Shown here: positions 1 through 64,000 of the stretch, one piece after another | How the letters are laid out: each line of letters begins with the position of its first letter | Position numbering within the stretch: position 1 is the first letter of the stretch | Assembly: GCF_000325665.1 (NCBI RefSeq) | Contig: NC_019908.1 | Location: 124,001 to 188,000 of the forward strand | Direction of reading: 5' to 3' | Length of the DNA stretch: 64,000 nucleotides | Source: Brachyspira pilosicoli P43/6/78 | GTDB taxonomy: Bacteria; Spirochaetota; Brachyspiria; Brachyspirales; Brachyspiraceae | The notes under the pieces: generated by a model | What the model was told of the DNA's origin: nothing | Databases searched by the model: none | The model's input: only the letters and a program-made list of their open reading frames with translations | Made by a program: the position numbers and the translations under genes

Positions 1-1083
1 TTTTTCTTATATCCTTCTTGACTTATATCGAAATATCCGCCGCCATTTTCTCTAAAACTTCCATCAGCATCATTTATACCATAAGGAACAAAAGCATTAG
101 CAGGAGTCTCTCCGCCTTTAGTTACTTGTTCTACTATATAATTTCTGTCTATAGCAAGAGCCAATGCCTTACGAACTCTAATATCTTTTAATACTTCATT
201 AGTAGTATTTAAACAATAAAAATATGAAGCAAGCATTGGTTTTATTTGTAATAATCCTTCTTCTTTTAATGTTGGTATATCCTGAGTTGGTAATATTCTA
301 GAAAAATCTATAGAACCTTCTTTGATGCCGGCAACAGAAGCAGTCTCATTTTGCATAAGAACAAATTTTAATTTCTCAGGTACAACATCATTGAAAGCCC
401 AATAATTTGTATTTTTTACCATTATTATGCTTTCATCTTGATTAATTTCAGTAGTTACAAAAGGACCATTTCCTATATAACTTTCAACATTTAAACTCCA
501 ACTATCACCATATTTTTCTATTATATCTTTTCTTACAGGATAAAAAGTTGTAAATGCTACAAGGTCTAAAAAGTATGCAGTAGGTGCTTCCAATGTAACT
601 TCTAAAGTATAATCATCTATAGCTTTTATTCCCAAACTATCAACAGGCATTTCTCCTGCTGTTATTGCTTTAGCATTTTTTACAGGCTCATGTTGAAAAC
701 TGTATTGGCTTCCAACAGCTGGGTCTACAACTCTTCTCCAAGCATAAACAAAATCATCAGCAACTACTGCTTTACCATCACTCCATTTAGCATTTGTTCT
801 TAAATGAAATATATATCTACTACCATCATCAAGTATTTCCCAATTCTTAGCAACGCCTCCTACAATCTTTCCTTCTTTAGATTTTGTAGTTAAACCTTCA
901 AATGCATGTATTACATAATAGCAAGCATCTAATGCAGTATTTAACCCAGGGTCTATTGTTTTTGGCTGAGGACCAGCATTAATAACAATAGTTTTATTGT
1001 CTAAATTACTTTTTCCGCCGCCGCAAGATAAAACGACAAATATAATCATTGGAAAAAAACAATATTAAAAATCGTTTATACAT
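1..1083 (-). pseudogene. OppA-like peptide ABC transporter substrate-binding lipoprotein, frameshifted and cut by the window edge
   Basis: The start codon is at 1083-1081, preceded by an AGGAG-like site. The first nine codons encode a basic, hydrophobic signal start (MYKRFLILF). A run of seven T (minus strand; 1053-1059) then moves the frame. Removing one T joins the start to a lipobox ending VVLSCGGG and to an open frame running to the window edge. That frame reads as an SBP_bac_5 (OppA/DppA) protein: it has the family-type PKTIDPG, HAFEGL, LRTNAKWSDG and FVYAWRRVVDP stretches, and its last codons (DISQEGYKK) match the middle of the paralogue at 2684-4298. Family role: periplasmic oligopeptide binding for an Opp importer; no permease genes are nearby. 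The ATG at 1049 lies in the body frame but leaves only eight residues before the Cys and no positive charge, so it is a poor substitute. The frameshift may be a sequencing error or slippage. Confidence 0.8.
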
Positions 1084-1273
1084 TTTAATACTCCTAAAAC
1101 ATTATTATTTATAGTAAAGAATTATAGAACACATATATCTTACTGTCAATAGTGTTATTATAAGAAGTAAGAAATATTTTTTGTTTTATAAAAAATATTG
1201 CTGAAATGTGTTGCAGTTATCTAATTAATTAAGATTTAAGTAATATAGATTAAATAAGATTAGAAAAAAAATA

Positions 1274-1304
1274 TTGACCCTAGAGTTTACTTTAATGATA
1301 TAAT
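1274..1304 (+). promoter_or_regulatory. Candidate sigma70 promoter for the alcohol dehydrogenase
   Basis: TTGACC at 1274-1279 and TATAAT at 1299-1304 are separated by 19 nt, slightly longer than optimal. The box lies about 30 nt upstream of the start at 1337, which has a GGAG ribosome site at 1324-1327. AT-rich background makes TATAAT alone weak evidence. Confidence 0.4.
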
Positions 1305-1336
1305 ATAATAAAAAATATAAAAATGGAGATTACAAA

Positions 1337-2566
1337 ATGAAAAAAGCTCTATTAATAATTGTGCTATTATATGTTATATCATGTAATAATTCTTCAAATG
1401 CACAAACGCAAAATAATAATGTATTTAATAATCAAAATAATTCCTCTAATGCAATGTATAATCAGGAGTTTAAAAAAGCTCCTATTAACATACAAACCAA
1501 TGCAAATGGAAGAGTAAAATCAAGAGGATTCGCTGCAGTTTCGGCTAATATGGATTTTAAATATCATGAATTTACAAGGCATGCAGTAGGAAGCAATGAT
1601 GTATTAATAGAAATACTTTATGCAGGAATATGCCATAGCGATATACATATGGTTGAAGGAAAGTCAAGCAATACTCCTTTGGTGGTAGGGCATGAGATAG
1701 CTGGAAGAGTTGTACAGGTTGGAAGTTCTGTAACAAAATTCAAAGTTGGTGATTTTGCCGGTGTAGGTTGTATGGTAAACTCTTGCGGAGAGTGTGAAAG
1801 CTGTTTAGATAATTTAGAACAATATTGTTTAAATAGAGCAGTTTATACTTATGGCTCAAGAGACAGATTCCATAATAATGAAATTACTCAAGGAGGTTAT
1901 TCTGACAATATAGTAGTATCCGAAGATTTTGCAATACTCATACCAGACAATGCAGAGCTTGATAAAATTGCTCCTCTTCTTTGTGCAGGCATTACCACAT
2001 ACTCACCAATAAAGGCAATGAATGTACAAAAAGGAGAAAAAATTGGCATTGCAGGTTTTGGAGGGCTTGGCTCTATGGCTGTAAAATATGCTGTTAAATT
2101 AGGGGCAGAAGTTACTGTATTTGACATTACAGAAGATAAAAGACAAGATGCTTTAAATATGGGAGCTGTAAAATATGTTAATGTAAATAATCCAGAAGAT
2201 TTAAAAAATATTAACAATACTCTTAATTATGTGATAAGCACAATTCCTGCATATTATGATGTTAATATGTATATGCGTATGCTTAAGAGGGGAGGTACTA
2301 TGTGTATATTAGGTCTTCCTCGCACATCAAAAATGCCTACACTAATAGCGATGGTAGGTCAGCATGGCAGTAAAAAACTATTCGGTTCACTTATAGGCGG
2401 AATAAAAGAAACTCAGGAAATGCTCAACTATTCTATAGAAAATAATATTTATCCTACTGTTGAAATAATAAAGGCAGATGCTAAAACTATATCAGAAGCA
2501 TACAGAAAAGTGATAGATGGAAAAGTTAAGTTTAGATATGTGATAGATATGCGTACTATGAAATAA
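1337..2566 (+). CDS. Zinc-dependent alcohol dehydrogenase with a lipoprotein signal peptide
   Basis: A 409-residue medium-chain zinc dehydrogenase of the cinnamyl-alcohol-dehydrogenase type, which oxidises alcohols or reduces aldehydes with NAD(P). Visible motifs: catalytic zinc ligands in GICHSDIH and VVGHEIAG plus the Cys of LLCAG; structural zinc cysteines in CGECESCLDNLEQYC; dinucleotide-binding GFGGLGSMAVKYA. All key residues look intact. The oddity is the N-terminus: KK, a hydrophobic stretch and the lipobox VISC (Cys16), then a linker of about 45 residues rich in Asn, Ser and Gln before the enzyme begins near residue 60. This predicts export and lipidation, unusual for an NAD(P) enzyme. 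The start is set by the GGAG site; no later Met gives a standard cytosolic start without cutting the linker. It stands alone between two OppA-like genes. Enzyme class sure; substrate unknown. Confidence 0.88.
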   Translation: MKKALLIIVLLYVISCNNSSNAQTQNNNVFNNQNNSSNAMYNQEFKKAPINIQTNANGRVKSRGFAAVSANMDFKYHEFTRHAVGSNDVLIEILYAGICHSDIHMVEGKSSNTPLVVGHEIAGRVVQVGSSVTKFKVGDFAGVGCMVNSCGECESCLDNLEQYCLNRAVYTYGSRDRFHNNEITQGGYSDNIVVSEDFAILIPDNAELDKIAPLLCAGITTYSPIKAMNVQKGEKIGIAGFGGLGSMAVKYAVKLGAEVTVFDITEDKRQDALNMGAVKYVNVNNPEDLKNINNTLNYVISTIPAYYDVNMYMRMLKRGGTMCILGLPRTSKMPTLIAMVGQHGSKKLFGSLIGGIKETQEMLNYSIENNIYPTVEIIKADAKTISEAYRKVIDGKVKFRYVIDMRTMK

Positions 2567-2613
2567 AATTATTATTTTATAAATAGCATTCACAATAATT
2601 TTTTATTAATTAA

Positions 2614-2640
2614 TTGATTTTTAATAATTGATGATATAAT
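2614..2640 (+). promoter_or_regulatory. Possible promoter for the second OppA-like gene
   Basis: TTGATT (2614-2619) and TATAAT (2635-2640) have a 15-nt spacer, a little short. It lies 44 nt upstream of the ATG at 2684, which has an AGGG site at 2671-2674. Confidence 0.35.
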
Positions 2641-2683
2641 ATATTTTTTAATTATTTATAAAAAACAAAAAGGGTATTGATTT

Positions 2684-4298
2684 ATGAAAAATATTATGCG
2701 TTTATTTTTTATTTTTTTATTATCAATAGGCTTGATAATAACATTTTGTTCATCAAAAAATAAAAAATCAAGGTGAAGGTTTATTTATAAATGTAGGTCC
2801 AGAGCCTAAAACTATAGACCCTACATTAAACATAGCATCAGATGCTTCAGTTTACATAATACATGCATTTGAAGGACTTACAACAAGAAACAAAGAAGGT
2901 GTATTAGTAGGCGGAGCTGCTGAAAGCTGGGATATAAGCGAAGACGGACTTACATATACATTCCATTTAAGAACTAATGGAAAATGGTCTGACGGAACTC
3001 CATTAACATCTAAAGATTTTGTATATTCTTGGAAGAGAGCTGTAGACCCTAAAACAGCAAGCGAATATAGTTATCAATTTGAGCCTGTAAAAAATGCTAT
3101 GGCTATTAATGCTAGTAAAATGGAATTGGATACTTTAGGAATAAGGGCTATTGATGATTATACTTTAGAGGTAACATTAGAAAAACCTACTGCATACTTT
3201 TTAGAGTTAACAGCATTTCCTACATTCTATCCTATTCGCGAGGATATTATAGAAAAGTATGGGGACACTTGGACTATTAATCCGGAAAGCTATATAGGAA
3301 ATGGTTCTTATGTAATGATAGAACGCAATATAGATAATAATATAATAATGGTAAAAAATACTAATTATTGGGATTATGAGAATTTAGTTCCAGAAAAAAT
3401 TACATTTGTTTTAATGGATAATCCTACAGCTTCAGTTGCTGGTATAAAAGAAGGTTCTCTACATTTTTCTGACAGAGTACCTGCTCAGGATATAGATACT
3501 CTAAAGGCAGAAGGATTACTTCAAATGGTTAAACGTCTTGGAACATATTATTATGCTGTAAACCATACTAATGAAGTTTTAAAAGATGGAAGAGTGAGAA
3601 AGGCTTTATCATTAGCTATAGACAGAAATTATATAGTTGATAATATAGTAAAAGCTGGTGTGCCTGCTGGTGCATTTGTGCCTTTTGGAGCTCCTGATGT
3701 TAATGGAGATTTCAGAGAAGTAGGCGGTGATTATATAAGTGTTAAGCCTGAAGATTATCAAAAAAATATAGAAGAAGCTAAAAAGTTAATGGAAGAAGCT
3801 GGATATACTAATGGAGAAGGTTTCCCTGTACTTCAATTTTTAGTTGATTCCAATAGAGAAATTCCTACATTTGAAGCTGTTCAGCAAATGTGGAAAGAAC
3901 ATTTAGGAATAGATACTTCTGTAAGTCAGCAAGAATGGGCTGTATTTTTACAAACATTATATACTGATAAAAATTATGTTATGGGAAGAAGCGGTTGGAC
4001 TGCTGATTATAATGATGCTATGACATTCTTGGGTATGTTTTTAAGTTATAGTCCTCAAAACCATGCTCTATTTACAAATAAAGAATATGATAATTTACTT
4101 CAAACTGCTATGAATACAATAGATCAGAATATCAGAATGGACGCTATGCATAAAGCTGAAAAAATATTTATGGATAATGATGTTATAATACCATTATATT
4201 ATTATGCTACACCTACTTTAGTTAGTCCTAAGTTGAAAGGTGTTGTATATGATAATTTGGCAAAACATAAATTTAGCTATGCTTATATAGAAAATTAA
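2684..4298 (+). pseudogene. OppA-like peptide ABC transporter substrate-binding lipoprotein, frameshifted after the signal peptide
   Basis: ATG at 2684 opens a 30-codon frame with a clear lipoprotein signal (MKNIMRLFFIFLLS, then ITFCSSKNK) and stops at 2774-2776. Removing one A from the short A runs around 2754-2767 joins it to the body frame, which reads GEGLFINVGPEPKTIDPT onward and stays open to 4298. The restored protein would be 537 residues, normal for OppA. The body has the SBP_bac_5 features HAFEGL, RTNGKWSDGTPL, FVYSWKRAVDPKTASEY and DGRVRKALSLAIDRNYIV. As written, the first in-frame ATG is at 3099, deep inside the fold, so that product would lack the signal and N-lobe. Family role: periplasmic peptide binding for an Opp importer. 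It is a paralogue of the gene at 1-1083, broken in nearly the same place. Confidence 0.85.
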
Positions 4299-4323
4299 TT
4301 ATTAGTATATTTAAAAATACTCA

Positions 4324-4370
4324 AGGTTGAGTAAGATGTTTAGTTATTATCTTATTCAGCCTTTTTATTT
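4324..4370 (+). terminator. Rho-independent terminator after the OppA-like gene
   Basis: A 13-bp stem (GGTTGAGTAAGAT with ATCTTATTCAGCC, two G-U pairs) is followed directly by TTTTT. It sits 26 nt after the stop codon. Confidence 0.78.
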
Positions 4371-4556
4371 TTAAACTTTTGTATACTAGTATTGTATATA
4401 ATAAAAAGATATATAAAGAATTATTAATTTTATTTATAGTTTTTATAAAAATAGATTCAATTATTTATTATTAAATATAAAAAATTATAGTTGCAATAAA
4501 TATCAAAATTTATAAATTATAATATTATTTATTTTATTAAAACTTTTGGATATGTT

Positions 4557-6183
4557 ATGAAACTCAATATAGAAAATTTGAATGATAAAAATTTTTGGGA
4601 AAATGCTAATATAGAAGTTCCTAAATATAATATAAATGATATTAGAAAAAATACAGCTAAAAAACCTACATGGATTCATTTTGGAGCTGGAAATATATTT
4701 AGAGGTTTTATAGCAGCAGTAGCTGATACACTCTTAAATGATAGTATAATAGATACTGGTATAATAGCAGTAGATACTCATGCTTTTGGAAGAGATGATG
4801 ATTATGATATGATTAATAAAGTTTATAAGCCTTTTGATAATCTTACTCTTTTAGCTTCTATTAAAAGCAATGGTGATATAGATAAAAAAATAATAGGAAG
4901 TATAACTGATATATTACATGCTGATTTTATTAATAATTATGATGCATTAAAAAAAATATTTATATCAAGCTCTCTTCAAATAGTGAGTTTTACTATTACA
5001 GAAAAAGGTTATTCAATAAAAGACTTAAATGGTAATTATACTAGCATAGTAGAAGAAGATATTGATAATGAGCCAAAAAAAGCAAAAAATATTATGAGTA
5101 TTATTGCTACTATGCTTTTAGAAAGATATAAAAACGGTGCCTTTCCTATAGCTATGCTTAGTGTAGATAACTGTTCAAATAATGGAGATAAATTAAAATC
5201 CTCTATTGTTGAAATATCTAGAGAATGGGTAAAAAGAGGTTATGCTGATAATGGCTTTGTAGAATATATTGAAGATAGCAAAAAGGTTTCTTTCCCATTA
5301 AGCATGGTTGATAAAATTACTCCAAGACCTTCTGAGATTATAGAAAAAAAATTAGAGTATATAGGACTTGAAGAAATGTCATTATTTAAAGTTGGTCATA
5401 ACAACATGGCTCCTTTTGTAAATGCTGAAAGTGTTGGATATTTAGTTGTAGAGGATTTATTTCCAAATGGAAGACCAAAGTTTGAAAAAGCTAATGTATA
5501 TGTAACAGACAGAATAACAGTTCAAACTGTAGAGAAAATGAAAGTTACAACTTGTTTAAATCCGCTTCATACAGCTTTAGCAATATTTGGCTGTTTACTA
5601 AATTATAATTTTATTTATGAAGAGATGAGAAATCCTTCATTAAAAAAATTAGTTGAAAAAATAGGTTATGATGAAGGCATGAAAGTAGTTGCTGACCCTA
5701 AAATTTTGAACCCTAAAGATTTTATAAAAGAAGTAATTGAAGAGCGTTTGGTAAATCCTTATATACCAGATTCCCCAAAAAGAATAGCAACAGACACTTC
5801 TCAAAAAATACCTATAAGATATGGAGAGACATTAAAATCTTATGTTAAAAATGGACTTGACATTTCTTCTTTAGTAGGCATACCTTTAACTATAGCAGCT
5901 TGGCTTAGGTATTTAGTGGGTATTGATGATAATGGAAAACCTATGGAAATAAGTCCAGACCCTATGCTTGAAGAATTACAAAAACATATAAAAAACATCA
6001 AGTTCAAATATAAAGAAACTATTGGAAATAATTTAAAGCCTATACTTTCTAATAAGATTATATTTGCTGTTGATTTATATGATGAAAAGATAAATTTAAG
6101 GAAAAAAAATAGAAAGTTATTTTAGTGAGATGATAAGTAAAGAAAATGCTGTAAAAGAATGTTTAGAAAAATATATAAAATAA
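4557..6183 (+). CDS. uxuB: Fructuronate reductase / D-mannonate oxidoreductase, frameshifted near the C-terminus
   Basis: A polyol-specific long-chain dehydrogenase that reduces D-fructuronate to D-mannonate with NADH in glucuronate breakdown. The N-terminal Rossmann motif GAGNIFRG (residues 43-50) and the MVDKITPRPSE and KVGHNNMAPF stretches are typical of the mannitol dehydrogenase family. As written the frame ends at 6125 with KKNRKLF. An eight-A run (6102-6109) precedes that stop; removing one A gives IESYFSEMISKENAVKECL and a stop at 6181-6183, total 541 residues, the usual family length, and 20 nt before uxuA. I therefore give the gene to 6183. The lost tail is short. Its neighbours uxuA, uxaC and the aldolase support UxuB over mannitol dehydrogenase. 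The 258-nt upstream gap holds a terminator and AT-rich sequence. Confidence 0.88.
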
Positions 6184-6203
6184 TTTAAGGAGAATTATTC
6201 ATT

Positions 6204-7271
6204 ATGATAATGACTTTAAGATGGTTTGGAAGTAGTTTTGATTCTGTAACTTTAAAACAAATTAGGCAAATACCTGGAGTAAAAGGCGTTATAACAACAT
6301 TATATGGAAGTAAAGTAGGAGAGGTTTGGAGAGATGAAGAAGTAAAAAATATAAAAAAAGAAGTAGAAGATGCAGGACTTAAAATATATGGTATAGAGAG
6401 TGTAAATATACATGATGATATAAAAATAGGGCTTCCTAGCAGAGATAAATATATAGAAAATTATATAAAAACATTAGAAGTTTTAGGTAAAAATGAAATT
6501 AATTTAGTATGCTATAATTTTATGCCTGTATTTGACTGGACTAGAAGCGATTTAGCAAAAGTTCGCCCTGATGGCTCTACTGTATTATCTTATGACCAAG
6601 AAATAATAGAAAAAATAGACCCAGAGAAAATGTTTGAACAAATTGATTCTAATTCTAATGGATTTGTACTTCCCGGCTGGGAGCCTGAAAGGTTGAGCAG
6701 ATTAAAAGAGCTTTTTGAAATGTATAAAAATGTTGATGATGAAAAGTTATTTGAAAACTTAAAATATTTCTTAAGTGCTGTAATGCCTACATGTGAGAAA
6801 TATAATATAAAAATGGCTATACACCCAGATGACCCTGCTTGGCCTGTATTTGGACTTCCTAGAATAATAGTTAATAAAGAAAATATTTTAAGAATGGTTA
6901 ATAGTGTTAATAGCTCTTGTAATGGAGTTACATTATGTGCGGGCTCTTTAGGCTCTAATCCTAAAAATGACATACCTGATATAATAAGAAGCTTAAAAGA
7001 CAAAATATTCTTTGCTCATGTAAGAAACTTAGAACATACAGCACCAGGTAAATTCCAAGAAGCGGCACACTTATCAAGCGACGGCTCAATGGATATGTTT
7101 GCTATTATGAAAGCATTTTATGATATAGGTTTTGAAGGACCATTTAGACCAGACCATGGAAGAGCTATTTGGGACGAAGTGTCTATGCCTGGTTATGGGC
7201 TTTATGACAGAGCATTGGGTGCTGTTTATTTACAAGGTTTATGGGAAGCAATAGATAAAATGAATAAGTAA
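6204..7271 (+). CDS. uxuA: Mannonate dehydratase
   Basis: A 355-residue UxuA-family enzyme that dehydrates D-mannonate to 2-keto-3-deoxy-D-gluconate. The start region MTLRWFGSSFDSVTLKQIRQ is characteristic, as are YNFMPVFDWTRSDL, the metal-site segments MAIHPDDPAWPVFGLPRI and FAHVRNLEH, and the C-terminal PDHGRAIWDE. Length is normal. The ribosome site AAGGAG at 6187-6192 lies 11 nt before the ATG at 6204; a second ATG two codons later (6210) is a possible alternative. It follows uxuB by 20 nt and precedes uxaC by about 80 nt, so the three are probably co-transcribed. Function is secure from motifs and context. Confidence 0.95.
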   Translation: MIMTLRWFGSSFDSVTLKQIRQIPGVKGVITTLYGSKVGEVWRDEEVKNIKKEVEDAGLKIYGIESVNIHDDIKIGLPSRDKYIENYIKTLEVLGKNEINLVCYNFMPVFDWTRSDLAKVRPDGSTVLSYDQEIIEKIDPEKMFEQIDSNSNGFVLPGWEPERLSRLKELFEMYKNVDDEKLFENLKYFLSAVMPTCEKYNIKMAIHPDDPAWPVFGLPRIIVNKENILRMVNSVNSSCNGVTLCAGSLGSNPKNDIPDIIRSLKDKIFFAHVRNLEHTAPGKFQEAAHLSSDGSMDMFAIMKAFYDIGFEGPFRPDHGRAIWDEVSMPGYGLYDRALGAVYLQGLWEAIDKMNK

Positions 7272-7354
7272 TTTAATAATATATTCTTTTTATTATTATT
7301 TATATATTGCATTTATTTGATTATACTATAGCATTATAAGAATAGGATAATATT

Positions 7355-8761
7355 ATGAAAACTTTTATGGGTGAAGATTTTTTATTGGGAAGCGAAACTG
7401 CAAAAACTCTTTTTTATAATTATGCTTGCCAAACTCCTATATTTGATTATCATTGTCATCTTAATCCGAAAGAAATTTTTGAAAATAAAAAATTTAATAA
7501 TCTAACAGAGATTTGGCTTTACAATGACCATTATAAATGGAGAATGATGAGGGCTAATGGTATAGATGAAAAGTTTATTACAGGTAATGGAGATGATTAT
7601 GATAAGTTTATTGCTTGGGTTAAAACATTATCTAACTTAATAGGTAATCCTCTCTATCATTGGAGTCATTTGGAGCTTCAGATGTATTTTGATATTTATG
7701 AAATTATTAACGAAGATAATGCTGATTTAATATGGAAAAAAGCAAATGAAAAATTAGAGAGTATGACTGTTAAAGATATTCTTAAAAAATTTAGAGTTCA
7801 TACAATAGGCACAACCGATGATCCAATAGATAATTTAGAATATCATAAATTAATTAATGAAGGTAAATCAAAAATAGGAAAGATTGATACAAAAGTAGTA
7901 CCATCTTTTAGACCGGATAAAGCTATAAATATAGAAATGTCTGATTTTAGTGATTATATAAAAAAGCTAGAAGAGGCAAGTAAAATAAATATTATAAATA
8001 TAAAATCATTAGTTGAAGCTTTATATAATAGAATAGATTATTTTAAAAGTTTAGGCTGTGTGTCAAGTGATTGTTCATTATCTGTAGTACCTTTTAATTT
8101 AGATGATGAAAAAAATATTGATAGTATTTTTAAAAAAGCTATGAATAAAGAAATATTATCTCATGAAGAAATAGAAAAATACAAAACATATATTCTCATA
8201 AAACTAATAAAAAAATATAGAGAATCAAATTTAGTTATGCAAATACATATTTCTGCAATGAGAAACAGTAATGAAGTAATGTTTAAAAAATTAGGTGCTG
8301 ATACTGGATATGATTCTATAGGAGATTCTAATATTATAGAGAAATTATCATTGTTATTAACAACAGCAAATAATGACGGAGGACTTCCAAAGATAATTTT
8401 TTATAGTTTAAACAAAAAAGATTATTATCCTCTTTCAACTCTTATGGGCTCTTTTCAAGATGGCGGCATAAAAGGTAAAATGCAGCTTGGTTCTGCTTGG
8501 TGGTTTTTAGACAATAAAGATGGAATTAAAGAGCAAATTAAAACTCTTGCTAATACTGCTTCATTAGGTTTATTTATTGGAATGCTTACAGATTCAAGAA
8601 GTTTTTTATCATATTCAAGACATGAATATTTTAGAAGGATATTGTGTGATATTATAGGGGAGTGGGCAGAGAATGGAGAAGTGCCTAATGATATTAAATA
8701 TTTAGGAAGTATTGTAGAGAATATATGCTTTAATAATGCCAATATTTACTTTAACAGTTAA
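7355..8761 (+). CDS. uxaC: Glucuronate isomerase (uronate isomerase)
   Basis: A 468-residue amidohydrolase-superfamily enzyme that converts D-glucuronate to D-fructuronate (and galacturonate to tagaturonate), the first step of the pathway in this cluster. The N-terminal metal motif HCHLNP (in YHCHLNPKEIF), LTEIWLYNDHYKWRMMRANG, TTDDP, MQIHISAMRN and the C-terminal TDSRSFLSYSRHEYFRRIL are hallmark UxaC segments. Length is normal. It lies between uxuA and the aldolase in the same direction with gaps of 83 and 99 nt. No dedicated glucuronate transporter or 2-keto-3-deoxygluconate kinase is in the window. Confidence 0.95.
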   Translation: MKTFMGEDFLLGSETAKTLFYNYACQTPIFDYHCHLNPKEIFENKKFNNLTEIWLYNDHYKWRMMRANGIDEKFITGNGDDYDKFIAWVKTLSNLIGNPLYHWSHLELQMYFDIYEIINEDNADLIWKKANEKLESMTVKDILKKFRVHTIGTTDDPIDNLEYHKLINEGKSKIGKIDTKVVPSFRPDKAINIEMSDFSDYIKKLEEASKINIINIKSLVEALYNRIDYFKSLGCVSSDCSLSVVPFNLDDEKNIDSIFKKAMNKEILSHEEIEKYKTYILIKLIKKYRESNLVMQIHISAMRNSNEVMFKKLGADTGYDSIGDSNIIEKLSLLLTTANNDGGLPKIIFYSLNKKDYYPLSTLMGSFQDGGIKGKMQLGSAWWFLDNKDGIKEQIKTLANTASLGLFIGMLTDSRSFLSYSRHEYFRRILCDIIGEWAENGEVPNDIKYLGSIVENICFNNANIYFNS

Positions 8762-8860
8762 ATATGATAGATTAAATTACTATAATATTAAACAAAAATA
8801 TTAATAATATGTAAATACAATTTTTATAAATAATAATAAAAATAATTTTATGGAATTTCT

Positions 8861-9493
8861 ATGTTAGAGAAATATATACAAACTAAAATAATACCAGTAG
8901 TAGTTGTAGAAAATGAAGATGAGACAAGAAAAATAGCAGAACTTTGTTTGGAGTTTCTTCCTTCTATAGAATTAACTTTAAGAACAGAATACGGATATAA
9001 AGCATTAGAAATATTAGCTAAAGATTATCCAAATATTCAAAGGTCTGCTGCTACAGTTTTAAATATAGAACAAGTTAAGAGAGTAGTTGATTTAGGCACA
9101 AATATAATAATAAGTCCTGGTTTTCAGCCTGCAATGCTTGAATATGCTAAAAATAAAAATTATTATTATATACCTGGTGCTGCTACTCCTTCTGAAGTTG
9201 AGCAATGTTTAGCTTATGGGTATAAATATATAAAGTTTTTTCATGCTGCTCTTTATGGTGGGATTAATTGGATAAAAAGCATCGCTCCTGTTTACAAGCA
9301 TACAGGTGTTAAATTTATGCCTTTAGGCGGAGTTAATATTGATAATGTAAAAGAATATTTGCAAAATGAATATGTATTTGCATGCGGAGGTACTTGGCTT
9401 TGTCCAAGGAATCTAATAGAAGAGAAAAATTGGAAAGAAATAAAAAGAAGATTTGAAGAGGCTAATAAATTAATAAAAGAACTTCAAAATTAA
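8861..9493 (+). CDS. eda: 2-keto-3-deoxy-6-phosphogluconate (KDPG) aldolase
   Basis: A 210-residue class I aldolase that cleaves KDPG to pyruvate and glyceraldehyde 3-phosphate, the last step of hexuronate catabolism. Typical family segments are seen: IIPVVVVEN at the start, the ELTLRT strand, the phosphate-site region ISPGFQP, PGAATPSEVEQ, and the Schiff-base lysine in YKYIKFFHA, followed by MPLGGVN and a glycine-rich ACGGTWLC end. Length matches the family. It ends the glucuronate cluster; a KDG kinase to supply its substrate must be elsewhere. KHG/KDPG dual activity cannot be excluded. Confidence 0.93.
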   Translation: MLEKYIQTKIIPVVVVENEDETRKIAELCLEFLPSIELTLRTEYGYKALEILAKDYPNIQRSAATVLNIEQVKRVVDLGTNIIISPGFQPAMLEYAKNKNYYYIPGAATPSEVEQCLAYGYKYIKFFHAALYGGINWIKSIAPVYKHTGVKFMPLGGVNIDNVKEYLQNEYVFACGGTWLCPRNLIEEKNWKEIKRRFEEANKLIKELQN

Positions 9494-9531
9494 TTATTTA
9501 TTTTTAATTGCTTTCAAACATTAAACCAATA

Positions 9532-9560
9532 TTGACATTATTATATTAACTTAATATAAT
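9532..9560 (+). promoter_or_regulatory. Consensus sigma70 promoter for the 9583-10848 gene pair
   Basis: Perfect TTGACA (9532-9537) and TATAAT (9555-9560) with a 17-nt spacer, 23 nt before the ATG at 9583 and followed by an AAGGA site at 9571-9575. This is the clearest promoter in the window. Confidence 0.78.
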
Positions 9561-9582
9561 AACTTTTATTAAGGAATGTTTT

Positions 9583-10068
9583 ATGGAATTAATTTTATAT
9601 ATAATAATAGGTATAATTTGGCTTATAGTTAGCCTAATACAAAAGGCAGCGAAAGGCAATTCAAAGAAGGTTAATAGAGGCAAAGCTATAAATAAAAAGG
9701 CTGCTACAAATAATAGAAAGTCTTATAATAGTGATGATGAAATATATAGAAATCTTAGAAAAAGCATAAGTGAATTAAAAAATATAAATGAAGATGAAGA
9801 AGATGACTTTTATGATGATGAGTATGAAACTAATAATGAAATATTAGAAGAGCAAAATAGATATGCTTCTAGGATAAGAGAAATAGAGTCTCAAAAGTCT
9901 AAAATTATGGAAGAAAGTCCAGTATTCAATAATGTAGTTAACAATAAAAAACATGTTAATCATATGCTTACTTCTTTGGATATAAAAAATGCTATTATAT
10001 ATAATGCCATATTAGAGCCTAAAAGAATAAACTATTATAGAAGATTAAAGAGAGAAACAAATAAATGA
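9583..10068 (+). CDS. Small single-pass membrane protein of unknown function
   Basis: A 161-residue protein I do not recognise. Residues 1-21 form a hydrophobic segment (MELILYIIIGIIWLIVSLIQ) and the rest is hydrophilic, with a basic stretch (KGNSKKVNRGKAINKKA), an acidic patch near residues 80-90 (NEDEEDDFYDDEY) and a basic C-terminus (NYYRRLKRETNK). This suggests an inner-membrane anchor with a cytosolic charged tail. It has its own strong promoter and ribosome site, and its stop overlaps the mazG start by four bases (ATGA, 10065-10068), so the two are translationally coupled. No enzyme motif is visible. Confidence 0.75.
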   Translation: MELILYIIIGIIWLIVSLIQKAAKGNSKKVNRGKAINKKAATNNRKSYNSDDEIYRNLRKSISELKNINEDEEDDFYDDEYETNNEILEEQNRYASRIREIESQKSKIMEESPVFNNVVNNKKHVNHMLTSLDIKNAIIYNAILEPKRINYYRRLKRETNK

Positions 10069-10848
10069 AATCTTTTGAAGAGTTAATATCTATAGTAAAA
10101 AAGCTTCGCGGGGAGAATGGTTGTGCTTGGGATAGGGTACAGACATTTGATAGTTTAATACCTTGTTTTTTAGAAGAGGCTTACGAGGTAGTTGAGGCTA
10201 TTAATAATAAGGATTATGAGAATATAAAAGAAGAGCTTGGAGATATTTTGCTACATGTTGTATTTTTTTCTGAGCTTGCTAATGATGAAAATAAATTTAA
10301 TATAGATGATGTTTGTAAGAATATTAATGAAAAACTTATAAGAAGACACCCGCATGTATTTGGGGATAGCAAAGTAAAAGATGTTAATGGCATATTAAAA
10401 CAGTGGGAAGAGATAAAAAAAGAAGAGAAGAAAAATAATAATAAAAGTATATTAGACGGAATACCAAAATCTTTGCCTATAATGGAGAAATCATACAAGT
10501 TAATGAAAAAAGCTGCTAGCGTTGGTTTTGAGTATGAGAATATAGATGACTCTTTAGATAAGATAGAAGAAGAGCTTATAGAAGTTAAAGAGGCTTATAA
10601 CGAAAAAGATAAAGAGCATTTGGAAGAAGAAATAGGCGATTTAATAATGACTGTTTTAGATTTTGCCCGTATGAATAAAATCAATCCTGTTAATTCATTA
10701 TTAAGAGTAAATGAAAAGTTTAAAAGAAGATTTCAATATATAGAAGAAATGTCAAAAAAAAATGAATAAAAGCTTAGAGGACATGAGCTTAGAAGAGATG
10801 GATAATCTTTGGAATGAATATAAGGCTATAGAAAAAAAGAATAGTTAG
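10065..10848 (+). CDS. mazG: Nucleoside triphosphate pyrophosphohydrolase MazG, frameshifted near the C-terminus
   Basis: A tandem-domain MazG that hydrolyses (d)NTPs to monophosphates and pyrophosphate as a housecleaning enzyme. Motifs: LRGENGCAWDRVQTF at the start, the first metal motif EEAYEVVEAI and EELGDILLHVVF, then RRHPHVFGD, and a second MazG fold (EELIEVKEA, EEEIGDLIMTVLDFAR). The frame written ends at 10769 with SKKNE, just after a nine-A run (10754-10762). With eight A the protein continues MSKKMNKSLEDMSLEEMDNL and stops at 10848, giving 260 residues, the usual length, with the family-type C-terminal LEEMDxLW. The tail is therefore part of the gene. It overlaps the preceding membrane-protein gene by ATGA. 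Confidence 0.9.
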
Positions 10849-10869
10849 TAAAAATATTTATTTACTTCT

Positions 10870-10897
10870 TTGACAATATTAAATTATATAATATAAT
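10870..10897 (+). promoter_or_regulatory. Sigma70 promoter for the AI-2E-family gene
   Basis: TTGACA (10870-10875) and TATAAT (10892-10897) with a 16-nt spacer, 32 nt upstream of the ATG at 10930. An overlapping TATAAT at 10887 would give too short a spacer. Confidence 0.7.
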
Positions 10898-10929
10898 ACT
10901 TGTGTATTTAAAATATATTAGGAATATAG

Positions 10930-12114
10930 ATGAATAAATATAATATAGGTCAAATATTTTTTATTACTTTTATCTTTTTATCAATATTTATAATGTATCA
11001 GCTTTTAAAACCATTTGGTATGGTGATATTTTTTGCTTTAGTTTTTTATGTTGTTTTATCACCATTATTCAAAAAGGCTATAGGTAAAAGTTATGGTAAA
11101 GAAGATAAAATATCTATGATTAAAAGGCATACTTTGGCTTTATTATTTTCTTTAACATCTTTAATTATATTTTTAGTTCCTACTAGTTTATTATTATATA
11201 CTATAATAGTTCAGCTTATAGATATATCAAATATTGGTATAAAATATTTTATGAATTTAGATTTTAATTCTATTTTAAATAATGATAGATTAAGAGAATT
11301 ATTATCAATGCTTCCTGTAGAAATATCGGCAGCAGAAATATTAAGAAGAATACAAGATAGTTTATTATCAAATTTAACTTCTGTTAGTTCATATTTAACT
11401 CAGAATGTGGCAGGCATATTAAAAGGAACAGGTAAGTTTGTAAGTTCATTTATATTTATGATGTTTTCTTTATTTTTCTTTTTTGTAGATGGAGAATATT
11501 TAAAGGAGCAAGTAAGTTCATTAATACCAATAGAAAAAAAATATTTAGATAGATTATTCAAACAAGCTTCTGAAGGTATAAGGGGAATAATATTTGGAAA
11601 CTTATTTACAGGTATATTTCAAGGTGTTTGTGCTTTTATAGTTTATTCTATATTTGGTGTTACTAATTCTTTAACTTTTGCACTTCTTACAATTATAGCT
11701 TCATTTATGCCTATAATAGGTACTACTATTATTTGGATACCTCTTGGAGTGCTTTTTATAATTAATGGAGAAATTTTAAGAGCTATAATATTTTTAGTAG
11801 TTTCTTGGTTCTTTATTACTATACCAGACAACTTTGTTCGTCCTTTGCTTTTGGGAAATAGAATAGAGCTTCACCCATTGTTTATATTCTTTGCTATATT
11901 GGGTGGTGTTTTATTTTTCGGACTTTCTGGAATCATACTTGGTCCTTTAACTTTTATATTATTCTTTGAGATTATGAGAATGTATAATGAAGAGAGATTA
12001 TTTTCTGATAAAGAAGAGAAAAAAAGAGCTGTCAATAATTCTGTTAGAATAAGAAGAGTTAATAGTTATAAAAGACATCATAGACAAAATAGACCAAATA
12101 GAAATAATATTTAA
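10930..12114 (+). CDS. AI-2E family transporter (PerM/YdiK-like membrane protein)
   Basis: A 394-residue polytopic membrane protein of the AI-2E transporter family (PF01594). Hydrophobic segments occur near residues 8-35, 60-80, 160-180, 215-240, 245-275 and 300-345. Typical family pieces are ALVFYVVLSPLFKK near the start, GNLFTGIFQGVCAFIVYSIFGV, FMPIIGTTIIWIPLG, and the C-terminal IPDNFVRPLLLGNR followed by HPLFIFFAILGGVLFFGLSG. The last 40 residues are basic and cytosolic (KRAVNNSVRIRRVNSYKRHH). Members have been linked to autoinducer-2 export, sodium/proton exchange or unknown transport; the substrate cannot be told here. The next gene starts 17 nt after its stop, so they are likely co-transcribed. 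Confidence 0.88.
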   Translation: MNKYNIGQIFFITFIFLSIFIMYQLLKPFGMVIFFALVFYVVLSPLFKKAIGKSYGKEDKISMIKRHTLALLFSLTSLIIFLVPTSLLLYTIIVQLIDISNIGIKYFMNLDFNSILNNDRLRELLSMLPVEISAAEILRRIQDSLLSNLTSVSSYLTQNVAGILKGTGKFVSSFIFMMFSLFFFFVDGEYLKEQVSSLIPIEKKYLDRLFKQASEGIRGIIFGNLFTGIFQGVCAFIVYSIFGVTNSLTFALLTIIASFMPIIGTTIIWIPLGVLFIINGEILRAIIFLVVSWFFITIPDNFVRPLLLGNRIELHPLFIFFAILGGVLFFGLSGIILGPLTFILFFEIMRMYNEERLFSDKEEKKRAVNNSVRIRRVNSYKRHHRQNRPNRNNI

Positions 12115-12131
12115 AGGTTTTGTTTTTATCA

Positions 12132-13112
12132 ATGAAAATATTAATAATAGGAATGAACTATATTGGAGATACTATATTTATTACTCCAATTATAAGGGCT
12201 ATAAAAAAACATTATGGTGGAAATTGCACTATTGATGTAATAAATGGAAGCAGAGGAATTGATATATTAAAAGAAAATCCATATATAAATAATATTATAG
12301 TTAGAGATGAGAATAATTTAGAGTTTATAAAAAAAGAAAATTATGATATAGGTTTTGCAGCAAATACATCATTTATTTCAGCATCTATTTTAAAAAAAGC
12401 TAATATACCAGTGAGAGTGGGTGTTAATAGTGAATGCAGAGGATTTTTACTTACACATAAAACTTCTTGGAAAAAACACAGTAGACATATTGTTGATACC
12501 ATACTTTCAATTTTAAAACCTTTAAATATAAAAGATGATGGTTTTTACACAGAATTATTTTTAAGCAAAGAAGAAGAGGCATTTGGTTATAACAAAATGA
12601 AAGATTATAAAAATGCCCTAATCGTTCATGGTGGAGCTACACGCATAAGTAAAAGATATACTCATTTTGTAGAGTTAATTAAAGAGTTCAAAAAAGAGTT
12701 TAATGATGTGCCAGTAATTATTATAGGCTCTAAAGATGATGCATCTTTTGCAAACACCATGAAAGAAAATATTAATGATATAATAGATTTTACTGATAAA
12801 CTTACAATAAGAGAGCTTATATCTGTAATAAAATATTCGTATGCTTTAATTGGAGGCGATAGTGCCCCTTTGCATATTGCAAATGCACTTGGAATATATT
12901 CTATAGGCATATTTGGAGATACACTTCCTTTAATATACGGAGTTCGAGGAGATAAGGCTTTTAATATAGAAGCAAGAGAAAAATATTGTAATAAGATAAA
13001 AAGTTTTCATTGCGAGTATATAAAAAGAGGCTGTAAAACTATAGATTGTTTGAATAAGTTAGATTATAGAGATATTTTGCCGTATTTAGTATCTATTTAT
13101 AAAAAATTATAA
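12132..13112 (+). CDS. Glycosyltransferase family 9 (heptosyltransferase-like)
   Basis: A GT9 protein of about 326 residues that transfers a heptose or other sugar from a nucleotide donor to a lipid-linked or surface glycan. The N-terminal MKILIIGMNYIGDTIFITP, with the GDTIF motif, and the C-terminal donor-site region LIGGDSAPLHIANALG followed by GIFGDT are characteristic. A frame from a TTG at 12120 adds four residues (MFLS), but ATG 12132 gives the canonical start, although the upstream AAAGG is 14 nt away. The C-terminal third has several Cys (REKYCNKIKSFHCEYIKRGC), common in GT9 proteins. It probably acts in lipooligosaccharide synthesis, shared with the upstream gene's operon only by proximity. 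Confidence 0.9.
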   Translation: MKILIIGMNYIGDTIFITPIIRAIKKHYGGNCTIDVINGSRGIDILKENPYINNIIVRDENNLEFIKKENYDIGFAANTSFISASILKKANIPVRVGVNSECRGFLLTHKTSWKKHSRHIVDTILSILKPLNIKDDGFYTELFLSKEEEAFGYNKMKDYKNALIVHGGATRISKRYTHFVELIKEFKKEFNDVPVIIIGSKDDASFANTMKENINDIIDFTDKLTIRELISVIKYSYALIGGDSAPLHIANALGIYSIGIFGDTLPLIYGVRGDKAFNIEAREKYCNKIKSFHCEYIKRGCKTIDCLNKLDYRDILPYLVSIYKKL

Positions 13113-13126
13113 AAATCAATTTTTAG
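13105..13126 (+). repeat. 22-bp direct repeat, copy 1
   Basis: AATTATAAAAATCAATTTTT followed by AG occurs here and again at 13338-13359. The copies bracket the GC-rich repeat element at 13153-13260. This copy includes the stop codon of the glycosyltransferase gene; the other includes that of the CapA-like gene. Confidence 0.7.
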
Positions 13127-13152
13127 TTAATTTATTATTTTTATATGTTTAT

Positions 13153-13260
13153 TTGTGGGGACTAGCCACCTGCGAAGCGTGCCCATAGGGTACACACCCC
13201 CACTTCTTTTGCGACCGAAGGGAGTGCCGGCGGCGTGCCACAAAGAAGCAAAAAGGCTGC
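13153..13260 (+). repeat. GC-rich intergenic hairpin repeat, copy 1
   Basis: A GC-rich island in very AT-rich sequence, starting TTGTGGGGACTAGCC, passing through CCTGCGAAGCGTGCCC and TACACACCCCCACTTCTTTT, and ending AAAGAAGCAAAAAGGCTGC. It can fold as GTGGGG with CCCCAC and CTTCTTT with AAAGAAG. The core is nearly identical to the reverse complement of 57139-57226. There is no reading frame of note. It lies between two convergent genes and might terminate both. Confidence 0.75.
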
Positions 13261-13337
13261 TATTTTTTATTTTAATATTGAGAATAATTATATATTTAAA
13301 ATATTAAGTTTCAGTATTTATTTTTTTTAAAATATAT

Positions 13338-13359
13338 AATTATAAAAATCAATTTTTAG
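13338..13359 (+). repeat. 22-bp direct repeat, copy 2
   Basis: Perfect repeat of 13105-13126, 233 nt downstream, overlapping the last codons of the CapA-like gene on the minus strand. Confidence 0.7.
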
Positions 13360-14503
13360 CCATTATGTTATTTTCTATATTCTTATCTAAGACAAAAATA
13401 TCTTTTACATTTTCGTTTGTAAGCGGTGAGTAGAAACTATTTATTAATTGATAGCCTGATTTTATAGCATTAGTGTCATAAGCACTATAAACATAATTGC
13501 TTGATAGTGTAGGCATATTAATGCTTGGGTTTTCTTTTATAGGCTTCATTACAAACTCAAAGCCATTATCTCTAAAAAATGCATAATATGTTGGAACATA
13601 AGAAAAACTAATTTCTCTGTTTTCATTAATTTCTAATGAGAGAATAGTGCCTATATCTAAATACGGATATCTTCCTTTATGGTTAGCAATAAAATTACCC
13701 AAAGAATATATTATTATACCGCTATTATTAGTGCCGTTATATACTTCTGCTGGTCTTGGTACATGAGGGTGATGACCTATTATAATATCAACTCCATTTT
13801 CTATTAATGCCCTTGCTGTTTCTATAGTTGTATCTTCTGGAGCTATTGTGTATTCATAACCAAAATGTAATGATATTATCTTTATTTCATTGTTTGTTGC
13901 TAAAGACATATCGCTTTTTACTTTTTCTACTAAATCATCTTTTTTTGGATAGAAGTTCATAAAATAAAAATGACCGTCTTTATTTGTTTTGTGGCTTAAT
14001 CCATTATCAAGCATAGTGTATGCTGATATAAATATTGGTATACCGTTTATATTTGTTATTATAGGAGAGATATACGGTGAGTTTGTTGAGCCTCCTAATG
14101 TGAGTATGTTATTTTGATGAAGCATAGATACTGTTTCTGTTTCTGCTTTAGCTCCTTGGTCATATGCATGATTATTTGCTATAGAAAAAGTGTTAAAATA
14201 ATTAAAGAAATATTCTAAATATTCTTTAGAGCCGTTAAACTCTGGATAAGGCATAGGAGGTTTATTAGTATTTACTACAAACTCTAAATTTGCAAATACA
14301 ATATCTCCTTGAAAATAATCTTTTAAATCTATTAGTATATCATTACCTTCAAAAGCTTCTACAACTTTTGGGTGAGTCATAATGTCGCCTGTAAAAACTA
14401 ATTTAGCTCTTCTTATAGTTTCTTTGTTATTCTTTTTGTTTTCTTTAGATTCGCATGAAAAAAGAAACATCAATATAAATAATATACTAATAATTTTTTT
14501 CAT
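13349..14503 (-). CDS. CapA-family lipoprotein (poly-gamma-glutamate synthesis-like metallophosphatase fold)
   Basis: A 384-residue PGA_cap-domain protein. It begins with a lipoprotein signal (MKKIISILFILMFLFSCESK; Cys17). The domain shows the calcineurin-like metal pattern: FTGDIMTHP, FANLEF, SIANNHAYDQG, ISLHFGYEYT, IIGHHPHVPRPAEVY and IIYSLGNFI. Proteins of this family are named after CapA of Bacillus poly-glutamate capsule synthesis but often act in other envelope processes. No capB/C partner is present, so a capsule role is only a family name. It is the last gene of a minus-strand operon (cheX, amidase, CorC-like, this gene) and starts directly after the CorC-like stop with no gap. Confidence 0.88.
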   Translation of the reverse strand: MKKIISILFILMFLFSCESKENKKNNKETIRRAKLVFTGDIMTHPKVVEAFEGNDILIDLKDYFQGDIVFANLEFVVNTNKPPMPYPEFNGSKEYLEYFFNYFNTFSIANNHAYDQGAKAETETVSMLHQNNILTLGGSTNSPYISPIITNINGIPIFISAYTMLDNGLSHKTNKDGHFYFMNFYPKKDDLVEKVKSDMSLATNNEIKIISLHFGYEYTIAPEDTTIETARALIENGVDIIIGHHPHVPRPAEVYNGTNNSGIIIYSLGNFIANHKGRYPYLDIGTILSLEINENREISFSYVPTYYAFFRDNGFEFVMKPIKENPSINMPTLSSNYVYSAYDTNAIKSGYQLINSFYSPLTNENVKDIFVLDKNIENNIMAKN

Positions 14504-15886
14504 CTATTCTTCGTCCTTTTCTATATTATTTTCTGCATTAACTTCAGTATTGTTTATATTATTTACATCGGATATTCTAATGCTATTTATAGGAGTAAAT
14601 TCCATCTCTATTATTCTTCTGTCTTCAACTTTCATTATCCTTACTCTATAATCATTCAATATAAGCCTTTCATTTACATCAGGTATATGGTCTAATTTAT
14701 CTAATACATATCCTGCTATAGTTTGATATTCTTCATGTTCTATATTTAAGTTTAATACTTCATTTACATCTTCAATTGATGCTGTTCCATTTACTATAAT
14801 TCTTTTTCCTTTTAACTTTATTAAATCCTTCTCTTTCTTATCGCTCTCATCTTCAATATCTCCCATAATCTCTTCAACAATGTCCTCCATAGTAACAAGT
14901 CCAGAAGTTCCGCCGTATTCATCTATTGTAATAGCCATCTGCAATTTTCTTTTTTGCATATCGCTAAATAAACTGCTAATAGTTTTAGTTTCAGGTACAA
15001 AATATGGAAGCATAATATAATCTATTGCTTTCTTTTTCATTTTGCTTGCTTTGCCGTTATTTTTTATGTAATCTTTAAATAAAGCCCTTGTGTGAAATAT
15101 TCCTATAATGTGGTCAATAGTCTCTTCATAAACAGGAAATCTTGAAAGACCAGTGTCTACTGTTAAACGCATAATTTCGTTAATATCTGTATCAGCCTCT
15201 ATACATACCATATCCACACGTGGAGTCATTATCTCTTCTACTGTTTTGTTTCTAAAATCCATTACTCCAGTAAGTAAATCATGTGTATAGCCTTTAATAA
15301 TTCCAGCTTTATGTCCCAAATTAATTATTGTTGTTATGTCTTCTATACTTGATAATGCACTCTTTTTTTCTTTATTTCTTAATTTCTTCGGTACAAAATA
15401 ATTCATTAAAAATGTAGTTATTTTATCCATTATAAAAGTAATAGGAGTAAATATAAAATAAAAAACTTTCATAAAATAGAGTAGGGAAGGTATAAGTTTT
15501 TCTGCATTTACTCTCATTATAACTTTTGGAAGTATCTCACCAAATATAATAATAAGTATTGTAATTAAAGTTGTTGATATAGTAACCATTACGCTTCCGG
15601 ATATATGAGGCAGAGCATCGGCTAATCTTATAGCAAATACAGTTATTATTGAGCTTGCTGTAATATTAACTATGTTATTTCCTACAAGAAGAGTGGGTAT
15701 CATAGAATTACTTTTACCCCAATATTTTGTATCATCTTCTTTAATTTTGTTTTCTCTCACAAGACGCATTAATGTTACTTCGTCTATGCTGGTGTATGCT
15801 GTTTCGCTTCCAGAAAAAAGTCCTGATAGCATTATTAATATTAATATGCTAAATATTTCAAATAAATAAATTAATATAACTTCCAT
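14504..15886 (-). CDS. CNNM/CorC-HlyC family membrane protein with CBS domains
   Basis: A 460-residue protein with an N-terminal DUF21 membrane domain (about 1-180; start ILIMLSGLFSGSETAYTSID is typical), a CBS-pair region (about 215-345; VEEIMTPRVDMVCIEAD, GLSRFPVYEETIDHIIGIFH, MAITIDEYGGTSGLVTMEDIVEEIMGDI) and a CorC/HlyC transporter-associated domain (about 370-440). Family members are linked to Mg/Co efflux or Na-Mg exchange; the old name haemolysin C from Brachyspira is not evidence of haemolysis. The C-terminal tail is Asn- and Glu-rich. It sits between the amidase (15 nt) and the CapA-like gene (no gap), so it is part of one operon. Confidence 0.92.
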   Translation of the reverse strand: MEVILIYLFEIFSILILIMLSGLFSGSETAYTSIDEVTLMRLVRENKIKEDDTKYWGKSNSMIPTLLVGNNIVNITASSIITVFAIRLADALPHISGSVMVTISTTLITILIIIFGEILPKVIMRVNAEKLIPSLLYFMKVFYFIFTPITFIMDKITTFLMNYFVPKKLRNKEKKSALSSIEDITTIINLGHKAGIIKGYTHDLLTGVMDFRNKTVEEIMTPRVDMVCIEADTDINEIMRLTVDTGLSRFPVYEETIDHIIGIFHTRALFKDYIKNNGKASKMKKKAIDYIMLPYFVPETKTISSLFSDMQKRKLQMAITIDEYGGTSGLVTMEDIVEEIMGDIEDESDKKEKDLIKLKGKRIIVNGTASIEDVNEVLNLNIEHEEYQTIAGYVLDKLDHIPDVNERLILNDYRVRIMKVEDRRIIEMEFTPINSIRISDVNNINNTEVNAENNIEKDEE

Positions 15887-15901
15887 AATAGTAATAAAAA
15901 A

Positions 15902-16564
15902 TTAATGTATCCTTTGTTTTATTTCTTGCATAAAATCATATCCAGGGTCTGTTTTTATTGTAAATCTGTATGTTGGGTCTATTTCTCTAAAAAGATGATA
16001 ATGAGGTGAATTGGTATCTCTATATTCATAATGCCCTATGACATATTTTATGCTTTTATAATGATTTTTTAAATATTTAATTAGTTTGATATTTGCATTA
16101 AGCTGTTCTTTTGTAAGTTTACCAGCAAAACCTATATTTTCTATGCTTATTGCCGTATAATTTAGACCTATAGTGTGTCTTGCCATATATTCTAAAGGAG
16201 TGCTTGCGTATATAGTGCCGTTTGTATCAACTAAAAAATGAGTGCCTACATTAACATCTCCGCCTGAATCTATATCTTTTCTTCCTACAAGAAAATCATT
16301 TTGAAAAACATTTAGAGCTATTTGCAAATTTCTTGTTTCTGTAGAATGCACAACTATTATTTGCGGATTGACCAAACTATAATTTGGATAACCATAATGT
16401 TTTTTACTGTATTCAGACATCAAACTTAGTTTTAATGTGCTTGGATATATTTTATATATATTGTGTATTTCTATAGTACTATTTTCTTTATTAGATATAA
16501 TATTTTTATTACTACTACATGATATTAGAGTTATAAAAAAGAATAATATAACAATATTTTTCAT
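15902..16564 (-). CDS. N-acetylmuramoyl-L-alanine amidase lipoprotein
   Basis: A 220-residue Amidase_2 protein (T7 lysozyme/AmpD-like fold) that cleaves the amide between MurNAc and the peptide stem. The lipoprotein signal ends FFFITLISCSSNK (Cys16). Zinc-site segments are visible: IIVVHSTET with the first His, GTHFLVDTNGTIY, ARHTIGLNYTAISIENIG, and the second half VIGHYEYRDTNSPHYHLFRE followed by IDPTYRFT. It likely acts on periplasmic peptidoglycan in turnover. It lies in the cheX - amidase - CorC - CapA operon with gaps of 18 and 15 nt. Confidence 0.9.
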   Translation of the reverse strand: MKNIVILFFFITLISCSSNKNIISNKENSTIEIHNIYKIYPSTLKLSLMSEYSKKHYGYPNYSLVNPQIIVVHSTETRNLQIALNVFQNDFLVGRKDIDSGGDVNVGTHFLVDTNGTIYASTPLEYMARHTIGLNYTAISIENIGFAGKLTKEQLNANIKLIKYLKNHYKSIKYVIGHYEYRDTNSPHYHLFREIDPTYRFTIKTDPGYDFMQEIKQRIH

Positions 16565-16582
16565 ACAGCAATTATATAATAA

Positions 16583-17083
16583 TTAAGCATCCATAGCTAT
16601 ATTAACGCTAACGAAGCCAATATTAGATTGAAAAGGTATTATAATAGTTTGTAAGTTTTTCGGGATAATTTGAATTTCTTTACCATAATAAAGTATAGGA
16701 GGAGTGATATCGCAGCTTATACCTTCTTCAGATAATTTAGTAATAGCAAGTCCGCTTATAGTGTTACCCATTTCGTTTATAACACTTCTCATCATATCTT
16801 CAAACTCATCTTCAGAGTCATAATCGCTGCGTTTTTTATCTGTAAGACTTTCTGTTAGAAGCTGAGAAAAATTTTCAGGGAATTCATATAAAACTTGACC
16901 ATTAACATCGCCAACTATTCCTATAGCAACACCATAACCTGAAAATAATTTACGTCCTTGTCCTTTTACTAAAGTGCCTTTTTCCATAGGGATACCAGCC
17001 ATTTCTTTAAATATAGAAACTAGAGATACTATGAAAGGATTTATAAATCTTACATCCATAAATTTTATAGGAGTAGTAGCCAT
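16583..17083 (-). CDS. cheX: Chemotaxis phosphatase CheX
   Basis: A 166-residue CheC/CheX-family protein that dephosphorylates CheY-P. It starts MATTPIKFMDVRFINPFIVS, typical of spirochaete CheX. The active-site region is the segment EDMMRSVINEMGNTISGLA, holding the E-x2-N pair (here ExGNTI) of the family. In Borrelia and Treponema CheX is the main CheY-P phosphatase. Here it is not in the che operon but heads a minus-strand envelope-gene operon 2.6 kb away; an AGGA site (TTAAGAGGAAAATT) precedes its ATG at 17083. Confidence 0.9.
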   Translation of the reverse strand: MATTPIKFMDVRFINPFIVSLVSIFKEMAGIPMEKGTLVKGQGRKLFSGYGVAIGIVGDVNGQVLYEFPENFSQLLTESLTDKKRSDYDSEDEFEDMMRSVINEMGNTISGLAITKLSEEGISCDITPPILYYGKEIQIIPKNLQTIIIPFQSNIGFVSVNIAMDA

Positions 17084-17242
17084 ATAATTTTCCTCTTAAA
17101 CATCAAATATTAATCACAATACCTTTAGTATAGCATATATATATCTTTATTTCAATAACTTTTTTAATGCTATATAATTTTGAAGTATGTACTTATAATA
17201 TAATAAAAAAATAAAACTTTTATTAATAAAAATACATAATTA

Positions 17243-17270
17243 TTGATTTTTGTTTTTATTTTGGTATAAT
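17243..17270 (+). promoter_or_regulatory. Candidate sigma70 promoter for the 17322 lipoprotein gene
   Basis: TTGATT (17243-17248) and TATAAT (17265-17270), spacer 16 nt, 52 nt before the GTG start. Confidence 0.5.
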
Positions 17271-17321
17271 GCTTGTCAAATAAAATCAAAGTAAGTTAAA
17301 GTAAATTAAAGGAAAATATTG

Positions 17322-17717
17322 GTGAAAAAAGTTATTATTTCAATTATATTGATTAGTTTAATGGTTTCTTGCAAGAGTGTTAATAATAATATAGCTAATA
17401 ATGCTGTTAAAGAAATAGAAGATAAAATTACATTAAAAGATAGGGTTGGGTTATATAAGTCTAAAAGTCCATATTTTGTTTTGAATATTGATTTAAAAAA
17501 TAATGGTTATGCCTATGTAACTTTGAAGGGTTGGATGGTTTATAATGGAATGATTAAAGTAGGAGAGCCTGATTCTGAAGATAAAATATTTAAATTACAA
17601 GTTGATAATATTACATATATAATATTAGAGTTTAATAATAAAAATTTAGATGATGCTAAGGCTTCAATATTCTTGAAAGATGTTTTACAGCAGGCAATGA
17701 ATTTAAATAAAGCATAA
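17322..17717 (+). CDS. Small lipoprotein of unknown function
   Basis: About 131 residues. The N-terminus VKKVIISIILISLMVSCKSVN is a lipoprotein signal with lipobox MVSC. The mature part is short and mixed, with DLKNNGYAYVTLKGWMVYNG suggesting beta strands; I recognise no family. I chose GTG 17322 over TTG 17319 because the AAAGGA at 17308-17313 is then 8 nt away. It is convergent with the membrane-protein gene, whose true end at 17722 lies only four bases beyond its stop. Confidence 0.75.
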   Translation: MKKVIISIILISLMVSCKSVNNNIANNAVKEIEDKITLKDRVGLYKSKSPYFVLNIDLKNNGYAYVTLKGWMVYNGMIKVGEPDSEDKIFKLQVDNITYIILEFNNKNLDDAKASIFLKDVLQQAMNLNKA

Positions 17718-17721
17718 TTTT

Positions 17722-18685
17722 TTATTTTGCTTTATCGTTATTTTTATTAATTAAATTCGAAAGCTCCATTATTGAAAACATTGATATTAACCTTAAAGAA
17801 AAGTTATTCATATCAAGCCCCGATATAATAAGCAAACTCAAAGCTATAAGTTCAGGATAATATTTTTTTTAAAAGCAATGATGCTGTGAAAGAGCTAAAT
17901 AGGGTTATTAAAAATAGCATTATTATAATCATATATATTAGTGTTGGAAGATATATGCCTACATTTAATGCATTATATAAAGAAATTGTGAAAAATAAAA
18001 ATCTCTCTCCAAATAAAAATGATGTTACAGATATAATTATAAGTATTAATAATGCAAAAGCTTTATTTATGTTTTTAATTATTATCTCATTCATAAATAT
18101 CATTATATACGCTATCATTAATATTATAAAAGATATAGATGATACTTTTGATAAATATACTGATAAATATGATGAAAAATAATGTAAAAAATCAAAATCT
18201 AATAATTTGTTTATTGATATTATTATATAATTTAGATTAGATGATACTAAACTTAATAATAGAAAAATATAAACTCCTCTTGTTATTTCATATATATCTT
18301 TTTTAATTATTATTGGAAAGAGTATATATATAGTAAGCACTAAAGTAGAAATAAAAAATAGCAATTCTATTATGTTGTATGTGTTTATATGTGTTATATA
18401 TAGTTTTAATGTGCCTGTGATGAGAAATATTATACCAAGAATAGAGTATGAAATTTGAGAATCAAACATGTAGTTATAAAATTTATAAAAAAGCAGCAAA
18501 AAAAAAGTAATTAAAATGCTATAGTTAAGTATGTAAGACAGCAGATAAAATACAGATTCATTATTGATTATAAAAACTCTAAAAAATATATAATTTAATA
18601 ATACAGCAATAACAAAATAATTAGCCCAAGTACGATATGTATTTATAAAAGAAACATCATTTATTTTTTTTGATAAGTATATCAT
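17722..18685 (-). CDS. Polytopic membrane protein of unknown function, frameshifted near the C-terminus
   Basis: The written frame starts at 18685 and stops at 17852 (277 residues), with about seven hydrophobic segments spread over its length, such as YFVIAVLLNYIFFRVFII and LITFFLLLFYKFY. Near the stop is a run of eight A (minus strand, 17866-17873). Removing one A extends it through YYPELIALSLLIISGLDMNN, an eighth hydrophobic segment, to a stop at 17722-17724, total 320 residues. That tail is coding-like and abuts the convergent gene, so I treat it as part of this gene. No family recognised; probably an integral membrane protein with unknown role. It lies 70 nt downstream of the L,D-transpeptidase in the same direction. 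Confidence 0.7.
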
Positions 18686-18755
18686 TTTTTATTTTTCCAG
18701 TATCATTAAATATATTAGTTAATGATATTTTATTATATAAGATTTATATTGTTTT

Positions 18756-19484
18756 TCAATATTCATAGTTTCCATTTTCATCTATTTTGTATATTATTTC
18801 TCTTTTACTATTAATAAATACATCATATCCTACTTTTATATTTTTCCAAAAGTTTATTAATTTATCTGATTCTCTTCTATTTTTAATATTTTCTTCTGTC
18901 ATTTTAAATGGAAATATATATACAGGAATTTTTTTCTGTCCATTATTTTTAGCATGTACGGCATATAAGTAAATTTCTTTTATTTTATCATCTGTCATAG
19001 GTATGCATCCTATAGTAACTTCAGAGCCATGTATGAATATATCTCCGCCTAATTTGTTTCTTTTTCCTTTTATCTGGTCAGATTTATTAGGGTAGTTAAT
19101 GCCTAAAGATAAATAATAACTGCTTGCAGGATTAAACCTATCTATATAATAAAAACCTTCTGGAACTTGTAAATCTCCTTCCATTCTTTTTGGTCCTAAT
19201 ACGCCAGATTTTGATGCTATGTTATATTGTGCTATTTTTTTGTAGGTTTTATCTGCATTATTTTTGGCATATATTTCTAATATAGATTCTTCTTTATAAG
19301 CTATAATTATTATATTTAATTTGTTTATAGATATATTATTGTTTTGTAGATTTTGTTTGATTATTTGTTCTTTATCTTCTATTGCTTTTCTTACTCTGGG
19401 GTATCTTTTTTGTTCGTCTAAAAAGTTTGCTGAAAATAGTAATGTGTTTAATATAAATAATGATATTATTATATATTTTAACAT
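18756..19484 (-). CDS. L,D-transpeptidase (YkuD domain) with signal peptide
   Basis: A 242-residue exported protein with an N-terminal signal (MLKYIIISLFILNTLLFSAN). The catalytic YkuD signature is visible as GGDIFIHGSEVTIGCIPM: the His and the nucleophilic Cys in IGC. The preceding GPKRMEGDLQVPEGFYYID is typical of the ErfK/YafK-type L,D-transpeptidases, which form 3-3 peptidoglycan crosslinks or attach proteins to the wall; the YafK (DpaA) subgroup can instead remove such links. Divergent from the che operon, 195 nt apart. Confidence 0.9.
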   Translation of the reverse strand: MLKYIIISLFILNTLLFSANFLDEQKRYPRVRKAIEDKEQIIKQNLQNNNISINKLNIIIIAYKEESILEIYAKNNADKTYKKIAQYNIASKSGVLGPKRMEGDLQVPEGFYYIDRFNPASSYYLSLGINYPNKSDQIKGKRNKLGGDIFIHGSEVTIGCIPMTDDKIKEIYLYAVHAKNNGQKKIPVYIFPFKMTEENIKNRRESDKLINFWKNIKVGYDVFINSKREIIYKIDENGNYEY

Positions 19485-19613
19485 TCTCTGTCCTTATTTA
19501 TGCGGTATAAAATTAATTATAATTTTACTATTGTCGGTAAAAAAGTTTATTTTAATGATTAAAATATTAAAAGATTAAAGTCGATATAAATAGATAGTAT
19601 GTAAATTAATAAT

Positions 19614-19646
19614 TTGCTTGCAAAAAGCGATAATAAATGTTATATT
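19614..19646 (+). promoter_or_regulatory. Promoter of the chemotaxis operon with the TTGCTTGCAA element
   Basis: TTGCTTGCAA (19614-19623) includes a -35-like TTGCAA (19618-19623); exactly 17 nt later is TATATT (19641-19646), 34 nt before the GTG start of the first che gene. The same arrangement is found at 43210-43242 and, on the minus strand, at 51993-52025. Confidence 0.55.
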
Positions 19647-19679
19647 TTTAATATACTTTAAAATGAGGATTTGATATAA

Positions 19680-21605
19680 GTGTTGGATAGCACTACAGTT
19701 TATGGCAATGTTAATGAGAATATTCTTGATTATTCTGCAATCTTAGAAGTTACTGTAAAAGATATACAAAATTTCTTAACAGAATTCGGAAGAGTTTACA
19801 GCTTTATAGGAGAGAAGTTTCCATTAATAGAACAAGAAATGAAAAATGAAAATGAGAAATCAATTTCTCTTTTAAGTTATTTTACAGAAAAAGATACTAA
19901 AAAAAACTTTTCTAGCGACTTCCAAGAAAACCAAGAAGATTTTTTTAAATCTTTTGATAGAATGCAGTCATTAATAAATCAAGATGATGTTTTATCAAAT
20001 TCTATTATTGAAGACGTTAATATTATTAGTAACGTAATGGACTCTATAGAAGAGATAAGAAAATTAGCAGATCAGATAAAGGTTTATTCTCTTAATGCTA
20101 TTATTATAGCTTCAAAATACGGTTCCGGCGGTAAGGCTTTTGGAGAAATATCAAAAAACATCATAAAAATGTCAGAAACTTCTAACGAACAAGCTGACCA
20201 GATGAATAGAATAGGGCAGGAATTATTCGTACAGTTTGATAGGTTTAAAGATGAGATATTAAAAACTAATGAGATGCAAAGAAGAAGCTTTAATATAATG
20301 AGAGAGCAATTAGATAAAGAGCATAATAATATGGTTAATTCTTTTGCTACTTTTTCTAATATGATTTCTGATATAATATCAAGAGTAGATAATAGCTATG
20401 ATTATATATTTGAAGTGATGATGATACTTCCGCAAGAAGATATTATTAGGCAGCAAACAGAACATATAATAGAATCTATAAAACATATTGTAGAAGAGAA
20501 TAGAAAGTTTATAGATGCTTATGGGAAGGAAGTAGTTGCTATAAATAATGCTGCAGAATTAGAAAATAATGAGTCTTTGGAGCATAAATTATTAGATTTG
20601 CTTACTTTTGATGATGTTGTTTTGAGTTTAATAATAGAAAATTTTAAATCCATACATAAAGAGATATTAGATAACAATGCTCGTATAAATGATAGTTTAA
20701 AAGGATTAAAAGAGAGCTTGCTTGATATATCATCAGATAGAAACACTATAGTTGAATATATGATAGGTGCTCAATCAGGCAAATCAGAGTTTCCTTTTAG
20801 TGTATCAGATTCTATATTTAATGAATATTTGGGTTTTATTAAACTTTATTTAGACAATTTCAAATTATTCTTAAGCAATAAACATAGAATATCAGATAAT
20901 AATGCCGGTATAATAGATTCAATAGAAGAGCTTGAAAATATGTTCTTAGAGACAAAAAACATTGCTAAGGCATTTAACTCTATTAACTTCTTAGCTAAAA
21001 TAGAATTAGAGAAAAATAGTGATATATTTAGCGATTCTCAAACATTTTCTATGGTTAGCGTTGAATCTATAGCTACAAATATTACGGATACTGTTGATGT
21101 TTGTTTGGAGAAATTTGAAAATATCAAAACTACAATATTTAGTGCTATTAATAAGTTTAAATTTAATATTAATCAGCAGTCTATAGAAAACTCATTTATA
21201 GAATCTATGATGGATAATATTTATAAACGTTTGGAAGAGTCTAAAACTATTATAGAAGATAATATTAAAGGTTTGGACACGCATGCTAAAGAGTTGTTTA
21301 ATTTAATAGAAAAAACTCTAATAGACTTAAGCTCTTTAACTACTCTCTTAACAAAGATTAATGAGATAATGGAAGTATTTAATAGAATGCGTGACATTAT
21401 AAGAAATAAGAAAAATGAATATTACAAGACTTTAAACATAGATAATTGGAAAATAGAAAGTGATAAATATATGGAAATAGTAAATTATTATACTATAAAG
21501 AAAGAAAGAACTATAGCGAACAGTATTTTATCTGGAGAAGAGGCATTAAATGTCGATATTAACATAGAAGAAGGTTCGGATAGTGGCGATTTTACATTAT
21601 TTTAG
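19680..21605 (+). CDS. Soluble MCP-like coiled-coil protein at the head of the che operon
   Basis: A 641-residue protein with no signal peptide or membrane segment. Residues about 121-175 align by eye, without gaps, to the tip of the methyl-accepting protein signalling domain: IRKLADQIKVYSLNA, then ASKYGSGGKAFGEISK and KMSETS correspond to the family's IADQTNLLALNA, AARAGE.GRGFAVVA and LAERS. Charged receptor residues are altered: the Glu after LNAA is Ile, the Arg of AARAG is Lys and the Glu of AGE is Ser. The rest is predicted helical coiled coil, including a second long helical region (about 290-600). The GTG start has GAGG 11 nt upstream. It could be a cytosolic sensor, an adaptor or a structural che protein; homology to MCPs is my reading, not a search result. 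Confidence 0.75.
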   Translation: MLDSTTVYGNVNENILDYSAILEVTVKDIQNFLTEFGRVYSFIGEKFPLIEQEMKNENEKSISLLSYFTEKDTKKNFSSDFQENQEDFFKSFDRMQSLINQDDVLSNSIIEDVNIISNVMDSIEEIRKLADQIKVYSLNAIIIASKYGSGGKAFGEISKNIIKMSETSNEQADQMNRIGQELFVQFDRFKDEILKTNEMQRRSFNIMREQLDKEHNNMVNSFATFSNMISDIISRVDNSYDYIFEVMMILPQEDIIRQQTEHIIESIKHIVEENRKFIDAYGKEVVAINNAAELENNESLEHKLLDLLTFDDVVLSLIIENFKSIHKEILDNNARINDSLKGLKESLLDISSDRNTIVEYMIGAQSGKSEFPFSVSDSIFNEYLGFIKLYLDNFKLFLSNKHRISDNNAGIIDSIEELENMFLETKNIAKAFNSINFLAKIELEKNSDIFSDSQTFSMVSVESIATNITDTVDVCLEKFENIKTTIFSAINKFKFNINQQSIENSFIESMMDNIYKRLEESKTIIEDNIKGLDTHAKELFNLIEKTLIDLSSLTTLLTKINEIMEVFNRMRDIIRNKKNEYYKTLNIDNWKIESDKYMEIVNYYTIKKERTIANSILSGEEALNVDINIEEGSDSGDFTLF

Positions 21606-21614
21606 GAGGTATTT

Positions 21615-21863
21615 ATGTCTGTTATAGAAATAGACGAAAATCTTAATATAAGAACTATGAGCAAATATTTTAAGAATGTTATAAAGGCAGCTAACTACAA
21701 TGAAGATACAACTATAAAATTTCCAGAAGGTAGTCATTTAGATTTAGCTGGCTTGCAAATACTTTATTCTATAAAAAAAGAACTTGATAAAAATCAAAAA
21801 AAACTTATAGTAGAAGGGTTAGATAATTCTTTTATAGAATATTTTAATATTGGAACCAAATAA
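21615..21863 (+). CDS. STAS-domain protein in the che operon
   Basis: An 82-residue single STAS domain (anti-sigma-antagonist fold). The family segment is HLDLAGLQILYSIKKELDKN; the Ser or Thr usually phosphorylated just before the AGLQ turn is Leu here, so phospho-switching by a SpoIIAB-type kinase is unlikely. GGAGG at 21605-21609 lies just before the ATG, 9 nt after the MCP-like gene. STAS proteins of this type occur beside CheA operons in several bacteria, with poorly known roles; a binding partner for the MCP-like protein or CheA is an inference from position. Confidence 0.82.
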   Translation: MSVIEIDENLNIRTMSKYFKNVIKAANYNEDTTIKFPEGSHLDLAGLQILYSIKKELDKNQKKLIVEGLDNSFIEYFNIGTK

Positions 21864-21903
21864 TTAATATATAAATTTAATGAAAAAATAAGAGGTTAAA
21901 TGT

Positions 21904-22272
21904 ATGGCTAAAACAATACTAATAGTAGACGATTCAAATACTGCTAGAGCATCTGTTGAGTATACTTTGAAGAAGGGGAGTTATGATGTAATTTCTGCTG
22001 ATGACGGTACTACTGGATTAGAAGCTGTAAATAAGGCTGCAAATATTGATATGATTATTACAGATTTGAATATGCCTAAGATGGATGGTATAGAGTTTAT
22101 TAAGAATGTTAGAAAATTTGATAAGTATAAATATACTCCTATACTTATGCTTACAACAGAATCTCAAGATGATAAGAAGATGGAAGGTAAGGCAGCAGGA
22201 GCTAGCGGTTGGTTAGTAAAACCTTTCAACCCTACACAGCTTTTAGATGTTGTTAAACGTTTTTTAAATTAA
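21904..22272 (+). CDS. cheY: Chemotaxis response regulator CheY
   Basis: A 122-residue single receiver domain. The acidic pocket is VDDSN, the phosphoacceptor Asp54 is in IITDLNMPKMDG, the conserved Thr is in MLTTES and the Lys in WLVKPFNP. CheA phosphorylates it and CheY-P binds the flagellar switch. The preceding gene is 40 nt away, cheA follows by 45 nt. The sequence SYDVISADDGTTGLEAV is close to the spirochaete/CheY3-like type; which CheY homologue controls the motor cannot be told from this window. Confidence 0.93.
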   Translation: MAKTILIVDDSNTARASVEYTLKKGSYDVISADDGTTGLEAVNKAANIDMIITDLNMPKMDGIEFIKNVRKFDKYKYTPILMLTTESQDDKKMEGKAAGASGWLVKPFNPTQLLDVVKRFLN

Positions 22273-22317
22273 TGTTTAATTTTTGTGTAGTAGTATATAA
22301 TAAATCAGAGGTTATAT

Positions 22318-24429
22318 ATGTTTGATAGTGATGAATTTATTTCGATATTTTTGAGTGAGGCTAATGAAATAGTTGAAGGACTTGAAAATGATTTAGTTTT
22401 GCTCGAAGATAATAAAAGTGATGAAGACCTTTTAAATAAAATATTTAGAAGTGCCCATACTTTAAAATCTTCTGCTGGTACTGTTGGTTTCACTACAATG
22501 AGTGAGTTAAACCACGTTGCAGAAAACTTATTGGAGAAGGTAAGAAGCGGTAAATTAGATGTTACACCGCAGATGATTACTGTTCTATTAGAGTTTTTGG
22601 ACACTGTAAAACTTATGCTTCAAAATATAGTAGATGGTGTTGGCGAAGCAGACGGCGTTACAAATATAGAAAGCTTAAAAGCTAAAATAAAAGCTATAGC
22701 TGAAGGAAATGATATAAATACTGTATCTGTAGAGAAAAAAGAAGAAGCACCTAAAACAGAGGAAAAACCTAAAGAAGAGAGTAAAGCATCTTCTTCAAAT
22801 AATATGTTTCATATTGAAATGATATTTAAACCTAGTATTTTTGACAATGGTATAGACCCTCTTATGTTTTTAAATGACCTTAAGGCTATAGGTACTGTTA
22901 GTAATTTAAAAATAGATATTAGTAATGTTCCTGCTATATCTGACTTAGAAGATCCTTATGCTTGTTACACTCAATTTTCATTGGATATTGAAACTGCTTC
23001 TACTATAGAGCAAGTTCAAAATATATTCTTATTTGTTATAGATGATAATGATATTAATATTACTGAGAAAGTAGAAGAAAAAGTTGAAGAAACTAAGGCT
23101 GCTGAAGAAAAAGTTGAAGAAAAGGCAGAAGAGAAAGCCGAAGAAAAACATGAAGAAGATAAGAAAGAAGAAGCTCATGATGATAAGGCTAAAGAAAATA
23201 AGGCAGCTCCTGCTTCTAAACCTACAGGAACTAAGGTTCAGGCTCCTTCTACTGTAAGGGTTGATATAAGAAAATTAGACAGCTTGATGAACTTGATTGG
23301 AGAGCTTGTTATAGCACAATCAAGAATAATGCAGCTAACACAAAATTTAGATATAGATAATGGCTTAAAAGAGGCAGTTAGTTCTATGGACAGAACCTCA
23401 AGACAAATACAGGAAGAGGTTATGAACATAAGAATGATGCCTATAGGACCTATATTTACACAATTCCATAGATATGTAAGAGACCTTAATTTGGAATTAA
23501 ACAAAGAAGTAAAATTAGTTCTTAAAGGTGAAACTACAGAGATAGATAAAAATATGTTGGAGCAATTATCTGACCCTCTTAAACATATTATTAGAAACTC
23601 TATGGACCATGGTATAGAAAAAACTAAAGAAGAGAGAATTGCAAGAGGAAAACCTGAGTTTGGTACTATTACAATGTCAGCAGCTCACCAAGAGGGACAT
23701 GTTGTTATAGAGGTGTCTGATGATGGTAATGGATTAAACAAAGAGAAAATATTTAACAAAGCTGTAGAAAAAGGTTTGTTATCAAAAGACGGCAATTACT
23801 CTGATGCTGAAATATATAGAACAATATTTAGCCCAGGTTTATCAACAGCAGAAAAAGTTACTGACATATCTGGAAGGGGTGTTGGTATGGACGTTGTTAG
23901 GGCTAATGTTGAAAAGATGAAAGGAAAGATTGAGATAAAGAGTGCCGAAGGAGTTGGAAGCACATTTATTATTAAACTTCCTTTAACTTTAGCTATTATA
24001 GAAGGTATTACTTTTGCTATAGGTGAACAGATTTATGTAATGCCTTTAATATCTATCATAGAGCAGATAAAAATTAAAAGCGACCAGGTTAAACCTTTTG
24101 AAGGCAAGGGAGAGATGATAAAAATCAGAGATGAATATTTACCTCTCATAAGACTTCACAAGGTATTTGAGATAGATACTCAAGTTAATGAGATAGATGA
24201 TGGTATAGTTGTAGTTGTTGAGGCAGGATATAGAAAATGTGCTATATTTGTAGATGAGTTACTTGATCAGCAGCAGGTTGTTATTAAGTCTTTGGACTCT
24301 GCTTTCAGCAAACATGCAGGAATTGCTGGGGGTACTATACTTGGAGATGGTAGAATAGCTCTTATTATAGATATACAGGGACTTGTTAATATATCTTTAC
24401 AGAATAAAGTTAATAATGGCGTTAAATAA
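22318..24429 (+). CDS. cheA: Chemotaxis histidine kinase CheA
   Basis: A 703-residue CheA. The HPt domain holds His47 in RSAHTLKSSAGTVGF. A second folded part follows (about 160-245, FHIEMIFKP to FVIDDNDI), then a long Glu/Lys/Ala linker (about 246-308) of repeated EEKVEEK/AEEKAEEK blocks. The dimerisation domain begins VRVDIRKLDSLMNLIGELVI, the ATPase has HIIRNSMDHGIE, VSDDGNGLN and FSPGLSTAEKVTDISGRGVG, and a CheW-like P5 domain closes the protein (about 560-700). It phosphorylates CheY and CheB. Starts at ATG 22318 after AGAGG at 22308-22312. Confidence 0.97.
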   Translation: MFDSDEFISIFLSEANEIVEGLENDLVLLEDNKSDEDLLNKIFRSAHTLKSSAGTVGFTTMSELNHVAENLLEKVRSGKLDVTPQMITVLLEFLDTVKLMLQNIVDGVGEADGVTNIESLKAKIKAIAEGNDINTVSVEKKEEAPKTEEKPKEESKASSSNNMFHIEMIFKPSIFDNGIDPLMFLNDLKAIGTVSNLKIDISNVPAISDLEDPYACYTQFSLDIETASTIEQVQNIFLFVIDDNDINITEKVEEKVEETKAAEEKVEEKAEEKAEEKHEEDKKEEAHDDKAKENKAAPASKPTGTKVQAPSTVRVDIRKLDSLMNLIGELVIAQSRIMQLTQNLDIDNGLKEAVSSMDRTSRQIQEEVMNIRMMPIGPIFTQFHRYVRDLNLELNKEVKLVLKGETTEIDKNMLEQLSDPLKHIIRNSMDHGIEKTKEERIARGKPEFGTITMSAAHQEGHVVIEVSDDGNGLNKEKIFNKAVEKGLLSKDGNYSDAEIYRTIFSPGLSTAEKVTDISGRGVGMDVVRANVEKMKGKIEIKSAEGVGSTFIIKLPLTLAIIEGITFAIGEQIYVMPLISIIEQIKIKSDQVKPFEGKGEMIKIRDEYLPLIRLHKVFEIDTQVNEIDDGIVVVVEAGYRKCAIFVDELLDQQQVVIKSLDSAFSKHAGIAGGTILGDGRIALIIDIQGLVNISLQNKVNNGVK

Positions 24430-24443
24430 TAAAGGATTTTAAT

Positions 24444-24977
24444 ATGTTGGATAATCAAAAAATTAATGCTAGTGAAATAGCACAGATTGGCGGTGTGGGT
24501 ATAGGTGCTGAAGAAAATGCTTCCACAGAGCCAAGTCAGCAATTTCTTGTTTTTAAGATAGACAACGAAGAATATGCTCTTGATGTGCTAAGTATAGAGG
24601 GTATAGTTGGTGTTACTACTATTACTCCTGTGCCTGGAAGTCCTAAATATATGAGAGGGCTTATTAATTTAAGAGGTAATATTTTACATATAGTTGATAT
24701 AAGAATGCGTTTTGGACTTGAAAGAAGAGATGACCGTTCTATAGAAAATGATGTTATTATAGTAATATCTACCTCTAATAGAAGATTTGGCATACTTGCA
24801 GATATGGTTTCTGATGTTATTACTGTTTATGAAAGTCAGATGACTGCTACTCCTATTGCTAATGTTAGCGGATTACAGATATCTAATGTTATTAGACTTG
24901 AAAATAAGATTATTATGGTTCTTCCTATAGAGGATATAGTAAAATCCAATGATGCTATAAGTAAGGCTATAGTTTGA
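24444..24977 (+). CDS. cheW: Chemotaxis coupling protein CheW
   Basis: A 177-residue single CheW domain coupling receptors to CheA. After a variable 30-residue N-terminus, the domain runs from FLVFKIDNEEYALDVLSIEG through PGSPKYMRGLINLRGNILHI and VDIRMRFGL to the final LPIEDIVK. The MRGLINLRG segment is the family hallmark. It lies 14 nt after cheA with AAAGGA upstream and 10 nt before cheR. Confidence 0.95.
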   Translation: MLDNQKINASEIAQIGGVGIGAEENASTEPSQQFLVFKIDNEEYALDVLSIEGIVGVTTITPVPGSPKYMRGLINLRGNILHIVDIRMRFGLERRDDRSIENDVIIVISTSNRRFGILADMVSDVITVYESQMTATPIANVSGLQISNVIRLENKIIMVLPIEDIVKSNDAISKAIV

Positions 24978-24987
24978 GGTTTTTTAT

Positions 24988-25833
24988 ATGAGTGAATTAA
25001 ATCTTGCACCTTTAACAGACAGTGAGTTTAATGAGTTAGTTAGAATTATTTATGATAAAACTCGTATACAAATGTCTGAACATAAAAGAGCTTTAGTTAC
25101 TTCTAGAATAAGTAAAAGAATTAGAGCTTTAAATATGTCTTCTTTTAAAGAGTATATAGACTATTTAAAAGGTGCTCCTGATGAAGAGGTTACTAATTTC
25201 ATCAATGCTGTTACTACAAATAAAACTGACTTCTTTAGAGAAAATAAACATTTTGAATATATGAAAACTACTTTTCTTCCAAATTGGGAAAAAAGCTACA
25301 AAGAAGGAAAAGTTAATAATTTAAGAATATGGTCTGCTGCTTGTTCTACAGGTGAGGAGCCTTATACTATTGCTATGACTCTTCATGATTATTTTGGAGA
25401 GAGATTTAATCATTATGATATAAAAATTTTAGCAAGCGATATAGATACTAATGTGCTTAGCCATGCATGTGCTGGAATATATAAAGAGGAGACTGTAGAA
25501 ACTATTCAAACTAATACTTTAAAAAAATATTTTCTTAAAGGTACTGGAAATAATGCTGGCCTTTATAAAGTGAAAAATATTTTGCAAAAATGTATATCTT
25601 TTAGACAGCTTAATTTTAAAGATGAAGATTTTGATATACATACTAAATTTGATTTAATATTTTGTAGAAATGTAATAATTTATTTTGATAAAGAGTTCCA
25701 AAAGGAATTATTTAATAAATTTTATAGATATATGAAAGAAGATAGTTATGTATTTATAGGGCATTCTGAAACATTGTTTGGTATTTCAGATTTATTTAAA
25801 TATATTTCTAGCAATATCTATAAAAAGATTTAA
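24988..25833 (+). CDS. cheR: Chemotaxis protein methyltransferase CheR
   Basis: A 281-residue SAM-dependent methyltransferase that methylates receptor glutamates. The N-terminal helical domain (about 10-80) contains SRISKRIRALNMSSFKEYID; NAVTTNKTDFFREN is the conserved family box; the SAM site is RIWSAACSTGEEPYTIAM; later ILASDIDTNVLSHA and FDLIFCRNVIIYFD are typical. No TPR extension is fused. It follows cheW by 10 nt with GAGG at its start. Confidence 0.96.
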   Translation: MSELNLAPLTDSEFNELVRIIYDKTRIQMSEHKRALVTSRISKRIRALNMSSFKEYIDYLKGAPDEEVTNFINAVTTNKTDFFRENKHFEYMKTTFLPNWEKSYKEGKVNNLRIWSAACSTGEEPYTIAMTLHDYFGERFNHYDIKILASDIDTNVLSHACAGIYKEETVETIQTNTLKKYFLKGTGNNAGLYKVKNILQKCISFRQLNFKDEDFDIHTKFDLIFCRNVIIYFDKEFQKELFNKFYRYMKEDSYVFIGHSETLFGISDLFKYISSNIYKKI

Positions 25834-25849
25834 TTGCGGGGTTTGATAT

Positions 25850-26443
25850 ATGTTAGATTTTCCATCAGCTGCCAACAGCAATTTTAAAAGAATAACAATA
25901 TATATAGGCGGTTATTATGCCTCTAGACAGCCTGCGGTAATAAAAACAGTTTTGGGAAGTTGTATTTCGGTTTGTTTGTTTGAGAATAATTTGAAATTTG
26001 GCGGCATGAATCACTTTATGCTCCCTGAAATGAAAGAATGGGAGAATCCTGAAGATGATTATAATTATACTAGATATGGTCTTTATGCTATGGAGGTGTT
26101 AATAAACGAAATAATTAAACTTGGAGGAAAAAAGGCTAATCTTACTGCTAAAATATTTGGAGGCGGACACGTTTTGACTGGAATGACTAGTAATGTGCTT
26201 CAAGTACCAGATAAAAATATTAGATTCGCTAGAAAATTTTTAGCTGATGAAAATATCCCTATTATTAGTGAAGATGTTGGAGGCTCTTGGCCTAGAAAGG
26301 TGTTTTTTTTCAACACTGAAAATAGAGTACTTATGAAAAAGATTGAAGGTAAAACTAAAGAGTTCTCTGCTGAACAAGAAATTAAGTATTCTAAAAACTT
26401 ACAACAAAAAATTGAAGAGAAATCTGATATTACATTATTTTAA
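25850..26443 (+). CDS. cheD: Chemoreceptor glutamine deamidase CheD
   Basis: A 197-residue CheD, which deamidates receptor glutamines and in some species partners with CheC. Catalytic residues are visible in TVLGSCISVCLFE (Thr33, Cys38) and GGMNHFMLPE (His55); the conserved AKIFGGGHVL follows near residue 100. The C-terminal 25 residues (KTKEFSAEQEIKYSKNLQQK) are charged and extra to the core. It sits between cheR and cheB. With only one soluble degenerate receptor in the window, its substrates are encoded elsewhere. Confidence 0.95.
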   Translation: MLDFPSAANSNFKRITIYIGGYYASRQPAVIKTVLGSCISVCLFENNLKFGGMNHFMLPEMKEWENPEDDYNYTRYGLYAMEVLINEIIKLGGKKANLTAKIFGGGHVLTGMTSNVLQVPDKNIRFARKFLADENIPIISEDVGGSWPRKVFFFNTENRVLMKKIEGKTKEFSAEQEIKYSKNLQQKIEEKSDITLF

Positions 26444-26460
26444 TATAAGGAAAATGTTAT

Positions 26461-27594
26461 ATGGCTAATAAAATTAAAGTTTTATCCATTGATGATAGTG
26501 CATTGATAAGACAATTGCTTACAAAAATTGTTAATTCTGACCCTGATTTGGAAATGGTTGCCACTGCTGCTAACCCTATACTTGCAGAGGCTAAATTAAA
26601 AACTATAAAACCTGATATTATTACTTTAGATATAGAAATGCCTGAAATGGACGGTATTACTTATCTTAAAAAACTTATGATTAATAATCCTATTCCTGTA
26701 ATAATGTTTAGTTCTTTGCTTGATAAACATAGAGAATTAGCATTAGATGCTTTAAATATTGGTGCTTTTGATTATGTTATTAAGCCTTCTGCTAATGTAA
26801 GAGGCGGTGTTGAGGAACTAGCTACAGATTTAGTTGAAAAGATAAAAAACGCTTATAACAACAGAGCTAAGTTTTATAAAAAGCATGGTGTTGCTATGCC
26901 TACAGAAACTACTACTAATATTACTCATAATAGAGTTGTGGTAGAAGCTCCTAAAACTTCAGGATTTAAAGTTTATCCAAAAAATAATGCTGATATTATA
27001 CTTCCGCTTGTACCTTCTAGAGAAGTTGCTATGGATAAAATTATACTTATAGGCTCTTCTACAGGCGGTACTGAGGCTTTGATAGAATGTTTAAAAAATG
27101 TTACACCTTCTGCTCCTCCTATAGTAATAGCTCAGCACATGCCTGAACATTTTACTACTTCTTTTGCTAGGAGATTGAATACTGTATTAAAAATAGAAGT
27201 TTTTGAATCTGAAGATGGTATGAGTATAGGACGCGGTCAGGCAGTACTTGCAAGAGGCGGAAAGCATACTATGATAAAAGTTAAAAATGGAAAGTATTAT
27301 ATTGAAGTTGTAGATGGTGAGCCTGTTACTAGACATAAACCTTCTGTAGATGTACTTTTTAGAAGCGGTGCTGTATATGCTAAAAATAAAGCTATAGGTA
27401 TCATACTTACTGGAATGGGTGATGATGGTGCTAATGGTATGAAAGAAATGAAAGATGCCGGTGCTTATAACATTGCTCAAAACGAAGAGACTTGTACTGT
27501 TTTTGGTATGCCAAGAGAGGCTATTGCTAGAGGCGGTGTAGATGAGATACTTCCGCTTGATAGAATATTAGCCGCTGCTCTTAAAAAAGCATAA
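26461..27594 (+). CDS. cheB: Chemotaxis protein-glutamate methylesterase CheB
   Basis: A 377-residue CheB with an N-terminal receiver domain (Asp57 in IITLDIEMPEMDGI, Lys in DYVIKPSA) and a C-terminal methylesterase domain. The serine nucleophile is in IGSSTGGTEAL, the His in AQHMPEHFTTSFARRLN and the Asp in ILTGMGDDGANGM. It removes receptor methyl groups when phosphorylated by CheA. It follows cheD by 17 nt; the next gene starts 7 nt after its stop. Confidence 0.96.
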   Translation: MANKIKVLSIDDSALIRQLLTKIVNSDPDLEMVATAANPILAEAKLKTIKPDIITLDIEMPEMDGITYLKKLMINNPIPVIMFSSLLDKHRELALDALNIGAFDYVIKPSANVRGGVEELATDLVEKIKNAYNNRAKFYKKHGVAMPTETTTNITHNRVVVEAPKTSGFKVYPKNNADIILPLVPSREVAMDKIILIGSSTGGTEALIECLKNVTPSAPPIVIAQHMPEHFTTSFARRLNTVLKIEVFESEDGMSIGRGQAVLARGGKHTMIKVKNGKYYIEVVDGEPVTRHKPSVDVLFRSGAVYAKNKAIGIILTGMGDDGANGMKEMKDAGAYNIAQNEETCTVFGMPREAIARGGVDEILPLDRILAAALKKA

Positions 27595-27601
27595 AAATTA
27601 T

Positions 27602-28390
27602 ATGAATAACGACATATATGATTATATAAATAAATGGGTGGGTAATACTACCATTTATCCAAGATACAAAATTGATAAAGCTTTAGATTTTGTAACTAAT
27701 ATTATAAATAACAATAATGTATCTATAATTGCTACTGGTGCTAAAAGAAACAATACTAATGTTAGTTATATGGAGTATCTCAATTTATTTTTAATAACTG
27801 ATAGTAATAGCAAAGATACTAGAGTTTTTAAAAAAGATATTTCAAAGATATTAGAAAAAGAAAATATAGAATATAATGATATATTAGATTCTCTTATTAT
27901 TGTTTATGATAAAGAGAAGATTGTATTAAGACCAAGTTTCAAAGTTGAAGAAGAGAACAAAAAGATAGAAGGTGCTTTAATTACTTCTTCTGACGGAGAA
28001 AATAATATATATTATCCCAAATTAGACAATAAAAATTTTGATAAAAAAGAATATGAATGTAAAGATAATTTTATCAATTTAATTAGAATATTCAAATACA
28101 TATTTCAAAGTTTCAATGGCGAGATAAAAGAGTTAAATGAGTTTAATTATGAGCTTATTGAAGCTTTGATATGGAATATACCTAATGAATATTTTAATTT
28201 TAAAGATTATGATGATGGATTATTAAAAGCTATAAGTTATTTATATGACAAAATTGCCTCTGAAGATTATATTGAACTTTCTGAGATTAATGATATTAAG
28301 GTTTTATTTTCAACTAAAAATAATATTAACAGAAAAAATGTATTAGTGGCATTATATAAACTAAGAAAATACATAGAAGAGAATATGTAA
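27602..28390 (+). CDS. Probable catalytically inactive nucleotidyltransferase-fold protein ending the che operon
   Basis: A 262-residue protein, 7 nt after cheB and probably translated with it. By eye it follows the layout of bacterial CD-NTase-like nucleotidyltransferases: an N-terminal YINKWVG helix; the loop ATGAKRNNTNV (residues 44-54), matching the family's QGSYRNNTNV; RPSFKVE (110-116), matching VPAFEYR; an EGA/DGENNIYYPK stretch; FINLIRIFKYI (157-167), matching FKRIVRILKRL; and LIEALIWNIPNEYF (185-198), matching LIECLVWNVPNxxF. The family's catalytic D-x-D, expected just after NNTNV, reads Y59-L-N61, and the third Asp before RPSF is also absent. I infer a pseudoenzyme that may bind a nucleotide or a protein partner in chemotaxis. 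The fold assignment rests on remembered family patterns and is unverified. Confidence 0.65.
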   Translation: MNNDIYDYINKWVGNTTIYPRYKIDKALDFVTNIINNNNVSIIATGAKRNNTNVSYMEYLNLFLITDSNSKDTRVFKKDISKILEKENIEYNDILDSLIIVYDKEKIVLRPSFKVEEENKKIEGALITSSDGENNIYYPKLDNKNFDKKEYECKDNFINLIRIFKYIFQSFNGEIKELNEFNYELIEALIWNIPNEYFNFKDYDDGLLKAISYLYDKIASEDYIELSEINDIKVLFSTKNNINRKNVLVALYKLRKYIEENM

Positions 28391-28514
28391 GAGGTTTTTT
28401 AATATTTCTTGTTTTATAAAAATTCAATATTTTTAGCATATACTTAGTATTTTTATCTAAAAGCATAGATATTATTTTATATATATTTTTATAATACATA
28501 TAAAATTAAATAAC

Positions 28515-28569
28515 TTGCACTTTTTGGTTCTTTTGACGAAGTCCGCACAGCGAAGGCGGGAAAAAGAAC
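28515..28569 (-). repeat. GC-rich hairpin repeat, short unit
   Basis: On the minus strand it reads GTTCTTTTTCCCGCC, a GC-rich loop, then AAAAGAACCAAAAAGTGCA. The stem is GTTCTTTT with AAAAGAAC. A shorter relative is at 57269-57304 (CAACTTTTTCCCGC, then AAAAAGTTGCAAAAAGTGC), whose stem carries different but still pairing bases. Confidence 0.65.
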
Positions 28570-28591
28570 AATAAAATTTTTAGTTTCTTTA

Positions 28592-28654
28592 TTTGTGGGG
28601 ACTAGCCCCAACACCCCCAGTTCTTTTTTAGTATAAAAGAACCAAAAGAACTGC
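28592..28654 (+). repeat. GC-rich intergenic hairpin repeat, copy 2 (internally deleted)
   Basis: Starts TTTGTGGGGACTAGCC like copy 1, lacks the middle hairpin, continues ACACCCCCAGTTCTTTT and ends AAAAGAACCAAAAGAACTGC. The stem here is GTTCTTTT/AAAAGAAC, where copies 1 and 3 have CTTCTTT/AAAGAAG: both sides changed, keeping the pairing. Confidence 0.7.
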
Positions 28655-28720
28655 ATTTGAGTAAATATAGATTTTTATGTATAATTATTAAATCAATATG
28701 CACTTTGGAGAAAACAAAAA

Positions 28721-29746
28721 ATGAAAATATTAGGTATAGATACTTCTTGTGATGATACTTCTGTGGCAATAGTAGAAGATGGGAACAATGTTTTATCATC
28801 AGTATTAAGTTCTTCTATAGATGCTCATAAAGAGTTTCAAGGTGTAGTTCCAGAGATAGCGGCAAGAAAGCATTTGGAAGCTATACTTTATGTAATAGAT
28901 AAGGCATTAAAAGACGCTGACACAACATTAGATGATATAGATTTATTTGCTGTTACAAATCGCCCTGGGCTTTTAGGCTCTCTTCTTGTGGGTGTTGGAA
29001 GTGCTAAGGCTTTGGCTTTTTCTCTTAATAAACCATTATTGGCATTAGACCATATAGCAGCACATATATATTCTCCTCATCTTACAAACAATATAGAGTT
29101 TCCTTATATAGCATTAGTTGTTTCAGGAGGTCATACAATTATTACAGAGGTTCATGATTATGGCGAGTATAAAGTTGTGGGTACTACTTTAGATGATGCT
29201 GTTGGTGAGGCTTATGATAAGGTTTCTAAGTTTTTAAATCTTGGCTATCCGGGCGGACCTATTATAGACAGATTAGCAAAAGAAGGAGATAAAGAAGCTA
29301 TAAAATATCCTATTGTACTTCTTAATGGAGTTGATGAGTTTAATTTTTCTTATAGCGGACTTAAAACAGCTTGCGTATATTCTACACAAAAATATTTACA
29401 AAAAGGTTATGAGCCTACAAATGAAAATATAGCAGCTGCTTTTCAAATAAGTGCAATAGAGCCTTTATATATAAAGACACTTAAATATGTTGAAAAAAGC
29501 GGTATAAAGAGAGTTACATTATCTGGGGGAGTGGCATGCAACAGTTATTTGCGTGAAAGGTTTGGAAACTCTAAAGACTTTGAATGTTATCTTCCTGCTT
29601 TGAAATATACTACAGACAATGCTGCTATGGTTGCAGGGCTTGCCTACTACATGAAAGATAAAGAAGAGTTTGCTGATTATGCTTTAGACTGCTCTTCTAG
29701 GGTTTTAAATAAAAAGTATAATAAAAATAAAAGCATAAAAAACTAA
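28721..29746 (+). CDS. tsaD: tRNA N6-adenosine threonylcarbamoyltransferase TsaD
   Basis: A 341-residue Kae1/TsaD ASKHA-fold protein that transfers the threonylcarbamoyl group to A37 of ANN-decoding tRNAs. Motifs: MKILGIDTSCDDTSVAIV at the start, VVPEIAARKH, metal ligands in LDHIAAHIYSPH, VSGGHT, the YDKVSKFLNLGYPGGPIID region and SGGVACNSYLRE, ending with DNAAMVAGLAYY. Length is normal. The start follows a TTGGAG site. The downstream TPR gene starts 18 nt after its stop. Confidence 0.97.
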   Translation: MKILGIDTSCDDTSVAIVEDGNNVLSSVLSSSIDAHKEFQGVVPEIAARKHLEAILYVIDKALKDADTTLDDIDLFAVTNRPGLLGSLLVGVGSAKALAFSLNKPLLALDHIAAHIYSPHLTNNIEFPYIALVVSGGHTIITEVHDYGEYKVVGTTLDDAVGEAYDKVSKFLNLGYPGGPIIDRLAKEGDKEAIKYPIVLLNGVDEFNFSYSGLKTACVYSTQKYLQKGYEPTNENIAAAFQISAIEPLYIKTLKYVEKSGIKRVTLSGGVACNSYLRERFGNSKDFECYLPALKYTTDNAAMVAGLAYYMKDKEEFADYALDCSSRVLNKKYNKNKSIKN

Positions 29747-29764
29747 TATATTTAGGAAATAAAA

Positions 29765-30343
29765 ATGAACAGCAAAGAAAATCAATATTTCTACAGTGCT
29801 TTAAATAACATTAATAAAAAAGAATATGATAAAGCTATAGAGGATTTATTAAAGGTTATAGAATTAGATGAAAAGAATTTAGATGCTTATTATAATTTGG
29901 CTGCGGTTTATTATGATATAAAAGATTATGATAATGCTATAAAAACTTATAATAAATCTATAGAAATATATCCGCATGATTTTGATATTTATTATAGTAA
30001 GGCTCAAATATATTTAGAGAAAAATGAAATAGAAAAAGCTATAGAAGATTTAGAAAAAGCAATATCTCTAAATAAGGCTTATTCTGATGCTTATTATTTA
30101 CTTGCTGTTTGCTATAGAAGACAGAAGAAATATAAAACAGCACTTAAATATTTAAAAGAAACTTTGAAATATAACAGTGAAGATTATATCGCTTATTATG
30201 ATGTTTATAGAATATATAATATTTTTATAAAGCATGAAAAAGATAATGAAAAAAAAGAAAAATATGAAAAGCTCTCTCAAAAATATTTAAAAAAATCTGC
30301 TGATTTAGGTTACGATAAAGCTTTAGAAATATTAAAAGATTAA
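29765..30343 (+). CDS. TPR-repeat protein
   Basis: A 192-residue soluble protein made of about four tetratricopeptide repeats of 34 residues, for example AIEDLLKVIELDEKNLDAYY and the next units AIKTYNKSIEIYPHDFDIYY and AIEDLEKAISLNKAYSDAYY, then a C-terminal helix (KKSADLGYDKALEILKD). TPRs mediate protein-protein contacts; no signal peptide or catalytic domain. It is close behind tsaD and convergent with the ABC ATPase gene; the two stop codons share the four bases TTAA at 30340-30343. Confidence 0.88.
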   Translation: MNSKENQYFYSALNNINKKEYDKAIEDLLKVIELDEKNLDAYYNLAAVYYDIKDYDNAIKTYNKSIEIYPHDFDIYYSKAQIYLEKNEIEKAIEDLEKAISLNKAYSDAYYLLAVCYRRQKKYKTALKYLKETLKYNSEDYIAYYDVYRIYNIFIKHEKDNEKKEKYEKLSQKYLKKSADLGYDKALEILKD

Positions 30344-31038
30344 TTATTTATAAGAATATCCATTAACTTTGACTGCATATCTATATTGTTGTTTAAATCA
30401 TTGCTTTCTAATTTTGTTTGAAATATTAAGTTGGTAGAGTTATTATTTTTTGAGAGAATATATATATAATCTCCAAGGATTAAAGCTTCTGATATATCAT
30501 GCGTAACATAAATAATAGTTTTATTTGTTTTTATTTGTATATTTTTAATTATATCAAGTAATTCTTTTTTTCTTTTAATATCTTGACCTTGTAATGGTTC
30601 GTCCATTAGTAAAAAGTCTGAATTATAGGCTAATGCTCTTGCTAATGATAATCTTTGCTTCATGCCTCCGCTAAGCTCATTTGGTTTGCTGTGTATATTA
30701 TCAATTAGGTTGGTTATAGTTAATGCTTCTTTTATAGTTTTATCTCTTAGGTTTTTATTTTTGATTTTGTCTTTTAAGATATAATTAATATTCTCATATG
30801 CGTTTAAATGATTTAATAATCTTGGCTCTTGATACACAAAAGAGGGGCTCTCAATTTTTTTAGCAATTATATTAAGCAGAGAAGTTTTTCCGCACCCTGA
30901 TGAGCCCAATATAATATTTATTTTATTTATGTGCAAACTAATTGAAAAGTTTTTAAATATTATATTATCATTATATGAAAGATTTATATTGTTTATTTGC
31001 CAAACGTTAGCAACTATTTCTTTATCATTACAAATCAT
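30340..31038 (-). CDS. ABC transporter ATP-binding protein (nitrate/sulfonate/taurine type)
   Basis: A 232-residue ATPase subunit. Walker A is GSSGCGKTSLL, the signature is LSGGMKQRLSLARAL, Walker B is FLLMDEPLQGQD and the switch His is in YVTHDISEAL. The short Q-loop region FVYQEPRLLNHLNAYENINY is typical of SsuB/TauB proteins. Its start overlaps the end of the permease gene by 11 nt, so the two are coupled. No substrate-binding protein gene is adjacent, so the substrate cannot be told. Confidence 0.92.
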   Translation of the reverse strand: MICNDKEIVANVWQINNINLSYNDNIIFKNFSISLHINKINIILGSSGCGKTSLLNIIAKKIESPSFVYQEPRLLNHLNAYENINYILKDKIKNKNLRDKTIKEALTITNLIDNIHSKPNELSGGMKQRLSLARALAYNSDFLLMDEPLQGQDIKRKKELLDIIKNIQIKTNKTIIYVTHDISEALILGDYIYILSKNNNSTNLIFQTKLESNDLNNNIDMQSKLMDILINN

Positions 31039-31753
31039 TTTGAAGCCTCATTATAATTTCAAATATAATATTAAATATAATTGCAATCAAACAATATGCA
31101 AACAAACTAACAGTGTTTAAATATAAATGCGATTCATATAGTTTTGTGCCGAGCCCTAATGTTGGCAGAGTTATAATTTCTGAAGCTAATACGCTTTTCC
31201 AAGTCATGCCCATTGATTGCGATATTGAAGTGAGTATATATGGTTTTATTGATGGTATATACAAAGTTATTAATTGATTTTTAAAAGACACATTATAAGA
31301 GTTTGACATTTCTATGAGATTTTTATCAATGTTTATAATGCCATTTACTACAGCATCATATATTATTGGAAATATTACAAACAAAGATACAAATATAGGC
31401 ACTAAATTATTATTAAACCATAATACTGCTATTAAAATAAGAGGTATTGTTGGAATTGTTCTAATAAAGTTTATGATTGGCATTAAAATATATCTAACAC
31501 TTTTAAATATACCAGAAATTATTCCTAATGTTATAGCAAGCAAAAATGAAAGAACAAAAGTAACTATCACCCTTATAAAAGTATATAATAAATTAGAGTA
31601 AAAATCTTTTTGAGAAATTATATTTATTAAATCTAAAAAAATCTTATCTATACTTGGGAAAATAATTTCAGAATTAATTTTTAGAGAAATAAAACTCCAT
31701 ATAGCTATGAATAATATTATGCCTACAAAAAAATATATAATCTTTTTTTTCAT
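31028..31753 (-). CDS. ABC transporter permease (SsuC/TauC type)
   Basis: A 241-residue BPD_transp_1 permease with about six hydrophobic segments, the first at residues 4-22 (IIYFFVGIILFIAIWSFISL). The coupling-helix region reads YIPSIKPYILTSISQSMGMTWKSVLASEI, matching the EAA-loop pattern of the nitrate/sulfonate/taurine/thiamine-precursor importer subfamily. It is translated just before the ATPase gene. The solute-binding lipoprotein normally found with such pairs is missing here. Confidence 0.9.
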   Translation of the reverse strand: MKKKIIYFFVGIILFIAIWSFISLKINSEIIFPSIDKIFLDLINIISQKDFYSNLLYTFIRVIVTFVLSFLLAITLGIISGIFKSVRYILMPIINFIRTIPTIPLILIAVLWFNNNLVPIFVSLFVIFPIIYDAVVNGIINIDKNLIEMSNSYNVSFKNQLITLYIPSIKPYILTSISQSMGMTWKSVLASEIITLPTLGLGTKLYESHLYLNTVSLFAYCLIAIIFNIIFEIIMRLQNDL

Positions 31754-31858
31754 TGTTTTTTATTATGTTAAATATGCTAAATCATTATTTAATTTTTTAA
31801 TGATACTAAAAAATAATAAATTGTCAAATTGTATTGATTATAGTTTTTTTAAGTTGTT

Positions 31859-32434
31859 TTAAATTTTTTCTATAAAATGTTTTTTGTATTTGTTTAAGTA
31901 AACATCATAAACTCTTGATTTATTATCATCTAAGTTTAATTGATACATTCTAAAAGTTACTAATATATTTTTTGGCTGCCATAGTTCCTCATAACTATAT
32001 TTATAATGCATGCCAATTTTTTTCATTACTTCTCCGCTTGCAATATTATTTATATCATGTGTTGCCGTAATATATTTTATATTATCATTTTTTAATTTCT
32101 CTATAACTTTTTTTGAAGCCTCTGTTATTATGCCTTTGTTCCAATATTCTTTTTTAAGTCCATATCCAAAATCATTGCTATCATTATTGTTTTCAAAATG
32201 TATATAACCTATAGGAATATTATTTTCTTTTAAGCAAACGGCGTATCTATAAAAATTCTTATTATTGTTTGTATCTAAATAAAATTTTTGTAAATGATTT
32301 TTTGTCTCTTCTATGCTTGTGAAAGGAAACCAAGGAAGATATTTATTAACTTCTTTGTCTGATAGAATACTGAATAATGCTTCGGTGTCATCAATATTAA
32401 ATTGTCTTATTATGAGTCTTTCTGTTTTAATCAT
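31859..32434 (-). CDS. GNAT-family N-acetyltransferase (RimJ/RimL-like)
   Basis: A 191-residue acetyltransferase of the Acetyltransf_3 (RimJ/RimL) subgroup: ERLIIRQFNIDDTEALFSIL at the start, IPIGYIHFENN, the acetyl-CoA region GLKKEYWNKGIITEASKKVI and EVMKKIGMHYKYSYEE. These enzymes acetylate protein N-termini or small amines; the target is unknown. It is followed 75 nt later on the minus strand by the ABC permease gene and preceded by serine dehydratase, with a terminator (32460-32488) between. Confidence 0.88.
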   Translation of the reverse strand: MIKTERLIIRQFNIDDTEALFSILSDKEVNKYLPWFPFTSIEETKNHLQKFYLDTNNNKNFYRYAVCLKENNIPIGYIHFENNNDSNDFGYGLKKEYWNKGIITEASKKVIEKLKNDNIKYITATHDINNIASGEVMKKIGMHYKYSYEELWQPKNILVTFRMYQLNLDDNKSRVYDVYLNKYKKHFIEKI

Positions 32435-32457
32435 ATTTTTTTATAAAAGATAAAAAT

Positions 32458-32491
32458 AAAAGGGCATACAATAATATTGCAAGCCCTTATT
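32458..32491 (-). terminator. Terminator after sdaAA
   Basis: On the minus strand, AAGGGC (32488-32483) and a mostly paired TTGCA/TGTAT extension fold back to GCCCTT (32465-32460), followed by TTTATTTTTA. It lies about 20 nt past the sdaAA stop. Confidence 0.7.
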
Positions 32492-32509
32492 AATTATAAT
32501 ATCTTAAAA

Positions 32510-33391
32510 TTATTTGTTAATTTTTCCTAAAAGCTTCTCAGCAATAGCACGTCCTGTAGGAGTGTTAGCAAGTCCGCCCTGAGCAGTTTCTCTAAATCTT
32601 TCGTCCATTCCGTCAGCAACTTCTTTCATAGCCATAACAACCTCATCAGCAGGAATAACACTTTTAAATCCCGCACAAGCCATCTCAGCACAAACTATAG
32701 CATGAACAGCTCCCAAAACATTTTTACTCATACAAGGCACCTCAACAAATCCAGCAATAGGGTCGCAAACAAGCCCGAGTATAGCAGATAAAGATAAAGC
32801 AAAAGCATGAGCACACTGTTCAGGAGTTCCTCCCATAATCTCAGCACAAGCACAAGCTGCCATAGCAGAAGCACTTCCGCATTCAGCCTGACAACCTCCG
32901 CCAGCTCCTGCAAATGTAGCAAGCTGAGCAATAATATCAGCAAGTCCTCCAGCTGTAAACATAGAATGTACTATATCTTCTCTTTTATAGCCTCTATTTT
33001 CGCATACGGTAAGAACCGCAGGCATTATTCCGCAGCTTCCTGCTGTTGGTGCTGCTATAATTTTTCCCATACAAGCATTATATCCGCTAACGGCCATAGC
33101 TGCTGTTACTACTTCTCCTATGGTCTCTCCTAATATGCTCTTTTTGTTTTTGTAAAATTTCTCTACTATTTCAACACAGTCCTCTTGAAGTCCTGTTACA
33201 AAATTAAATTTATCTTTTTTGCCATTTATTACAGATTCTCTCATAATATCATAATAGCTAGACATCTGCTCTATTACTTTATTTCTATCAACTTTTTGAC
33301 TATTAGCTTCTATATCTATAACTATATCACTAATTTTTTTGTTTTGTTCTGTAGCTGTAGCAACTAATGATTCAATAGATTTTATATCCAT
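32510..33391 (-). CDS. sdaAA: L-serine dehydratase, iron-sulfur-dependent, alpha subunit
   Basis: A 293-residue SDH_alpha protein; with the beta subunit it deaminates L-serine to pyruvate and ammonia. Conserved cysteine segments that bind the 4Fe-4S cluster are seen in PTAGSCGIMPAVLTVCENRG, GGGCQAECGSASAMAACACA and LVCDPIAGFVEVPC. The C-terminus GGLANTPTGRAIAEKLLG is typical. It is the second gene of the sdaAB-sdaAA operon (26-nt gap). Serine fermentation fits an anaerobic gut organism. Confidence 0.95.
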   Translation of the reverse strand: MDIKSIESLVATATEQNKKISDIVIDIEANSQKVDRNKVIEQMSSYYDIMRESVINGKKDKFNFVTGLQEDCVEIVEKFYKNKKSILGETIGEVVTAAMAVSGYNACMGKIIAAPTAGSCGIMPAVLTVCENRGYKREDIVHSMFTAGGLADIIAQLATFAGAGGGCQAECGSASAMAACACAEIMGGTPEQCAHAFALSLSAILGLVCDPIAGFVEVPCMSKNVLGAVHAIVCAEMACAGFKSVIPADEVVMAMKEVADGMDERFRETAQGGLANTPTGRAIAEKLLGKINK

Positions 33392-33417
33392 AATTTATTT
33401 TCCTTTTTTATATATTA

Positions 33418-34106
33418 TTAATATAATTTATCTAAAAATACAAAATCTCTTATATTTTCTATTTTTCTAATTCTCTCTTCTATTTCTTTTGATATAACAT
33501 CAGTCATACCAATAACTATGATGGCATATCCCTGATTAGGACCTCAAATTGAGGAGTAACATTCATATTTTCTATATTAATTCCATTTTCAAAAATAATA
33601 GAAGTAACTTTAGCAATAATTCCAGGTACATCTTTATTAACTATAGCTATAGTAGGGAAGTCTCCTTTGTAATGTACTTCTATACCATTTACTTTATCTA
33701 ATACAATAAGTCCTCCGCCAATAGATGAAGCTAAAATATTTGCCTCATTATTTTGACCTTTTACTTCTATATAAACACTGTTAGGGTGAAAAGCTTCTCT
33801 TAATGTAGTTGGTATAAATTCAAATTTAAGATTATTTTCTTCAGCTAGTTTATAACTGTCTCTAAGCTGAGTGTCATAAGTTTCATATCCTAAAAGTCCA
33901 GCCAAAATAGCTTTATCAGTACCATGACCTTTCCAAGTAAGAGCAAAAGAACCGTGTAAATATATTTTTGCCTCTTTTACATCTTCGCCCAAAATTTTTT
34001 TAGCTAGTTTACCTATACGGCAAGCCCCTGCCGTGTGCGAACTAGAAGGTCCTATCATTACAGGTCCTATTATATCAAATAAAGTTGCCATAAAATTAGC
34101 CTCCAT
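33418..34106 (-). CDS. sdaAB: L-serine dehydratase, iron-sulfur-dependent, beta subunit, frameshifted at the C-terminus
   Basis: An SDH_beta domain begins FDIIGPVMIGPSSSHTAGAC and passes KIYLHGSFALTWKGHGTDKA; an ACT-like domain follows (GDFPTIAIVNKDVPGIIAKV). The written frame stops at 33516 with FEVLIRDMPS. Adding one base near 33541-33544 (a CC that should be CCC) restores EGPNQGYAIIVIGMTDVISK and a stop at 33418, total 229 residues, normal for the family. Unlike most lesions in this window it is a missing, not an extra, base. The lost piece is the last part of the ACT domain. Confidence 0.9.
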
Positions 34107-34425
34107 TTTTATATATATAATTTAACATATTCAATATATTTTAGATATATATTTTGTTAACTTTTTTTATCTCAAACAAAAAAAATAAATAAAATATTAA
34201 AATTATTACTTTTTATAATATTTTTTTTTATCAAAAAATAATAAAAATAATATTTAATTTTGAAAATATTTAATATTATTTAAACATAATAATATTATAA
34301 ACAATATATTATGTTTAAATATATTGAGTATATTACCGATAATATATGCAAGTGAACAGAATATTATAAAATTTTTATGTTTACTAAATTATGTATATAT
34401 ATCTTAAAGAAAGAGGCAATATTAA
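34107..34425. other. 319-nt AT-rich divergent intergenic region
   Basis: It separates sdaAB (minus) from the recombinase (plus) and must hold both promoters, but the extreme AT content hides clear boxes. It contains a 13-bp perfect inverted repeat (34278-34320). The recombinase has an AAAGAGG site at 34408-34414. No gene is seen. Confidence 0.65.
34278..34320. repeat. 13-bp inverted repeat in the sdaAB/recombinase divergent region
   Basis: ATTTAAACATAAT (34278-34290) and ATTATGTTTAAAT (34308-34320) are perfect inverted copies with a 17-nt spacer that adds further partial pairing. It could be a regulator site or a hairpin. Confidence 0.6.
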
Positions 34426-35352
34426 ATGTCAGTGAAGCAAATTTCAGATCAAGAAATATTATCAATGTATTTAAATTATGAGTCAATGGAGAAGGGGTTG
34501 TCACAAAATACGCTAGAGTCTTATAGAAGAGACATAGTAATATATTTAGATTTTCTAGGTAGAAATAAGAAAACAATATTAAAAGCTACTAGAAAAGATA
34601 TAGAAAAGTTCTTGAGTGAAAGAAAAGAGCAAGGTTCAAAATCTAGAACAGTTGCAAGGAATAAAGTTAGTATAGTTAATTTGTATAAATTTTTGGTAAT
34701 GGAAAATTATATTTCTAAGAACCCTACTGATAATTTAGAGGTAATACGTTTAAAGAGAGTGTTGCCTGAATCTTTAACTACAGAAGAGGTTGATGATTTA
34801 TTGTCTGTGCATAATGAAAAAACAGATAAGGGTTTAAGAGATAAGGCTATATTTGAACTAATGTATTCTTCAGGACTTAGAGTTAGTGAAATTTGTTCAT
34901 TAAAAATAGAAGATATATTCTTTGATGAGAAGTATTTAAAAATTTGCGGTAAAGGTAAAAGAGAGAGAATAGTTCCTATTAATGATAAAGCTTTAGATAT
35001 TTTAAAAAGATATATTCAAACCAGCAGAGTAGTGATGGTTAAAGGTAAAAAGACTAGTGAATTATTTTTAAACTTTAGAGGCGATAAAATCTCTAGAGTA
35101 GGTATTTGGAAGATAGTAAAAGAGGCAATGAAAAAAAGCGGTATAGAGAAAAATGTTTATCCTCATACTTTAAGACATAGCTTTGCCACACACCTTATTC
35201 AGCATGGTGCAGATTTAAGGTCAGTTCAAAGAATGTTGGGGCATTCTGATATTACTACAACCGAAATATATACACATGTGGATTCTACACATTTAAAAAA
35301 GCAAATTGCTAAACACCCTAAATATACAAAACATACTAGACAAAACAGCTAA
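34426..35352 (+). CDS. xerD: Tyrosine recombinase XerC/XerD
   Basis: A 308-residue site-specific recombinase. The N-terminal SAM-like domain (about 8-95) contains GLSQNTLESYRRDIVIYLDF; the catalytic domain shows the Arg in SSGLRVSEIC, the Lys in GKGKRERIVP, His-x-x-Arg in PHTLRHSFATHL, His in MLGHSDITTTEIYTHV and the nucleophile Tyr in the same segment. Size and motifs match XerD, which resolves chromosome dimers at dif with XerC; XerC versus XerD is not certain without a tree. No mobile-element genes or attachment sites are near, so a housekeeping role is more likely than a phage integrase. Confidence 0.9.
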   Translation: MSVKQISDQEILSMYLNYESMEKGLSQNTLESYRRDIVIYLDFLGRNKKTILKATRKDIEKFLSERKEQGSKSRTVARNKVSIVNLYKFLVMENYISKNPTDNLEVIRLKRVLPESLTTEEVDDLLSVHNEKTDKGLRDKAIFELMYSSGLRVSEICSLKIEDIFFDEKYLKICGKGKRERIVPINDKALDILKRYIQTSRVVMVKGKKTSELFLNFRGDKISRVGIWKIVKEAMKKSGIEKNVYPHTLRHSFATHLIQHGADLRSVQRMLGHSDITTTEIYTHVDSTHLKKQIAKHPKYTKHTRQNS

Positions 35353-35384
35353 AAAAATAAAATAATAATTGGATACAACTTTAT

Positions 35385-37676
35385 ATGAAAAAAAGCATTA
35401 TAGCAACTACAATTCTGTTACTTATAGCAACTTCTCTTATATTACTTACTTTTGGTATAGGAGAAAGGCTTACAATAATTAATTATAATAACAATTTACA
35501 ATATGCGATAGAAGAAGATGGTAATAATAGAAAAACGCATAGAATAGATATGTATAATCCAGATTCTCTTACTTTGGTTCATAGTAAACCTATATTTAAT
35601 GAATATAATTTAGCTGTAGATTTAGATGATTTTTATGTAGATGAAGATATAAGTGTGAGAGAAGATATAGACCTTTTTAATCAGGAATTATTATTGAGTG
35701 ATGAGGAGATGAGCAGCGGAATGCCGAATCCTAATGTACTTCCTGCTATGGTATTTTCTGGAAATACTACTGATAAAACATCAGATAGATTAAGCAAGGC
35801 TATAGAAGGTGCTATTGTTAATTCTAAGAAAAGAGAAGCTCCGCGTGTTTCTATAGATTTATCTAAGATATCAGTATTTAGATATGAGCCTGTAGTTATA
35901 AATGCTTCTATTTATACAGAGGATAAAGTAGAGAATTTAAGCGTTTATGTGAGATATAAGAAAGATAAAAGTGTTAGAAAGAATGTTGATGATAGATATC
36001 CTATTAATGTATTTAAATTAAAAAATGCAGAGTATAAAGCAACTTATTTACATCCATTTGGCGGCGATTTGGGTGAATATCAGGCGGTTGTGCTTGTACA
36101 GACAAAAAGCGGAGTTTATGGTTATACAAAAGATTTTACTGTAAAAGGAAGACAATCTCCGCCTGCTAGAGAGACTAAAAAGATAACTACATTAGAATAT
36201 GCTATAGATTTAACTACTAAAAAACTTCCTAATATAGAAACAGGAGCTCTTACAGAAGATTACAATGCCATATACGACTGGGTTCGCTATATGAAATGTG
36301 ATACTTTGTGGGTAATAGGAGGACAAACTACTGGTTGGACTGGAGGAATCACTCCTGATAAGCCTTGGGCACCTGCTATGATTAAGAATGTTGAGAACCT
36401 AGCTGCTTCAAAATCTAAGGGTAATGTTGAGCTTGGTGCTTATGTTATGAGTTATTTTGCAGCCGGCGGCGGACACAGAAAAGGCGGATACGAAGTTTCT
36501 GTTGGATACAATTCTAGTACAAAAAGTTTAGTAGAAAGCAGGCATATTTCTTTGGGTGACCCTAAGAGAGTGCAGGATATTATAGACATATTAAAAAGAT
36601 ATGATGCTAATCCTAATATATCATATATTGGTTTGGACTTTATTAGAACTGGTGAAGTTGATGGTTATGAGCTAGTTGATGAGATGGTAGAGCTTACTGG
36701 AGTTTATACTCCTGCTAATTGGTCTACTATGAACAAAGCTGCTCGTATGCGTTGGCTTGCTGTTAATAGAGGCAGAAAGGAAATAGGATTAAAATGGAGA
36801 TGGTATAGAGCTCATAAAGAATCACTTATTATAAAGGCAATAAAAGATTCTGGAATAAAGAAAAAATTATGGGCATTTACTTTAGGTTGGAATCATGGAC
36901 AGGAACATGGACAAGACCCTTATATGTTCTTTGATGCGGGTATTGATTATGATGCTGTTATGATATATGAGGCTAGCCGTCCTCAACATGTTGGTATGCT
37001 TACTGCTTGGCCTAGATATTTATCTGGTGAATACAATGTTTTAGTTGGTAATATGATTGATAATAGGCTTCAAGACGGTAGTTTGAGACCTGAGCTTGAA
37101 TATATGAGAAGAGTTTATGAATCTGAGGCTAAATTTAATAGAAGCAGCAGAATAAGAGGTATATTCTTCCATGATGTATCAAGAATGTTATGGTCTAAGT
37201 TTAGAGGTCCTAATACTATAAAAGAATGGGCTAATATTAATGCTTCAATAGTTTCTAGAATAGAGGAGAAATATTCTGAAAACCCATTCAATGTTACTGT
37301 TAAACTTGATGAGAGAAACAGAACAGGAGTACTTACTATAGTTAATAGAACTTCTAGAAGACTTAATAATGTTAGAATAAAAACTGACTTGTCTCAGGCA
37401 TTGGCTGCTATTGTACTTGATAAAGAAGTTGTTACAATAGATGCCGGAGCTTCAGTAGAAATAGGATTTAGATATTCTTATGGCAGAAGCAGATATTCTT
37501 CGCTTATGTCTTTTAGAGTGATGTCAGAGTCAGGCGAAGAGAATGTAGCCGTTGCTTATACTCTTCTTAATTCACTTAGAGTAGTTGAGCCTAAAAAAGA
37601 AGAGGTGGAAGAAAAGCCTGCTATTGTAGCTAAGGGCGAAGAAAGCAACAATGAAAAGGCTGTAAACGATAATTAA
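35385..37676 (+). CDS. Large exported protein of unknown function with a possible glycosidase-like domain
   Basis: A 763-residue protein with an N-terminal signal anchor (SIIATTILLLIATSLILLTFG) and no lipobox. Residues about 155-260 look like a beta-sandwich domain (PVVINASIYTEDKVENLSVY). The central region (about 270-620) is rich in Trp and aromatic residues and reads like an alpha/beta barrel: LWVIGGQTTGWTGGI, VELGAYVMSYFAAGGG, NISYIGLDFIRTGEVDGYEL, LWAFTLGWNHGQE, YDAVMIYEASRP. A second beta domain ends the protein (about 625-740) before an acidic Lys/Glu tail. The D-x-x-R and repeated acidic positions suggest, but do not prove, a glycoside hydrolase. It follows the recombinase by 32 nt and is followed by a terminator. 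No family name can be given. Confidence 0.75.
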   Translation: MKKSIIATTILLLIATSLILLTFGIGERLTIINYNNNLQYAIEEDGNNRKTHRIDMYNPDSLTLVHSKPIFNEYNLAVDLDDFYVDEDISVREDIDLFNQELLLSDEEMSSGMPNPNVLPAMVFSGNTTDKTSDRLSKAIEGAIVNSKKREAPRVSIDLSKISVFRYEPVVINASIYTEDKVENLSVYVRYKKDKSVRKNVDDRYPINVFKLKNAEYKATYLHPFGGDLGEYQAVVLVQTKSGVYGYTKDFTVKGRQSPPARETKKITTLEYAIDLTTKKLPNIETGALTEDYNAIYDWVRYMKCDTLWVIGGQTTGWTGGITPDKPWAPAMIKNVENLAASKSKGNVELGAYVMSYFAAGGGHRKGGYEVSVGYNSSTKSLVESRHISLGDPKRVQDIIDILKRYDANPNISYIGLDFIRTGEVDGYELVDEMVELTGVYTPANWSTMNKAARMRWLAVNRGRKEIGLKWRWYRAHKESLIIKAIKDSGIKKKLWAFTLGWNHGQEHGQDPYMFFDAGIDYDAVMIYEASRPQHVGMLTAWPRYLSGEYNVLVGNMIDNRLQDGSLRPELEYMRRVYESEAKFNRSSRIRGIFFHDVSRMLWSKFRGPNTIKEWANINASIVSRIEEKYSENPFNVTVKLDERNRTGVLTIVNRTSRRLNNVRIKTDLSQALAAIVLDKEVVTIDAGASVEIGFRYSYGRSRYSSLMSFRVMSESGEENVAVAYTLLNSLRVVEPKKEEVEEKPAIVAKGEESNNEKAVNDN

Positions 37677-37690
37677 TTAGAATATAAATT

Positions 37691-37725
37691 AAAGGGGCTT
37701 TTTAAAAATAAGCTCCTTTTTTTAT
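37691..37725 (+). terminator. Terminator after the large exported protein
   Basis: AAAGGGGCTT with AAGCTCCTTT (one G-U pair), an AT-rich loop, then a run of T, beginning 15 nt after the stop. Confidence 0.78.
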
Positions 37726-37865
37726 TTATACTTAAATGATTATGTTTTTTTAATTTTGAGTTTTTGAATATCACTATTAATTTTTAATAATACAAAATAT
37801 TAAATTTATTTCAAAACTTTTTAAAATATTTGATAATAGTTTTAAAATATATAATTTTAATTCTA

Positions 37866-37894
37866 TTGACAAAAAGTAAATTTATAACTAATAT
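37866..37894 (+). promoter_or_regulatory. Candidate promoter for the 37922 lipoprotein gene
   Basis: TTGACA (37866-37871), 17-nt spacer, TAATAT (37889-37894); ribosome site AAAGGA at 37907-37912 and ATG at 37922. Confidence 0.5.
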
Positions 37895-37921
37895 AAAACA
37901 ATTCAAAAAAGGAATTCAAAT

Positions 37922-38395
37922 ATGTTAAAAAGGCTTCTAGTTTCATCTTTATTATTAATATCTTTATTTACTATAAGCTGCAAAAATTTGAAAGACACTA
38001 TAGAAGAAAATATTATAGGAATAGATAAAACTTATGCAGGTATTTGGAATGTTGATGAAACTCCAAATGTAAGTGATGTTAATTTTTTAGGTTCTTATAT
38101 TATAATAAAAGAAGATGGTTCTATGGATTTCTATTTTGGGAAAGTAAATAAAACATTTAATTTTTCTTCAGGCCAAATATTAAAAGTTAAAAATGGTTAT
38201 ATAGCTGTATATAACGAAATGGATTATAATAATAGTAATATCACATCAAAAGAACATTTACTTGATATGACTTTTGAAGATATAAATAATAATGACATAA
38301 TATCTTCTTCTATAGCAAACATAACTTATACTGTTGAAGAAAATAATAATGTAGATACAGCTATAAAAGGTGTTTTTATTAAGCAAGCAGAGTAA
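37922..38395 (+). CDS. Lipoprotein of unknown function
   Basis: A 157-residue protein with the lipoprotein signal MLKRLLVSSLLLISLFTISC (Cys20). The mature part, from KTYAGIWNVDETPNVSD onward, alternates short strands and turns (SYIIIKEDGSMDFYFGKVNK, ITYTVEENNNV), suggesting a small beta-barrel or lipocalin-like fold; I recognise no family. It has its own promoter and ribosome site and precedes trmL by 61 nt. Confidence 0.75.
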   Translation: MLKRLLVSSLLLISLFTISCKNLKDTIEENIIGIDKTYAGIWNVDETPNVSDVNFLGSYIIIKEDGSMDFYFGKVNKTFNFSSGQILKVKNGYIAVYNEMDYNNSNITSKEHLLDMTFEDINNNDIISSSIANITYTVEENNNVDTAIKGVFIKQAE

Positions 38396-38456
38396 AAGTT
38401 TAATATAAAATTATTAAGGTATGGGGAATTAAAGTTTCCTTTTTTATTTATGAAAT

Positions 38457-38960
38457 ATGAAAGATAAAATTAATATAAGCAATGAAAACTTTAATGTATC
38501 AATAGCATTATACAGACCAGAGATTCCTTCTAATACAGGTAATATTGGAAGGCTTTGCGTTGGGTTAAACATATCGCTTCATATAGTATCAAAACCTTCG
38601 TTTATACTAAGTGCTAAAGAGATTAGAAGGGCAGGGCTTGATTATTGGGAAAAGTTGAACCTAATAAAACATGAAAATGAACACACTTTTTTAGAATATT
38701 GCAAAGAGAACAATAAAAGAATAGTGCCTATATCAAAGTTTGGCCATATCCGCTATGATGAGTTTAATTATAGTGATAATGATATACTTTTATTTGGAAG
38801 GGAAAGCACTGGTTTAAGAGAATCTATATGGGAAAATGATGCTGCTAACTCTGTATATTTGCCTATGAGTGATGATATACGCTCTATAAATGTATCAAAT
38901 ACCGCTGCTATAGTTTCTTATGAGGCATTTAGACAATTATGCTTAAATAAAAATATTTAA
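38457..38960 (+). CDS. trmL: tRNA (cytidine/uridine-34-2'-O)-methyltransferase TrmL
   Basis: A 167-residue SPOUT methyltransferase that 2'-O-methylates the wobble base of leucine tRNAs. Segments: IALYRPEIPSNTGNIGRLC at the start, the LLFGRESTGLRESIW loop and the knot region SINVSNTAAIVSYEAFRQL. Length is normal. There is no clear ribosome site before the ATG at 38457; a short GGAA hairpin and T run lie just upstream. Its stop shares TTAA (38957-38960) with the convergent histidine kinase gene. Confidence 0.93.
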   Translation: MKDKINISNENFNVSIALYRPEIPSNTGNIGRLCVGLNISLHIVSKPSFILSAKEIRRAGLDYWEKLNLIKHENEHTFLEYCKENNKRIVPISKFGHIRYDEFNYSDNDILLFGRESTGLRESIWENDAANSVYLPMSDDIRSINVSNTAAIVSYEAFRQLCLNKNI

Positions 38961-40725
38961 ACAGCCTTCTTTATGTTTTTTTCTTTTTCTTCATCATACA
39001 ATTTAAATACAACGCTTATCTCTGTTCCAACATTTTCTTCGCTTTTTACATGTATATCAGCGTTATAATTATTACATATATTTTTTACTATTGTTAGTCC
39101 AAGCCCCGTTCCATTGACTTTAAGGTATTTATTATTTTTTACTCTAAAGAATCTTTCAAATATTCTGTTTAAATACTGCGGGGCTATTCCGCAGCCTGTA
39201 TCTTTTACTGTAAAAATTGCTTTATCTTTATCTGTGCTTAGAATAATTTTTACATTTCCGCCGTCATCTGTATATTTTATGGCATTGTCTACAAGGTTAT
39301 TAATTACCTCTGTTATTTTTTCTTTATTAGCCATTATAAAAGCAGATTCTATATTTAAGTCTATTGTAATATCTCTTTTTTGTGCTTTTAACTTATTGCT
39401 GTCATAAACATTAAGTATTATCTCTTTTATATCCATTTTTTCATCTATAGTCTCTTGCCAATTAGCCTCTATTCTGCTTAATGTAAGCATATCCATAACT
39501 AGCTCTTTCATTCTCAATGCTTCTGTATTTATTCTATTTAAAAAATCATTTAAGTTCTTTCCACCGCCGGTAGCTAGCAGAAGTTCAGAATAACCCAAAA
39601 TAGAAGTTAAAGGTGTTTTTAATTCGTGGGAGGCATTAATAAAAAAGTCTTGTTTTTCTATCTCTAATTTTCTAATATCTGTAACATCTTCAAATTTTAT
39701 TAAAGCGGATATATTTTCATTATTACGTATCGGTATAATAGTGATTTCTATATCCATATTATGTTCTTTTGAATCAAACTTTGAAAACCTTCCTAATTCT
39801 ATAGCATTATCTATCTTTTTTATTACATTTTCATCTTTTATTATCTCATTTAAATTATTAACAGCTCTCTCTCCAATATCCAAAAAATCTATAGCAAATT
39901 GATTAATAAAAAATATTTCTTTTTTCTTATTAACAGCAATAATTCCCTGAGCAATATTCTCTAATACATAATTAAGTTTTTCTTTTTCAGTCTGATATGC
40001 TATGATATTATTATTCAAATCAACAGCAACTTCGTTAATATCATAAATTATATTGTTAACATCATTAAACCCTGTAAGGTTTTTAGGTGTAAGTGAGCGG
40101 TTATTATATATATTATCTAATGTCTCTTTAATAATGTAGAAAGGGTTCATAATATTTCTAGACATTATAGGAAGTACAAAAGCCATGAGTATTACAACAA
40201 TAGTTATCACCATAACAGCAGTAAATAAGAATGTAGTTAAATATTTATTAATAGAATCCATAGGAATAGATACTCTTAATATATAATCAACAAAGTCATC
40301 AGATTTAATTTTTTTTTGTAGGCATATATATAAGGTGTTTTTTGACTAATAGAAGTGCTTATTGAAAAAGACGGCTCATCGTTCGTATTGTGCAAGGCTT
40401 CTATAACATCGCTTCTATTATTATGGTTGCCGAGTGTTGTTTTTGCTGTGTCGCTTAAGGTATCTGCAATAACTATACCGTTTGTAGATATTATACTTAT
40501 TCTTAATTCTTCTTTGTCTGATTGTAATACGAAATTTTTAAAATCATCTTCTGTTTTTATATCATATATATTAATTTCTCTTTGAAGCATGTCTATAATA
40601 TTAACAATCATTACTCTGCTGTACATAATATTATTATACTGCACTGTAAAGAGAATTCCTATAAACATTAAAGCACTTGATAATATAAGAATTAATAATG
40701 ATTTTAAAAATATATTTCTAATCAT
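38957..40725 (-). pseudogene. PhoR-like sensor histidine kinase, split by a frameshift
   Basis: Two adjacent minus-strand frames form one kinase. The first (40725-40276) gives a membrane segment (LLILILSSALMFIGILFTVQ) and a periplasmic domain up to TPYIYAYKKK. The second (40261-38957) begins with a second membrane segment (AVMVITIVVILMAFVLPIM), then PAS-like, HisKA (FINASHELKTPLTSILGYSE) and ATPase domains (NNLVDNAIKYTD, VKDTGCGIAP, GTGLGLTIVKN). A nine-T run (40309-40317) marks the break. Adding one base there joins KKK to IKSDDFVDYILRVSIP and the second frame, 589 residues in all. Family role: autophosphorylation and transfer to the response regulator encoded 7 nt upstream (40733-41416). 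As written it makes an incomplete sensor; sequencing error is likely. Confidence 0.88.
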
Positions 40726-40732
40726 AAAATAA

Positions 40733-41416
40733 TTAAATTTCTATTAATTTATATCCCATTCCTCTAATAGTAATAATATTTTCTTTTTTTAAATCTAATT
40801 TTTGTCTAATAGATTTAATATGCATATCAATAGTTCTAGTTTCCATAGAATGTTCTACTCCCCAAACCTCTTCAAGCATCATCTCTCTATCTACAACATT
40901 ATTAGCATTTTCCATAAGAAGTTTTAAAAGGTCAAACTCTTTTTGAGTGAGCGAAACTTGCCTATCATTAACATACACAACTCTTTTTTTTACTATTAGC
41001 TTAATCTCGCCAAATGTCAATTCTTCTGTATCTACTCTCACGTCTTTTTTTCTTAAATTAGCTTTAATTCTAGCTATGAGTTCTAATACAGAGAAAGGTT
41101 TTGGTATATAGTCATCAGCACCCAAATTAAGCCCTGTAACTATATTGATTTCACTAGATTTTGCTGTAAGCATTATTACTTTTATAGGTAAATGTGCATA
41201 ATCTGTTCTTATTATTTTTAATATATCAGTACCTTCCATATCTGGAAGCATAATATCCAAAAGTATTAAACTAGGTATATTGTTTTTTAAAGCTTCAAGC
41301 ATATCCTTACCATTACTGAAACATTCTATATTAAATCCAGCTTCTTCAACAGTGTACTTAATTAAATCTCTTATATTATCATCATCTTCTACAGAATAAA
41401 TAAGTTCTTTTTCCAT
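40733..41416 (-). CDS. PhoB/OmpR-family response regulator
   Basis: A 227-residue regulator with a receiver domain (acidic pocket EDDDN, phosphoacceptor Asp in LILLDIMLPDMEG, Thr in MLTAKSS, Lys in YIPKPFS) and a winged-helix DNA-binding domain (LTQKEFDLLKLLMENANNVV, then HIKSIRQKLD and IRGMGYKLIE). It pairs with the downstream histidine kinase (7-nt gap). Target genes are not visible; phosphate control is only the family name. The 293 nt upstream, divergent from gltD, are AT-rich with no obvious binding repeat. Confidence 0.93.
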   Translation of the reverse strand: MEKELIYSVEDDDNIRDLIKYTVEEAGFNIECFSNGKDMLEALKNNIPSLILLDIMLPDMEGTDILKIIRTDYAHLPIKVIMLTAKSSEINIVTGLNLGADDYIPKPFSVLELIARIKANLRKKDVRVDTEELTFGEIKLIVKKRVVYVNDRQVSLTQKEFDLLKLLMENANNVVDREMMLEEVWGVEHSMETRTIDMHIKSIRQKLDLKKENIITIRGMGYKLIEI

Positions 41417-41634
41417 AAAATTTACACTCTTCCATTATAATTTTTATTTTTTTGTATTATATATTTATTTTGTTCAATATACAAGTGTTTATCAATGCAA
41501 AAAAAAGAAAAAACTTTATTTTATATTTTATAAGTATTATATTGTATCTTGATTATATAATTTAATTGATAATTATAATTTAAACTTGATGAAATCTTTT
41601 TTATATTCTATAATGATAAAATAAAAATATATCA

Positions 41635-41662
41635 TTGCTATATTTTTTATTTATTGTATAAT
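41635..41662 (+). promoter_or_regulatory. Candidate promoter for the gltD-like gene
   Basis: TTGCTA (41635-41640) and TATAAT (41657-41662) with a 16-nt spacer, about 48 nt before the ATG at 41710. Confidence 0.5.
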
Positions 41663-41709
41663 ATTATCAAATTTAATATTGGTCTATAAAGAAAATAGGA
41701 GATAAATAT

Positions 41710-43108
41710 ATGCCCACCAAGATCAAAATTAGGTGAAATACCTAGGCAAGAAATGCCTCAAAGAAGTGCCGAAGAGCGTAAAAAGGATTTTAAAGAAGTT
41801 CCTTTAGGATATACAGAAGAACAAGCTTATACTGAATCATTAAGATGTTTGGATTGTAAAGTTCCGCATTGTATGGAAGGCTGTCCTGCTAAGGTAAAAA
41901 TCCCTGAGTTTATAGGGCTTATAGCTGAAAAGAAATTTTTAGAAGCAGCTAAAAAAATAAAAGAAACTAACGCATTACCTGCAGCTTGCGGAAGAGTATG
42001 TCCTCAAGAAACTCAGTGTGAGCAAAGATGTGTTGTTGGTAAGAAATTTGAGCCTGTTGCTATTGGTAAATTAGAAATGTTTGTTGCTGACTATGAAAGA
42101 AAACATGCTCAATATGATGGCTTAAAAGTAGAAAAAAATGGTAAAAAAGTATGTATTGTAGGTGCTGGTCCTGCTGGTTTAGCTTGTGCTGGCGACTTAA
42201 TAAAATTAGGTTATGATGTTACAGTGCTTGAGGCTTTACATACTATAGGCGGGGTACTTATGTATGGTATTCCTGAGTTTCGTTTGCCTAAAGAATTGGT
42301 TGCTCATGAGGTAGAAAACCTTAAGAAAGATGGTGTTAAATTTAAAATAAATGAAGTTGCTGGTATATCTTTGGATTTCCAAGAGTTAAGAAAAGAGTAT
42401 GATGCTATATTCTTGGGTACTGGTGCTGGACTTCCTGCTTTTTTAAATATACCTGGTGAAAATTACTGCGGAGTTTATTCTGCTAATGAATATTTAACTC
42501 GTGTAAATTTAATGGGTGCATATAAATTCCCAGAAGTAGATACTCCTGTTATAAGACACAAAAAAGTTGCTGTATTAGGCGGCGGTAACGTGGCTATGGA
42601 TGCTTGCAGAACTGCTGTAAGACTTGGTGCTGAAAAAGTATATATAGTTTATAGAAGAACAGAAAAAGAGCTTCCTGCAAGATTAGAAGAAGTTCATCAC
42701 GCTATGGAAGAGGGAGTTGATTTTAGATTCTTAAGAGCTCCTTTAGAAATTCTAGCTGATGAAAATGATAATGTAAAAGCAGTTAGAACTCAAGTTATGG
42801 AACTTGGTGAGCCTGATGCTGATGGAAGAAGAAAACCTGTTCCTGTTGAAGGTAAAACTGAAGATATAGAAGTTGATGCTGTTATTGTTGCTATAGGTAC
42901 TACTCCTAATCCGCTTATATCTAGAAAAGTGCCTGAATTACAAACTACTAAAAAAGGTACTTATGTTATAGATGAAGAGACTGGTGCTACTTCTGTAGAG
43001 GGAGTATTTGCTGGCGGTGATGCTGCTCGCGGTGCTGCTACTGTTATACTTGCTATTGGTGACGGTAAAAGAGCTGCGGCTGGTATACATAAATATTTAT
43101 CTAAGTAA
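41710..43108 (+). CDS. gltD: NADPH-dependent glutamate synthase small subunit-like flavoprotein, frameshifted near the start
   Basis: A GltD/GltA-like FAD and iron-sulfur oxidoreductase of 465 residues once repaired. ATG at 41710 after a TAGGAG site gives MPTKIKIR and a stop, but removing one C of the CCC at 41713-41715 gives MPPRSKLGEIPRQEMPQRSA and joins the long frame. Cluster cysteines: CLDCKVPHCMEGCPAKV and CGRVCPQETQCEQRC. FAD site GAGPAGLACAGDL, NADPH site LGGGNVAMDACR, final AGGDAARGAATVILAIGDG. It has no adjacent gltB, so it may be the homotetrameric glutamate synthase type or the NfnL subunit of a transhydrogenase. If the frameshift is real, ATG 41753 could still serve, missing only 14 residues. 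Confidence 0.9.
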
Positions 43109-43133
43109 AAATATATCCAAATAATGAAATAAT

Positions 43134-43162
43134 GCCCAATGCAATTTGTATTGGGCTTTTTT
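43134..43162 (+). terminator. Terminator after gltD
   Basis: GCCCAAT (43134-43140) pairs with ATTGGGC (43150-43156), followed by TTTTTT. Confidence 0.82.
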
Positions 43163-43209
43163 ATACTTAAAAAACAAACCTTTATTTCGATAATTAAAAT
43201 AAAAATTAT

Positions 43210-43242
43210 TTGCTTGCAAATATATGTAAGTTTGTTTATACT
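43210..43242 (+). promoter_or_regulatory. Promoter of the GH57 gene with the TTGCTTGCAA element
   Basis: TTGCTTGCAA (43210-43219), exactly 17 nt, then TATACT (43237-43242), 32 nt before the ATG. Same layout as at 19614-19646 and 51993-52025. Confidence 0.55.
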
Positions 43243-43274
43243 TTAAATAATCTTTTTATACTAGGATTCTAATT

Positions 43275-45569
43275 ATGAAATATTTGATATTGCATGGGCA
43301 TTTTTATCAGCCTCCAAGAGAAAATCCGTTTTTGGGAGAGATAGAAAAAGAAATAAGTGCATCGCCTGCTCATGATTGGAATGAAAGAATAACTAATGAA
43401 TGTTATAGCCCAAATGCTTATTCAAGAATATTAGACGGTTATGGAAGAATTACGGATATGTCTAATAATTATCAGTATATAAGCTTTAATTTTGGACCTA
43501 CATTATTGGATTATATTGCTGATAAGAAGCCGGATTTATTAAAGAGAATATTAGAAGCAGATAAACTTAGTATGGAAAGGTTAGGGTATGGTAATGCAAT
43601 TGCTCAGGTTTATAATCATATAATTTTACCGCTTGCCAAAAAAGAAGATATGGTGGTACAGATTAAATGGGGACTTTACAATTTTGAAAAATATTTCAAA
43701 AGAAAGTCAAAGGGTATATGGCTTTCTGAGACTGCTATAAATTTAGATGTTGTTGATGCTTTATGCGACTGTGGGGTTAAGTTTACAATACTTTCTCCAT
43801 ATCAGGCACATTATGTTAAAGGTATTACTCAAACTGATGTATCCGGTGCTAGAATAGACACATCAAAACCTTATTGGCTTTATGGGCATAATGGTAAGAG
43901 AATTGCTGTATTTTTTTATGACCCTTATATATCTAACGCTATAGCTTTTGAACATTTGCTTTGTTCTGCTGAGAAATTAGCTGAGAGAATAAGAAATGCT
44001 TATGGTGATAGAAAGCTTGTAAATATTGCTACAGATGGCGAGAGTTATGGACATCATGAGCCTTTTGGTGATATGTGTTTGGCTAGATATTTTCAAGATA
44101 ATATTCACTATGATAATATTACGCCTACAAATTATGAGCATTATTTAAGTATATGTCCTCCTAGTGAAGAGGTGATATTGCATGAAGGTGAAGGTAAAAG
44201 AGGTACTTCTTGGAGCTGTTCGCATGGTGTTGAGAGGTGGAGAAGTAATTGCGGATGCGGCGGTGATGGTGTTATTGACTTATCTTGGAGGACTGGACTT
44301 AGAGAAGCTTTTGATATACTTAGAAATATGCAAGACAAATTATTTGCATTATTTTTAAACTTTACAAATGAATCTAGAAATTCTCTTAGGGAAGAGTATG
44401 TTAGGGCTATATATAATGATTCTGATGCTAAAGATTTATACGAAATATGCTCCAAATATATATCTTTCAAAGAGTTTATATTTTTAATGGAATCTTATAA
44501 ATATTCTTTATTTGCTTATACTTCTTGCGGTTGGTTTTTTGAAGATGTTTCTAGAATAGAGCCTATCAAAAATATGCAATATGCAGAGAGGTCTTTTCAT
44601 TATGCTAGAATGCTTGTCAAAGATAAAGATGCTCCTTTTGTAGAAGAGGCTTATCAAGGATTTTTAAAAGCATTAGAGACTTCAATTAGTAATAAAAAAG
44701 AACATCATACTGCCAGATATTTTTATGAGAAAAATGCTAAGATAGATTTATTTACTAAACTTTATATTATCAATCAGTTTATATTTAATTTAATTGCTAG
44801 TAATTATAAAGAAAAAGATATAAATATTTTTAAGCATAATATTAAAGCTACTCTAATAGATAAAAATCATATTGAAGGAGTAATGACTGATAATATAACA
44901 TCAGATTTATATTTTAAAGTTGATACTGTTGAAGAGAATTATGAATTAAAAAATAATATCACTCTTTCTGAATATAAGGATTGTAATGATAATTTAGTAT
45001 ATACTATGCATTTGAAAGATTTAAGTTCTGATATTAGAGATAAGTTTTCAGATTCATTATTTAAAGATGATATTTCAAAATTAGATGATATAATGCATAA
45101 AATATATCCTGAATATAAAAAACTATTTAAATATTTCAATACAAATGATATTACACCAGATTATGACTATAGAAGATTAATGGGAGCTATGGATTCTCCT
45201 ATATTAAGAGAGCTTATAGTATCAAAAGGAAGAGAGGCATATGATGAGGTGTCTAAGGAATTAAAAGATGCTAGAAATGCTGGTATATTTATTTCTAACA
45301 GCGGTATATCTGAGGTTGTTGGAGAGAATATTAAAAATGCATTAAATGAGCTTTATGAAACAGGAAATGGAAAAATTATATTTGATTTACTTAGGGATAT
45401 TAAGTTTTTATCTAATAATGATATGCCAATAGATAGAAATACTTATGAAAATATATTTTATAAGATACTTCTAAAATATAAAGGTCTTCTTATAAGTTTT
45501 AATGAAGAAGAGAAAAAATTATTTGTGGAGCTTGGATATTGGCTTAATTTTAATATGGATAATATTTAA
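43275..45569 (+). CDS. Glycoside hydrolase family 57 protein (DUF3536 type)
   Basis: A 764-residue GH57-like protein. The N-terminal catalytic domain starts YLILHGHFYQPPRENPFLG and has the family blocks NECYSPNAYSRILDG, ISFNFGPTLLDY, GIWLSETAIN and ATDGESYGHHEPFGD, which likely holds a catalytic acidic residue. A DUF3536-type C-terminal region follows (about 310-760), with CSHGVERWRSNCGCGG and YTSCGWFFEDVSRIEP. Family members act on alpha-glucans (amylase, branching or 4-alpha-glucanotransferase); this subtype is not well characterised. No signal peptide, so it is probably cytosolic, perhaps in glycogen metabolism. Its stop shares TTAA with the convergent lipoprotein gene. Confidence 0.9.
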   Translation: MKYLILHGHFYQPPRENPFLGEIEKEISASPAHDWNERITNECYSPNAYSRILDGYGRITDMSNNYQYISFNFGPTLLDYIADKKPDLLKRILEADKLSMERLGYGNAIAQVYNHIILPLAKKEDMVVQIKWGLYNFEKYFKRKSKGIWLSETAINLDVVDALCDCGVKFTILSPYQAHYVKGITQTDVSGARIDTSKPYWLYGHNGKRIAVFFYDPYISNAIAFEHLLCSAEKLAERIRNAYGDRKLVNIATDGESYGHHEPFGDMCLARYFQDNIHYDNITPTNYEHYLSICPPSEEVILHEGEGKRGTSWSCSHGVERWRSNCGCGGDGVIDLSWRTGLREAFDILRNMQDKLFALFLNFTNESRNSLREEYVRAIYNDSDAKDLYEICSKYISFKEFIFLMESYKYSLFAYTSCGWFFEDVSRIEPIKNMQYAERSFHYARMLVKDKDAPFVEEAYQGFLKALETSISNKKEHHTARYFYEKNAKIDLFTKLYIINQFIFNLIASNYKEKDINIFKHNIKATLIDKNHIEGVMTDNITSDLYFKVDTVEENYELKNNITLSEYKDCNDNLVYTMHLKDLSSDIRDKFSDSLFKDDISKLDDIMHKIYPEYKKLFKYFNTNDITPDYDYRRLMGAMDSPILRELIVSKGREAYDEVSKELKDARNAGIFISNSGISEVVGENIKNALNELYETGNGKIIFDLLRDIKFLSNNDMPIDRNTYENIFYKILLKYKGLLISFNEEEKKLFVELGYWLNFNMDNI

Positions 45570-45991
45570 TTATTCGTATTATTTTTTAGCTTTATCGTTC
45601 CATTTACTAATGATATAATAACATCAAAAGAATTATTAGTGTAGGAATGAATATTAATTCTTATTACTTTATTAGGGTCTATTGAACTTTTTGCTAGCTC
45701 AACATTTCCATTTTCTTTTCCAAAACCATTATGCTGAGTAATATAATATCCTTCGTTCTTCCATAAATAATTAGCATACTTTACGCTATTATATAAAGCA
45801 TTGGTATCATTCTTAAAAGTGTATATATAATTATCATGAAACTTTTCTACTTTTGGTTTTATTTCTAACCCTATGATTTTATAGACAGAGGATACTGTAT
45901 CATTTCCTATTTTATAAAAGTTTTCATAATTAGTTTTGCAAGATGCAAATAAAAATAGTGCTAAAGAAAGTATAATATATTTTATTTTCAT
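45566..45991 (-). CDS. Small lipoprotein of unknown function
   Basis: A 141-residue protein with the signal MKIKYIILSLALFLFASC (Cys18). The mature part has alternating polar strands (EKFHDNYIYTFKNDTNALYN) and no domain I recognise. It is translationally coupled to the upstream RseC-like gene: its ATG overlaps that gene's stop by four bases (45988-45991). Its own stop overlaps the GH57 stop (45566-45569). Confidence 0.75.
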   Translation of the reverse strand: MKIKYIILSLALFLFASCKTNYENFYKIGNDTVSSVYKIIGLEIKPKVEKFHDNYIYTFKNDTNALYNSVKYANYLWKNEGYYITQHNGFGKENGNVELAKSSIDPNKVIRINIHSYTNNSFDVIISLVNGTIKLKNNTNN

Positions 45992-46395
45992 AATTTATTT
46001 TTTGCTATTATATTAGCTATAACCTTATTATTATTTTTTTTCAATTTTAGTACGCCAAAAAAAACATAAACAAAAAAGAATACAAAAGAAATTACAGGTC
46101 CTAAATCATGATTAATATTAGCAATTTTAGATATATAATTACCTACAAAATATCCTATTATAAGACATATTAGAGGTATTATATATACAAAGAAATTGGC
46201 AGATTTTTTTAGTTCTTCTACTTCTATAATCACATTATCTCCATTAGAAGCATTTATGTTGTTTATAGCTCTTAATATAATTGGTTTGCCTGTTGAACAT
46301 ATTTTACAGCCATCACAACTAGAACTTCTTTGTAATTGTACTTTAGCAATATTGTTATTATATGTTTCTAAAACAATAGCTAATTCTCTTCTCAT
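45988..46395 (-). CDS. RseC/MucC-family membrane protein (SoxR-reducing system)
   Basis: A 135-residue protein of the RseC_MucC family. It has the N-terminal cysteine cluster SSSCDGCKICSTGKP (C-x2-C-x2-C), a small beta domain (NASNGDNVIIEVEELKKS), and two hydrophobic segments (FVYIIPLICLIIGYFVGNYI and PVISFVFFFVYVFFGVLKL). In Enterobacteria such proteins help reduce SoxR or modulate RseA; in anaerobes they often accompany Rnf complexes. No rnf genes are in the window, so the role is open. It heads a two-gene unit with a good promoter at 46441-46469. Confidence 0.87.
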   Translation of the reverse strand: MRRELAIVLETYNNNIAKVQLQRSSSCDGCKICSTGKPIILRAINNINASNGDNVIIEVEELKKSANFFVYIIPLICLIIGYFVGNYISKIANINHDLGPVISFVFFFVYVFFGVLKLKKNNNKVIANIIAKNKL

Positions 46396-46440
46396 ATGTT
46401 TTCCTCTAAATACTAAATAATGAGTGAAATATTAATTATA

Positions 46441-46469
46441 ATTATATAATATAGAATAATAAATATCAA
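46441..46469 (-). promoter_or_regulatory. Promoter of the RseC-like gene
   Basis: On the minus strand TTGATA (46469-46464), 17-nt spacer, TATAAT (46446-46441), about 45 nt before the start codon. Confidence 0.5.
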
Positions 46470-46497
46470 TTATATAGAAATGTTATTTAATATAAAA

Positions 46498-46530
46498 TAA
46501 AAGCATGCCGTAGTTTTGGCATGCTTTTAT
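46498..46530 (-). terminator. Strong terminator after the first symporter gene
   Basis: AAAAGCATGCC pairs with GGCATGCTTTT around an eight-base loop; T-rich on both strands, 17 nt past the symporter stop. It also isolates the divergent RseC-like promoter. Confidence 0.85.
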
Positions 46531-46546
46531 TGTTTTATGATTTTAA

Positions 46547-47779
46547 TTAAGCTTGAGTAACTTTTTGTTTAAACCATTCTTTTCCTTCTACTATTCTTGA
46601 AACCAACATACCAGCAACATTATCACCAACAGAATTAACCATAGTAGCAGGAGGGTCAACCAATATACCAATAGTAGCAATCAAAGGGAAAGCCTCAGGT
46701 GGGAAGCCGTATATAGAAACAATAAGCATCTCACTTATAAGTCCGCCACCAGGTATAGCACCATTAGCCATACCAGCAAGTACAACAAATATTATAGAAC
46801 CAACCCAAACATCAATACCAGTGAAGTTCATTCCAAATACACCATAAAGGAAAGCAATCTTCAATATTCCGCTTAAGCAAGTACCATCCATATGAGCAGT
46901 AGCACCTATAGGTAAAACTATATTTCTAACATCTTCATTAACACCTATTTTTTTAGAAGCTTCCAAGTTTATAGGGAGTGTAGCAATAGAGCTTTGTGTT
47001 GATAAAGAAGTTATCATAGGAGTAATTAAATATTTCATAGATTTTACTCCATATTTTCCAGCAGCAATATATCCATAAATAGGGAAGAAGATAAAGAAAT
47101 ATAAGAAAGCTGCAGGATAATAAACAGCACAAGCCCTAGCATAAGTACCTATCAATTCCGGTCCAAACTTACCAACCAAATTAGCAAAATAAGCACCTAA
47201 ACCTATAGGAGCATAATACATTATAATGCCTACTAATTTCATTAAAGCAAGTGTGGCCGCATTAATAACAGGGATTAATGGTTGAGCTTTTTCTCCTACC
47301 AACTTTATAGAAAAACCAAAGAATAAAGAAAATACTATAAGAGGAAGCATGTTGCTTATAGAAAGCAAATCTTTAAAATCTGTAACAGTAACCATCTTTA
47401 CTAATTGTTCTGAAACTTTAGGAGGATTAGGCTCTTCAACTTGAGTGATAGGCATAGTAAAACCTTCAGCAGGATTAAATACTCTAACAGTAACTATCAT
47501 TATAGTTGCAGCAATAAGTCCTGTGATAATAAATACTACAAACATTGAAGCTACTATTTTACCTAATCTCTTCATATTATCCATTTGAATAATAGAGTTT
47601 GTAATAGATAAAAATATCAAAGGCACAACTACAGTAAATAGTATATTAATAAATATATCCCCAAACGGCTTTAAAACTGTAGCCTTCTCTTTGAGAACTA
47701 TTCCCAATATACTTCCTACAACTACTCCTGAAACTAACAGTATCGGGAACCTATAATTTTTCCAAAAAGAACTTTTCAT
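46547..47779 (-). CDS. Dicarboxylate/amino acid:cation symporter (DAACS family), copy 1
   Basis: A 410-residue GltP/SstT-like sodium or proton symporter. Eight or more hydrophobic segments; HP1 serine-rich motif ITSLSTQSSIATLPINLEAS; TM7-type region LPIGATAHMDGTCL; HP2-type AIPGGGLISEMLIV and VDPPATMVNSVGDNVAGMLV at the end. It imports glutamate, aspartate, serine/threonine or related dicarboxylates; substrate not determinable by eye. It follows the PatB-like gene by 20 nt in one operon. The Asn of VNSVGDN is conserved with the copy at 49911-51122. Confidence 0.92.
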   Translation of the reverse strand: MKSSFWKNYRFPILLVSGVVVGSILGIVLKEKATVLKPFGDIFINILFTVVVPLIFLSITNSIIQMDNMKRLGKIVASMFVVFIITGLIAATIMIVTVRVFNPAEGFTMPITQVEEPNPPKVSEQLVKMVTVTDFKDLLSISNMLPLIVFSLFFGFSIKLVGEKAQPLIPVINAATLALMKLVGIIMYYAPIGLGAYFANLVGKFGPELIGTYARACAVYYPAAFLYFFIFFPIYGYIAAGKYGVKSMKYLITPMITSLSTQSSIATLPINLEASKKIGVNEDVRNIVLPIGATAHMDGTCLSGILKIAFLYGVFGMNFTGIDVWVGSIIFVVLAGMANGAIPGGGLISEMLIVSIYGFPPEAFPLIATIGILVDPPATMVNSVGDNVAGMLVSRIVEGKEWFKQKVTQA

Positions 47780-47799
47780 AAAAGACCTCCATTTTATAA

Positions 47800-48999
47800 T
47801 TATTTATAGTTTTTATTTTTTAATTGTGAAGTTACTTTGTTTACAAACTCTTCTATATATTTAAAATCTGTTGCAATATTAACTCTTATAAAGCCTTTAC
47901 AACTGTCAGAGAACCATTCTCCAAAGTCTATAGCTATTTTACAGTCATCTTGTATAAACTCTTTTACTCTATCTGGACTAACAACTTTTCTTAAATCTAT
48001 AAAAGGCAAATAAGTTCCTTCTAAAGGACTTGTTATTATTTCAGGTACTTTTGTTTTTAATTCATCTCTTATATATTCATAATTGCGTTTTAATGTTTTT
48101 AAAAGTCCGTCAAGCCAATCTGAACCATATCTATATGCTGCTTCTGTAGCAACCATTCCTAATAAACTTAATTCTGTTCTATTAACTGTGTTTGCATATT
48201 TGTTATATATTTCTCTCATCTTTTCATCTGGTATTATAATATGAGAGTTTAGAAGACATGCTAAGTTAAATGTTTTTGAAGCTGAAGATAATACTATTAA
48301 TCTGTCTAAATATTTATCTTTATTTTTGATAGATAGAGCAGAAATAAATGGTCTTACACCCAAATTCATATCTTGGTGAATCTCATCAGAAATAATATAT
48401 ACATTATGTCTTTTACATATATCAAAAGCTTTATCTATCTCTTCATCTGTCCAAACTCTTCCAGCAGGGTTATGAGGGTTACAGAATATCATCAATTTTA
48501 CATTATTTTTTACTATATCGCTTTCTAGTTTTTCAAAATCAATTGAAAATACTCCGTTATCATTTTTTAATTCACATTTTATTAAATTTCTTTCATTGTC
48601 TTTAACAGCATTATGAAATGGATAATAAACAGGAGTAAGTATTACAACACTGTCTCCTTTGTTTGTAAAAGCATTAACCAACCAATATAATGCAGTTACT
48701 AATCCTGTAGAAAAGTTTATCCATTCTTCTTTTAAGTCTATATTATACCTGCTTTTTTGCCAATTAAAGAATGCTTCAAAATAACTATCCCATAAAACTG
48801 TATATCCAAAAACACCATGAGAAACTCTTTTATTTAAAGCTTCTATAACTTCGTCTGGAGCTCTGAATTCCATGTCTGCTACCCACATAGGTATTAAACC
48901 ATCTACTAAAAATCTTCTGTCTTTTTTTGTTTCCCACTTTTGGGAATTTGTTCCTTCTCTGTTTACCAAATATTTACTATTAAATTCTTCTATGGTCAT
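47800..48999 (-). CDS. PatB/MalY-family PLP-dependent C-S lyase or aminotransferase
   Basis: A 399-residue fold-type I PLP enzyme. The MalY/PatB start is seen (NREGTNSQKWETKKDRRFLV, then GLIPMWVADMEFRAPDEV), FCNPHNPAGRVWTDEEID, the PLP Lys in LSSASKTFNLACL, and a C-terminal FIRVNIATDF with the substrate-carboxylate Arg. Family members cleave cystathionine or cysteine and some act as aminotransferases. Operon with the symporter downstream; divergent from the YheO-type regulator (167 nt), which suggests shared control of uptake and breakdown of an amino acid, perhaps cysteine or cystathionine. Confidence 0.9.
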   Translation of the reverse strand: MTIEEFNSKYLVNREGTNSQKWETKKDRRFLVDGLIPMWVADMEFRAPDEVIEALNKRVSHGVFGYTVLWDSYFEAFFNWQKSRYNIDLKEEWINFSTGLVTALYWLVNAFTNKGDSVVILTPVYYPFHNAVKDNERNLIKCELKNDNGVFSIDFEKLESDIVKNNVKLMIFCNPHNPAGRVWTDEEIDKAFDICKRHNVYIISDEIHQDMNLGVRPFISALSIKNKDKYLDRLIVLSSASKTFNLACLLNSHIIIPDEKMREIYNKYANTVNRTELSLLGMVATEAAYRYGSDWLDGLLKTLKRNYEYIRDELKTKVPEIITSPLEGTYLPFIDLRKVVSPDRVKEFIQDDCKIAIDFGEWFSDSCKGFIRVNIATDFKYIEEFVNKVTSQLKNKNYK

Positions 49000-49166
49000 A
49001 AAACTTCCTTAAATTACATGATATTTTTATTTTAAGTATAGTTAATTTTTTTTGATAAAATCAATAAAATTTCTATAAAATAAAAAAATATATATAAAAA
49101 ATATATATTTTTTTTATACTTGATATTTTTATTTTATGATTTATAATTTTATAATAAGGATTTATT

Positions 49167-49844
49167 ATGGATAATTTTGATAAAGATAATTCAGAAAATA
49201 AAATTAATCCCGTATATTTTGATGAAACAGATAGAGCAATAATAGAATCGTACAAATATGTTGTAAAAGGTATAGCAAATGCCTTTGGAAGAAGCTGTGA
49301 AGCATTAGTACATTCTTTAGATAACTTTGAAAATGCAGTTAAATTTATAGAAAACGGACATAATTCTTCTAGAAATCCAGGAGCACCTATTACTAATTTG
49401 GCATTAGAGATTATAGCAGGTGTACATGAAGATAAGAAATTTTTAGAGCCATACGAATCTAAATTTCCAAATGGAGACAGATGCAAATCCATAACCATAC
49501 CAATAAAAAATAAAGATAAACTTATAGGATTATTATGTATAAATATCAATATGGAAGTAAGTTTAATAGATTTTGTAAAAGAATTTGATATAAAAGATAA
49601 TAAAAAAAAGTTTCATGAAAATTATAGCTCAAATATAGACGATATGATATCATCTATCCTTAATAAAAATATAAATGAAATCATGCTTGATATGTCAATA
49701 CCAAATCAGGATAAAAACAAGAGTATAATAATAAAACTTTATGAAATAGGATTCTTCAATATAAAGGGCTCTGTAGAGGCATTAGCAGAAAGATTGCAAA
49801 TATCTGTACATACTGTTTATTCTAATATTAGAAAATATACTTAA
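49167..49844 (+). CDS. YheO/DauR-type transcriptional regulator
   Basis: A 225-residue protein with an N-terminal YheO-like PAS domain (about 20-130: IESYKYVVKGIANAFGRSCE, EALVHSL, GAPITNLALEI, KSITIPIKNKDKLIGLLCIN) and a C-terminal helix-turn-helix (FNIKGSVEALAERLQISVHT). DauR, of the same layout, controls D-arginine catabolism in Pseudomonas. Here it is divergent from patB/symporter 1 and convergent with symporter 2, so it probably regulates that cluster. The ribosome site AAGG at 49156-49159 precedes the ATG. Confidence 0.88.
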   Translation: MDNFDKDNSENKINPVYFDETDRAIIESYKYVVKGIANAFGRSCEALVHSLDNFENAVKFIENGHNSSRNPGAPITNLALEIIAGVHEDKKFLEPYESKFPNGDRCKSITIPIKNKDKLIGLLCININMEVSLIDFVKEFDIKDNKKKFHENYSSNIDDMISSILNKNINEIMLDMSIPNQDKNKSIIIKLYEIGFFNIKGSVEALAERLQISVHTVYSNIRKYT

Positions 49845-49854
49845 TTGAAACTAA

Positions 49855-49892
49855 TAAAAAATGCCTAATAATGTAATTATTAAGCATTTATA
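49855..49892. terminator. Bidirectional terminator between regulator and symporter 2
   Basis: AAATGCCTAATAA pairs with TTATTAAGCATTT around a short loop, with T-rich 3' sides on both strands, between two convergent genes. Confidence 0.65.
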
Positions 49893-49910
49893 AAAATTAA
49901 TATTTAATAG

Positions 49911-51122
49911 TTAATTATCTTTTATCCAATTTTTACCTTTAAAAATTCTAGCCAATAACATACCAGCTCCAACATCATTTGTAGCATTTATTGCAGTAGC
50001 AGGAGCATCTGTGATTGTACCAATTAAAACCATAATAGGTATAGACTCTGGAGGGAAATTAAAAGCAGATATTATAAAAATCTCTCCAACATATCCTCCA
50101 GCAGGTATAGCTCCCATTACAGACGATGCTAAAACTGATACCAATATAGCTGTTATTATGTTTTGCGGTTCTAATATATTGATGTTAAACATACTGCACA
50201 TAAAAGTAATTTTTAATATAGTTATTAGTGTAGCACCAGACTTATGCAGATTACAACCCATAGGTATTGTTAAATCATTAATATCATCTGGTATGCCAAT
50301 ATTTTTTCCTGCTATTAAATTAGTTGGTATTGTAGCAGCAGAAGAACATGTTCCTAGAGAAACTAAAGAAGGAGGTATTATATATTTCCAAAATAATTTT
50401 ACTCCTTTTATTCCATAAGCTAAATAAGCAAATACTGTATTCGATAAAAAATAAAATACTACAGCCGCTATAAAATATATTATTAAAGCTCTGGATAATG
50501 GTCCAGAAAGTGCTGCTCCATTTTGTCCTACTAATGTTGCAAAGAAAGCTCCAAGACCAATAGGTGCTATATACATAACATATGAAACTACTTTTGATAT
50601 TATTGAAGTTAAAGAACCAAAAAATTTTACTACAGGTTTTCCAACTTCTCCAACCTTTACAGTAGCAATTCCTATTAGCATTGCAAATACTATTAAAGCC
50701 ATTAGGTTTTGTCTAGACCATAAAAGAGGAAAATCATTAACTGTAAACATTGCCAATATATTTGAATTGCTAGTCATGTTATTTATAGTTTCATTCATAG
50801 CAATATTAGCTCCCTCAGCAGGATTAAATATTATAGTTATTATAAGCATATATATAGCAGCTATAGTTTCAGCTAATAAAAATATAACTATCATTATACC
50901 CAATACTTTTCCAAGTTTATTTGTATTTTCCATATTTGATATAGAATATACAAGCGAAACAAATATCATAGGAACAACACAGCAATAAAGTAAATTCAAA
51001 AATATATCAGCAATAGGCTGAAGTACAGTAGCCTTCTCTCCAAAAATTACACCAATAATAGAGCCTACCAACATTCCTAAAATCAAGATAAACGAAAATT
51101 TATAATTTTTTAAAATATTCAT
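49911..51122 (-). CDS. Dicarboxylate/amino acid:cation symporter (DAACS family), copy 2
   Basis: A 403-residue paralogue of the symporter at 46547-47779, with the same topology. HP1-type motif is VSLGTCSSAATIPTNLIAGK, then IPMGCNLHKSGATLITILK, AIPAGGYVGEIFI and DAPATAINATNDVGAGMLLA. Differences from copy 1 (STQSS to GTCSS, AHMDGT to LHKSGA) lie in the substrate region, so the two probably carry different substrates. It is separated from the HEAT-repeat gene by a terminator and lies tail-to-tail with the regulator. Confidence 0.92.
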   Translation of the reverse strand: MNILKNYKFSFILILGMLVGSIIGVIFGEKATVLQPIADIFLNLLYCCVVPMIFVSLVYSISNMENTNKLGKVLGIMIVIFLLAETIAAIYMLIITIIFNPAEGANIAMNETINNMTSNSNILAMFTVNDFPLLWSRQNLMALIVFAMLIGIATVKVGEVGKPVVKFFGSLTSIISKVVSYVMYIAPIGLGAFFATLVGQNGAALSGPLSRALIIYFIAAVVFYFLSNTVFAYLAYGIKGVKLFWKYIIPPSLVSLGTCSSAATIPTNLIAGKNIGIPDDINDLTIPMGCNLHKSGATLITILKITFMCSMFNINILEPQNIITAILVSVLASSVMGAIPAGGYVGEIFIISAFNFPPESIPIMVLIGTITDAPATAINATNDVGAGMLLARIFKGKNWIKDN

Positions 51123-51154
51123 ATGAACTCCAAAAACATATAAACTTATAAATT

Positions 51155-51192
51155 AAAAAAGCCCATCTATTTTTATAATAGAGGGCTTTTTT
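51155..51192 (-). terminator. Terminator after the HEAT-repeat gene
   Basis: AAAAGCCCATCTAT pairs with ATAGAGGGCTTTT (one mismatch) around an AT-rich loop, with T runs beyond, about 27 nt past the repaired stop at 51219. Confidence 0.8.
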
Positions 51193-51218
51193 ATATATAC
51201 TATAAAAATATATTATTA

Positions 51219-51966
51219 TTATTGCTGAGTAGTTTCAGTTGTTTTCAGTATTTTGTTGAGTATTGTTGTTATTATCAGCAGCAGGTTTAATATTTTTAAT
51301 AGCATCTATAGCAGCTTGTCTAATAGCTAAGAAATATTGATCATCTTGAGAAAGATCTATCAAATCACCTAAAGCCATAGGGCTTCCTATTTTACCTAAA
51401 GCAACAGCTACTTCATAAACTATACCTTGAGTTCTTCCTAATCTTAATTGGAAAAGTAAAGCAGGAACAGCTTTTTCACTTCCTATTTCACCTAAAGCTT
51501 GTACAGCAGCGATGATATTGAAAGTTTCTTGTTCAGCAAAAAGCATTTGAGATATATAGTCTACGCTAGTTTCTGATTTAGCAATTTTTGCTGCTTGTAA
51601 TGCTTGATATCTTACAGTAGAATCAGCATTAGAGCTAGAAGAAGTACCTAAACCATAGCTAACATATCTGTTAATAGTTTTGATAGCTAAATCACTATTA
51701 ACACCTTTTTTAGTTAAAGCTTCAAAACATAATGCTTTAACTGATGGTGAACCAGTTTCTATAGCATTAATTAAAAGCTCTTCATCTTGGTTAACCAAAG
51801 CGTCTACAAAGTTTTGATCTAATTCTTCTCTAGGTTTTTCACCTGTTGTGTTATTAGATTCTTGAGTAGTAGTAGTGTCTGTTGTTGTTTGTGCAGTTTC
51901 TTGTGCAAACATAGTTGCTACAGAAAATGCAAGAACTAATGTTGAAATTAATATTTTTTTGAGCAT
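51219..51966 (-). CDS. Exported HEAT-repeat protein, probably frameshifted at the C-terminus
   Basis: A secreted or periplasmic protein: signal peptide MLKKILISTLVLAFSVATMF with a probable cut after AQE, then a Thr/Gln-rich linker. The rest (about 50-230) consists of HEAT/PBS-lyase-like helical repeats, for example AVQALGEIGSEKAVPALLFQ and VAVALGKIGSPMALGDLIDL. The written frame ends at 51235 with NTENN. A TTTT run (51242-51245; AAAA on the coding strand) may carry one base too many: without it the end reads NTETTETTQQ, stopping at 51219, which echoes the Thr/Gln linker at the N-terminus. HEAT repeats bind proteins; no function assigned. Start follows a strong AAGGGGGG site. Confidence 0.8.
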
Positions 51967-51992
51967 TAGAACCCCCCTTAATATTTGTTGTA

Positions 51993-52025
51993 ATAATATA
52001 TTTATTGTAAAATAATTGCAAGCAA
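51993..52025 (-). promoter_or_regulatory. Promoter of the HEAT-repeat gene with the TTGCTTGCAA element
   Basis: On the minus strand TTGCTTGCAA (52025-52016), 17-nt spacer after TTGCAA, then TATTAT (51998-51993), about 26 nt before the start codon. Confidence 0.5.
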
Positions 52026-52070
52026 TTTAATATGAAGATAAAAATATTTTTATAATAGAAGGCAATAATA

Positions 52071-52098
52071 TTGCAAAAAATTATGTTTTTATTATACT
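52071..52098 (+). promoter_or_regulatory. Candidate promoter of the DhaM-like gene
   Basis: TTGCAA (52071-52076), 16-nt spacer, TATACT (52093-52098). It shares TTGCAA but not the full TTGCTTGCAA; a GGCAATAATATTGC hairpin overlaps the -35. Confidence 0.5.
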
Positions 52099-52150
52099 TT
52101 ATCTTATAAATAATATGTTAATTAATAAAAAATTATAAAAAGGATTAAAT

Positions 52151-53545
52151 GTGGTTGGTTTAATTTTAGTTTCTGATAGTAATGAATTTGTAAGAGCATT
52201 ACAAAAATATGTTAATCAAGTTAGTAAAATATCTGCTGCTTGTTCTGGAGGAATAGGAGAGGGGTTATTGGGTACTAACTATAATGATATTTATAATGTT
52301 ATAAATGATAATTATACTGATGATGGTGTTCTTATATTTTTTGATAGTAAAGAAGCTTTGGCAAATTGCAAAAAAGCTATAGATATGTTAGATAAAGAAA
52401 AACAAAAGAATGTAAGAATATCATTTGCTCCTATTGTAGAGGGGGCAATGATTGCTGCTTCTGAGGCTTCTTTAAATAAAAAAATAAATGATATAGAAGA
52501 GAAATTAAATAATCTTGAGAAAAAATATTTCAGTGAAAATATTCAAGAAAATTTAAAAGATTATATAAAACAAGAATATACTGTAAAATTAAAAAATGGT
52601 TTTCATGCAAGACCTATATTTATGTTTATGAATATGGTTTCAAAAAATAATTGCTCTGTGTATATTACTAATAAAACTAAAAATAAAAATATTGTTTGTG
52701 CTGATAGTATGAGTAAGATATCTTTATTAAATATACAAAAAGATGATGTTGTGGAAGTATATGTAAAAGGAGATAATAATCAAGTTTTAACAGAGTTTTT
52801 TAAAGATTTATTTGGCGGAAAGTTTGACTTTAGTGATAATGAAGCGAAAAAAGTTTACACTGTTAATTCTGATTTTGAAATTGTGTGCGAGGGAAAGGTT
52901 AGCGGTTTAGCTAAGTATGTTGATTTAGATATTAAGATAGGATATGAAGAGCAGAGAGATATTGATGTAAAAGCTGAAAAGGAAAAATTTGTATATGCAA
53001 TAGAAACCGTAAGAAAAGAGATATTGAAACAAAAAAAGAAAATGGAAGAAAAAAAAGTTTCTAATGATGCTTCTTTTATATTTGATTCACATTTATCTAT
53101 GCTTTTAGATGAGGCTGTTATTAATGATGTAGATAGTTTGCTTGATACTTCTAAACATACTGCTTTATATTTGTATACTAATATTATGCAAAATATGTAT
53201 GATTGTTTTAATGAGTTTGATGATTTATATATGGTAGAGAGAAAATATGATATTCAGGATATTTTAAATCAAGTTTTATCTGTAATGTTAGATAAGAAAA
53301 TACAATTGCCTGATGATAAAGATATTATATTGATATCAGATAATATTTATGTGTCAAACATTGCTAATTTTTCTAACAATATTAAAGGTGTTATATCATT
53401 GAATGGAAGTTCTATTTCTCATTCTGCTATACTTTTGAAGGAATTAAATATGCCTTATATAGTTTATAAAGATGCTAAGAAGTTTGACGGAAAAAATATT
53501 GTAATAGATACTAATAATAAAGATATAATTTATTTGAATAATTAA
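52151..53545 (+). CDS. DhaM-like PTS phosphotransferase (EIIA - HPr - EI N-terminal domain) with Asp at the EIIA active site
   Basis: A 464-residue three-domain protein. Residues 1-125 are an EIIA-Man/DhaM-like domain (VGLILVSDSNEFVRALQKYV, then AACSGGIGEGLLGTN); DhaM of E. coli has its phosphorylated His at position 9, where this protein has Asp9. Residues 142-230 are an HPr domain with the active His152 in NGFHARPIF. Residues 240-464 match the EI N-terminal region, with the phospho-His in GSSISHSAILLKELNMPYIV (His424). Normal DhaM passes phosphate from PEP, via HPr, to DhaL-ADP of dihydroxyacetone kinase; no dhaK or dhaL is near. GTG start at 52151 after AAAAAGGA (52137-52144). Confidence 0.85.
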   Translation: MVGLILVSDSNEFVRALQKYVNQVSKISAACSGGIGEGLLGTNYNDIYNVINDNYTDDGVLIFFDSKEALANCKKAIDMLDKEKQKNVRISFAPIVEGAMIAASEASLNKKINDIEEKLNNLEKKYFSENIQENLKDYIKQEYTVKLKNGFHARPIFMFMNMVSKNNCSVYITNKTKNKNIVCADSMSKISLLNIQKDDVVEVYVKGDNNQVLTEFFKDLFGGKFDFSDNEAKKVYTVNSDFEIVCEGKVSGLAKYVDLDIKIGYEEQRDIDVKAEKEKFVYAIETVRKEILKQKKKMEEKKVSNDASFIFDSHLSMLLDEAVINDVDSLLDTSKHTALYLYTNIMQNMYDCFNEFDDLYMVERKYDIQDILNQVLSVMLDKKIQLPDDKDIILISDNIYVSNIANFSNNIKGVISLNGSSISHSAILLKELNMPYIVYKDAKKFDGKNIVIDTNNKDIIYLNN

Positions 53546-53636
53546 TAATCTTATTATATACTTTTACTAAATTTAAAGATTTTATGTTTTTATATTAGTT
53601 CTTAAGTTGTGATTTGAAATCATAGGATTTTGTATT

Positions 53637-54110
53637 ATGGAATACAGTACTATAATAATTATCGTAATAGTTGGTCTTGTTATACTTACACCCATATTAA
53701 AACGAGCTTTTAAAAATATTAGGCTAGATTCTAATAGTGATAATATACATATAGCTTGTTTGTATGGGGATTTAAAAAAGATTAAAGCTTTACTTAGGTC
53801 TGGTATAAATATTAATGCTAGGGACTTTAGTAATAAAACTCCTCTTATGTATGCTGCTGAAGACGGTGCTATTGAGACTGTGAATTTTCTTTTAGATAAT
53901 GGTGCTAATTTAGATGATGTTGATGTTAGAAATGAATCTGCTTTGATAATAGCTTTAAAAAATTATAATATTCATGTGGCAAAAATATTAATAGAAAACG
54001 GTGCTAATTTAGGCATTAAAAATGAGGAAGATAAAGATGCCTTACAATTAGCTAATGAGATTGATTCTAAAGAGATTATAGAACTTATTAAAAACAAATT
54101 AGGCAATTAA
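53637..54110 (+). CDS. Ankyrin-repeat protein with an N-terminal membrane anchor
   Basis: A 157-residue protein. Residues 5-22 are hydrophobic (TIIIIVIVGLVILTPILK), then about three ankyrin repeats: NIHIACLYGDLKKIKALLRS, KTPLMYAAEDGAIETVNFLL, and ESALIIALKNYNIHVAKILI, each followed by a short NGAN turn. It probably sits in the inner membrane with the repeats in the cytosol, binding a partner. Its stop shares TTAA (54107-54110) with the convergent zinc-ribbon gene. Confidence 0.88.
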   Translation: MEYSTIIIIVIVGLVILTPILKRAFKNIRLDSNSDNIHIACLYGDLKKIKALLRSGININARDFSNKTPLMYAAEDGAIETVNFLLDNGANLDDVDVRNESALIIALKNYNIHVAKILIENGANLGIKNEEDKDALQLANEIDSKEIIELIKNKLGN

Positions 54111-54403
54111 TTATTTTTATTGCTTCTTGCTATATTTGTTGAACCGCATATAGGGCAGTTTGATACAGAATCATCTATTATATCATCTATATTAGTTAAA
54201 TCATCATCTTCTACGATATTGATTTCTTTATCATCTACAGCCCAAAAATTAGAACAATCTTTACAGTAGAAATGTATTAAATATTCTCTATATGTTGGAT
54301 AATTACCTTCTATTTTTCTATATCCATCTATTATATTGTGTCCCATAATAAAATCTCCTAAAAAATCTCGGTAGAGTCTAATATTTTTTATTAAAAAAGT
54401 CAA
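54107..54403 (-). CDS. Small zinc-ribbon-like protein
   Basis: A 98-residue protein with two Cys pairs, FYCKDCSNFWAV near residue 50 and NCPICGSTNIARS near the C-terminus (C-x2-C each), probably one zinc ribbon. An acidic stretch (EDDDLTNIDDIIDDS) lies between them. No signal peptide. The function is unknown. The ATG at 54403 has no strong ribosome site; a shorter start at MGHNIID (54346) follows AGGAGA and is a realistic alternative that would remove 19 residues. Confidence 0.7.
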   Translation of the reverse strand: MTFLIKNIRLYRDFLGDFIMGHNIIDGYRKIEGNYPTYREYLIHFYCKDCSNFWAVDDKEINIVEDDDLTNIDDIIDDSVSNCPICGSTNIARSNKNN

Positions 54404-54545
54404 TTATAATATTATACTAATTATAACAGTTTATATAAGATAATAGTAAATATTTTTTATTATTATATTGCTATAGAAAATAATTGATTTTTGTAGTATA
54501 ATTAGCTATATAATATAAGTTATATGGAATGGCGGTTTTGTATTT

Positions 54546-55301
54546 ATGAAAAGAATATTGTTTATTATTTTGATAGTATTATCTGTTGTTTTATTTTCTT
54601 GTAAGAAAGAATCTGAAGTTTCAGTTAATAATAATAATAAAGTGTATGTTAGTGACCCTAATAATATATATCATAAAGAGTATACTAATGTTGTGAAAGT
54701 AAATGGTAAGTTTGTTGATACTAAGAGTGCTTATGCATTTGCTTATGAAGGCAGAGAAGAGGGGGAATATAGTGAAGAGTATGATATATTTGATGCTATA
54801 AGAAATCACAGTTTAAAAAGGGTGGCAGAATTAATAGAGAATGATAATCAATTAATTAATGATACTATAAGTACAGATGAAAGCGAGTATAGCGAGTTTA
54901 TGGACGATAGTTATAGCATTGATGGAGCTACTCCTTTAATATTTGCTATATTTTATAGAGATTTGGGTATAATGAAATATCTACTTGACAATAATGCTGA
55001 CCCTTATATTAAAGATGAAGATGGGTGGAATGCTTTTTTATGGGCTTGCGGTACTGGAAGTGCGGAGGAAGTAAAAATGTTAGTTCAAGCTCATCCTGAT
55101 TTAGTTGATTCCAGAAATATTTATGATGCTAATGGGCTTCATATTGCTTCTTTGAATGATAATTTAGAAGTTATTAAATATTTGGTTAATGATTTGGATT
55201 TTGATATTAACAGCACTGATGAAGACGGAGATGGTGTTTTATATTATGCTAATGATACTGAGACTACTGAGCTTTTAGAGAGTTTAGGTGCTGAAAATTA
55301 A
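54546..55301 (+). CDS. Ankyrin-repeat lipoprotein
   Basis: A 251-residue protein with the lipoprotein signal MKRILFIILIVLSVVLFSC (Cys19). After a linker (about 20-75) come ankyrin repeats: DIFDAIRNHSLKRVAELIEN, ATPLIFAIFYRDLGIMKYLL, WNAFLWACGTGSAEEVKMLV, ANGLHIASLNDNLEVIKYLV and a final GVLYYANDTETTELLESL. It likely sits on the periplasmic side, unlike the cytosolic ankyrin protein at 53637. The start of galE is 26 nt after its stop, so they may share a transcript. An upstream TATAAT at 54509-54514 is a weak promoter candidate. Confidence 0.87.
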   Translation: MKRILFIILIVLSVVLFSCKKESEVSVNNNNKVYVSDPNNIYHKEYTNVVKVNGKFVDTKSAYAFAYEGREEGEYSEEYDIFDAIRNHSLKRVAELIENDNQLINDTISTDESEYSEFMDDSYSIDGATPLIFAIFYRDLGIMKYLLDNNADPYIKDEDGWNAFLWACGTGSAEEVKMLVQAHPDLVDSRNIYDANGLHIASLNDNLEVIKYLVNDLDFDINSTDEDGDGVLYYANDTETTELLESLGAEN

Positions 55302-55327
55302 TTTTTATAAATAGGAGGGTTTTTATT

Positions 55328-56317
55328 ATGGCTGTATTAGTTTGCGGAGGAGCTGGTTATATTGGTTCGCATGTGGTGCGTGAACTTTTAAAACAGAATA
55401 TAGAAACTGTTGTAATAGATTCACTTGAGTATGGACATAAAGAGGCTATTAAAGATTGTAAGAACTTTTATCAGGGAAACATTGGAGATAGTGCTTTACT
55501 TGATGAAATATTTGCTAAACATAATATTGATTCTGTTATGCATTTATGTGCTTATATAGAAGTTGGAGAGAGCGTACAAAATCCTGCTAAATATTATCAT
55601 AACAATGTATCTAACTCTATAAATTTACTTAACGCTATGCTTAGAGCTAAAGTAAAGAACTTTATATTTTCTTCTACTGCTGCTGTTTATGGAGAGCCTG
55701 AAGCTATTCCTCTAAAAGAAGATTGCAGAAAAGAGCCTACTAATCCTTATGGAGACAGTAAGCTTGCATTAGAGAAAATACTTGCTTGGTATACAAAAGC
55801 TTATGATTTTAATTATGTTGCTTTGAGATATTTTAATGCTTCTGGTGCTCACCCTGACGGAGACATTGGAGAAGACCATAACCCAGAATCGCATTTAATA
55901 CCTTTAATACTTCAAGTTCCTCTCGGAAAAAGAGAAAACATAAAAATATTTGGTGATGATTATCCTACACCTGACGGTACTTGTTTGAGAGATTATATAC
56001 ATGTATGCGATTTAGCTTTGGCACATATTGCTGCTATGAATTATCTTAAAAATGGCGGTAAGAGTGTTGCTTGTAATTTGGGTAATGGAAACGGATTTAG
56101 TGTAAAAGAGGTTATAGAGGTGGCTAGAAAAGTAACAGGTCATGCTATACCTGCAGAAGTTTGTCCGAGAAGGGCAGGGGATTCATCTGAACTTATTGCT
56201 AGCAGTGATAGGGCTAAAGAGGTGTTGGGTTGGACTCCTACTATAGACTCATTAGAGAAAATAGTTGAAACTGCTTGGAATTGGCATAAAAATCACCCTA
56301 ATGGTTATAAGAAATAA
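55328..56317 (+). CDS. galE: UDP-glucose 4-epimerase GalE
   Basis: A 329-residue short-chain dehydrogenase-type epimerase interconverting UDP-glucose and UDP-galactose. NAD site VCGGAGYIGSHVVRELL, catalytic SSTAAVYGEPE (Ser/Thr) and YGDSKLALEK (Tyr-x3-Lys), RYFNASGAHPDG, DGTCLRDYIHVCDLA and CNLGNGNGFSVKEVIE are all canonical. Strong GGAGGG ribosome site at 55313-55318. Its stop overlaps the next start by one base (TAATG). It feeds surface-glycan synthesis. Confidence 0.97.
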   Translation: MAVLVCGGAGYIGSHVVRELLKQNIETVVIDSLEYGHKEAIKDCKNFYQGNIGDSALLDEIFAKHNIDSVMHLCAYIEVGESVQNPAKYYHNNVSNSINLLNAMLRAKVKNFIFSSTAAVYGEPEAIPLKEDCRKEPTNPYGDSKLALEKILAWYTKAYDFNYVALRYFNASGAHPDGDIGEDHNPESHLIPLILQVPLGKRENIKIFGDDYPTPDGTCLRDYIHVCDLALAHIAAMNYLKNGGKSVACNLGNGNGFSVKEVIEVARKVTGHAIPAEVCPRRAGDSSELIASSDRAKEVLGWTPTIDSLEKIVETAWNWHKNHPNGYKK

Positions 56318-57030
56318 TGTTTATTAGTTCAAAAAATGCTATAGTTGAAGCTCTATCTAAAGACTTGGTTGATGTTATTTATATAAAATTTCCTATATCT
56401 AAAAGAGAAAAAGAAATTATTAAGCTTGCCGAGAGAAAGAAGGTTTTAATAAAAAATGTTGATAAAAGAGAGATGGAAAGCATTGTAGGGAAGGTTTATT
56501 CTATTGCTGCGAGTGTGAAAGAAAATGCTGAGATAGGTATTGATGTTTTTTTGGATAGGGCTTTAGAAAAAACTAGTACACCGCTCATATTTATACTTGA
56601 TTCTATAACTGATGTTCATAATTTGGGTGCCATTATAAGAAATGCATATTTTTTTGATTTGGGCGGAATTATTATACCTAAAGACAATGCTGCTCCTATA
56701 AATGAAAAGGTTTATGAGATATCGGCTGGTGCTGCCTATCATTTGCCTATATCAATAGAGACCAATCTTAATAGGGTTATTGATATAATGAAAGAGAAAG
56801 GTTTTTGGGTATATTATGCGAGCGAGAAGGGCGACACATCATTAGAAAATTTTAAATTTGACACACCTACAGCTATTATACTTGGAAATGAGCATAGCGG
56901 AGTAAGGGAGAGTTTGAAGAAGAATTCTGACGGCAGCATTATAATAAGAGCCCAGAGCGATTTTGATTCACTTAATGTATCAGCAGCATCCGCTATAATA
57001 TCTTACGCTTATTCTGTGTATAAGAAATAA
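56317..57030 (+). CDS. rlmB: 23S rRNA (guanosine-2'-O)-methyltransferase RlmB / TrmH family
   Basis: A 237-residue SpoU methyltransferase with an N-terminal substrate-binding domain (about 1-75) and a SPOUT knot domain. Motifs: LDSITDVHNLGAIIRNAYFF (motif 1), IILGNEHSGVRESL (motif 2) and IRAQSDFDSLNVSAASAIIS (motif 3). The start MFISSKNAIVEAL resembles RlmB/TrmH (G2251 of 23S rRNA, or G18 of tRNA); RlmB is the better fit by length. It is coupled to galE through a one-base overlap. Confidence 0.9.
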   Translation: MFISSKNAIVEALSKDLVDVIYIKFPISKREKEIIKLAERKKVLIKNVDKREMESIVGKVYSIAASVKENAEIGIDVFLDRALEKTSTPLIFILDSITDVHNLGAIIRNAYFFDLGGIIIPKDNAAPINEKVYEISAGAAYHLPISIETNLNRVIDIMKEKGFWVYYASEKGDTSLENFKFDTPTAIILGNEHSGVRESLKKNSDGSIIIRAQSDFDSLNVSAASAIISYAYSVYKK

Positions 57031-57138
57031 TGTAATTTTTTTAAAGTAACTTAATAAATATTTATAGTGTTTTAATTTTATTGATTATGAATATATATTA
57101 AATAATGATATATGTTTATAACTATATTCCATGAAAAT

Positions 57139-57226
57139 GCAGTCCTTTTGCTTCTTTGGGTCACTAAAAGAAGTGGGGGTGTGTACCCTAAGGGCACGCT
57201 TCGCAGGGGGCAAAGCCACCACAAAT
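57139..57226 (-). repeat. GC-rich intergenic hairpin repeat, copy 3
   Basis: On the minus strand it reads ATTTGTGGTGGCTTTGCCCC, then CTGCGAAGCGTGCCCTTAGG, GTACACACCCCCACTTCTTT and ends AAAGAAGCAAAAGGACTGC. About 40 central bases are nearly identical to copy 1 (13153-13260), but the element is inverted relative to it. Confidence 0.75.
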
Positions 57227-57268
57227 CACAAACTTAAAAAAATTGTCATATAAGTTTTTTATTTTATT

Positions 57269-57304
57269 CAACTTTTTCCCGCAGCAAAAAGTTGCAAAAA
57301 GTGC
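57269..57304 (+). repeat. GC-rich hairpin repeat, short unit
   Basis: CAACTTTTTCCCGC then AGCAAAAAGTTGCAAAAAGT; stem CAACTTTTT with AAAAAGTTG. Relative of the short unit at 28515-28569, next to copy 3 just as that one is next to copy 2. Confidence 0.65.
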
Positions 57305-57398
57305 GTTTTTTACTTCATCTTTAGTAAAGCATAACGAGTGATAAAAAAATTTTAATACACAAAAAAGTTGATAATATATTTACAAAAATATATTATTT

Positions 57399-59441
57399 TT
57401 ATTTATCCATAAAGTGCTTATATCCTGAATCTTCTGACTGTTTAAGATATTCTTTACTTTTATTTTCGCATTCTTTTTTTGAGTAACCGCTTATCTTTTT
57501 ACCAAGTTTATAGTATTCTTTATATGCAAGATGTAAATAGTAGTAGGTTTCTCCTATATCTTCTTTTACTCTGCTTTTATTTATAGATTTTTTCAAATAT
57601 TCTTCAGAATTATTTAAATTATCAATTATTTTATTTTCTTTGTATTTTAAATACAATAATATACCATAATTATTTATCAATTCTAAATTGTTAGGATATA
57701 ACTTTAATCCTTTATTTAAATATTTTTCTGCTTGCATTAAACTTTCTTCATTTTCTTTTTTATTTACCTCATAATGATTTAAATATAAAAAGGACATATT
57801 CTGATATATGTAAGGATTATTTTTATTGATACTTAACACTTTATTATAATCCTCTAAAGCCTTATTAAAATATTCTTCTTCTTTAGTTTCTCTATATTTG
57901 TTAGCATATAAATTACCTCTATTATTTAAAGCATTAATATTATTTTCATTAATATTTAATATTTTATTATAATCCTCTAAAGCCTTATTAAAATATTCTT
58001 CTTCTTTACTTTCTTCATATTTATCTGAATATAAATTACCTCTGTTATTTAAAGCATTAATATCATTTTTATTGATATTTAACACTTTATTATAATCCTC
58101 TAAGGATTTATTAAAATATTCTTCTTCTTTACTTTCTTCATATTTATCTGAATATAAATTACCTCTGTTATTTAAAGCATTAATATCATTTTTATTGATA
58201 TTTAACACTTTATTATAATCCTCTAAGGATTTATTAAAATATTCTTCTTCTTTAGTTTCTTTGTATTTATCTGAATACAAAACACCTCTATTATTAAAAA
58301 CTCCTATACGATTTTTATTAATACTTAATACTTTATTATAATCATTTAAGGCTTTATTAAAATATTTTTCTTTTTTAGTTTCTCTATATTTATATGAATA
58401 TAGAGTAGCTATGTTATTTAAAGCATCAATATTATTTTTATTGATACTTAATACTTTATTATAATCATCTAAGGCTTTATTAAAATATTTTTCTCCTTTA
58501 ATTATTTCATATTTATTTGCATATAAATTTCCCCTATTATTTAAAGTATCAATATTATTTTTATTGATATTTAACACTTTATTATAATCATCTAAAGCTT
58601 TATTAAAATATTCTTCTTTTTTAGTTTCTCTGTATTTATCTGAATACAAAATACCTCTATTATTCAAAGAATCTATATCGTTTGGATTATATTTATCTAT
58701 TATTTCAGTATATAATTTTATAGCTTTTTCTTTATTATTTTTATTGTCTTCTGTCCAAGCTCTATTAAATAATTCACTTACTTTAGCTCTATTAGCATTT
58801 TTTTCTGATTGTTTTGTTTGTTGTTCTATTTTCTTTAATGTTTCTTCTATTTCTTTAGCTTTTTCATTTAGTTCTTTTAAGGTTTGGTTTGATTCAAATT
58901 CAGTTTTTTCTATAATCAATTCCGATTGCTTTTGGTTGCTCTCCATTATTTTATTGTTCGCGTATATGCCCAATATTGTAAATATTATCATTATTAAAGA
59001 TAAAAATGCTAGCCAGAAAGTTACTGTATTTATTGAAAAGTCTTTGCTATCTTTTAGCGTTTCTCTAAGTAAATCAATGTTGGGTTTGAATGCTTCTTCG
59101 AGTGTATTTTTTATAAACTCTTTGCTTTCAAAACTTTCATTTGTGACCGTTTCTTTTAGGAATTCATAATAATTGCTTAGTTGTGTTTGCGAGTTTAATT
59201 CAAATTGTTTGATGCTATTTTCTATTAGGGCTTTACTTTCATTTGTGTATTTAGAATATTTGCATATCAGAACTAACAAAAATATTATGCATATTATAGA
59301 ATATAGCATAAAACTAAAATGCCTTTTAAAAAAATCTATTATTATATTTTTTTTATTAGATTTGTTTTTTTCTTTGGTATTGTTGTTATCATTATTTGTA
59401 TTGTTATTAGTATTTTCTGTGTTGGTATTATTATCAGACAT
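57399..59441 (-). CDS. Membrane-anchored protein with 41-residue TPR-like repeats
   Basis: About 680 residues. The N-terminus is Asn/Thr/Lys-rich, followed by two hydrophobic segments (HFSFMLYSIICIIFLLVLIC and TVTFWLAFLSLIMIIFTILG), then a coiled coil (NQTLKELNEKAKEIEETLKK) and about eight TPR-like units. Each unit is 41 residues, with consensus EEYFNKALEDYNKVLNINK followed by NNINALNNRGNLYSDKYRET, longer than the canonical 34. Two units are identical in protein and DNA. The frame could begin at 59480, but MSDNN at 59441 follows an AGGG site and is preferred. Probable inner-membrane scaffold; the binding partner is unknown. Convergent with rlmB across the repeat region. Confidence 0.85.
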   Translation of the reverse strand: MSDNNTNTENTNNNTNNDNNNTKEKNKSNKKNIIIDFFKRHFSFMLYSIICIIFLLVLICKYSKYTNESKALIENSIKQFELNSQTQLSNYYEFLKETVTNESFESKEFIKNTLEEAFKPNIDLLRETLKDSKDFSINTVTFWLAFLSLIMIIFTILGIYANNKIMESNQKQSELIIEKTEFESNQTLKELNEKAKEIEETLKKIEQQTKQSEKNANRAKVSELFNRAWTEDNKNNKEKAIKLYTEIIDKYNPNDIDSLNNRGILYSDKYRETKKEEYFNKALDDYNKVLNINKNNIDTLNNRGNLYANKYEIIKGEKYFNKALDDYNKVLSINKNNIDALNNIATLYSYKYRETKKEKYFNKALNDYNKVLSINKNRIGVFNNRGVLYSDKYKETKEEEYFNKSLEDYNKVLNINKNDINALNNRGNLYSDKYEESKEEEYFNKSLEDYNKVLNINKNDINALNNRGNLYSDKYEESKEEEYFNKALEDYNKILNINENNINALNNRGNLYANKYRETKEEEYFNKALEDYNKVLSINKNNPYIYQNMSFLYLNHYEVNKKENEESLMQAEKYLNKGLKLYPNNLELINNYGILLYLKYKENKIIDNLNNSEEYLKKSINKSRVKEDIGETYYYLHLAYKEYYKLGKKISGYSKKECENKSKEYLKQSEDSGYKHFMDK
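57985..58230 (-). repeat. Perfect 123-bp tandem duplication inside the TPR gene
   Basis: Two adjacent 123-bp units are identical, and the identity runs on a little into the flanks. They encode the repeat KSLEDYNKVLNINKNDINAL and RGNLYSDKYEESKE twice. The surrounding units are diverged copies of the same 123-bp period. Recent duplication; repeat number may vary between strains. Confidence 0.85.
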
Positions 59442-59761
59442 ATTTTTTACCCTATCATATTTATATACTTCATTATACAATTTAAATATAAAAATATAAA
59501 CAATATTTAGTTCTTAATTTCTAATGCAACAACCATTTATGTAGATTTTTCTTTATTATTCAACCGCACGCAGAATGAATTTTATAATATAAACTTGTTT
59601 GCTATTCTAATTTTATTATATTTGAAATTTTATTTACCGTGCGTTAATGAGATTTTTGAATATAATTGGGCTTGAGTTTTTTGTTTATACCTATATAATG
59701 TACAAAATAATATTTTAGCTTTTAAAATATTATTAATTTTATTCGGAGGTTTAATTATAAA
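59442..59761. other. 320-nt AT-rich intergenic region
   Basis: Divergent region between the TPR gene and the Bax-inhibitor-like gene. A short GC-rich pair, CGCACG near 59566 and CGTGCG near 59638, is the only notable structure. The plus-strand gene has the site CGGAGG at 59744-59749. No gene is seen. Confidence 0.6.
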
Positions 59762-60496
59762 ATGGCTAATCCAGTTTTATCAGAAAAAGCTTTTGATTAT
59801 GAATTAAGGAATGCAAATGAAGGCACTATGACTATTAATGGTGCTATAAACAAATCTATTATTTTAACATTGGTTTTAATACTTTCTGCAATGGTTAGTG
59901 TATTTTTTGTTTTAGCAAATAACCCAGCAATGCTTTATCCTGTTGCTTTGGGTTCATCTATAGGTGCTTTTGTTTTGGCTTTAATAATGACTTTCAAAAA
60001 AGAGTTGGCAAAGGTTTTATCTATACTTTATGCTATACTTGAGGGTGTTGCTATTGGGGCAGTTTCTTATGTTTTTAATGCTGCTTATGATGGCATAGTT
60101 GTTCAGGCTGTATTTTTTACTTTTGCTGATTTATTTATTATGCTTCTTCTTTATAGATTTAGAATTATAAGAGTAACAGAAAAGTTTAGAAGTGTAATAG
60201 TGGCTGCAACTTTATGTATAGCTATTGTATATTTAGTTAATTTTGTAATGTCATTTTTTGGTGCTAGGATTCCTTTCTTATATGGTTCAAGTCCTTTAAG
60301 TATTGGTATTAGTGTTGTTATAGTTGTAATAGCTTCACTTAATTTGCTTTTAGATTTTGATTTTATGGAGAAAGGCGAAGCTTATAACATGCCTAAATAT
60401 TTTGAATGGTATGCTGCTTTTGGTTTACTTGTTACTTTGGTTTGGTTATATTTAGAGATATTAAAACTTTTATCAAAGATAAGAAGCAGAGATTAA
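59762..60496 (+). CDS. Bax inhibitor-1/YccA family membrane protein
   Basis: A 244-residue integral membrane protein of the BI-1-like (YccA/YetJ) family with about seven transmembrane segments, the first at about residues 30-55 (SIILTLVLILSAMVSVFFVL). The segments YAILEGVAIGAVSYVF, LNLLLDFDFMEKG and the C-terminal YAAFGLLVTLVWLYLEILKL match the family; the DFDF-type acidic pair is where the pH/calcium sensor Asp residues lie. In E. coli YccA modulates FtsH; YetJ is a calcium leak channel. Role here unknown. Strong CGGAGG ribosome site. Confidence 0.93.
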   Translation: MANPVLSEKAFDYELRNANEGTMTINGAINKSIILTLVLILSAMVSVFFVLANNPAMLYPVALGSSIGAFVLALIMTFKKELAKVLSILYAILEGVAIGAVSYVFNAAYDGIVVQAVFFTFADLFIMLLLYRFRIIRVTEKFRSVIVAATLCIAIVYLVNFVMSFFGARIPFLYGSSPLSIGISVVIVVIASLNLLLDFDFMEKGEAYNMPKYFEWYAAFGLLVTLVWLYLEILKLLSKIRSRD

Positions 60497-60518
60497 TAAT
60501 TATTAAATAATTTATTAT

Positions 60519-60550
60519 AAAAGGTGTGCATAAATTGCATGCCTTTTTTT
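60519..60550 (+). terminator. Terminator after the BI-1 family gene
   Basis: AAAAGGTGTGCA pairs with TGCATGCCTTTT (two G-U or mismatched positions), followed by a T run. Confidence 0.75.
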
Positions 60551-60561
60551 AATATGTTATT

Positions 60562-61104
60562 TTATTTTTCACAGCAAAAAACATAATGAGGCATATCCAT
60601 ATTGTAATAATGTTTTGTTATTTTGCCTACTATTTTCATTTGGTTTTTTATAGCTACTTTTTGAGAGGCTATATTATTATCTCTTATTATAGAATAAACT
60701 CTATCAGCATTTAGTTTATTAAAAGCATATTCTTTGCAAGATACGGCACTTTCTATAGCAAATCCTTTATGCCAATAATTTTTATTAAATAAATATCCTA
60801 TTTCAAGAAGCTCATTAGAGCCATTAATTTTTATATCAATATTTTGCATAGTTAAACCAGCCTGCCCAATGAGTTTATTATTTTCTTTTAATATCACAGC
60901 CCAAAGTCCAAATCCATAAGTTTTATATCTATTTATTTGTCTTTCAAACCATTCTCTGCATTCTTCTTCTGTAAATCCATGTTCATAAGCATACATAGTT
61001 TCTTTGTCTTTTAATATCTCGCATAAACTATTATAATCTTCTTTGATGTTTTCGTTTAATTCTCTTAATATTAGCCTATCTGTTTCTATAATGATTTTTT
61101 CCAT
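60562..61104 (-). CDS. GNAT-family N-acetyltransferase (RimJ/RimL-like)
   Basis: A 180-residue acetyltransferase of the same subgroup as the gene at 31859. Segments: IIETDRLILRELNENIKEDY, LIGQAGLTMQNI, EIGYLFNKNYWHKGFAIESA (acetyl-CoA region), VYSIIRDNNIASQKVAIKNQ and MKIVGKI. The C-terminal NMDMPHYVFCCEK is typical of spirochaete and Clostridium members. Substrate unknown. Convergent with the BI-1 gene; its start lies 157 nt before ispA on the other strand. Confidence 0.9.
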   Translation of the reverse strand: MEKIIIETDRLILRELNENIKEDYNSLCEILKDKETMYAYEHGFTEEECREWFERQINRYKTYGFGLWAVILKENNKLIGQAGLTMQNIDIKINGSNELLEIGYLFNKNYWHKGFAIESAVSCKEYAFNKLNADRVYSIIRDNNIASQKVAIKNQMKIVGKITKHYYNMDMPHYVFCCEK

Positions 61105-61200
61105 TTTATAATGTTTCCAATTTTTAAATATGTTATATATTTTTTATCGTATTAAATTAAATAATTAATAACTTATACAATATTTTTATTTAATATTAGC

Positions 61201-61228
61201 TTTACATTTTCATCTCTTTTTATATAAT
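61201..61228 (+). promoter_or_regulatory. Candidate promoter of the prenyl synthase gene
   Basis: TTTACA (61201-61206), 16-nt spacer, TATAAT (61223-61228); ATG 61262 with AAGG at 61248-61251. Confidence 0.5.
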
Positions 61229-61261
61229 GATTTTATTATTAAGTGGTAAGGAATAAATAAA

Positions 61262-62149
61262 ATGAATCTTAAAGAGTATATGAATATAAGATTAAAAGAT
61301 ATTGATAGTGAGATAAATAATATTTTTAAAAGCAGTAGTATTTCATTAGAAAATAATTTTTTAGATATGCTTAAATATCCGCTTGATGCAGGAGGAAAGA
61401 GATTAAGACCAATTTTAACTTGCCTTGCTTGTGAATTATTTAATGGAGATTATAAAAAGGCTATTATACCAGCTGTATCTTTAGAGCTTATTCATACATA
61501 TTCTTTGGTTCATGATGATTTGCCTGCTATGGATAATGATGATTTAAGAAGAGGCAAACCAACTACACATGTTAAATATGGTGAGGCTAATGCTATACTT
61601 GTTGGAGACGGACTTCTTACTCATTCATTTGAGATTTTATCTAATGCTAACGTTAATGATAAAACTTTGAGAAAACTTCTTTATGAGATAAGTTATGCTG
61701 CGGGAGTTTCTGGAATGGTTATGGGGCAGTTTATAGATTTGTATTATGAAGAGAGAGATATTGATTTTGAAATGCTTAAAATACTTCACTCCAAAAAAAC
61801 AGGTGCTATGATTAGAGGGGCTGTGAGAGTAGGGGCTATTGCTTCAGAGAAAGAGAATATTAATTTAGAAAACATTACTAAATATGGAGAGGCTATTGGT
61901 TTAGCTTTTCAGATACAAGATGATATACTTGATGTAATTTCTGACAATGAAACTCTTGGTAAAACTGTGGGTAAAGATGAGAAAGATGGTAAACTTACTT
62001 ATGTTAAACAGTTTGGGCTTGAGGGAGCAAAAGAGAAAGCAATAGAGACTTCAAAAGAGGCTATAGATTATTTAAATGTATACGATGATAACGAGGCAAA
62101 AAATATATTAATTGAGCTTGCAAATTATATAGTAGAGAGAAAATCGTGA
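61262..62149 (+). CDS. ispA: Farnesyl/geranyl diphosphate synthase (short-chain polyprenyl synthase)
   Basis: A 295-residue trans-prenyltransferase that condenses DMAPP and IPP to farnesyl diphosphate, the precursor of undecaprenyl carriers. GGKRLRPILTCLACELF, the first aspartate motif HDDLPAMDNDDLRRG, the KTGAMIRGAVR segment and the second motif FQIQDDILDVISD followed by GKTVGKDEKDGKLTY are canonical. The two residues before the first motif (LVHDD) fit short-chain product control. The next gene starts directly after its stop (62147-62150). Confidence 0.95.
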   Translation: MNLKEYMNIRLKDIDSEINNIFKSSSISLENNFLDMLKYPLDAGGKRLRPILTCLACELFNGDYKKAIIPAVSLELIHTYSLVHDDLPAMDNDDLRRGKPTTHVKYGEANAILVGDGLLTHSFEILSNANVNDKTLRKLLYEISYAAGVSGMVMGQFIDLYYEERDIDFEMLKILHSKKTGAMIRGAVRVGAIASEKENINLENITKYGEAIGLAFQIQDDILDVISDNETLGKTVGKDEKDGKLTYVKQFGLEGAKEKAIETSKEAIDYLNVYDDNEAKNILIELANYIVERKS

Positions 62150-63997
62150 ATGATAGAAATTAGAGAAAATAATTTAAATGCCATTAAAAAAAATATAAAA
62201 GCATATCCTCTTAATTTTTTAGATTTACTTGATAGTGCTAAAAAAGAAGATGATATTTCTTTAGAGGTTATTGAAACAAAATCTAAAAACCTTTCAGCAA
62301 AAGTTATAAAGAATGGAAAGAGCGTTTTGCTTCATAGTGCTTATGACCCTATAAAAGAGGCTAATACTTTAATTAAAGAAATAGAAGATGATGTTGATGT
62401 GGTATTTATATTTGGTATTGGTGGCGGTTATTTAATTAATGCTATAAAGAAACTTAATATCAATATAGTAGTAATTGAGCCTTCTATTAGTTTTTTTAAT
62501 TTGCTTATTGATAATTTTAAATTAGATAAAATATTAGAAGACAGTAAGATTACATTTTTTATTGGCGGAAATGACATTGAAGATATAGAGAAGTTTATAT
62601 CTCTAAAAACTACTAAAAAAGTAAAATTTTTTATTACAAGGTCTTACAGCAATTTATTTACAGATGATGCTTTATTTTATCAAACAAAAGTATTATCCAT
62701 AATAGACAAAAAAACTATTAACATAAACACAATTTTAAGATTCGATAAATTATGGGCTTATAATATAGCATCAAATGTTGTAGAGATAGCAACTCATTAT
62801 GGTGTAAATAGGTTTTTTGATAAATATAAAAATATTCCAGCGGTGGTAGTTTCTGCTGGTCCTTCATTAGAGAAAAATATTAGAAAATTAAAAGAGTTAA
62901 AAGATAAAGCAATAATAATAGCTGTAGATACTGCGATGAAGCCGTTATCAAGTCATAATATATCGCCTCATTTTGTTATCACTATTGACCCGCAAAAAAA
63001 GAACTCTAAATATTTTAGAAATGTAAATTTTAAAGATACTGTTTTAATAGCAGAGTCTTCTGTTGATAATGAGGCAATATCGTCATTTAAAGGTGCAATA
63101 TATTTTTTGGATTCTATATTTCCTCTTGCTAAATATTTTATGAGGCCTTTGGGAAAAAGAGGAGACATTACTATGGGAGGAAGTGTTTCTACAGCAGCAT
63201 ACGACTTTGCCATTAGAATTGGAGCTAACCCTATAATAATGCTTGGGCTTGATTTATCTTTTCCTAATCATCAGACTCATATAAAAGGAAGCTATCATGA
63301 AGAGAACTTTTTTACAGAGATAGGAAAGCTTGATTCTTATGACAGCAGAATATATAAAGTGCTTGTTTCTGGAAATTTGAGAGAAGAGAAAAATGTTTAT
63401 GGGGAGAGTGTGTTTACAGATTCCCGTTTTGATATGTATAGAAATTGGTATGAAGAACAATGCAAAATAAATAGCAGTAAAAAATTTTATAATGCCACAG
63501 AAGGCGGAGTAATAATCAAGGCAATGGAAAACATTACAGTTGATGAGCTTCTTAAGAAACTTGACAATATTAATATAGAAATAGATAAAAACTCTGAAGA
63601 ATTAAATAAAAAAAATGAAATATTATTAAGTATAAAAACAGGTTTAGAGAAAATAGATGCTGAAATAATAGAGCTTAAGCCTTATGTATTAAATGCTATT
63701 AAATTATGCGATGAAATTAACAGCGAATTAAAAAGGCATAGAAAAGTAGATAAACTTTTAGAGAAGTTAAGCGAATCCGATATAAAGATACTTAATATAA
63801 GCAAAATCAATGAGTTTTTGGGTGTTACAATGCAGAGGGTTATAAAATCTATTACAGAGGGCTTTGAGTTTGAAGATAGTAATTATGATAAATCCATTTT
63901 AGGCTCTTTTAAGCTTTATGAGGCTATGAGAGAGAGCATTGATTATAATCATTACATAATAAGCAGAGCTTTAATAAAAATAAATAAGGAACTATAA
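62150..63997 (+). CDS. Maf-type motility accessory protein (DUF115, MptE-like)
   Basis: A 615-residue protein of the DUF115/MAF_flag10 family, glycosyltransferase-like proteins that attach nonulosonic acids to flagellins in Campylobacter and relatives. The core (about 215-430) has AVVVSAGPSLEKNIRKLKEL, IIIAVDTAMKPLSSHNISPH and FVITIDPQKKNSKYF, then TMGGSVSTAAYDFAIRIGAN and MLGLDLSFPNHQTHIKG. The first 190 residues are a variable N-terminal domain with VVFIFGIGGGYLINAIKK; the last 130 residues are helical coiled coil. It directly abuts ispA and may share its transcript. Flagellin modification is a family-based inference, as no flagellin genes are here. Confidence 0.87.
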   Translation: MIEIRENNLNAIKKNIKAYPLNFLDLLDSAKKEDDISLEVIETKSKNLSAKVIKNGKSVLLHSAYDPIKEANTLIKEIEDDVDVVFIFGIGGGYLINAIKKLNINIVVIEPSISFFNLLIDNFKLDKILEDSKITFFIGGNDIEDIEKFISLKTTKKVKFFITRSYSNLFTDDALFYQTKVLSIIDKKTININTILRFDKLWAYNIASNVVEIATHYGVNRFFDKYKNIPAVVVSAGPSLEKNIRKLKELKDKAIIIAVDTAMKPLSSHNISPHFVITIDPQKKNSKYFRNVNFKDTVLIAESSVDNEAISSFKGAIYFLDSIFPLAKYFMRPLGKRGDITMGGSVSTAAYDFAIRIGANPIIMLGLDLSFPNHQTHIKGSYHEENFFTEIGKLDSYDSRIYKVLVSGNLREEKNVYGESVFTDSRFDMYRNWYEEQCKINSSKKFYNATEGGVIIKAMENITVDELLKKLDNINIEIDKNSEELNKKNEILLSIKTGLEKIDAEIIELKPYVLNAIKLCDEINSELKRHRKVDKLLEKLSESDIKILNISKINEFLGVTMQRVIKSITEGFEFEDSNYDKSILGSFKLYEAMRESIDYNHYIISRALIKINKEL

Positions 63998-64000
63998 AAT

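What the first reader, a model, noticed from the sequence alone, without database searches (positions are those of the whole stretch)
27602..28390. A nucleotidyltransferase-like pseudoenzyme at the end of the chemotaxis operon
The last che gene is 7 nt behind cheB and keeps the framework of CD-NTase-like nucleotidyltransferases (TGAKRNNTNV, RPSFKV, FINLIRIFKYI, LIEALIWNIPNEYF), but the catalytic Asp-x-Asp reads Y59-L-N61 and the third Asp is missing too. The Gly of the G-S loop is kept but the Ser is Ala. CD-NTase relatives are known from cyclic-nucleotide defence signalling and related systems; I know of no described link to CheA/CheY. It may bind a nucleotide as a sensor or act as a protein adaptor tied to CheB/CheD.
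Basis: partly seen in the sequence, partly recalled or inferred. Interest (0 to 1): 0.78.

Follow-up and report, generated by a model that had tools for sequence, protein, structure and literature searches.

The report
Dead immune-type cyclase in chemotaxis operon
In gut spirochaetes of the genus Brachyspira, a relative of the bacterial antiviral alarm enzymes (CdnE-type cyclic-nucleotide synthases) has lost its catalytic residues and has been kept under selection as the last gene of the main chemotaxis operon, directly behind cheB, which suggests that an immune-type enzyme was recycled as a non-catalytic chemotaxis accessory.

Summary
The ORF at 27602-28390 (262 aa) starts 7 nt behind cheB and is homologous to clade-E CD-NTases (PADLOC cyclase models, E=1.4e-18; PDB EfCdnE and LpCdnE). 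An AlphaFold model matches LpCdnE-UTP (TM 0.84). A model built from orthologues only also finds CdnE structures first.

All three metal ligands are gone in all 21 orthologues compared (Y59, N61/S and V108 or another hydrophobic residue). Most base and phosphate contacts and the (R/Q)xW donor motif are gone too. Only the loop Gly and the phosphate Lys (K165) are invariant.

The gene lies 1-8 nt behind cheB in every intact Brachyspira copy measured. Its divergence tracks that of cheB (Mantel r=0.91), with dN/dS about 0.19. A sister genus carries a diverged CD-NTase in the same slot: it has lost the first and third Asp but keeps the second Asp and the donor motif. The gene is absent without trace from three Brachyspira species. 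No other CD-NTase was found in the genus.

Best reading: a clade-E CD-NTase captured behind cheB in the family ancestor, now a non-catalytic protein adaptor or regulator coupled to CheB. Partner and biochemical role are inferred; a nucleotide-sensing role stays open.

The parts
27602..28390 (+). cheB-linked pseudo-CD-NTase (262 aa), clade-E CdnE-like, all three metal ligands lost
   Evidence: ORF; PADLOC Cyclase E=1.4e-18; PDB CdnE; AlphaFold + Foldseek TM 0.84 to LpCdnE-UTP; contact table
27734..27784 (+). codons 45-61: former G-S loop and DxD (TGAKRNNTNVSYMEYLN), with G46 and A47 at the GS site and Y59 and N61 at the two Asp sites
   Evidence: alignment to 19 canonical sequences and hhalign
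27914..27934 (+). codons 105-111 EKIVLRP; V108 sits where the third catalytic Asp should be
28094..28096 (+). codon 165, Lys equivalent to LpCdnE K201 (donor gamma-phosphate), invariant in 21 of 21 orthologues and in the sister genus
   Evidence: LpCdnE contact from PMC10442399
28268..28327 (+). codons 223-242, most conserved block (YIELSEINDIKVLFSTKNNI), with the lost (R/Q)xW donor motif at 240-242 (now N-N-I)
26461..27594 (+). cheB, constant upstream neighbour, gap 7 nt
   Evidence: Pfam CheB_methylest 3e-59 and Response_reg; spacing
25850..26443 (+). cheD
   Evidence: Pfam CheD 2e-29
24988..25833 (+). cheR
   Evidence: Pfam CheR 3.5e-61
24444..24977 (+). cheW
   Evidence: Pfam CheW 3e-30
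22318..24429 (+). cheA
   Evidence: Pfam Hpt, H-kinase_dim, HATPase_c, CheW
21904..22272 (+). cheY-type receiver
   Evidence: Pfam Response_reg 1.6e-27
21615..21863 (+). STAS-like protein of the same operon
   Evidence: Pfam STAS 4e-4, below its curated cut-off
19680..21605 (+). 641-aa protein at the head of the operon, weak MCP-signal match
   Evidence: Pfam MCPsignal 4.7e-6, below its curated cut-off

Best explanation
The gene encodes a domesticated clade-E CD-NTase pseudoenzyme. An ancestral CdnE-type synthase gene became fixed directly behind cheB in an ancestor of the family Brachyspiraceae. It lost its metal-binding triad and later, in Brachyspira, its base-recognition residues. It is now kept as a non-catalytic accessory of the main Che pathway, made in step with CheB by tight (probably translational) coupling and acting by protein contacts, most likely with CheB or another adaptation protein (CheD, CheR) or with the CheA/CheW array. 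It would work the way the NTase-fold proteins MiD49/51 and OASL work: the fold without the reaction. Shown: homology, predicted fold, loss of the triad and of nucleotide contacts in all orthologues, constant position, purifying selection, vertical co-inheritance with cheB. Inferred: loss of activity (from the triad), participation in chemotaxis (from the operon), the protein-adaptor role, and CheB as first-choice partner. The confidence given is for the whole statement; for 'CdnE-fold pseudoenzyme fixed behind cheB' alone it would be about 0.93.
For: Family: PADLOC cyclase models in 16 of 16 orthologues, PDB CdnE hits, hhalign probability 95% to canonical CdnEs, Foldseek top hits all CdnE from the orthologue-only model (E=2.7e-10) and from the mixed-alignment model (pLDDT 87, pTM 0.84; TM 0.84, E=9e-14). 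Catalysis: D65, D67 and D139 of LpCdnE become Y (21/21), N or S (21/21) and V/A/M/L/I (21/21); of the tabulated nucleotide contacts only G52 and K201 are invariant. Maintenance: dN/dS median 0.19, range 0.05-0.45, against CheB 0.056. Position: found in 23 of 26 Brachyspira genomes, directly behind cheB wherever the neighbourhood was read, gap 1-8 nt in 23 intact copies, Mantel r 0.91 with CheB distances; downstream neighbours differ (tsaD or another gene), so only cheB adjacency is constant. Same slot in a sister genus that branches deepest in the family; its protein groups with the Brachyspira ones, 100% UFBoot. Conservation is highest in the C-terminal helical part (codons 138-172: 21/35 invariant; 223-242: 15/20), lower around the former active site, which points to a preserved surface rather than a preserved pocket. 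Precedents: MiD49/51 lack catalytic residues and recruit Drp1 (PMC6355003); OASL is inactive yet functional (PMC4446440).
Against: No interaction, expression or phenotype data. No Che residues co-vary with presence or absence beyond two isolated sites. The gene is missing from three Brachyspira species and from genus g18 although their che operons are intact, so it is not essential for chemotaxis in general. One species has a one-base frameshift in an A tract. It evolves about three times faster than CheB by dN/dS. Long branches may inflate the grouping with the sister-genus gene.
Confidence: 0.58

Rival explanations
1. Nucleotide sensor: the protein cannot catalyse but still binds a nucleotide or cyclic nucleotide in the former donor pocket and passes that signal to CheB or CheA, tuning adaptation to the energy or stress state.
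For: K165 (donor gamma-phosphate Lys), the loop Gly and loop residues K48, R49, N50 and T52 are invariant. MiD51 lacks the catalytic residues yet binds ADP (PMC6355003). The sister-genus protein keeps Ser53, Asn173, Ser220 and QxW equivalents, so a binding stage may have preceded.
Against: Q51, N59, K125, N173, S220 and the (R/Q)xW motif are lost or variable in Brachyspira, and Ser53 is Ala in half of the orthologues. Without Asp ligands there is no Mg bridge to the triphosphate. No other CD-NTase that could supply a cyclic nucleotide was found in the genus.
Confidence: 0.24
2. Defence element or decoy: a phage sensor or anti-CBASS decoy that merely rides in the che operon.
For: All sequence relatives are defence cyclases; presence is patchy (3 of 26 Brachyspira and 2 of 2 g18 genomes lack it).
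Against: No effector next to it; vertical inheritance with cheB; same slot in two genera; no relatives found in phage or viral-contig collections and only a weak, distant match in plasmids. Defence genes usually move.
Confidence: 0.08
3. Decaying passenger: a former CBASS cyclase gene that is simply being lost.
For: Three genomes lack it, one has a frameshift, and it evolves faster than the che genes.
Against: dN/dS 0.05-0.45 in every pair tested, open frame in all but one species, and lineage-wide invariant new residues (YMEYL; YPKLDN[KR]NFDKKE; SEINDIKVxFS) that canonical enzymes do not have.
Confidence: 0.05
4. Still an enzyme with a rearranged or metal-independent active site.
For: Invariant E58, Y59 and near-invariant N61 at the old site; some supposed pseudoenzymes in other families have turned out to be active (established knowledge).
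Against: No acidic residue at any of the three positions; acceptor lid Asn and donor motif are lost as well.
Confidence: 0.04

Closest known systems
Clade-E CD-NTases EfCdnE, LpCdnE, ClCdnE (PDB 7x4c, 7x4f/7x4q, 7x4a; PMC10442399)
   Same: Same fold over the whole chain (TM 0.84), conserved loop Gly, phosphate Lys, C-terminal helical domain and EIN-I-LF block.
   Different: No Asp triad, no (R/Q)xW donor motif, no acceptor Asn, shortened segment after the second strand, no CBASS effector, chromosomal che operon.
MiD49/MiD51
   Same: NTase-fold proteins without catalytic residues that act as adaptors.
   Different: Eukaryotic, mitochondrial; partner Drp1; MiD51 keeps ADP binding; not an orthologue.
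OASL
   Same: Inactive member of a nucleotide-second-messenger synthase family with an incomplete triad and a retained function.
   Different: Animal innate immunity; binds dsRNA. The Brachyspira proteins tested are acidic (pI about 5.0-5.5), which does not favour a nucleic-acid groove.
DncV/3'3'-cGAMP effect on V. cholerae chemotaxis (PMC9813507 citing Davies et al. 2012)
   Same: A CD-NTase connected with chemotaxis.
   Different: An active enzyme acts through its product; no operon linkage to cheB and no pseudoenzyme.

Membership tests
CD-NTase superfamily, clade E (CdnE) | Sequence profile match | tested here: met
   PADLOC Cyclase E=1.4e-18, 16/16 orthologues; PDB CdnE; hhalign 95%
CD-NTase superfamily, clade E (CdnE) | NTase fold with C-terminal helical domain | tested here: met
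   AlphaFold model pLDDT 87, TM 0.84 to LpCdnE-UTP; orthologue-only model also finds CdnE first
CD-NTase superfamily, clade E (CdnE) | G-S loop | tested here: inconclusive
   Gly in 21/21, Ser in 10/21, Ala in 11/21
CD-NTase superfamily, clade E (CdnE) | Three acidic metal ligands | tested here: not met
   Y, N/S and a hydrophobic residue in 21/21 orthologues; sister genus P, D, N
CD-NTase superfamily, clade E (CdnE) | (R/Q)xW donor motif and acceptor Asn of cyclic di-pyrimidine synthases (PMC10442399) | tested here: not met
   NN followed by I, L or M; acceptor Asn replaced by Y/F/D. Sister genus keeps QKW and the Asn
CD-NTase superfamily, clade E (CdnE) | Synthesis of a cyclic or linear oligonucleotide | not testable with these tools
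   Needs purified protein
CBASS defence system | Adjacent effector (Cap) gene | tested here: not met
   Neighbours are cheB and tsaD or another unrelated gene
Chemotaxis (che) operon component | Constant co-directional position in the operon across species | tested here: met
   1-8 nt behind cheB in 23 intact copies; same slot in a sister genus
Chemotaxis (che) operon component | Physical or genetic role in chemotaxis | not testable with these tools
   No interaction or mutant data

The most novel reading that the evidence does not exclude
An immune-type nucleotide-second-messenger synthase was captured into a bacterial chemotaxis pathway and turned into a nucleotide-responsive, non-catalytic regulator of CheB-dependent adaptation, linking cell nucleotide state (or a leftover defence signal) directly to behaviour.
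Probability: 0.2. Interest if true: 0.9.

Novelty: new variant of a known kind. Interest (0 to 1): 0.72.

Why it matters
Bacterial CD-NTases are known mainly as antiviral alarm enzymes. A lineage that has fixed an inactive one inside its main chemotaxis operon, with a sister genus that retains part of the active site, would be a bacterial counterpart of MiD49/51 and OASL and a clear case of domestication of a defence enzyme. It adds a possible unrecognised component of spirochaete chemotaxis, in organisms where chemotaxis matters for colonisation. I found no description of it in the papers I could search.

Tried and rejected
Pfam found nothing. Pfam SMODS found no match in any of 26 Brachyspira genomes. 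tblastn of the protein in phages: none; plasmids: one weak distant hit. Viral-contig scan with the orthologue alignment: none. A weak second hit in G022 (L024/L048) was read and is not a CD-NTase. Relics of the gene in the three Brachyspira species that lack it: none convincing; the short AT-rich matches are noise, and in G009 a flavodoxin-like ORF occupies the slot. Che-protein sites that track presence or absence: only two isolated sites, no partner signal. A terminator behind the gene: none by consensus scan. Rfam: none. The first AlphaFold model, from orthologues only, was mediocre (pLDDT 70.6, pTM 0.53); the second used canonical CdnE sequences in the alignment and could lean towards that fold, so both Foldseek results are reported.

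Full report
OBSERVATION. The ORF at 27602-28390 (+) encodes 262 aa. cheB ends at 27594, 7 nt upstream. The genes before it are confirmed by Pfam as cheY, cheA, cheW, cheR, cheD and cheB, with a weak STAS and a weak MCP-signal protein at the head. The window lies in a 2,555,556-base single-contig genome; close relatives carry the name Brachyspira pilosicoli in the named collection.

FAMILY. Pfam is silent, but six PADLOC oligonucleotide-cyclase models match (best 1.4e-18), NCBIfam CBASS_cyclase_a and DS2_2_antiphage match weakly, and phmmer finds EfCdnE and LpCdnE in the PDB. All 16 orthologues in alignment A4 match cyclase models. An independent hhalign comparison of the orthologue alignment with canonical plasmid-borne CdnEs gives 95% probability. 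An AlphaFold model from orthologues only is of middling quality (pLDDT 70.6, pTM 0.53), yet its best Foldseek matches in the PDB are all CdnE structures (E=2.7e-10). With canonical sequences added the model is good (pLDDT 87, pTM 0.84) and matches LpCdnE-UTP with TM 0.84, E=9e-14. The second result could be helped by the added sequences; the first is not.

ACTIVE SITE. LpCdnE contacts are described in PMC10442399. On an L-INS-i alignment with 19 canonical sequences: catalytic D65, D67 and D139 are Y, N (one S) and V/A/M/L/I in all 21 Brachyspira orthologues. Acceptor Q51 is T or S, acceptor N173 is Y/F/D, donor-phosphate S53 is A (11) or S (10), N59 is N (7) or D (14), S220 is variable, K125 is lost, and the donor motif (R/Q)xW is N-N-(I/L/M). 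Only G52 and K201 (here G46 and K165) are invariant, along with loop residues K48, R49, N50 and T52.

DISTRIBUTION. The gene is in 23 of 26 Brachyspira genomes, and wherever the neighbourhood was read it lies directly behind cheB. In 23 intact copies the gap to cheB is 1-8 nt; a 24th copy has a one-base slip in an A tract. Downstream genes differ between clades (tsaD, or a 695-aa protein that I take for a glutamine synthetase), so cheB is the only constant neighbour. Distances between orthologues track CheB distances (Mantel r 0.91, 0 of 2000 permutations). dN/dS (Nei-Gojobori) is 0.05-0.45, median 0.19, against 0.056 for CheB. The gene is therefore inherited with cheB and under purifying selection.

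SISTER GENUS. A genome of another genus in the family (G148) has a CD-NTase gene in the same slot, with an ATG 10 nt behind cheB. The gene runs off its contig; a matching C-terminal part begins another contig. It matches PDLC00801 with E=4e-31 and EfCdnE with E=5e-18. It has P, D and N at the three acidic positions and keeps the Ser of the G-S loop, the acceptor Asn, Ser220 and QKW. In a tree of concatenated Che proteins this genus branches deepest in the family, genus g18 (no gene) is sister to Brachyspira, and the three Brachyspira species without the gene fall in two places. The simplest history is one capture in the family ancestor and at least three losses. The CD-NTase tree puts the sister-genus protein with the Brachyspira ones at 100% UFBoot, though both are long branches. 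The slot in G148 plus the retained donor motif look like an earlier stage of the same degeneration; this is inference.

ABSENCE OF A CBASS CONTEXT. No CBASS effector lies next to the gene, and no second CD-NTase was found in the genus with three models. Within the sampled Spirochaetota (393 genomes) only three genera carry a match at E<=1e-8. The phage and viral collections gave no relative and plasmids one weak distant match. The canonical plasmid relatives sit beside patatin-like phospholipase or small hypothetical genes, as CBASS cyclases do.

MECHANISM. Conservation is concentrated in the C-terminal helical part (codons 138-172: 21/35 invariant; 223-242: 15/20 invariant) rather than around the former pocket, and the new invariant motifs (YMEYL, YPKLDN[KR]NFDKKE, SEINDIKVxFS) are absent from canonical enzymes. 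I read this as a preserved protein-binding surface. Tight coupling to cheB suggests fixed stoichiometry with CheB. The best-supported explanation is a non-catalytic adaptor or regulator in the adaptation branch of chemotaxis; nucleotide sensing through K165 and the loop is the main rival. MiD49/51 and OASL show that an NTase fold can work without catalysis.

NOVELTY. Literature searches for CD-NTase with chemotaxis, inactive or pseudo CD-NTases, and CBASS with Brachyspira gave nothing on this gene. The B. pilosicoli genome paper lists the che cluster without mentioning it (PMC2897892). The searches cover open-licence papers only. There is a described link between a CD-NTase product and chemotaxis in V. 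cholerae (PMC9813507). I class the find as a new variant of a known kind: a dead CdnE fixed in a che operon.

CAVEATS. No experiment; the role in chemotaxis rests on genomic position and selection. The partner is a guess. Other phyla could not be scanned for the same arrangement. Species names for G handles are known only where the named collection gave them.

Noticed in passing
window 28510-28660: The gap between this gene and tsaD holds a roughly 150-bp interspersed repeat with a perfect 13-nt terminal inverted repeat (TTTTGGTTCTTTT); the tool lists 55 full or partial matches across the genome. It looks like a MITE or other small mobile or structural repeat.
   Followed up: partly
L022 positions 1510-1520 (G012): The orthologue in one species has a one-base shorter A tract (A7 against A8) that breaks the frame near codon 28; it could be a sequencing error, a real loss, or phase variation.
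   Followed up: partly
L042 near 9690 (G009): In a species without the gene, a truncated or frameshifted flavodoxin-like ORF occupies the slot behind cheB.
   Followed up: partly
L041 8613-10061 (G021): A 1449-nt stretch without long ORFs follows cheB in another species that lacks the gene; no relic of it was found.
   Followed up: partly
window 19680-21863: The che operon begins with a 641-aa protein with only a weak MCP-signal match and a small STAS-like protein, both conserved through the family and both below Pfam cut-offs.
   Followed up: no
L005 and L023 (G002): One MAG carries two different orthologues on two contigs, each behind a cheB; with 7% contamination this is probably two species in one bin.
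   Followed up: no
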